A stretch of DNA of 25,306 nt, from the IMG/VR virus record IMGVR_UViG_3300033144_002341, positions 1 to 25,306 of that record. The stretch is one strand, 5' to 3'. The position numbers and the translations under genes are program-made. The DNA comes from a virus. Shown here piece after piece: positions 1 to 25,306 of this stretch (positions within the stretch are counted from its first letter, which is position 1; each line of letters begins with the position of its first letter). The notes under the pieces were generated by a model that worked only from the letters and a program-made list of their open reading frames with translations, was not told where the DNA came from and did not search any database.

Positions 1-1
1 T

Positions 2-1105
2 GATGAGGATATCTCTGGTTCCTCTATGGAATCGTTGGATGATGCTGTAACGTGGACGTCTGCTGATGGTAAGAAAGAAACTAACTTCTATTACATATCT
101 GACTATGATGGATGCGGAGATGGTGCTTATGAATTTGATGTGGTGTTGAAAGAGAAACCTAAATCAAATGTTCTGACATTCACTATAGAGACCAAAGGTT
201 TTGACTTTCTCTATCAACCAGCACTGACTGACGAACAACGCTATGATACAGTTTCTGGTGTTGAAGTAGAAGTTTGCTTCAGACCTGATAATGTAATAGG
301 TTCTTATGCAGTATACCATAACTCTAAAACAAACAACAAGTATACGACAGGTAAAGCACTCCATATCTATAGACCTTATGCAACAGATGACAATGGGACT
401 GAAGTATGGTGTGAATTAAATATAAGTGATGTAATGACTATAACTATACCTCAAGATTTCTTAGACAATGCGGTCTATCCCGTGACTGTTGATCCTACCT
501 TTGGCGAAACTGGTGAAGGTGGATCATTTGTTTACAATACCGAAGACGACGCACACGCCTGGAAATTTACATTGTCTGAAGACGCTGAATCGCTTGACAC
601 CATATACTTCTATGGAAGTACTGAGAGGACAAAACCGAGATCGGTCTATACAAGGGCGTTGATATGGAATGATGATGGAGGTAGAACACTTTTAGATTAC
701 GGAAATAAGATTGAGATGTCCTGGCTTGCTGAGACGCCGGAGTGGTATGATTCACCTCTTTTGGATGGCTCTGGTATAAGTGCGGGAGACTACTGGTTAG
801 GTGTTATACAAACACAGGCAGGTTCCCTTTATCGTTCTCTGATCTCATATGATACTGATGCTGGCGGAGGTCAGAATGGATATGATGCTACTAATAGTAT
901 AGATACTCCTACAGATTTAGGAGTTGTTGAACAAGATGACCAACAGCGGATGAGTATTTACATAGAGTATACTGCTGGTGAAGAACCAGAACCACCACCA
1001 ACATACATAGGTAGTGTAGATGGTGTCAGTATAAATAATGTAGGTAAAATAAACACAGTGCTTATAACTAATGTGAAATCTGTGAGTAGTGTAAACAAAG
1101 AGTAA
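2..1105 (+). CDS. Phage structural protein, 5' end outside the window
   Basis: The frame is open back to base 2, so the ATG at 26 is probably internal and the true start lies upstream. The middle of the protein contains a run (SYAVYHNSK, HIYRPYATD, FLDNAVYPVTVDPTFG) that I know from uncharacterised structural proteins of environmental tailed phages. A beta-rich segment follows (SFVYNTEDDAHAWKFTL to SAGDYWLGV) that resembles a jelly-roll-like sandwich. The C-terminus has the alternating pattern IGSVDGVSINNVGKINTVLI, a short V/I-x-x-V repeat tail common at the ends of such proteins. It sits immediately before the head-tail connector gene, so a virion role is likely. Whether it belongs to the head surface or an appendage cannot be told from the sequence. 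No enzymatic motif is visible. Confidence 0.75.
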   Translation, partial: DEDISGSSMESLDDAVTWTSADGKKETNFYYISDYDGCGDGAYEFDVVLKEKPKSNVLTFTIETKGFDFLYQPALTDEQRYDTVSGVEVEVCFRPDNVIGSYAVYHNSKTNNKYTTGKALHIYRPYATDDNGTEVWCELNISDVMTITIPQDFLDNAVYPVTVDPTFGETGEGGSFVYNTEDDAHAWKFTLSEDAESLDTIYFYGSTERTKPRSVYTRALIWNDDGGRTLLDYGNKIEMSWLAETPEWYDSPLLDGSGISAGDYWLGVIQTQAGSLYRSLISYDTDAGGGQNGYDATNSIDTPTDLGVVEQDDQQRMSIYIEYTAGEEPEPPPTYIGSVDGVSINNVGKINTVLITNVKSVSSVNKE

Positions 1106-1106
1106 A

Positions 1107-1514
1107 ATGAATACAGAAGATTTCTTACAACGACCAAGAGTTAGAACAGCAGAGTGGTCTCAAGCATTGATAGATGCAAAAGCGTGGACTGATGACTTGG
1201 TGTTTGATTGTCGGTTCAATGGTAATGGATGTAGACGAGGCGTTGTTGCTATATGTTGTGAGGATTGTAGTAATGGTGTTGGATACTTTAGGGAAGGTTT
1301 CCCGCCTGACAAAATAGATTTTTATGCGGGACTATTCAACGAGACCGACGGATTTCTTACACCTAATGGATGTGTTCTTGATAGAGTTGATAGGTCTTTT
1401 GCATGTCTAATAACTGTGTGCGAGCCTTGGATTCTTATAGGCAATACTAAAGAAGTGGTACGAAAATGGAATGATTTGATGCGAACAAATATAAATAAAA
1501 TCGACGGAGTATAA
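1107..1514 (+). CDS. Hypothetical cysteine-rich protein
   Basis: A 135-residue protein I do not recognise. Five of its cysteines cluster in residues about 36-57 (CRFNGNGC then ICCEDC), which could bind a metal or form disulfides. The remainder looks like a compact alpha/beta protein with no signal peptide and no membrane segment. It starts one base after the stop of the preceding structural gene with only a weak SD (AAAGAG), so it is probably translated by coupling. A zinc-ribbon mini-gene follows directly. Its position between a structural protein and the connector suggests an accessory morphogenesis role, but that is inference from context only. Confidence 0.65.
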   Translation: MNTEDFLQRPRVRTAEWSQALIDAKAWTDDLVFDCRFNGNGCRRGVVAICCEDCSNGVGYFREGFPPDKIDFYAGLFNETDGFLTPNGCVLDRVDRSFACLITVCEPWILIGNTKEVVRKWNDLMRTNINKIDGV

Positions 1515-1515
1515 A

Positions 1516-1638
1516 GTGAATAACTACAAAATATATGTATGTAAGGAATGCGGTGTTCACCACCAAGACGGCACGAAGGTGTGCGAGAAGTGTGGTTCCA
1601 CCGAGTTAGTGATTGTTTCAAGAATAGTAAATAAATAG
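1516..1638 (+). CDS. Mini zinc-ribbon protein (40 aa)
   Basis: A 40-codon frame with a GTG start, placed by GGAG at 1506-1509 with a 6-nt spacer. It contains two CxxC knuckles (CKEC at residues 9-12 and CEKC at 23-26), each followed by glycine, the standard rubredoxin-like zinc-ribbon pattern. It exactly fills the gap between the preceding stop and the SD of the connector gene. A free-standing ribbon of this size probably binds nucleic acid or a protein partner; no substrate can be named. Similar mini-ribbons recur in the early region of this window. Confidence 0.7.
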   Translation: MNNYKIYVCKECGVHHQDGTKVCEKCGSTELVIVSRIVNK

Positions 1639-1649
1639 GAGGCAATACA

Positions 1650-2231
1650 ATGCCTGTAGATGACTATAGTTTCTGCACCCTGGCCGAAGTCAAGAACTTC
1701 ATGTTAGGTTCAAGGGATGTATCAGATGATGTTGAAGACGGTAATATGGAACTTATGATAGACGCTGTGTCTGTCGGTATGGAAACCTACATGGATAGGA
1801 AGATACTTAGTAGGGAAGATACTGAATACTATGACGGTGACGGAACCAAACATCTGTTCTTAGATAGGTATCCTATTACAACTGTGTCTGGTGTATGGGA
1901 CGATACTGATTGGAGTTGGGGTTCGTCTACACTAATCGCATCTACCAGTTATCGAACACGGAACGACGGTAGAGGTCTTGTCATGAACAACTTAGTGTTC
2001 AACAAGTTCAATCAGAATGTCAAAGTAATATACACCGCCGGGTATTCATCCACCCCTGCGGATTTGAAAATGGCATGTATTGAGGAAACTGCAAGGCGGT
2101 TCCATAAGAAGAGAGACATAAATATCTATAGCAAAACTATGGAGGATGGAACCAATGTCTTTCTACAACATGACTTTTTACCACACAACCAGATAATAAT
2201 GGACAAGTATAAAAGGAAGGATGTTCTGTGA
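1650..2231 (+). CDS. Head-tail connector protein (HK97 gp6-like)
   Basis: 193 residues, within the size range of connector (adaptor) proteins that form a ring under the portal. The N-terminus (FCTLAEVKNFML, then VSVGMETYMDRKIL) matches the family pattern of a short helix followed by a helical bundle that includes the 'i..e..D R' helix. A beta excursion follows (YDGDGTKHLFLDRYPITTVSGVW), and then NVKVIYTAGYSSTPADLKMACIEET, the classic V-x-Y-x-A-G-Y...P-x-D-[IL]-K-x-A element of gp6-type connectors. AGGAGG at 1637-1642 sets the ATG. The next two genes are the gp10-like and terminator candidates, in the expected order for a siphovirus neck. Confidence 0.8.
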   Translation: MPVDDYSFCTLAEVKNFMLGSRDVSDDVEDGNMELMIDAVSVGMETYMDRKILSREDTEYYDGDGTKHLFLDRYPITTVSGVWDDTDWSWGSSTLIASTSYRTRNDGRGLVMNNLVFNKFNQNVKVIYTAGYSSTPADLKMACIEETARRFHKKRDINIYSKTMEDGTNVFLQHDFLPHNQIIMDKYKRKDVL

Positions 2232-2683
2232 TAGCACTCGAACTGAAAATCCCCAAAGGTGGTTTGAAAGAAGTAACGGACATGGCGAAGTATGTAAGAG
2301 CAGGCATCACTGTTGGTATGGAAAAGGCAATGTTGTTTGCGGAAGGTGAGGCCAAGAAATCTTTCAACACCTCTGGTCATTTACAGACAAAGACTGGTCA
2401 TTTACAAAGATCAATCAAGCACTCGGTAAAAAGTAGTGGTAATATTATAATAGGATCTATAGGTTCTAATGTGGTCTATGCACGCATCCACGAAAAAGGT
2501 GGGGTCATTACTCCCAAGGTGAGTATGTTCTTGAAGTTTGTAGGAGACGACGGCAAAGATGTGTATACTAAACAATCTGTTATACCGGCCAGACCTTATC
2601 TATATCCAGCTGTCAACGACAACCTTGTCAAGATATCTGCGATAATAGAAAAATCAATTGTAGACGAGGTGAATAGAGGATGA
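2228..2683 (+). CDS. HK97 gp10-like neck/tail-completion protein
   Basis: 151 residues starting at a GTG that overlaps the connector stop by 4 nt, so it is translationally coupled. Family signatures are visible: SFNTSGHLQTKTGHLQRSIKH (the 'tGxLrrSI' element), then IGSNVVYARIHEKGGVI (the 'vxYaxixExGg' strand-loop), and near the end VIPARPYLYPAV ('ipaRPflrpA'). These proteins act at head completion and tail joining; HK97 gp10 and Mu gpG-like members belong here. Length and position agree. Confidence 0.85.
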   Translation: MIALELKIPKGGLKEVTDMAKYVRAGITVGMEKAMLFAEGEAKKSFNTSGHLQTKTGHLQRSIKHSVKSSGNIIIGSIGSNVVYARIHEKGGVITPKVSMFLKFVGDDGKDVYTKQSVIPARPYLYPAVNDNLVKISAIIEKSIVDEVNRG

Positions 2684-3138
2684 GCACGAGAAACGATATA
2701 TTAGAAGCAATCAAAACTGAAATAGAGAATACTATAAAACCAGGTAACGAAAGCACAGAGGGATACGCATACAAAACTAAACCGGTCGAGGTTTGTAGGG
2801 GTGTTCTTGATAGTAAGTCGTTTGATTACTATCCGGTTTTATGTTATGTGCTGATAAGAGACGAGGTCTTGCAGCAAGAGTTTTTGAACGACAAAGTAAG
2901 AAACCTCGTGGTCTGGATATATGGTTATGAAGACACAGACGCATACAGTTCGCGGACTGCTGACTATAACCCAATCCACGACTTAGTAGAAGATGTAGAA
3001 AAATTCTTCTTGCATGATTTTACCAATGATGCGAGATGGGTGATACTACAAGATTTAGAGTTACTGGAGGGTGGAGTCACCCAACCAGTGAGTATGTTCA
3101 TCTACGAGATAAACATACATTACGAAAATCAAATATAA
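2680..3138 (+). CDS. Tail terminator / tail-completion candidate
   Basis: 152 residues, overlapping the previous gene by ATGA (4 nt). The protein begins with a helix (RNDILEAIKTEIENTI) and has an alternating beta core (YYPVLCYVLIRDEV, RNLVVWIYGYEDTD), then an HDLVEDVEKFFLHDF helix and a final strand pair. This is the alpha-beta layout of gpU-like tail terminators and the related minor-capsid proteins found between gp10 and the tail tube. Assignment rests on fold-like pattern and gene order rather than on a diagnostic motif. Confidence 0.6.
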   Translation: MSTRNDILEAIKTEIENTIKPGNESTEGYAYKTKPVEVCRGVLDSKSFDYYPVLCYVLIRDEVLQQEFLNDKVRNLVVWIYGYEDTDAYSSRTADYNPIHDLVEDVEKFFLHDFTNDARWVILQDLELLEGGVTQPVSMFIYEINIHYENQI

Positions 3139-3153
3139 TAGGAGACGAAAGAT

Positions 3154-3552
3154 ATGGCACTTCATGGAAGAAACGCAAGTATAAAGTTGGACGCCGGTGC
3201 AAATACGGTGGAAGACCTGTATAACTGGACTATTGACTTAGAGTCTAATCCCATTGAACAGCCAGTGTTTGGAGACACATGGAGCATCACACATGGTCTT
3301 GGTGTCAACAAATGGAGTGGTTCCTTTGAAGGTATTTATGACGAGGCCGACACCAATGGTCAGATTGCTCTTAGGCAAGCACAGATCAACAACACACTGG
3401 TATCAGGAGTTAGATTTTATATGGATGCAGCGACCACATATTACGAGGGCGATGTATACATTACAAGTCAGTCCATTTCGACTGATCCTGAAGATGTTGT
3501 TAGGGTAACCTACAACTACAATGGGACAAGCACACTGGCACTAACACCGTAA
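3154..3552 (+). CDS. Major tail tube protein
   Basis: 132 residues, start fixed by GGAG near 3141-3144. Strands typical of tube subunits are visible: NASIKLDAG at the start, VEDLYNWTIDLESN, then WSGSFEGIYD, RFYMDAATTYYEGDVYITSQSIS, and the closing VVRVTYNYNGTSTLAL. The motif 'G..Y.G.v.itsis.s....vv...v.f.g.G.l..' is the hallmark of small phage tail tubes. It lies just upstream of the tail-assembly chaperone and tape measure, exactly where the tube gene of a siphovirus belongs. The protein would polymerise around the tape measure into the non-contractile tail. Confidence 0.8.
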   Translation: MALHGRNASIKLDAGANTVEDLYNWTIDLESNPIEQPVFGDTWSITHGLGVNKWSGSFEGIYDEADTNGQIALRQAQINNTLVSGVRFYMDAATTYYEGDVYITSQSISTDPEDVVRVTYNYNGTSTLALTP

Positions 3553-3580
3553 TAAAAATTGAATAATGGGAGGATTACAA

Positions 3581-3898
3581 ATGAGGATAGATACTACACT
3601 AAACGAGGGAAGTTGGGTGGACTGGGAGGATGGGGCCAGTTTCAGACTGAGACCCTATCCTTTGACCCTACTTAGCGAGATAGGCGAAGGGTTTGAAGAG
3701 ATGATGACCCATACCCTAAAGATGTTCAGATATTGTGTTGTAGATTGGAAAGGTCTTGAAGGCGAGGATGGCAAACCTTTTGCTTGCAACGACAAGTGGA
3801 AGCAGTATGTGTTCGATCACTGTCCTGACCTTAGAGAGTTTGTTATGGGTATTATCAATAGTAAGATGGGTGGGGAGGATAAGGAGTCAAAAAACTAA
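3581..3898 (+). CDS. Tail assembly chaperone, short form (gpG-like)
   Basis: 105 residues ending at TAA 3896-3898. I place the start at 3581 because GGGAGG at 3568-3573 is spaced 7 nt from it; the in-frame ATG at 3566 is itself part of that SD region. The protein is small and acidic (GSWVDWEDGASFRLRPYPLTLLSEIGEGF), and the 'frlrpl.....e' start is usual in chaperones that read out residues of a structural sheet. Its last two sense codons, AAA AAC, form the slippery site of a -1 frameshift into the downstream frame. It lies directly before the tape measure, as G and GT do in lambda. It would bind the tape measure during tail assembly and not remain in the virion. Confidence 0.75.
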   Translation: MRIDTTLNEGSWVDWEDGASFRLRPYPLTLLSEIGEGFEEMMTHTLKMFRYCVVDWKGLEGEDGKPFACNDKWKQYVFDHCPDLREFVMGIINSKMGGEDKESKN

Positions 3899-4254
3899 CG
3901 GACTGGGCGAAGTGGGCTTATAATCCCAATAACCTGGACTGTCCTACTTGTAAGAAGAATGCGAAATTGCAAGATAGGAAAGTTGATTGCAATAAATGTC
4001 CCTTCAAGAAACTAAAACCCACACTCATGGTAGAGAACTATCCTATAGTATCCCTGGTGGAAAGATACAGTGGTATACTTACGGACGGTATGGGTGGTAT
4101 TTCTGCTCAAGGCATACAGATGGCACTTGACAGTGAGGATTGGGTAGATGCACACAACAGGCCTGAATACATTAGGAAGTTGTCTCTATACTTGATTACA
4201 GCACTAAAAACCTCTAACAAGGAAAAACCTCATGGCAAAGAAAATACAAATTGA
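3581..4254 (+). CDS. Tail assembly chaperone, frameshifted long form (gpGT-like)
   Basis: The downstream frame is open from 3883 to the TGA at 4252-4254 but has no ATG at its head (its first usable codon would be a TTG at 3967 without SD). It starts instead by a -1 slip at A AAA AAC (3889-3895), giving a 224-residue fusion: 105 residues of the short form plus 119 more. The extension begins LTDWAKWAYNPNNLDCPTC and holds two cysteine pairs (CPTC and CNKCP, about 15 residues apart), suggesting a zinc knuckle. Its end overlaps the tape-measure start by 23 nt. In lambda the T part contacts the tube protein; the same job is inferred here. Confidence 0.75.
3872..3895 (+). promoter_or_regulatory. Programmed -1 ribosomal frameshift site
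   Basis: The heptamer A AAA AAC sits at 3889-3895 with phasing X XXY YYZ in the zero frame, immediately followed by the zero-frame stop TAA. An SD-like GGGGAGG at 3872-3878 lies 10 nt upstream, the distance at which an internal SD stimulates -1 slippage in E. coli dnaX; a second, AAGGAG, lies at 3881-3886. I see only a weak downstream stem (TGGG/CCCA around 3913-3928), so the upstream SD is the likelier stimulator. Confidence 0.75.
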
Positions 4255-6721
4255 TGTAATAGCAAATGACAAGGCCTCCAGGGAAGTCAAGAAGATAGGT
4301 AAGAATACTGAGCGGGTGTTCAAGAATGTCCAAAGCAGTTCGGCCAAACTCGGTAGAAGTATGCGAACCTCTATTAGGGGTGCTGTAACATCTATAAATG
4401 CAGGCATGAGAACTCTGGGGTCAAGATCCAACAGAGTATTCAAGAGCATGATAAACGGCGCCAAGAGATACAAAACCAGTATTGATAATGCCTCAAAGTC
4501 TATGCAGAATCTGGGTAGACGGAAAGGCGGGGGTCTTGGAGATGCTGGCGGTGGTGGTGGAGGTTTTGGACTTGCCTCTGTTGCACAGATTGGTGCGGCA
4601 GGGTCTTTAGCACAGTCGGCTGGTAGAATATCAAAAGGATTTGCAGAGGGTTCAAAAGAAGCCAGAACACTGAACACCATTATACGAACTACATCTGGGG
4701 AACTCAGAACCGTTAGAGAAACAATAAATCTGAATGCCAGAGGTCTGGAAAGAATGACTGAGGCTGGTGTAGGTGGAAAGTTTCAGTCAAAGGTTTTTGG
4801 TAAAGAAATGAAGGTGACGGCAGCAGGCATACAAGCCACCCGGCAGAAAGTCAACGACCTCAACAGAGATTTTGGCGGCCTGGGAAAGACGATAAAGCAA
4901 GTTACCGGTGAGACTAAAGCACTGAATAAAAGTTTCAGAATGACTGGCAGCGTGAAGGATAATATAGTAGCCGTGAAGGCGGCTTGGTTGAAGTTCTTAG
5001 CGGTAGCCGTAGCAGTCAAGGTCGCTGTGGATTGGACTAAGATGGGTGCGGACGCCATGCAACAACAGGTTGCGTTCAGAAACATGGCGACAAGTATGGG
5101 ACATGATGCGGACAAAATACTTGCCGATTTGAAACGACTTTCCGGCGGCACAGTTAGTGAGATGGTATTGATACAGAAGGCTGGAACTGCAATGATGCTG
5201 GGTATCGACCCAAGCAGACTTGCGGAGTTGATGGGGATTGCAAGAGCAACTGCGAGACTAACTGGCCAAGAAGTATCAGAGGCATTTGGTGATATAGCAA
5301 TGGCGGTTGGTAGACAATCCAGGATGATTCTTGACAACTTGGGTATTATAGTCAATGTAGGGGAAGCCAATAAAAGGTATGCTAAACAACTAAAGAAGAC
5401 TGTCAAACAACTTAGTGACTACGACAGGAAGCAGGCTTTTCTAAATGAAACTATTAGGAAGGGTGCTGTGTTAGTCAAACAACTCGATGTCAATGCCAAG
5501 AGCACATCAGAAACATTCCAAACATGGGGTGCAACATTTGAAAACCTGAAGGTAACGATTGGTAAAGGGTTGGTCAAAGTATTTCAGTTTATAGAAAAAA
5601 TGTCTGTTGTATGGATTACGGTTTTAGATCAAGGTTTCATGGCCTTGAAATTTACATTCGCCGGGTTTGGTAAAAGTCTCAAACTGACTTTTATAGATGC
5701 ATTCCACGAGATCAAAACGGCTTGGGCAAAAACCGTAAACTATATCAAGAACAAAGTCCCAGATTTCCTAAAAGACAAACTTGGTATAGATACTTCTAAA
5801 ATCACACTACCTATAAACAAGATGGGTGCTGAACTAAGAAAAGAACTTACAATGACAAGGGAGCACTACGAAGAAGAAAGAGAAAGAATGTGGGATGTCG
5901 GTATGGGTTTGTTAGATGATTTGAGCAAGGCCCATTCCCCAGGGGTTACTAAATACAAAGTCAAGGTAGAAGCCGAAATAACATCAGTAGAAATACCACA
6001 AGAGCAGTTGGATAAAGTAAAAGAGTTTGCCGAAGGGTTTGTGAAGGATGTTAGAACCAGCACACCTCCTGTCGAAGAATACGAAGACATGGAAGACATC
6101 ATGCAAAGGATAAGAGCAATCCAGAGAGATATTATGGTTGAGAACGGAACTTGGGTGCAACAGTTCTTATACGGCGTAGGGTTGTCGATGGAGAAGGTGG
6201 ATTCTTGGGGTGAGACCATGGTTCAGATTGGTGAACAGATAAATAATGTTATGGCCAACAACCTAACCAATGCCTTTGAGGATTTTATAGACGGGACTAA
6301 GACGGCCAAAGAGGCCTTCGCTGATTACGCAAAAAATGTGGTCAAATGGTTAGGACAAATAATAGTCAAGCAACTAATACTAAACGGACTAAAATCTTTA
6401 GGCGGTATGGGTGGTGGCACAGGATGGGCTGGTATTATAGCCAGCATTGCAAGCACCGCTGCCAAGGCCGGGGGTGGGCCTGTGTCTGGGGGTAAACCAT
6501 ATCTTGTTGGAGAGAGAGGCCCAGAACTATTTGTTCCAAGTGGTGCAGGTAGTATCAAGTCCAACCAAGAAACCGTGGAGGCCGCTCCGATTGAAGTGAA
6601 CATTGCCAACCTTACAGACCCAGCTATGATGGATGCCTACATCGCATCGTCAAGAGGACAAAATGCAATACTCAATGTGATAGGACAAAAGGCAGGACAA
6701 GTTAGAAGGATGGTGAGATAA
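4232..6721 (+). CDS. Tail tape measure protein
   Basis: 829 residues, the longest gene in the window. AAGGA at 4219-4223 sets the ATG, inside the end of the chaperone extension. The N-terminus is basic and helical (residues 1-70, rich in K/R/S) and is followed by a glycine-rich linker near 95-112. Hydrophobic helices appear around 248-268 (WLKFLAVAVAVKVAV) and in the middle (MSVVWITVLDQGFMALKF). The C-terminus carries the tape-measure signature GGPVSGGKPYLVGERGPELF, shared with lambda H-type proteins. It sets tail length and is ejected with the DNA. Using the usual rule of about 0.15 nm per residue, the tail would be about 120 nm (inference). The 1-nt overlap TAATG couples it to the next gene. 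Confidence 0.9.
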   Translation: MAKKIQIDVIANDKASREVKKIGKNTERVFKNVQSSSAKLGRSMRTSIRGAVTSINAGMRTLGSRSNRVFKSMINGAKRYKTSIDNASKSMQNLGRRKGGGLGDAGGGGGGFGLASVAQIGAAGSLAQSAGRISKGFAEGSKEARTLNTIIRTTSGELRTVRETINLNARGLERMTEAGVGGKFQSKVFGKEMKVTAAGIQATRQKVNDLNRDFGGLGKTIKQVTGETKALNKSFRMTGSVKDNIVAVKAAWLKFLAVAVAVKVAVDWTKMGADAMQQQVAFRNMATSMGHDADKILADLKRLSGGTVSEMVLIQKAGTAMMLGIDPSRLAELMGIARATARLTGQEVSEAFGDIAMAVGRQSRMILDNLGIIVNVGEANKRYAKQLKKTVKQLSDYDRKQAFLNETIRKGAVLVKQLDVNAKSTSETFQTWGATFENLKVTIGKGLVKVFQFIEKMSVVWITVLDQGFMALKFTFAGFGKSLKLTFIDAFHEIKTAWAKTVNYIKNKVPDFLKDKLGIDTSKITLPINKMGAELRKELTMTREHYEEERERMWDVGMGLLDDLSKAHSPGVTKYKVKVEAEITSVEIPQEQLDKVKEFAEGFVKDVRTSTPPVEEYEDMEDIMQRIRAIQRDIMVENGTWVQQFLYGVGLSMEKVDSWGETMVQIGEQINNVMANNLTNAFEDFIDGTKTAKEAFADYAKNVVKWLGQIIVKQLILNGLKSLGGMGGGTGWAGIIASIASTAAKAGGGPVSGGKPYLVGERGPELFVPSGAGSIKSNQETVEAAPIEVNIANLTDPAMMDAYIASSRGQNAILNVIGQKAGQVRRMVR

Positions 6722-7905
6722 TGACGGCATACCTTACTATACAACCCTCTACACAGAAGGTGAGTCATGTGTGGAGGACTACAATACAGAAAAGTTTGAA
6801 CGGCAGTGAGAAGAGATCTGCCATAAGAACCTATCCCAGCCTCGGCCTTACCACTTCTTATGGTTTTGACAATCACAAAAAATCAATGTGGTTGAAGGCC
6901 AATCTATTCCATAACATAACTGATCTATGGGCCGTGCCTGTGTGGTCAGATTACACAACACTAACGACTACTGCCAGCGGTGGGACTTCTACCCTATCCG
7001 TGAGTGAGGCAGATTATAGACATTTCCAAGACGATAGACAAGCAATAGTTATAGACGCAGATGACTGGACTTCATATGAGGCAGTCACAATAAGTGGGAC
7101 TACTTCCAACACAGTTGTTGTGTCAGGAACACTGGTCTCAACATGGACTACTGGTAGTTATGTAATACCTTTGTGGGAGTGCAGGATAAACCCGGCACAA
7201 GTAGTCAATAGAAAGGTGAGGTCTTTTGAAACATTCACCCTAACAGCAATGGAGGCATATGAATCACAGAACACATTTACCTACAGTGTGCCTTCCACCT
7301 CAGTGACTACCTATTCAGGATATGATGTATTTGACAAGGCACCTAACAGTCCTATAGAATATAATTTCTATAGGCCATATGAACTAACACAATACTATGG
7401 ATTAGGTGATATAGAAACTTATTATGCAAGTGACCAAACAGACATGCCTACCAAGGCAAGTTTCATTTACAACACCAAGGAAGACATCAGTGACTTGTAT
7501 GATTTCTTTGACAATAAAAAGGGAAGACTGGACACCTTCTGGATGCCTTCATGGAACAAGGACTTAGTCCTAACCTCTGCCGTGACCTCAAGTGGTGTGG
7601 TGTTGAATGTAGAAGATATAGATTACAATGGTATATGGTTTGCCAATGACTTAGTGGGTAGACACCTATACATACAACTACCTGATAAATCATATGTATG
7701 TAGAAAGATAATAGGATCAAGTTCTACTACTGTGACAATAGAGAGTTCCATAGGCACTGCTATAACTGACTACGCCGACGCCTACATTAGTTTTCTGAAC
7801 TTCAGTCGGTTCGACATAGACGAGTTAGAGATAGATTTTCATCCCAACAATGTGACCGCACGAACTGACATTAGTTTTATGGGAGTTGTGGAGGAGACAC
7901 CGTGA
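6721..7905 (+). CDS. Distal tail / minor tail protein
   Basis: 394 residues, beta-rich throughout, with no signal peptide. The start is coupled to the tape measure by TAATG. The C-terminal part holds the strings YDFFDNKKGRLDTFWMPSW and FSRFDIDELEIDF, the 'lvrFddDelei.w.t.gva...l.f.El' ending seen in minor tail proteins placed directly after the tape measure in GTA-like and marine siphophage tail operons. It is longer than a DUF2460 protein because of an inserted beta domain around residues 80-150 (ASGGTSTLSVSEADY onward). It would form the ring that connects tube and tip. Confidence 0.7.
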   Translation: MTAYLTIQPSTQKVSHVWRTTIQKSLNGSEKRSAIRTYPSLGLTTSYGFDNHKKSMWLKANLFHNITDLWAVPVWSDYTTLTTTASGGTSTLSVSEADYRHFQDDRQAIVIDADDWTSYEAVTISGTTSNTVVVSGTLVSTWTTGSYVIPLWECRINPAQVVNRKVRSFETFTLTAMEAYESQNTFTYSVPSTSVTTYSGYDVFDKAPNSPIEYNFYRPYELTQYYGLGDIETYYASDQTDMPTKASFIYNTKEDISDLYDFFDNKKGRLDTFWMPSWNKDLVLTSAVTSSGVVLNVEDIDYNGIWFANDLVGRHLYIQLPDKSYVCRKIIGSSSTTVTIESSIGTAITDYADAYISFLNFSRFDIDELEIDFHPNNVTARTDISFMGVVEETP

Positions 7906-8732
7906 CTAAAAATGTAACACAGGACTTCATAGACGAGGAAGAGGCACGAACCAGACAACCTGTAGAGTTATATCATATCTATAGAGATGGGGGAGACGAA
8001 CATTGGTATTACACAAGTGGTGATGTGGCACTAACCTTTGGTGGCAATGTCTATACCCCAGCGACAATAAAAAGAAATGAGATTACTTACAACTCTGATT
8101 TGTCGGTCACTACAGTAAATGTTCAAGCCGCATTTATTACCGATCCCGTAATTGATTTCATAGTCCAGAATCCAGTAGAGATGTTGTGGATACAGATTAT
8201 GAAACTACACAGAGACCAGAGTCCGTTAGAGGCAAATGTCCTATTCACAGGACAAATAAAGTCTGTCAAAATCAGAGGTAATGTAGGACAAGCAGAGTGC
8301 GTTGGTTTTGAATGGTATTTCAAACAACAGATACCAAAGTATAGATTCCAACCTGCGTGTAATAATACATTGTATGACGGATACTGCACAGCAGACAAAC
8401 CTACTTACACACATGTTGTAACGGCGTCAGGGGTTAGTGATGACGGCCTTGAAATAACAAGTGGTGACTTTGCAACCATCTCTGGTGCGTCAGACAACTA
8501 TTTGGCATTGGGTTACCTGTCTTGGGACAGTAATCTAAGAACTATAGCATCACACATAGATGATACTATTACACTAACATATAAGATTATAGGACTAACA
8601 GCAGGACAGACAGTGACGGTTTATGCTGGATGTGATCTGAAGATAGAGACCTGTAGGGACAGGTTCAATAATGTCAATAACTTTTTCGGACATCCTTATA
8701 TACCACTTGACAATCCTGCAATGAGATATTAG
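7902..8732 (+). CDS. Phage BR0599/DUF2163-like baseplate hub protein
   Basis: 276 residues, GTG start overlapping the previous stop by 4 nt, with GAGGAG just upstream. The N-terminal half has the family pattern VELYHIYRDGGDEHWYYTSGDVALTFGGNVYTP and later VLFTGQIKSVKI. The middle has YRFQPACNNTLYDGYCTAD, the cysteine-containing 'C...LyD..C' element. The end, GCDLKIETCRDRFNNVNNF followed by GHPYIPLDNPA, is the most diagnostic stretch and matches the iron-sulfur or metal-site motif of the GTA hub homologue. The four conserved cysteines are all present. It belongs to the tail-tip hub and precedes the peptidase as in GTA-type operons. Confidence 0.85.
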   Translation: MTKNVTQDFIDEEEARTRQPVELYHIYRDGGDEHWYYTSGDVALTFGGNVYTPATIKRNEITYNSDLSVTTVNVQAAFITDPVIDFIVQNPVEMLWIQIMKLHRDQSPLEANVLFTGQIKSVKIRGNVGQAECVGFEWYFKQQIPKYRFQPACNNTLYDGYCTADKPTYTHVVTASGVSDDGLEITSGDFATISGASDNYLALGYLSWDSNLRTIASHIDDTITLTYKIIGLTAGQTVTVYAGCDLKIETCRDRFNNVNNFFGHPYIPLDNPAMRY

Positions 8733-8741
8733 GAGGGTATA

Positions 8742-9197
8742 ATGAAGTATTATTTCGAGGACAAGAAGAACCAAGAAAGATTGAAGAAGATTCTTGACGA
8801 ATGGTTAGGCACACCTTTCAGACACAGAACAGGCGTCAAAGGACAGGGTGCTGACTGTATACATTTCGTGGCCAAGGTGTATGATGAGATGGATATAATT
8901 GAGTTTGCTTTGAGTGATGTTCCAGATTATTCACCGGACTGGCATCTACATAATACAAGACAGAAGTTGTTTGAGAAGATAATATCTACTGTTCCAGTGG
9001 AGCAAGTCCCGATTGATAACTTGATGAATGGGGACTTAGTGCTTTCCCACTTTGGTAAAGCGGCCTCACACACTTCGGTTTTCTTTGATGGTTATTTATA
9101 CCACGCCATAACTAATATAGGGGTAATAAAAGAAGAGATAAATAACTCCGTAGTGACAGGGAAACTAAAATTCGCACTGAGGTTACTCAACGAATAG
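8742..9197 (+). CDS. NlpC/P60-like tail peptidase
   Basis: 151 residues with AGGAGGG upstream. The motif WLGTPFRHRTGVKGQGADCIHF (residues 21-42) gives the catalytic Cys39 in the 'G.DC..fv' context, and SHTSVFF gives His110, the second residue of the dyad. This is the layout of the cell-wall peptidases that lie between hub and tip genes in siphophages. The enzyme would cut peptide cross-links in peptidoglycan during DNA entry, or process tip proteins during assembly. A polar third residue is not assignable by eye. Confidence 0.85.
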   Translation: MKYYFEDKKNQERLKKILDEWLGTPFRHRTGVKGQGADCIHFVAKVYDEMDIIEFALSDVPDYSPDWHLHNTRQKLFEKIISTVPVEQVPIDNLMNGDLVLSHFGKAASHTSVFFDGYLYHAITNIGVIKEEINNSVVTGKLKFALRLLNE

Positions 9198-9205
9198 GAG
9201 ACATT

Positions 9206-9607
9206 ATGAAAAAAACAAGATTCAATGAGATAGAAAAGATGACAGGAGCGTGGGAATACGACAAGAAAGTAAAGTTCGGAGGACTACAGGACTTTGCCGC
9301 TTTTATAAAACATATAAACGACAGTGATATATCAGTAGATGAGGTTGTGGAATATGTAGAAGAACACAAACACAGAGTTATGTTGGAAGAGAAGGCACAC
9401 GAAAAAAAGACAAAGGCGGCAAAAGATAGGTGGCGTAAGAAGGTAAGAAAGTGTCCTGAATGTGGTAAACCACTGAACCTTGGTAGTGTTGGAGAGAATA
9501 TCAAAGAGTATAATCATCAATGGTTCTGTCTTGAAGATGACTGTAAATTTGTAGAAGAGTTTGGCACAGAGACGGTGCAAGAAATAATAGAACAGTTAGG
9601 GGTATAA
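9206..9607 (+). CDS. Hypothetical protein with C-terminal zinc ribbon
   Basis: 133 residues, SD GGAG just inside the end of the peptidase gene. The N-terminal two thirds are helical and charged (FNEIEKMTGAWEYDKKVKF, then a K/E-rich helix). The C-terminus carries CPECGKPLNLG and, about 25 residues later, CLEDDCKFVEEFG, a four-cysteine zinc ribbon. Genes of this kind are occasionally found beside tail-tip genes, but I do not know the function. It lies in the operon with no gap, so it is co-expressed with the tip proteins. Confidence 0.65.
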   Translation: MKKTRFNEIEKMTGAWEYDKKVKFGGLQDFAAFIKHINDSDISVDEVVEYVEEHKHRVMLEEKAHEKKTKAAKDRWRKKVRKCPECGKPLNLGSVGENIKEYNHQWFCLEDDCKFVEEFGTETVQEIIEQLGV

Positions 9608-9610
9608 GAC

Positions 9611-11623
9611 ATGAGTGTAGGAAGTATAATAGGTGGTGCGGTTGGTGCAATAGCTGGTTTCTTCCTTGGAGGCCCTTACGGCGCATGGGTAGGATTTACT
9701 ATTGGATATGGTATAGGTGCTATGATAGACCCACTGACTCCAGACATGAATCAAGCTGGACAACCGGCAATAGGTGCTTTGGCCGTTACTACAGCAGAAG
9801 AAGGTATGGTGCTTCCTGATGTGTTAGGAACTACTAAACTATTAGGTAATATAGTATGGTATTGTTGCGATAGGTCTGAAGAAATCACCGAAGAAGTTGA
9901 GACTGGTGGTAAGGGTGGTGGCGGTTCACAGACAGTTGTGACAGGACATCAATACTTCCTAACATGGGCCGAGGTAGTTTGTCTTGGGCCTGTTGATACT
10001 ATCTATACAATATATGCTAATGATGATGTAGTATGGGAAGGCGAACTAAACAGACCAACAATAAGTGGCGGCCAAGAAACCATTACCTTAGACGATATGG
10101 GTGCGGTAACCGTTTACTTTGGAACAGATGACCATGTAGCAAACTCTACAATAGGTGCGAACTTAGAAGACGATACATTGAACACACCATACAGAAACCA
10201 ATGTTGGTTTTTCTATAATGATTGTAAGATAGGTGATTATAACAGATCACCAACTATGAAGTATATCCTAAAGAAATCCCCTGAGATACCAGCACTAATT
10301 GGAACCGCTGGTATAGAAACTATAAATGAGTATGACTATAACCCTGCTCATGCTGTATGGTATATCCTGGAAACAATGACGGGATTGTCTGATACATTCC
10401 TGGATGCTACCACATTCAGTGGTGCGTCTGAAACATTGAAACAGGAAGAGAGAGGAATAAGTATGTTGTTCTCTCAGTATCAAACTGCTGAAACATACAT
10501 AGATACTATACTAAGTCACATAGGTGGTATATTGAAACCCACCTCCGACGGGTCGTTTGGACTGAAACTAATAAGAGCAGACGCCACTGTTAGTGGTATG
10601 GAAACATTTACTGCTGGCCCCGATCTTGTCAATAACTACGATTTCACCAGAAAGAGTTGGTTGGACACAGGTAATGAATACAAAATACAATACGCACAGA
10701 GAGTGTTTAGAGCACCTGTGTGTCCACACCACAGTGAAGGTTATGTTGATACAGGAGTATCAGGAATACCAGAGATTGGTATAGACCCTGGCACTACTTA
10801 CGAACTAATAATAAACAATGAAGAGTCACAGGAATACTTTGGATTAGATTGTAACTCTGATTTTATGTTTGATGAAGCGGGCGGAACTTTTGGAACTCCT
10901 ACGAGAAATGAGGACGGGTCTTGGACTATACCTTATACTTCTGCTGCTGACTTATGCAGTAGAGAGAACTGTCCTATAATATTTGAACAAGTGTATCCTT
11001 GTTGTGATTGTGCAACTGCCGAGACATTAGAATGGGCCGAGGGTAACCCAGAGACAATAGCCGTAAGTAACTCAGCGGTAGTTTCTGTAGAGGGTGGACT
11101 TGCTCAATACTTCTGGACAGTTGATGGGACAGGGTTCTGGTTAGACCAGTCATTCACCACTAAAATACTAACGACTACAGGTAAATCAGTAACAGTTTAT
11201 ACAGACGGTTCTGCCTGTGGTGGGGTTGAGATAGATGTAGTGGATGCATGTAGTAGCACAACTGGCGGTTCACTAAGAGCACCGAGTGGAGGTTGGGTTC
11301 TGGTCATTGATAGAAACTGTGGTATTATAAATAATCTTGGTGGGTGTCTGACACAGTGTGGTGATAATTCAAGTCACTGGGAAACAATGGGTGCTCATAG
11401 ATATTCACAAGCATGGTATACTGGAACCAGAATAAACGAACAATATCTTGGTATACAGTATGCGGCGTGGTCTCAAGTTCCATTTGCAGGTTCTTGTGGC
11501 CCCCCATGGCAGGGTGGATGTAGTCCCCCTTATGGGGAAGGGTGTCCTGGATATCACTTTGACTTCTGTATAAAAGAGTATAGGCCTGGTAGACAAAGAG
11601 AGTGGGAATGGAGGTGTCCATAA
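9611..11623 (+). CDS. Tail tip protein, N-terminal part with cysteine-rich C-terminus
   Basis: 670 residues. The start (GSIIGGAVGAIAGFFLGGPY) is the glycine-rich membrane-like helix that opens tip proteins of GTA and lambda J type families, followed by PAIGALAVTTAEEGMVLPDV and GTTKLLGNIVWYC. The conserved core runs to KSWLDTGNEYKIQYAQRVF near residue 366. In related proteins the chain continues with 'dyKts.vq..DLAn', but here residues 368-670 are a different block with 17 cysteines. That block includes an Ig-like repeat (ETIAVSNSAVVSVEGGLAQY to VDAC) and an aromatic, Cys/Gly/Pro-rich end. The missing half is the next gene. The tip protein contacts the host and opens the tail. Confidence 0.75.
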   Translation: MSVGSIIGGAVGAIAGFFLGGPYGAWVGFTIGYGIGAMIDPLTPDMNQAGQPAIGALAVTTAEEGMVLPDVLGTTKLLGNIVWYCCDRSEEITEEVETGGKGGGGSQTVVTGHQYFLTWAEVVCLGPVDTIYTIYANDDVVWEGELNRPTISGGQETITLDDMGAVTVYFGTDDHVANSTIGANLEDDTLNTPYRNQCWFFYNDCKIGDYNRSPTMKYILKKSPEIPALIGTAGIETINEYDYNPAHAVWYILETMTGLSDTFLDATTFSGASETLKQEERGISMLFSQYQTAETYIDTILSHIGGILKPTSDGSFGLKLIRADATVSGMETFTAGPDLVNNYDFTRKSWLDTGNEYKIQYAQRVFRAPVCPHHSEGYVDTGVSGIPEIGIDPGTTYELIINNEESQEYFGLDCNSDFMFDEAGGTFGTPTRNEDGSWTIPYTSAADLCSRENCPIIFEQVYPCCDCATAETLEWAEGNPETIAVSNSAVVSVEGGLAQYFWTVDGTGFWLDQSFTTKILTTTGKSVTVYTDGSACGGVEIDVVDACSSTTGGSLRAPSGGWVLVIDRNCGIINNLGGCLTQCGDNSSHWETMGAHRYSQAWYTGTRINEQYLGIQYAAWSQVPFAGSCGPPWQGGCSPPYGEGCPGYHFDFCIKEYRPGRQREWEWRCP

Positions 11624-13005
11624 TGACTATTATTGACTACAAAACTTCTATAGTTCAATCAGACGATCTTGCAAATAAAATTATGCTCGGCAGAGTAAAC
11701 AGTAAAACTGTCAGATTGATGTTGTATACCAGAAGTGTAAACGCCTCTTGGGCCGCAAATAGAGCAATCAAACACGAAGGATATCCTGTTGCCTTATACA
11801 CTCTACCTTGTAATAGAGACTCATTTAGGTTGGAAGTTGGGGACAACTTTATATTCTCTGACCCAAACAAAGGTATTGTGTCCACGGTGTTGCGGGTGTT
11901 GAACATCACAGAAGAAGATCTGAACTCAGAAACAATCGTAGTGAATGCGATAGAAGATGTAGAGTATCTGTCAAGCACCATTATCAACACAGGAACAATA
12001 GGACAAAGTCCTTTCTCAGACTGGACGGTGGACGACTTGGAAAACATATACATTATAGAGGCACCTTATGCATTGTCGGGTAATGACATTGAGGTAGTCC
12101 CGTTGGCCGCAAGAGAAGGCAGTAATGAAACAGGTTATGTTCTATACATGTCTATTGATGGTGGTAGTTCATATAATATGTTATCTACTATCACAACATT
12201 CAATCCACACGGAACACTGGTGGCGGACTACACAGCAGACACATACCAGATAGACGACCAAGTAGGATTTCAAATAACATTCTCAAACGATGATGTAGAT
12301 CAAATCTCGTCCATTACAAGGACACAACTAATGGCTGGCCACAACCTGGCACTCTTAGGGGATGAGATAATTTCATTTATGGACATAACACCAGTGAGTG
12401 GTTATACATATTCTATTACGGGTATCTACAGAGGTAGGTTGGACACAGTGACCACAGACCACTCGGCCGGTGAGGATTTCTTTTTCGGCGGAACATCACA
12501 CTTCAGAAGAATATCTGCTCCTGAGATTCAAACAGGGGTCACAAGACAGTTCAAGATGGTTCCCTACAACATCAAATCAACGGGAGACATTGCAACTGCA
12601 TCGGGTATTGAATTGACTATTACAGGTAGAGCAAAAGAACCTTACACACCTTGGAACATAAAGGCGAACGACGAGGAATGGTATCCACTCTACACTACAG
12701 ATATTGTGTTGGATTGGGATTCAAGGATTAGAGGAACGGGTGCTGGTGTAGGTGATGCAGACACAGTAACAGACACTACGCCTACTTATGAAGGTGCTTT
12801 TGATATAGACACCGTAGTAAGTGGTTCAGTGGTTAGATCTACCACAGTGTCAGGATTGACTTGGACTTACACCTCGGCAATGAACATTTCAGACAACGGT
12901 GCTTTGATGGACGAGGTAACTTTCACGATAAATAATTTCAGAATAGAAAACACTATTACATACTCATCAGACAATAAAACAATAATAGTAACTAAGGAGT
13001 CATAA
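11623..13005 (+). CDS. Tail tip protein, C-terminal part (split J/GTA-type)
   Basis: 460 residues. I choose ATG 11623 because GGAGG at 11610-11614 is 8 nt upstream and the start forms TAATG with the previous stop; a GTG at 11602 and an ATG at 11608 are in frame but lie before or within the SD. The protein opens with IDYKTSIVQSDDLANKIMLG, then WAANRAIKHEGYPVALYTLP and FRLEVGDNFIFSDPNKGI. In related phages these segments continue directly after the core that ends the previous gene. After about residue 140 come beta-sandwich segments and a Ser/Thr-rich C-terminus (SGSVVRSTTVSGLTWTYTS). I infer that both halves assemble as one tip. Confidence 0.75.
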   Translation: MTIIDYKTSIVQSDDLANKIMLGRVNSKTVRLMLYTRSVNASWAANRAIKHEGYPVALYTLPCNRDSFRLEVGDNFIFSDPNKGIVSTVLRVLNITEEDLNSETIVVNAIEDVEYLSSTIINTGTIGQSPFSDWTVDDLENIYIIEAPYALSGNDIEVVPLAAREGSNETGYVLYMSIDGGSSYNMLSTITTFNPHGTLVADYTADTYQIDDQVGFQITFSNDDVDQISSITRTQLMAGHNLALLGDEIISFMDITPVSGYTYSITGIYRGRLDTVTTDHSAGEDFFFGGTSHFRRISAPEIQTGVTRQFKMVPYNIKSTGDIATASGIELTITGRAKEPYTPWNIKANDEEWYPLYTTDIVLDWDSRIRGTGAGVGDADTVTDTTPTYEGAFDIDTVVSGSVVRSTTVSGLTWTYTSAMNISDNGALMDEVTFTINNFRIENTITYSSDNKTIIVTKES

Positions 13006-13007
13006 CA

Positions 13008-14069
13008 ATGCCTTACACAGATAAGTATAACTTTGAGGAAGTAGGATACGGGGTCAGCGGTTGGAATGGTATAATGACCACCAACATGCAACTGGCAGAC
13101 GACGCTATTCAGTCCAGAGTGTTGGGAACCATAGGAGAAAATGTTTCTCAGTATGATGCTGTAGCAATACACCCAGATGAGAAGTATTGGAAATCCCCTG
13201 CTTCAGGAACATCCTACCCAACCATAGGACTAATGTATGAAGCGGCAAGTGCGGAAGATGTAGATAAAAGAATATACATCAAGGGAGAAGTCACCAACGC
13301 ATCTTGGGGTTGGACTGTATCAAGTGGTGTGTATACCTCTGCTACTACTCCTGGTGAATTGACACAGACCCTTATCTCAGGTTCACTGCAACAGTTTGTA
13401 GGAACTGCTGTGGCATCTGGAACTATTATTTTGGCAACTGATGAAAGTATTTTTGTAACGAGTGGTGGGATACAAGGAGTGACCGACCACGGCACACTCA
13501 CCGGACTAAGTGATGATGATCATACTATTTATTCATTAGTAGATGGAACAAGGTCATTCACTGGCGCAGTTCTTGGTGTATATCCTACACAACCATTACA
13601 TTTGGCCACGATGAGTTATGTAGATACTGTGGTCTCAGGGGTAGACCAACATAATGAGTTAGGCAACCTCGACTATGCAAGTGCAGGACATACAGGTTTT
13701 GTATCTACTACTACCCTCACAACTGTGAGCGGGGACTTGGTGCAAGGATATACTGATGCAGACACAGATGTAACCAATGCCTTTATATCTGCCGACACCA
13801 CCTTGAGTGGGGAGTTGTATGCTGGATATGTGGCAGCCGATGTGGTTGTAACCGATGCCTTTGTAGCAGCAGACACAACACTAAGTGGGGAGTTATATGA
13901 CCAACTACACGACAGGTCTCATGCAATGACCGATACCTCAGACCACACAGGTGGAACTTGGAAGGTCATTTACTCTGACGGGTCAGGCGACTGGCAAGAA
14001 CTACCCTTGGGGGTGAGTGGAACTGTTCTGACTTCACAAGGCACAGGCATTGCACCAGTATGGGTATAA
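13008..14069 (+). CDS. Tail fibre / appendage protein
   Basis: 353 residues, SD AAGGAG. Residues about 38-155 form a beta domain of the 'capsid-decoration-like' kind (NVSQYDAVAIHPDE, then GELTQTLISGSLQQFVGTAV). The middle has DHGTLTGLSDDDHTIYSLVD, a motif common in fibres with trimeric shafts. Residues 248-273 and 274-299 are a tandem repeat ending ADTTLSGELY. The end, WQELPLGVSGTVLTSQGTGI followed by APVW, resembles the terminal segments of many environmental phage fibres. It probably mediates adsorption. The 3' end overlaps the sulfotransferase gene by 10 nt. Confidence 0.7.
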   Translation: MPYTDKYNFEEVGYGVSGWNGIMTTNMQLADDAIQSRVLGTIGENVSQYDAVAIHPDEKYWKSPASGTSYPTIGLMYEAASAEDVDKRIYIKGEVTNASWGWTVSSGVYTSATTPGELTQTLISGSLQQFVGTAVASGTIILATDESIFVTSGGIQGVTDHGTLTGLSDDDHTIYSLVDGTRSFTGAVLGVYPTQPLHLATMSYVDTVVSGVDQHNELGNLDYASAGHTGFVSTTTLTTVSGDLVQGYTDADTDVTNAFISADTTLSGELYAGYVAADVVVTDAFVAADTTLSGELYDQLHDRSHAMTDTSDHTGGTWKVIYSDGSGDWQELPLGVSGTVLTSQGTGIAPVWV

Positions 14070-14572
14070 GTAAATTTATATTTGTTCATGTGCCTAAGAC
14101 GGCCGGCGGGTCATTTAGTAATATGTTACATGGTGTGTATGACAGTATCACAAGAGACACAGGAAGATCCTTGGACAAGGATTATGATGTGATATATGGA
14201 AACTTTACTTACGACAAATACCTCTACTTATGTAGACCTCAGATAACATTTGTTAGAGACCCGGTAGAGATGACCATCTCAGGGTTCTATTTTTTGAGAC
14301 ATGGGATTGAAAACATTAGGGAGTATGCAGAAGTCAATGCCAACTGCCTGTGTAAATACATAAGAAGTCCCAAACTCTTTGACTTCATAGGAATACAAGA
14401 ACAGTTTGATGAGAGTGTTGAACGATTTGAAAAATGGTCGGGAGTAAAACTATCCCCAGTTCCCAAGAGGAATGTGACCAAGAAGGACACAGTCAGCCCA
14501 GAGGACAGAGAGTATATTAGACAACTAAACCAAAAAGATTATGAATTATACAATACTATAACGGGAGCATAA
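14060..14572 (+). CDS. Sulfotransferase-like protein
   Basis: 170 residues. FVHVPKTAGGSF (residues 8-19) is the 5'-phosphosulfate-binding loop of the PAPS-dependent sulfotransferase family, and FVRDPVEMTISGFYF (64-78) gives the 3'-phosphate-binding Arg66 and Ser74. Near the C-terminus, ED-x-EYIRQLNQKDYELYNTI matches the 'i....D..lY' ending of carbohydrate sulfotransferases of the Sulfotransfer_2 kind. It is short for the family (usually 200-300 residues) and may be a minimal domain. It would move sulfate from PAPS to a hydroxyl, perhaps of a glycan; the acceptor is unknown. No strong SD is visible, so it is probably coupled to the fibre gene it overlaps. Confidence 0.8.
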   Translation: MGISKFIFVHVPKTAGGSFSNMLHGVYDSITRDTGRSLDKDYDVIYGNFTYDKYLYLCRPQITFVRDPVEMTISGFYFLRHGIENIREYAEVNANCLCKYIRSPKLFDFIGIQEQFDESVERFEKWSGVKLSPVPKRNVTKKDTVSPEDREYIRQLNQKDYELYNTITGA

Positions 14573-14575
14573 GAA

Positions 14576-15274
14576 ATGGCACTATCAACCTTTGACGCAA
14601 CTTATGTGAGTTCAACGGTGTTCACCTTGGAGACAGATAAGACCTCCATATTTGAAACTTGGAGACCTGTCCTGGCGGTTCCATCAAGTGGAACGAATGT
14701 GAGAGCGTATGTATTATCATCTACATTCAGTGGAACTACTACCACAGTCAATGTGAGTGGAACCCTGCCTGCACTGATGAATGCAGTATCGGCAGGAGAT
14801 CTATCCATTACGGACAGCGCCATACCTTTTGAATACCTTGCTACACTATATGCTCCTATTACACAGTCCGGAACCACTGGAGACATAAACCTCAGTATAG
14901 ATGAATCATACTATGCTATGACATCTGATGTGATTACTGGCACCGTATCTGGTTCAGTAGACTTTGGAGATACACTATACATACAATCTGATTTTACCTA
15001 CGCCGCTACCGATGCAGATTCAAGTTCGTCCGCGCCTGCCTATGTGATGGCGCTGGCAAGCGGGACAGGTAGTATGTCTTTATTGAGAAGAGGTGATGTC
15101 AGATTAGATAGTTGGAGTTGGACAGGCGGCAAGACCTACCTTTCACTGACAACAGGAGAAATGACTCAAACAATACCATCAGGCACGGCAGACCAAGTAG
15201 TAATATGCGGGTATGCTACTGCCTCAAACAAAATACTATTTGACCCAGACTTGATGCAGATAACGGTGGTATAG
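14576..15274 (+). CDS. Fibre-associated structural protein
   Basis: 232 residues, SD GGGAG just upstream, 3 nt after the sulfotransferase stop. The N-terminal 100 residues are Thr/Ser/Val-rich beta strands (YVSSTVFTLETDKTS, RAYVLSSTFSGTTTTVNV). The C-terminal half contains DTLYIQSDFTYAATDADSSS and TYLSLTTGEMTQTIPSGTAD followed by QVVICGYATASNKILFDPD. This last stretch is the same decoration-like domain ending as in the fibre gene at 13008. It probably decorates or extends the tail appendage. No catalytic motif is seen. Confidence 0.65.
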   Translation: MALSTFDATYVSSTVFTLETDKTSIFETWRPVLAVPSSGTNVRAYVLSSTFSGTTTTVNVSGTLPALMNAVSAGDLSITDSAIPFEYLATLYAPITQSGTTGDINLSIDESYYAMTSDVITGTVSGSVDFGDTLYIQSDFTYAATDADSSSSAPAYVMALASGTGSMSLLRRGDVRLDSWSWTGGKTYLSLTTGEMTQTIPSGTADQVVICGYATASNKILFDPDLMQITVV

Positions 15275-15282
15275 GAGACATA

Positions 15283-16344
15283 ATGGCAACATACGGAAGA
15301 ACAACGGCTGGAGACAGTGGAAGAACAGAGTCCTGCACAAGAAACTTCTATCCTTATACAGAGGTGGTTGTGCCGGTGTCTTGGGAAGTAACCAGTATAA
15401 CAGGAAGAATAAGACACAACATAGGTGGCAACATTTATGTGAGAGGTATAATTTGCGATAACACTGGAGCAACTATAGCCTGCACCCCTGAAGTTCAGGT
15501 GCCTGCTACAGGCAGCACTTGGGCATGGAGAACTTTTACATTTTCAAGTCCAGTAACCCTTGATGCTGGAGGTAAATACTACTTTGGTGTTATGTCATCA
15601 ACTTCAAGTGTGATTACTCTAAATGGTTTTTATAATACATCTGACATATATGACTGTGGTCATTTACACCATGAGGCTTTACTTTATAGTAATTTATGTA
15701 GTGATAGTTTTGACACTGTTACTGAGGCAGTTGATGATAATCGTATTGACCTTTGTCTTTACCTTACATACACAGATGCAGGTTGTGCGTTAGGAAACAG
15801 AGATGAATCTAAATATGCATACTCGGTTCCAAGCACATACAAATACATGATAACCAAAACAGATGTGGCAACATGTGGTGGAGAGGTTGAAAAATTTGGC
15901 ATATACATGAACACAAACGGTCTTACTGGAAAGTCATTTTGGTTAGCCATCTATAACACCGACGGTAACAGGTTGTATGCTGATTCAAGCCACAGACACT
16001 TTCCAGGAGGTGTGGGATATTATGCCTGGAGAAGATACTCACCTCAAGGAACTGCACCAACAATAACAGTCGGTGAGTCCTATTACATACTGATATTTGG
16101 CACTAATGCTGGTGGTTATCCAAGAGTTGGGTATACTGTTGATGCAGGTATGGGTGGCTGGATAACTCATGCTGGTGATTTATATCCGGCGTATGTAGAT
16201 TTCAGTGGCATTGTCCAACCGAACGAGTCAATGTGTATGTTCATTGATTTAGGGGTTGCGTCCGGGCCTCCATTGGGGCCTGAAGGAATAACACCAGGAG
16301 CAATTGAATTTACAACATGGGAAGATGTGTCGGATGTATACTAA
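15283..16344 (+). CDS. Tail appendage protein with two beta-sandwich domains
   Basis: 353 residues with GGAG upstream. Two related sandwich domains are visible. The first, about residues 30-110, has ITGRIRHNIGGNIYVRGIIC and LDAGGKYYFGVM. The second, about 195-275, has VEKFGIYMNTNGLTGKSFWL and ITVGESYYILIFG. Both have the pattern 'strand, variable-loop, then aGxxYYfgv', which resembles lectin-like or carbohydrate-binding sandwiches. Cysteines are scattered (CTRNFY, CDNTG, CTPE). The C-terminus (GPEGITPGAIEFTTWEDVSD) is short and may be an attachment segment. A receptor-binding role is inferred from gene position and fold pattern only. Confidence 0.6.
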   Translation: MATYGRTTAGDSGRTESCTRNFYPYTEVVVPVSWEVTSITGRIRHNIGGNIYVRGIICDNTGATIACTPEVQVPATGSTWAWRTFTFSSPVTLDAGGKYYFGVMSSTSSVITLNGFYNTSDIYDCGHLHHEALLYSNLCSDSFDTVTEAVDDNRIDLCLYLTYTDAGCALGNRDESKYAYSVPSTYKYMITKTDVATCGGEVEKFGIYMNTNGLTGKSFWLAIYNTDGNRLYADSSHRHFPGGVGYYAWRRYSPQGTAPTITVGESYYILIFGTNAGGYPRVGYTVDAGMGGWITHAGDLYPAYVDFSGIVQPNESMCMFIDLGVASGPPLGPEGITPGAIEFTTWEDVSDVY

Positions 16345-16361
16345 AATAAGGGAACTATAAC

Positions 16362-16622
16362 ATGGCAGAAGACCAGTATCAATTCGGAATATCAAACGAC
16401 ACCCAATGGGGTATATCCAACGACGAACAGTGGTTTGGCGAAGCACTTGTCAATGTGATAGGGTATTGGGTTACGAAGTCCGCACCACAATATTTTGCGG
16501 CCGGGGTAAGTAACCTCTATAACATAACTAAAAGATCCATTCAGAGGCTGGCCACAGATTCACACGATCATTACTGGATTACCAAGAAGAGCAATCAACA
16601 CAAACCAACTAAGAGTAAATAA
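16362..16622 (+). CDS. Hypothetical small protein
   Basis: 86 residues, with a weak SD (AGGGAA). The N-terminus contains a near-repeat, FGISNDTQW then WGISNDEQW. A short hydrophobic-aromatic patch follows (VIGYWVTKSAPQYFAAGV), and the tail is basic (KRSIQR, KKSNQHKPTKSK). I do not recognise the family. Its place at the end of the appendage cluster suggests a minor virion or assembly component, but nothing in the sequence shows it. Confidence 0.5.
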   Translation: MAEDQYQFGISNDTQWGISNDEQWFGEALVNVIGYWVTKSAPQYFAAGVSNLYNITKRSIQRLATDSHDHYWITKKSNQHKPTKSK

Positions 16623-16633
16623 GGAGCGACACC

Positions 16634-16978
16634 ATGCCTAACTTCAAAACTAAAGGTAACATAATATTACAACCAAACGACGATGGATTAGTCCACCAGT
16701 TCGAGGTGACTGTATCCAGCTCGGCTACGGCCAATGACGGAATGATTGGATTTGGCAGGTCTGTGTCGTCCGTGGTAATAACCGCACACAAGGACGATGG
16801 GACATCAGAAACGGACATGTTGGGGTCTGACAGCGAGACAGACAATGTTATATCGCTACCCCTATCCTATCCTACCACCAATGGAGCTGGCAAATACCAC
16901 ATTGTATTCGTCTGCACTTTGGATGATGCATCGGTCAAAGAGTTAGATTTCAACCGTGTTATTGCGAGAGATCTATAA
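16634..16978 (+). CDS. Hypothetical beta-rich structural protein, last gene of the late operon
   Basis: 114 residues, SD AAGGAG. The sequence is almost entirely alternating strands (LVHQFEVTVSSSATANDGMI, SVVITAHKDDGTSETDML, KYHIVFVCTLDDASVKEL), typical of small phage structural proteins such as decoration or spike-base subunits. No catalytic motif or signal peptide is seen. It is followed at once by two hairpin terminators, so it closes the structural transcription unit. Confidence 0.6.
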   Translation: MPNFKTKGNIILQPNDDGLVHQFEVTVSSSATANDGMIGFGRSVSSVVITAHKDDGTSETDMLGSDSETDNVISLPLSYPTTNGAGKYHIVFVCTLDDASVKELDFNRVIARDL

Positions 16979-17003
16979 TCACAGAGGGTAGAAATACCCA
17001 AAC

Positions 17004-17032
17004 CCTATGGTCTTCCTCGGCCATAGGTTTTT
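17004..17032 (+). terminator. Rho-independent terminator of the structural operon (first of two)
   Basis: A perfect 7-bp stem, CCTATGG (17004-17010) and CCATAGG (17021-17027), with a 10-nt loop, is followed by a run of five T. It lies 26 nt after the last structural gene. Confidence 0.75.
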
Positions 17033-17056
17033 CAGTTCCTCATTTACCTTCCCAAG

Positions 17057-17099
17057 AAAAGGCCCTTTCAGTGAGTAAAATCACTAATCGGGTCTTTTT
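17057..17099 (+). terminator. Second terminator, branched hairpin with T run
   Basis: AAAAGGCCC (17057-17065) pairs with GGGTCTTTT (17090-17098, one G-T pair). An inner hairpin AGTGA/TCACT (17070-17074, 17081-17085) lies inside it, and the right arm ends in five T. The A-run on the left could allow termination in both directions. Together with the first hairpin it insulates late from early transcription. Confidence 0.75.
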
Positions 17100-17254
17100 G
17101 CTGTTCATACTCAAAAAAACATTTCTAATAATACCCACAACTTACAAACTATTTTCATTTATTTTCAAAAACGATCGCGATTTTGACGATTTGCGTTCTA
17201 TAATAATACCATGGACGGATTCAATTTTAGAGTAAAAATAACTAAAGTTTTTCC
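17100..17254. other. AT-rich spacer between terminators and promoter
   Basis: No credible gene is seen here. The stretch contains a CGATCG palindrome overlapping TCGCGA (17172-17180) and a perfect TATAAT hexamer at 17199-17204 that has no -35 at a usable distance (TTGACG at 17183 is only 10 nt away). CGATCG also recurs in the intergenic region near 24.6-24.8 kb. Confidence 0.5.
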
Positions 17255-17283
17255 TTGACAAACCGATAAATAGGTATTATGTT
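17255..17283 (+). promoter_or_regulatory. Strong sigma70-type promoter for the early/middle operon
   Basis: A perfect -35 box TTGACA at 17255-17260 is followed at a 17-nt spacer by TATGTT (17278-17283, 4 of 6 matches to TATAAT); overlapping TATTAT is a possible alternative. It faces the early gene cluster. A leader of roughly 170 nt separates it from the first credible gene (17461). Confidence 0.7.
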
Positions 17284-17460
17284 ATTATACATAGAATAAA
17301 TAAAACTAAGAGGTAAAAAAACATTCTCAATGAAATCCACGACTTATGTTATTCTGCTAAAAAAAGTCTCATTTTGGATCTATCAAAACCTTTACTTTAT
17401 TCTATAATAAAATAGTAAGGCGTATTTCGGTAAAATCAAGTTCAATAGAAAGGAAAAGGC

Positions 17461-17643
17461 ATGACTTACTTTGAAGCAGGCAGCAACCACATGAACAGGA
17501 TAGGACTTTACAAAGTTGTCAAAGTTATAGACGACGAGAAAATGATAGTCCGTTGTGAATACGACGACATTGAAAAGGAATGGATAATGGAAATCTCGGA
17601 ACGGATTGAAACAAACATGCGACGAGAGGTTGCGAACAAATAA
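17461..17643 (+). CDS. Hypothetical early protein (60 aa)
   Basis: 60 residues, start set by GAAAGGAAAAGGC. The core IGLYKVVKVIDDEKMIVRCE with YDDIEKEWIMEI looks like a small beta barrel (SH3 or Tudor-like pattern of short strands), and the end is a charged helix. It is the first gene after the early promoter, a position often used by phages for small host-interaction proteins. No family is recognised. Confidence 0.6.
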   Translation: MTYFEAGSNHMNRIGLYKVVKVIDDEKMIVRCEYDDIEKEWIMEISERIETNMRREVANK

Positions 17644-17664
17644 AACAACAGAAAGGAAAAGATT

Positions 17665-17826
17665 ATGAAGTGTGTAAACTGTGAGAAAATAGACATCAAG
17701 TTTGAGGAACCAGGTTATGAGGGGTTGTTGATAGAATGTGGTGTCTGCAACACAAGGTATGAATGTTCGGACGGCGTAATAAAGGTGTGGTTGAAAACGC
17801 TGGACAAAGAAGACATAGAGCAATAA
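17665..17826 (+). CDS. Mini zinc-ribbon protein (53 aa)
   Basis: 53 codons, ATG preceded by AGAAAGGAAAAGATT as in its neighbours. Residues 3-6 (CVNC) and 25-28 (CGVC) form the two knuckles of a zinc ribbon; a fifth cysteine is at 34. The short strand after the second knuckle (TRYEC...GVIKVWL) fits the usual ribbon fold. Likely a nucleic-acid or protein-binding early factor; target unknown. Confidence 0.65.
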   Translation: MKCVNCEKIDIKFEEPGYEGLLIECGVCNTRYECSDGVIKVWLKTLDKEDIEQ

Positions 17827-17869
17827 TCAATGGGGTTTCCCCAAATCTAAGAAGTGAAAGGATTATCAC

Positions 17870-18115
17870 ATGAAAGTAAAAGGCACAGTAAAATGGTTTC
17901 ACAGCGAGAGGGGGTATGGTTTCATCAACCCAATGGGTAGGCCGGACATAGATTACTTTGTTCATTATACCTACATCAATGCGAATGGATACAAGTCATT
18001 ACAAGCGGGTCGAGAGGTTTTATTTACCTTGGTCATGGTTGACGGTAGACCGCACGCAAAGGAAGTAATCCAAATGAACAGATACAATAACAATAACTAC
18101 ATGGTCGCAAAATAA
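17870..18115 (+). CDS. Cold-shock domain protein
   Basis: 81 residues. GTVKWFHSERGYGFI (residues 5-19) is the start of a CspA-type cold-shock domain with the RNP1 motif RGYGFI, and DYFVHYTYI supplies RNP2 (the usual VFVH is YFVH here). It ends with LQAGREVLFTLVMVDGRPHA followed by KEVI, the normal last two strands. The C-terminal tail is Asn-rich (RYNNNNYMVAK). Cold-shock proteins bind single-stranded RNA and DNA and act as RNA chaperones or antiterminators. A phage copy early after infection could keep phage mRNA unfolded or antiterminate transcription (inference). Confidence 0.9.
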   Translation: MKVKGTVKWFHSERGYGFINPMGRPDIDYFVHYTYINANGYKSLQAGREVLFTLVMVDGRPHAKEVIQMNRYNNNNYMVAK

Positions 18116-18138
18116 ATCAAAAGAAAGGAATAAGAACT

Positions 18139-18564
18139 ATGGGTAAAAAATCAAGAACAAAAAGAGAGAGAAGGGAACACGCAAAGCAGTTGAGCAAAAA
18201 AATGAGAACGAGGGTAATGGCAGAGGGTGTGGCCGAGGAACATGCGGACGAGATAGCAGAGCAGTTTGAAATGTCCTGCGAGACACGAGACAATATCATA
18301 AACATACTTTTTGAAGCTGGTGATAAAGGTCTTACCACAAAGTCGGCAGTGATTGTGTTGGTAGAGTTGGCACTCACAATGGTATACGGGGAAGATACGA
18401 AAACATTGGAAGAAAAAGGTGAGTTCATTTTCAACATTCTATTTGACCGGCTCACACAGACAGGTTATTTTGAGGTTCCGGTGAATGGCGATCCAGACGA
18501 CGCAGTGGAACAGGTCAAAAAGGCATTAGGCAACCTGAACACACCCAAGGAAACAATACACTAA
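18139..18564 (+). CDS. Hypothetical protein with basic N-terminus
   Basis: 141 residues, preceded by AGAAAGGAATAAGAACT, the same leader as a mini-gene at 18584. Residues 1-30 are strongly basic (KKSRTKRERREHAKQLSKK). The rest is helical and acidic (VAEEHADEIAEQFEMSCETR, then a hydrophobic helix SAVIVLVELALTMVYG) and ends in a charged tail. The basic head suggests nucleic-acid contact. No family is recognised. Confidence 0.6.
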   Translation: MGKKSRTKRERREHAKQLSKKMRTRVMAEGVAEEHADEIAEQFEMSCETRDNIINILFEAGDKGLTTKSAVIVLVELALTMVYGEDTKTLEEKGEFIFNILFDRLTQTGYFEVPVNGDPDDAVEQVKKALGNLNTPKETIH

Positions 18565-18583
18565 ACAGAAAGGAATAAGAACT

Positions 18584-18718
18584 ATGAAAAAGAAAGAAAT
18601 ACCGATTAGGTGGTGTCCACACTGTGCTCCAGATAAATGGCAGTCAGAGATACCTGTTAGCGAGTTCAAGAATGTGTATAAATGTTTGAAATGTAAATCA
18701 ATAGTGGAAGGGGATTAG
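18584..18718 (+). CDS. Mini zinc-ribbon protein (44 aa)
   Basis: 44 codons, with the same 20-base SD/start sequence as the gene at 18139. CPHC (residues 11-14) and CLKC (34-37) form the knuckles, with an aromatic strand before the second (FKNVYKC). It ends 2 nt before the next start and so is cotranslated with it. Confidence 0.65.
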   Translation: MKKKEIPIRWCPHCAPDKWQSEIPVSEFKNVYKCLKCKSIVEGD

Positions 18719-18720
18719 AC

Positions 18721-18912
18721 ATGAAGTTCAAACAGGAAACAGGACTAATCCAAGGGTATTTTGAGTTGATTATTCTGCTACCCCTTATGACTATGTCCAT
18801 TGAGTTAGCAATGTGGATTGTCAACACCATAGGGGAAACAGAGTATTACAGGTCATTTATGGAACAGAAAGAAGAAATACTGGCAAAGAGAAAAGAAAGG
18901 AAAATGATATGA
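18721..18912 (+). CDS. Small single-pass membrane protein
   Basis: 63 residues. A hydrophobic segment at about 15-36 (FELIILLPLMTMSIELAMWIV) is long enough for one membrane pass; a charged helix follows (EQKEEILAKRKERK). With the acidic-to-basic C-terminus in the cytoplasm it would be a simple anchored protein. SD GGAAGGGG lies within the preceding gene. Function unknown; host-membrane effectors and holin-like proteins are both possible, but no lysis genes adjoin. Confidence 0.55.
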   Translation: MKFKQETGLIQGYFELIILLPLMTMSIELAMWIVNTIGETEYYRSFMEQKEEILAKRKERKMI

Positions 18913-19337
18913 AAGAACAAATACAAAAACTGATTATGGAAACGGACAAAGCAGTAGGCGACGCCTTCCTGGCTATTCACACAACTAACACCGGCCTGAA
19001 CAAAATCAGGATACTGACGGGTCTGGCCAAGGTAGAAATAAGAATCAACAACTGCTTTTTCAAGGAAATGTGTCCTGTCTGTAGTTTAGGTGGGGATAGA
19101 TCCGGTGCAATCACCATTGAATGGGAACACGGCGTTATGTGTGAGGATTGTATAGAAGAGTTGGTGCCAGAGTTGGGTAAGGTGACAGAAACCATACTCG
19201 CTGATATAGAAGAGCCTGAGTCAGAGGCAGATTTCTACAAAGGATTGGACGAGTCATTTCAGAAGAATGTGAAGCAGTCAGAACTCGATTTTGAAATAGA
19301 CGAGAGGACAGCCAGAGTATATTACAGAAAATCATAA
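18909..19337 (+). CDS. Hypothetical protein with a CxxC...CxxC zinc site
   Basis: 142 residues from ATG 18909, which overlaps the previous stop (ATGA) and has AAAGG upstream. A longer reading from 18813 would run inside the membrane-protein gene and looks spurious. The N-terminus is a helix pair (KEQIQKLIMETDKAVGDAFL). MCPVCSLGG and MCEDCIEEL, about 28 residues apart, form a zinc site. The C-terminus is acidic and helical. No named family. A GC-rich hairpin follows the gene. Confidence 0.6.
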   Translation: MKEQIQKLIMETDKAVGDAFLAIHTTNTGLNKIRILTGLAKVEIRINNCFFKEMCPVCSLGGDRSGAITIEWEHGVMCEDCIEELVPELGKVTETILADIEEPESEADFYKGLDESFQKNVKQSELDFEIDERTARVYYRKS

Positions 19338-19344
19338 AACTATG

Positions 19345-19362
19345 GGTGGCCTCCGGGCCACC
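19345..19362 (+). terminator. GC-rich hairpin without a T run
   Basis: A perfect 7-bp stem GGTGGCC/GGCCACC with a TCCG loop lies 8 nt after a stop codon. The following bases are TAAATCAAAC, so it is either a weak or factor-dependent terminator or an RNA-stabilising stem. It separates the zinc-ribbon subcluster from the regulator gene at 19388. Confidence 0.5.
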
Positions 19363-19387
19363 TAAATCAAACTAATGGAGAGAAACA

Positions 19388-19654
19388 ATGAATGAGAGAT
19401 TTTACAACACGACACAAATAACAGAGAGAACAGGAATAAAATGGTATACCCTATTGAAAATGGCTAACAAGGGAGTATTGCCTACCGCAAGGTTATTGCC
19501 CGGCCGCAAAATAGGTCGTTGGTGCTATACTGACGAAGACATAGAGTTCCTGAATAGGTTCGACTTTTACCGTTCGCAGGGATACGAATACTTGTTTGCA
19601 CTGGCCAAGGTCAAGGCGGACTTTGAAGTAAAATCAATGACAAAGGTGGAATAG
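19388..19654 (+). CDS. MerR/excisionase-like DNA-binding protein
   Basis: 88 residues, SD GGAGAG. The N-terminal two thirds fit a MerR-type winged helix-turn-helix: FYNTTQITERTGIKWYTLLK is the HTH, and the wing GRWCYTDEDIEFLNRFDFYR is the 'r.yt..di..l..i' signature. This short form is typical of excisionases and small phage regulators. With no integrase in view, a transcriptional or replication-control role is equally likely. It precedes the HNH and sigma-like genes by only a few bases, so all three are probably co-regulated. Confidence 0.7.
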   Translation: MNERFYNTTQITERTGIKWYTLLKMANKGVLPTARLLPGRKIGRWCYTDEDIEFLNRFDFYRSQGYEYLFALAKVKADFEVKSMTKVE

Positions 19655-19657
19655 TAT

Positions 19658-20206
19658 ATGAAACTATGTAGAACATGCGACGAGTGGAAAGATGAGAGTG
19701 AGTTCAAAAAGGCCGGTGGTTGGAAGTGCGACGAGTGCCAAGGTAAGACCGCCGTCAAGTGCATGAGGTCTTATTACAAGCGCAAGAAGAAGACCATAAC
19801 CAAGAAACGCAGGAATAACGCAGAGGCGGCGATATACGATGTCTATAAGGACATTTTCAACAGGTGCGGTAATCCTTACCACAAGGCATACCCAACCTAT
19901 GGCCTGAGAGGCATCAAATGCCCAACCTATGGCCTGAGAGGCATCAAATGTGATTTTATCAACTTCGAAACTTTCAGATTGTGGGCCGTAGTCAATAACT
20001 GGAAGAAAGGTAAGCATATTCACAGGTTAGATTCAAAAGGCCCATATTCTTTTTCTAACTGTGTAATAGTAGAAGATAGTGAACACAGATCTATACACAA
20101 GACCAAGTATCACAGGACTAAGGCAGAAATTGCTGCCGACAATAAAACCGTCGAGGCATTACAAGAGGACTATTCAAGAGAAAGGAAATCACTAAGGAAG
20201 GTATAA
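19658..20206 (+). CDS. HNH-like endonuclease with N-terminal zinc ribbon and an internal duplication
   Basis: 182 residues. C4/C7 and C24/C27 form an N-terminal zinc site. The second half matches a phage HNH-type family: DIFNRCGNPYHKAY, then the 'yGgRGIkc' element, FINFETFRLWAVVNNWKKGK, and HIHRLDSKGPYSFSNCVIVE (the usual 'iDRiD..g.YspeNCrwv'). The element PTYGLRGIKC occurs twice in tandem (residues 79-88 and 89-98) because of a perfect 30-bp repeat. Homologues have it once, so folding or activity could be impaired. The N-terminal histidine of the catalytic 'H-x-D' is present (HIHRLD). Confidence 0.75.
   Translation: MKLCRTCDEWKDESEFKKAGGWKCDECQGKTAVKCMRSYYKRKKKTITKKRRNNAEAAIYDVYKDIFNRCGNPYHKAYPTYGLRGIKCPTYGLRGIKCDFINFETFRLWAVVNNWKKGKHIHRLDSKGPYSFSNCVIVEDSEHRSIHKTKYHRTKAEIAADNKTVEALQEDYSRERKSLRKV
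19891..19950 (+). repeat. Perfect 30-bp tandem duplication
   Basis: Bases 19891-19920 and 19921-19950 are identical. The unit is a multiple of three, so the reading frame is kept and ten residues are repeated. Identity at every base, including third codon positions, means the duplication is very recent or an assembly error. Confidence 0.95.
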
Positions 20207-20208
20207 AT

Positions 20209-20766
20209 ATGGATATAAGTGAACATTTGGACATATTGATAGAAGTAATAAATGACAGTTATAGGTTGAAAACTAAGACATACATACTAATGAAAATGGA
20301 CAGAGGTTCATACGACAGTGTCAATTCTGTTATGTATGATATATTCTACCACTACATGGAAAGGGGTTATTGTGAGAAGTTTGACCCTGCCAAAGGTGAT
20401 TTGAGGTATTATGTGCTTATGGTGGCCAATGGTATTTTGTCTAATCTGATAGGCAAGGTTGAGAATAAAAAACAAGGCAAATCCAAATCCACTGACATTT
20501 ACGCCAAGCATCAGAGGCAAAAGTATAATGACCAAATGTATTATCTCAATGACGAGGCGGCCACAGACCTTGTAGAGATATTTATTGATTTCGCAGAGAG
20601 GCGAGGTCAAGGCAGGGAAGCAGAACTTTACTTAGACAGAGGCAAGAAATACAGTGAGGCGGCAACAGAATTGGGTGTGAGTGAGGTGGCCTTACGAAAG
20701 AGGGTGTCGAGGTTGGTCAGGGATTTTAGACAGAGCGGCGTCCAAGGGCGTGGCAGAGAGGACTGA
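20209..20766 (+). CDS. Sigma-factor-like protein
   Basis: 185 residues, SD AAGGAAGG. EKFDPAKGDLRYYVLMVANG then ILSNLIGKV (about residues 57-85) resembles region 2 of ECF-type sigma factors ('FdP.rg.f..yl...arn...d..r'). Near the C-terminus, GKKYSEAATELGVSEVALRK and RVSRLVRDFR is a region-4-like HTH. The linker is basic and polar. The strong similarity is in pattern, not length of motif, so a sigma-like or anti-host transcription factor is the safest call. A phage-encoded sigma would direct host RNA polymerase to phage promoters. Confidence 0.6.
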   Translation: MDISEHLDILIEVINDSYRLKTKTYILMKMDRGSYDSVNSVMYDIFYHYMERGYCEKFDPAKGDLRYYVLMVANGILSNLIGKVENKKQGKSKSTDIYAKHQRQKYNDQMYYLNDEAATDLVEIFIDFAERRGQGREAELYLDRGKKYSEAATELGVSEVALRKRVSRLVRDFRQSGVQGRGRED

Positions 20767-20815
20767 TTGTGAGTATCGTTCACTCCGCTACTCGCGGCTG
20801 CGTTCACAATACTCT
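20766..20815 (+). other. Structured intergenic region after the sigma-like gene
   Basis: ATTGTGA (20766-20772) pairs with TCACAAT (20804-20810), and CCGC/GCGG pairs inside with a TACTC loop (20785-20797). GTTCAC occurs twice within. There is no T run. A second weak hairpin (AAGTAT/ATACTT, 20847-20862) lies downstream. It could be an attenuator or an RNA-processing site before the coiled-coil genes. Confidence 0.45.
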
Positions 20816-21008
20816 GAACTATAAGGACTTATTTCTATCGTTCTATAAGTATCGTAATACTTGTTTACTATACTATATGTTATTTCAGGTGAACAATAGA
20901 GACATTTATTTTCACATTTTTTGTAAGTTATGGTAATCATTAGGAATAAAAAATCACTCCCGAAGGGTCAAATGAGCCCCATCGGAGACAAATGAAAGGG
21001 AAAAAACT

Positions 21009-21395
21009 ATGAAAAAAGAAGAGCACGAGCAAAACATAAAGGCCAGAATGGAACTATTAGACACTCTCAGGCCAGAAGACCGAAGAGAAATCAGAGAATA
21101 CAGGAAGGCATTGGACAAGTTGAGAGGCACCAAGGACAGAAAGAACTATCTGTTCTCAACCTTCTTGACTATACTAATGATACTTAGAGACATGGAAAAA
21201 GACCTTGACATAGTGATAGGTTTGGAGCGTGAGGCGTATGAGGACGAGAAAAAAATGAAAATACAAAGGGACGAAATGCAGGACATGTTGGACGATACGA
21301 TAAGAATGTGCTATAAATCACACGAGGATTGGGAAAAAGCCCTTGACATACACCGCAAAGCACAGGCAAAAATAGACAAACTTAGGAGCAAATAA
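21009..21395 (+). CDS. Hypothetical coiled-coil protein
   Basis: 128 residues, almost entirely charged helix (KKEEHEQNIKARMELLD, EDRREIREYRKALDKLR, then KIQRDEMQDMLDDTIRM). One hydrophobic stretch (YLFSTFLTILMIL, about residues 47-60) interrupts it and could be a short membrane or packing segment. SD AAAGGG. No named family; the heptad-like pattern suggests oligomerisation. It ends in TAATG with the next coiled-coil gene, so the two are coupled and may interact. Confidence 0.6.
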   Translation: MKKEEHEQNIKARMELLDTLRPEDRREIREYRKALDKLRGTKDRKNYLFSTFLTILMILRDMEKDLDIVIGLEREAYEDEKKMKIQRDEMQDMLDDTIRMCYKSHEDWEKALDIHRKAQAKIDKLRSK

Positions 21396-21628
21396 TGAGA
21401 AAAGCAGAGATAGTGAGACGATTGGACAACATAGGACGAATGGTGGTGGAGTTGCATGACATTATGGAATCGGTGGAAGCACAGGTTCACGGGCTACACG
21501 ATAGTGTGTCAGGCATGGGTGAATCAATAGAGAAACTACACAATCGCAACACAAATCTGGACAAGGGATTAGATAAGATAATAAGGGTAAATAAGAGGCG
21601 GAAAAATGAAACTGATAAAACTGACTAA
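21395..21628 (+). CDS. Hypothetical small coiled-coil protein
   Basis: 77 residues, start coupled to the previous stop by TAATG. The sequence is a single amphipathic helix with regular hydrophobic spacing (VRRLDNIGRMVVELHDIMES and VEAQVHGLHDSVSGMGESIEKLH). This pattern is common in phage proteins that bundle with a partner. No function is visible. Confidence 0.55.
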   Translation: MRKAEIVRRLDNIGRMVVELHDIMESVEAQVHGLHDSVSGMGESIEKLHNRNTNLDKGLDKIIRVNKRRKNETDKTD

Positions 21629-22103
21629 GGGCCTGTATTCTATGGTAGACGATATAGATTATGACTACCTAATGGGCTTCAAATGGCAGGCGAGACACAT
21701 AAAGAGAAAGATAGTGCCTGAGACCTATTATGCGAAAGGACATATAGCCAGGATACACGGTAAGAACATACACTCCTATATGCACATACTCATATTAGAT
21801 AGGATATGTGGCGAAAACACCGACCCTGAGATTGTCTCAGATCACATCAATCACAATGGTTTGGACAACCGCAGGAAAAATCTCCGGCGGGTGTCAAAAT
21901 CAGTCAATACGCATAACTCATGGCCTATGGGTAAGTCCAAATACAAGGGTGTCAGTCAGTTCAAAGGTAAATGGCAGGCCGTGGTATGGAAGGATAATGA
22001 ATACACCTACTGCGGTAGGTATGATACAGAGATAGAGGCGGCCCTCGCCTATGACAAGAAGGCCAAAGAGTTATACGGTGAGTTCGCCTCACTAAACCTA
22101 TAG
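21606..22103 (+). CDS. HNH homing endonuclease with AP2 DNA-binding domain
   Basis: 165 residues, overlapping the previous gene by 23 nt. The HNH part has SYMHILILDRICG and then VSDHINHNGLDNRRKNLRRV (about residues 76-97), giving the H, the DHxN metal site and the LDNRxxNL helix. The C-terminal part, SKYKGVSQFKGKWQAVVWKD to AALAYDKKAKELYGEFASLN, is a plant-type AP2 domain as found in phage HNH proteins. These are free-standing selfish endonucleases that nick or cut a homologous site and spread by recombination. It appears complete, so it is probably active. Confidence 0.9.
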   Translation: MKLIKLTKGLYSMVDDIDYDYLMGFKWQARHIKRKIVPETYYAKGHIARIHGKNIHSYMHILILDRICGENTDPEIVSDHINHNGLDNRRKNLRRVSKSVNTHNSWPMGKSKYKGVSQFKGKWQAVVWKDNEYTYCGRYDTEIEAALAYDKKAKELYGEFASLNL

Positions 22104-22112
22104 GAGGGTAAT

Positions 22113-22202
22113 ATGATACACTATGTAATATCTGGTATAGGTATAGTATTATCTATACTAATAATACACTGGATAAGAAAGGTATGGAGGAATAGGAAAT
22201 GA
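22113..22202 (+). CDS. Tiny membrane protein (29 aa)
   Basis: 29 codons with a strong SD (GGAGGG) 3 nt inside the intergenic gap. Residues 5-20 (VISGIGIVLSILIIHW) are hydrophobic and could cross the membrane once; the end is basic (IRKVWRNRK). The stop overlaps the next gene (ATGA). Size and composition fit a small phage membrane effector, but no function can be assigned. Confidence 0.5.
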   Translation: MIHYVISGIGIVLSILIIHWIRKVWRNRK

Positions 22203-22375
22203 ACTGGAAGTTTTGGAAGTTTGTCTGCGGTAAGGTGGATTACAAATCAGAAGAAACCGCTACAAAGGCAGCATTAGGTATGAATAATAAACCATCTACA
22301 AGAAACACATTAGAACCATATGAATGTATGTGGTGCGGTGGGTGGCATATAGGGAGGAAGAAAGATGACAACTAA
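22199..22375 (+). CDS. Small zinc-binding protein (58 aa)
   Basis: 58 residues. The C-terminus YECMWCGGWHIGRKKD matches the 'Y.C..Cg.wHiG' zinc-finger signature widely seen in small phage proteins, and an extra Cys occurs near residue 10. The N-terminal half is a short helix (SEETATKAALGM). Its stop lies inside the start of the first MTTKE-type gene (11-nt overlap). Confidence 0.65.
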   Translation: MNWKFWKFVCGKVDYKSEETATKAALGMNNKPSTRNTLEPYECMWCGGWHIGRKKDDN

Positions 22376-22709
22376 AGAAGAGTTGATGGAAATGTTTGAA
22401 GAAGCCCTGGAAACAAAATTGATGCCACCAAGGGAATATTCAGAGCATATAGCAGAATTCAAATCCATAGTGGACAAGTTTGAAGATGAGTGTGTAGAAG
22501 CATATGAATCTGGCGCAAGAGTGGATTACAGGTTTAGAGTTCTTAAATCTGCTGGCGTAGCCGCTGTGGATGAGTTAGCCATACGGATGCAGAAGGATAG
22601 GATATATAAGATGACTAATGAGGAGTTTGATGAGTATCACAGGGAACGGGCAGAACTACGTGCTTTAGTAATTGAACAAATCAGAGAGGAGAACTCAAAT
22701 GACAACTAA
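22365..22709 (+). CDS. Hypothetical early protein, first of three MTTKE paralogues
   Basis: 114 residues beginning MTTKEELMEMFEEALETKLM and ending REENSNDN. Helical and acidic throughout (IVDKFEDECVEAYE, then MTNEEFDEYHRERAELRALV). No catalytic motif. The start lies within the end of the zinc-finger gene, and its own end overlaps the second paralogue by 11 nt with the sequence ATGACAACTAA used for both frames. A duplicated gene family is inferred from the shared start and end. Confidence 0.6.
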   Translation: MTTKEELMEMFEEALETKLMPPREYSEHIAEFKSIVDKFEDECVEAYESGARVDYRFRVLKSAGVAAVDELAIRMQKDRIYKMTNEEFDEYHRERAELRALVIEQIREENSNDN

Positions 22710-22917
22710 AGAAGAGATATTGAATGACTATAACTCGCTGGCTGTAGGTATTTATAGAAAACAAATCACACTATCACACGAAGACCTGGAAGCATTCACG
22801 GATAAATTCAAATCCCTACTTGACAAGTTGATAGAGGAAACAACAGACAAGGCAATGAATAAATATCTACACACACTAAGAGAAATGCTCAGAGAGGAGA
22901 AATCAGATGACAACTAA
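22699..22917 (+). CDS. Hypothetical early protein, second MTTKE paralogue
   Basis: 72 residues from ATG 22699 (a longer start upstream at 22672 runs inside the previous gene). It begins MTTKEEILNDYNSLAVGIYR, has DKFKSLLDKLIEET like the FKSIVDKFEDE of its neighbour, and ends REEKSDDN. SD GAGGAGAA. It is shorter than the first because the middle is absent. It overlaps the third copy by 11 nt in the same way. Confidence 0.6.
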   Translation: MTTKEEILNDYNSLAVGIYRKQITLSHEDLEAFTDKFKSLLDKLIEETTDKAMNKYLHTLREMLREEKSDDN

Positions 22918-23209
22918 AGAAGACCTGATAGACAGGTATGAGAAACTATTGGCAGCCGTTATACACAATCAAATTGCTGGGTATGAGTTTGAGAGCGTAA
23001 GGTCGCCAGAGTTCAGAGAAATGTTAGACCAGTTTGAAGATGAGACCAGAGAAGATTCAATATTATACGATGGCCCAAATGGAATCAATGCAGTGAGAGC
23101 CCGTTTACAACGGGAAGAAGACGAAAGGAAGAAGCCCTTTGTGTCGGCCGGCACTCGGATATTGAGAGAACAAATGACACCAAGGCCGAAGTTAGGGAAA
23201 GGTGAGTAA
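22907..23209 (+). CDS. Hypothetical early protein, third MTTKE paralogue
   Basis: 100 residues starting MTTKEDLIDRYEKLLAAVIH, with FREMLDQFEDETRE matching the DKF-x-x-x-DKFEDE region of the other two. The C-terminus differs and ends KPFVSAGTRILREQMTPRPK before GKGE. SD GAGGAGAA. It no longer has the DDN ending, which shows where the duplicated junction stops. Confidence 0.55.
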   Translation: MTTKEDLIDRYEKLLAAVIHNQIAGYEFESVRSPEFREMLDQFEDETREDSILYDGPNGINAVRARLQREEDERKKPFVSAGTRILREQMTPRPKLGKGE

Positions 23210-23210
23210 T

Positions 23211-23492
23211 ATGAGTAAAATAATAGATTTTATATTTGGGCCAAATGAGGCGAAGAAAAGAAGAGAGAGGCAGACGGAGGAGGCAAGGTGGGACATACTG
23301 GATGATGATTATTGGGAAGAGCAGGTAAAATATATCAATAATCACATAGAAGAAATGACAGGATATATGAGTGTATTGTCAAAGAAGTATAAGGACAATC
23401 CTACGCCAGAACTGAGATACCAGTTGGATGAGAAGATTATCGGCAACATAGAGAACATAATGAAAAGTAATATTAGGAGACACAAGATATGA
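23211..23492 (+). CDS. Hypothetical early protein
   Basis: 93 residues from ATG 23211; a GTG at 23202 is in frame but the AAAGGTGA SD points to the ATG. The N-terminus has a hydrophobic start (KIIDFIFGPNEAKKRRERQT), followed by charged helices (YWEEQVKYINNHIEEMTGYM, KIIGNIENIMKSNIRRH). It overlaps the following mini-gene by 4 nt. No family recognised. Confidence 0.5.
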   Translation: MSKIIDFIFGPNEAKKRRERQTEEARWDILDDDYWEEQVKYINNHIEEMTGYMSVLSKKYKDNPTPELRYQLDEKIIGNIENIMKSNIRRHKI

Positions 23493-23659
23493 ATGAGAAA
23501 GAAGAGATGGTTGCAGTATTCAGTAAATGTAAAGAATGTGGTGAGTTCAAACCCAGGTATCATATGTGGATGACTATGAGAGAAGGGATAGACTGGACAT
23601 GCCATGATTGTAGAGAGGGTAGAGATAATGAAACTGAAAGGGTCAGACACAATGAATGA
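23489..23659 (+). CDS. Mini zinc-ribbon protein (56 aa)
   Basis: 56 codons. CKEC (residues 14-17) and CHDC (38-41) are the knuckles, with a Trp-rich strand between (YHMWMT, GIDWT). It is the fourth free-standing ribbon in the early region. Overlaps both neighbours. Confidence 0.6.
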   Translation: MNEKEEMVAVFSKCKECGEFKPRYHMWMTMREGIDWTCHDCREGRDNETERVRHNE

Positions 23660-23918
23660 GAAAGCATCAGAGATACAGAAGAAGGCAATAACTATACTAT
23701 GTAATACTATAAATATATCCTATGAGGATCTGTTCAAGAGGTCATACCCACTGGTGCCACCGGTGCCAATGGACGACCTGCCTTACAATACGGCCACGAG
23801 GATTATACACTGTGGCAACACATCCATCCCTGAGATTGTGGGTGCGGCCAGTGACTTTGAAGAAGAAGAGCACGACCAAGAGGATATGTTCAAGCAAAGG
23901 ATGGAGGAAGACAAATGA
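23628..23918 (+). CDS. Hypothetical early protein, start uncertain
   Basis: 96 residues from ATG 23628 (SD AGAGGG, spacing 8), or 88 from ATG 23652 (SD AAAGGG, spacing 9); both are plausible, and the frame overlaps the mini-ribbon gene. The core SEIQKKAITILCNTINISYE and LFKRSYPLVPPVPMDDLPYN is helical with a proline-rich middle. The C-terminus is acidic (FEEEEHDQEDMFKQRMEEDK). Overlaps the next gene by ATGA. Confidence 0.5.
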   Translation: MKLKGSDTMNEKASEIQKKAITILCNTINISYEDLFKRSYPLVPPVPMDDLPYNTATRIIHCGNTSIPEIVGAASDFEEEEHDQEDMFKQRMEEDK

Positions 23919-24181
23919 GAGAAACATGGGAAGAATATCTAAATACAAGGCCACCTATAGTGAGAGAGATATTTGAGGAGTATCCACCTGGCACAGAGAT
24001 ATACGGTGAGTGTGATATGATACATTATGTGATAGGTGTTAGAGAGGAAGAAGACCGGCCGAAAGAAGAATACTCTTTGATTACATCAACGGTCAATCCG
24101 TATGAGGATTACGATGGAGCACATGCGAATAAAGAGTATATGCATTATGGGTGTATAAGAAGAATAGATACTGGGGAATAG
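23915..24181 (+). CDS. Hypothetical early protein ending inside a tRNA gene
   Basis: 88 residues, start coupled by ATGA, SD GGAGG. WEEYLNTRPPIVREIFEEYP with PGTEIYGECDMIHYVIGVRE looks like a small alpha/beta protein in which the central strands (IYGECDMIHYVIGV) may form a sheet. The Tyr/Glu-rich middle is unusual. The TAG stop is formed by bases 8-10 of the tRNA that follows, which fixes both ends without any spacer. No family recognised. Confidence 0.5.
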   Translation: MRETWEEYLNTRPPIVREIFEEYPPGTEIYGECDMIHYVIGVREEEDRPKEEYSLITSTVNPYEDYDGAHANKEYMHYGCIRRIDTGE

Positions 24182-24244
24182 TTCAGTAGGTAGAACATCC
24201 GGCTCTGAACCGGAAGGTGGCAGGTTCGACTCCTGCTTCCCCAT
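24172..24244 (+). tRNA. tRNA-Gln(CTG)
   Basis: A full cloverleaf. The acceptor stem TGGGGAA/TTCCCCA is perfect. The D arm GTTC/GAAC has an eight-base loop containing GG. The anticodon stem TCCGG/CCGGA holds the loop CTCTGAA, giving anticodon CTG (reads CAG). The variable loop is 5 nt, and the T arm GCAGG/CCTGC has the loop TTCGACT. The U1-A72 pair is a known glutamine-tRNA identity element. CCA is not encoded. The first ten bases overlap the end of the preceding gene. Confidence 0.9.
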
Positions 24245-24365
24245 AAGTAAGGAAAAAATCGGCGGGCCAAACAATCCACGGCATCACTCTACATTATGTA
24301 ATAGTAATAAGATATAGGATATGTCATAGGTGTCCCATACAGACACCACACGCCTCTATCGCACC

Positions 24366-24420
24366 ACAACCTATACCTACTACCCTACCCTCCTTGGCAG
24401 GAGGCCTATGAGGTTGTTTT
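24366..24420 (+). terminator. Stacked-hairpin terminator after the tRNA
   Basis: ACAACCT (24366-24372) pairs with AGGTTGT (24411-24417), which runs directly into TTT. A second perfect stem, CCTCCT/AGGAGG with a TGGC loop (24389-24404), stands inside. A smaller hairpin GGTGTC/GACACC (24329-24347) lies upstream. Plausible end of the early/tRNA transcript. Confidence 0.55.
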
Positions 24421-24491
24421 ACTATCATATTCCTAAATAGTGGATCCTGTATACCCCCCTGCCTATCCGTATGGGGTGTTCTATTACTTTT

Positions 24492-24682
24492 TACTATAAG
24501 TATTCGTTATGATTATAGTTCTACCCTGTTATGTTCTTATACAGTATACTATACACTATGTATTACCTATATGTATCGTCGAACAAGCACTTCCGATTTC
24601 GATCGACCCCCCACCACTTCGATCGTCGGACGGGTAGTATAAATAAGTATACTTATAGTATATGTATCAGATACTTATAGTA
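24492..24682. repeat. 12-bp iteron-like repeats
   Basis: ATACTTATAGTA occurs at 24649-24660 and 24671-24682 in direct orientation and at 24492-24503 inverted (TACTATAAGTAT). A nine-base partial (ACTTATAGT) is at 24711-24719. CCTATACGG is repeated nearby at 24698-24706 and 24733-24741. Confidence 0.7.
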
Positions 24683-24826
24683 AAACATACTGTATAACCT
24701 ATACGGCATAACTTATAGTGTATAGTGTATACCCTATACGGTATGTGCGTGTATTCCTTACTGATTGTATTAGATACTGTATGTATGTATGTATTTACTA
24801 AAGTCCAGCGATCGATGCGTCGATCG
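24600..24826. repeat. CGATCG cluster with a perfect hairpin
   Basis: CGATCG occurs at 24600-24605, 24620-24625, 24809-24814 and 24821-24826. The last two form CGATCGA-tgcg-TCGATCG (24809-24826), a perfect 7-bp stem with a 4-nt loop. CTTTTTC lies a few bases after, so a weak terminator is also possible. Confidence 0.65.
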
Positions 24827-25241
24827 AGATTTGCTTTTTCAAAATACCAATATAAGGCGCACATCCTTTTTCCGGAATTTTTTTCTGGTGATTTTTCAAC
24901 TGTGCGGAAACACTAACGAAAGTATTGTTTGGCCGTTATAGGAAACACCTTGGAATAGTAGTATAAATAGAACATAAGCATATTGAACGCAATAGTGCGC
25001 TGTGTGTCCTTTGTCTGTATGTATTACTAAAATACCCCCGCGAGTGCGGTCCGGGTAAGTAGGTGGATATTACTACCCTTTTCAGATAGGGGGTATACTT
25101 TCCCCACCACGGAAACACTTCATTTGGACACGGTCATTAGCATAAATAAGATAGTTTAGTATAGAACATAACATACCATAGATTAGTATAGGACATTGTG
25201 TTAGAGTATGCATAAAGATTGAGTTAGATTTAGTATAAATA
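24638..25241 (+). promoter_or_regulatory. Four TAG(T/C)ATAAATA motifs, candidate promoters
   Basis: TATAAATA occurs at 24638-24645, 24962-24969 and 25234-25241, and CATAAATA at 25141-25148. All four are preceded by AG and followed by AG or GA. TATAAATA is the consensus of T4-type late promoters. The last is 26 nt before an ATG with an SD between them, the correct geometry for a short leader. Confidence 0.5.
24906..25119 (+). repeat. GGAAACAC direct repeats
   Basis: GGAAACAC(T/C) at 24906-24914, 24941-24949 and 25111-25119, all in the same orientation, in non-coding DNA. Spacing to the neighbouring TATAAATA sites varies, so they are more likely binding sites than -35 boxes. Confidence 0.5.
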
Positions 25242-25267
25242 GATGTATAAACTATAGGAGGCACCAA

Positions 25268-25306
25268 ATGAATGATTTAGATAGAACATTAGAAAGAATG
25301 CGAGAC
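25268..25306 (+). CDS. Start of a gene that runs past the window
   Basis: ATG 25268 with AGGAGG at 25256-25261 (spacing 6). The thirteen visible codons read MNDLDRTLERMRD, a charged helix. The clear SD and the TATAAATA at 25234-25241 make it a probable first gene of another operon. Too short to name. Confidence 0.6.
   Translation, partial: MNDLDRTLERMRD

Follow-up and report, generated by a model that had tools for sequence, protein, structure and literature searches.

A siphovirus-type tail hub divided between two coupled genes, the first ending in a cysteine-rich module

In the window (the stretch of DNA analysed here, which is the whole 25.3-kb record of an uncultured virus), a siphovirus-type tail hub is divided between two adjacent genes, and the first of these continues beyond the hub into a cysteine-rich module that ends the chain. 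Closing the tail, the hub ranks among the best-conserved components of siphovirus tails. The reading we favour, at a probability of about 0.7, is that two coupled cistrons encode halves which together rebuild the hub, with the N-terminal chain carrying a portable, chain-ending module that probably contacts the host. No near relative of the window was found among 50,697 phage records.

One hub in two adjacent genes

The hub lies downstream of the tape measure protein (TMP), DUF2460, BR0599 and NlpC/P60 genes, and this baseplate set is complete, with no further hub in it. The features concerned are:

4232..6721, + strand: TMP (Pfam and PHROGs matches)
6721..7905, + strand: distal-tail-type protein, DUF2460 (Pfam and PHROGs matches)
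7902..8732, + strand: upper hub protein BR0599 (Pfam BR0599 3.8e-17; phiJL001 Gp84_N 2.5e-15)
8742..9197, + strand: NlpC/P60 tail peptidase (Pfam)
9206..9607, + strand: zinc-ribbon protein (CPxCG...CxxxxC), constant neighbour of the module (same family adjoins it in 5/5 contigs)
9611..10708, + strand: hub N-half, P0001 1-366 (PHROG_1101 E 6e-45; NCBIfam GTA_megatron 4-146; AlphaFold structure matches)
10709..11620, + strand: cysteine-rich C-terminal extension of P0001, residues 367-670 (17 Cys; native codon usage)
10994..11620, + strand: portable module core common to contigs L032, L036, L040 and L045, ending REWEWRCP (W-x-C)
11610..11616, + strand: Shine-Dalgarno GGAGGTG of the C-half (seven-base match, six bases before the ATG)
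11621..11625, + strand: TAATG stop/start overlap between the P0001 and P0002 cistrons (sequence)
11623..13005, + strand: hub C-half, P0002 (PHROG_1101 E 7e-61; Pfam Rcc01698_C above gathering cut-off; JBD30 hub 289-721, Z 19.9)

P0001 (ORF 9611-11623, 670 aa) from residue ~27 to residue 366 and P0002 (ORF 11623-13005, 460 aa) are consecutive halves of one baseplate hub of the GTA-megatron/JBD30-gp53 type. The PHROG_1101 profile runs from one chain into the other, its positions 26-350 matching P0001 49-364 and its positions 353-792 matching P0002 5-448, and the NCBIfam GTA_megatron profile is likewise shared between the N-half (4-146) and the C-half (871-1283). Against the latter (NF048004) the two halves score 64.8 and 66.2 bits, below the curated cut-off of 800, and on these profile scores the window hub is a relative that falls outside the equivalog. 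Profile searches done half by half both retrieve the solved hubs of phages chi (8vjh_A) and JBD30, and AlphaFold models of the separate chains match adjacent stretches of the same JBD30 gp53 chain (N-half 2-297, Z 14.4; C-half 289-721, Z 19.9), with the P0001 model matching T5 pb3, chi, JBD30 and GTA hubs at Z 14-15.6. The two chains thus lie end to end on one family (PHROG_1101, GTA_megatron and the JBD30 hub). The adhesin-like, central and fiber-binding parts of megatron/tip-J-like hubs keep their order: P0001 1-366 holds two predicted N-terminal helices (iris/penetration-like, 3-42), the adhesin-like part and the start of the central domain, and P0002 holds the remainder of the central domain and a fiber-binding/FNIII-type region. 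Peptide-pattern searches with P0001 and P0002 gave no matches, broad hub alignments were too diverse to serve for pattern search, and a scan of genome contigs gave one hub locus only (L031).

The chain is continuous across the cut site in 30 other loci (8 annotated phages and 22 others); the window and a second viral contig, L045, have it as two cistrons. A sequence-only reading of the window had taken the start of P0002 for the segment which follows the core in single-chain tip proteins, and this holds: in single-chain relatives the gap between the two profile matches is 5-9 residues (e.g., NEVKVNYLDR-SQN-YKAMPAQAQDLAN). With so few joining residues, no domain usual at this site has given way to the cysteine-rich block; such a replacement would have counted against that reading. 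Large insertions are present elsewhere in relatives' hubs, but these are kept within one chain.

The junction between the cistrons is likewise as that reading described it (coupling by TAATG with GGAGG), and the full Shine-Dalgarno match, GGAGGTG, is tied for the longest among the window's gene starts; for comparison, 9% of all ATGs have 5 or more matching nt at a spacing of 4-11 nt. Stop recoding was considered as the cause of the split and rejected: genes in the window and L045 end normally in TAA, TAG and TGA.

The baseplate is anchored to the distal tail ring by the central domain and the hub protein. In the megatron the central domain comprises residues 745-984 (PMC7296036), and the window's C-half starts at about megatron ~870, so the cut passes through this domain (the corresponding region is named hdIII/hdIV in T5 work; PMC10038345). 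Alignments show that both cut ends are conserved, with N355 and hubC D15/A17/N18 nearly invariant, and AlphaFold confidence collapses beside the cut (P0001 324-366, P0002 1-60) despite aligned rows covering both. Ends that are conserved yet poorly predicted in the separate models fit two chains which complete one domain and whose ends need each other. Because the cut lies inside the central domain, the halves very probably co-assemble, which we infer strongly from sequence comparison and the models.

L045 was retrieved with a degenerate pattern of the cysteine-rich block, and its gene order matches that of the window: tape measure, DUF2460, BR0599, NlpC, zinc ribbon, hub N-half with cysteine-rich tail, hub C-half. 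Its N-half and tail form an ORF of 797 codons (25 Cys) and its C-half one of 464 codons; identity to the window is 50% for the N-halves, 42% for the C-halves and 25-40% for the blocks, and the L045 block is longer, with an additional repeat. The L045 cistrons do not overlap, being separated by a 57-nt spacer with in-frame TAA and TAG before the C-half. The hub halves are adjacent and in the same order in both contigs, and not scattered as unrelated genes, the other finding that would have counted against the sequence-only reading. In the tree, the window and L045 group together as a single clade with support 100 on a long stem, so the two examples of a split hub both come from one clade.

Some other genes in these contigs deserve mention. 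The window's BR0599 protein has a Cys conserved in the alignment and, judged by similarity, is the counterpart of GTA hub g13, lambda gpL and JBD30 gp50. The corresponding gene of L045 has an in-frame TGA (7281-7283, - strand) exactly at the Cys that is invariant across aligned homologues, with conserved sequence resuming after it; selenocysteine, a nonsense mutation and a sequencing error are all possible, and only a weak fold (-3.8 kcal/mol) is predicted immediately downstream. The L045 DUF2460 gene consists of two ORFs joined by TAATG (near 8357, - strand), possibly a second gene fission or a frameshift error; it is single in the window (6721-7905). In the window's tail module, a Sulfotransfer_2-type protein (14060-14572; Pfam E 6e-7) lies between tail-fibre-like genes, and downstream of the hub (15283-16344) is a 353-aa protein with 9 Cys; at 2.6% its content is high among the window's large structural products, and it is possibly another host-contact protein.

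The cysteine-rich module and its zinc-ribbon neighbour

The hub core of P0001 ends at YKIQYAQRVF (residues 357-366), and the cysteine-rich block starts there, where the sequence-only reading had placed the boundary. The block has 304 residues and 17 Cys, compared with ~2.4 expected from the other structural proteins (35 Cys in 4345; binomial P = 8e-10), and its codon usage and GC are the same as those of its neighbours. It had no match in Pfam, PHROGs, NCBIfam, PDB, the 50,697 phage records, plasmid records or searches with exact peptide patterns. Two sub-threshold hits, a PDB 2fe0 profile hit (E 0.048) and Pfam SprB (E 0.027), were not used. The AlphaFold model of the block (pLDDT 25-54) is too poor for assigning a fold or disulfides; an Ig-like fold, considered from the sequence pattern, gets no backing from this low-confidence model and was set aside.

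Relatives of the module were found in viral contigs using the degenerate patterns YTDGxACG and GFWxDxxFT (a third, FWTVxGxGFW, gave no matches). Besides the two split hubs, it occurs in L032 (433 aa, 22 Cys), L036 (453 aa, 28 Cys) and L040 (342 aa, partial, 28 Cys), in proteins unrelated to hubs. The morphogenesis genes of these three contigs differ from those of the window: L032 has a portal and a major head protein and L036 a virion structural protein (PHROG_437), and in both a large nozzle-like gene is directly upstream of the cysteine-rich gene; L032, L036 and L040 are probably short-tailed phages. The module is at the C-terminus in all five contigs, where the chains end in EWRCP, TWKCP, EWQCV, QWLCS and LWECIP, i.e., with W-x-C within 2 residues of the stop. 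The family signature is a GG...GxGF...YTD...D-x-C core, the W-x-C chain end and an adjoining zinc-ribbon gene, all of which the window has. The module diverges faster than the hub core. Among the single-chain hubs, those of L014, L015 and L017 have ~300 extra residues after the central part, in ORFs with 16-23 Cys.

A zinc-ribbon gene adjoins the module gene in every one of the five contigs, across two kinds of phage, although not always on the same side: it is upstream of the hub in the window and L045, and downstream of the module gene in L032, L036 and L040. Outside the window these genes are:

L045 6002-6463, - strand: zinc-ribbon gene
L032 9974-10387: zinc-ribbon gene
L036 5899-6366: zinc-ribbon gene
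L040 1041-1538: zinc-ribbon gene

Matches between the contigs' zinc ribbons are significant but distant. Leave-one-out profiles recover each member, with E-values of 2e-8 to 4e-4 at the weak end and stronger ones for L036 and L040 (whose zinc ribbons are close to each other), and the profiles had no other match among 4923 ORFs. The family has a conserved N-terminal KDF-like motif. Its constant presence beside the module gene suggests that the zinc-ribbon protein may be a dedicated assembly or metal-handling (metal-loading) partner of the module.

Proposed origin and competing explanations

The sequence-only reading held that a module was inserted into a tip protein and that the chain was then split. 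Much of this stands: a single-chain tip protein has indeed been split, a foreign cysteine-rich block sits at the cut, and the halves are retained as one functional unit, an arrangement conserved in L045. The event is better described as the joining of a module to the C-terminus of the N-half. Since the module ends every chain that bears it, including three non-hub proteins, chain termination may belong to the module's arrival and not to a later event.

In the mechanism we propose, recombination would have brought the chain-ending module, stop codon included, onto the N-half of the hub. The join point would be a turn within the central domain that tolerates additions, from which the module would emerge, and the C-half would have survived as a new cistron by gaining its own start signal and ribosome-binding site. 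With the cut in such a turn, the N-chain most likely pairs with the C-chain, and three copies of each could rebuild an ordinary trimeric hub. The zinc-ribbon protein may help to fold or load the module. The weakest step is the last one, in which the exposed module would contact the host surface: exposure is probable, as is contact given the module's position, its faster divergence and its occurrence in a second phage group, and a receptor-binding function is plausible.

A module that is itself structural, i.e., a disulfide- or metal-stabilised clamp or a hub decoration with no host contact, is a serious rival, although we judge it rather unlikely. The very high Cys content, the conserved terminal W-x-C and the zinc-ribbon neighbour would all suit such a role, and metal-sulphur clusters stabilise neighbouring hub proteins (PMC11445458, PMC7296036). 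However, the module changes more rapidly than the core, with an extra repeat gained in L045, and its presence in a non-hub protein means that it does not depend on hub geometry. Going further than the host-contact reading, one could regard the module and a dedicated zinc-ribbon assembly protein as a portable adhesin system passing between the hubs of siphoviruses and a tail protein in short-tailed phages, the module's obligate position at the chain end having forced hub fission within one domain because the captured module cannot sit inside a chain. We hold this extension only tentatively and think it somewhat doubtful.

The remaining explanations concern the split itself. The two chains might now be separate proteins with separate roles (e.g., the C-half alone serving as a fiber-binding part and the N-half acting elsewhere), as would suit separate cistrons which in L045 do not even overlap. 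This is improbable given a cut through one domain with both cut ends conserved, adjacency and order kept in both contigs, and a complete baseplate set in which there is no other hub. An assembly or sequencing error is less probable again. The true gene would then encode one uninterrupted hub with extra sequence inserted in frame, and the stop and apparent restart would come from an error in a single base; indeed, no stop interrupts the P0002 frame in the 10 codons preceding its ATG (TKRVGMEVSIMTIIDY), and a single indel within 11593-11621 would be enough to fuse the chains. Yet the cut recurs at this position in L045, whose identity is only 40-50%, and the spacer there contains two in-frame stops, so a one-base error in the window is not the cause. 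The seven-base Shine-Dalgarno match at ideal spacing also speaks against an error, as do the three other, unrelated proteins in which the module terminates the chain by W-x-C. We give least weight of all to ribosomal frameshifting or readthrough producing a fused chain in some or all copies. The window has a -1 frame overlap of ~30 nt that might allow frameshifting, but by eye there is no XXXYYYZ slippery heptamer in it; readthrough in L045 would need both TAA and TAG to be read; and a strong start signal before the C-half counts against either process.

The conserved cut indicates that covalent continuity is dispensable at this point of the central domain. It also shows where extra modules can be attached, and provides a naturally split hub for assembly studies. 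The module/zinc-ribbon pair is absent from the family libraries and from the isolated phages in the searched collection, and may be an as yet unrecognised host-contact system common to two kinds of phage.

Comparison with known systems

Hubs made of several chains are already known; what is new is the position of this cut and a module unmatched in the searched libraries. A hub subunit may consist of one to three polypeptides, with up to three in lambda, and the division points collect variable extensions (PMC13243795). The lambda hub (gpL/gpI/gpJ) is in principle like that of the window in having several polypeptides per subunit, and the window has a separate gpL-like BR0599 protein (7902-8732), as do GTA and JBD30. 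The gpJ-like part, however, is two chains in the window, both of which match gpJ (8k35_A, 8iyk_F), so the window's cut is elsewhere than lambda's.

The RcGTA megatron (g15) with hub g13 and their relatives (PHROG_1101, PHROG_4271, NF048004, Pfam Rcc01698_C), together with the R4C megatron (8gtc), share the window's baseplate gene order. Their N- and C-terminal domains, including the N-terminal helices, are also as in the window. The window differs in having two chains, in lacking the ~500-residue peripheral domain, and in adding the cysteine-rich module at the cut and a zinc-ribbon gene between the peptidase and the hub.

JBD30 gp53 with gp50 (8rk3) and the chi tail tip (8vjh) have the same hub fold, but their chain is unbroken at the window's cut site. 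Hubs of the chi/YuA type have their break close to window residue 100, a point at which the window's chain runs on: the separate 76-aa chi tail-tip chain (8vjh_U) matches the hub N-terminus. These N-terminal ~75-80 residues, fused in P0001, are a separate small gene in L005, L006, L008, L009, L020, L023-L025 and L027. In named phages the detached gene is annotated 'tail assembly chaperone' or 'tail assembly protein', and it matches 8vjh_U; going by that similarity, the 'chaperone' name may be wrong.

Finally, the cysteine-rich proteins of L032, L036 and L040 have a homologous C-terminal module, the terminal W-x-C and a zinc-ribbon gene of the same family. Unlike in the window, the module there ends a protein of ~430-450 aa without hub domains, whose gene follows a large nozzle-like gene.
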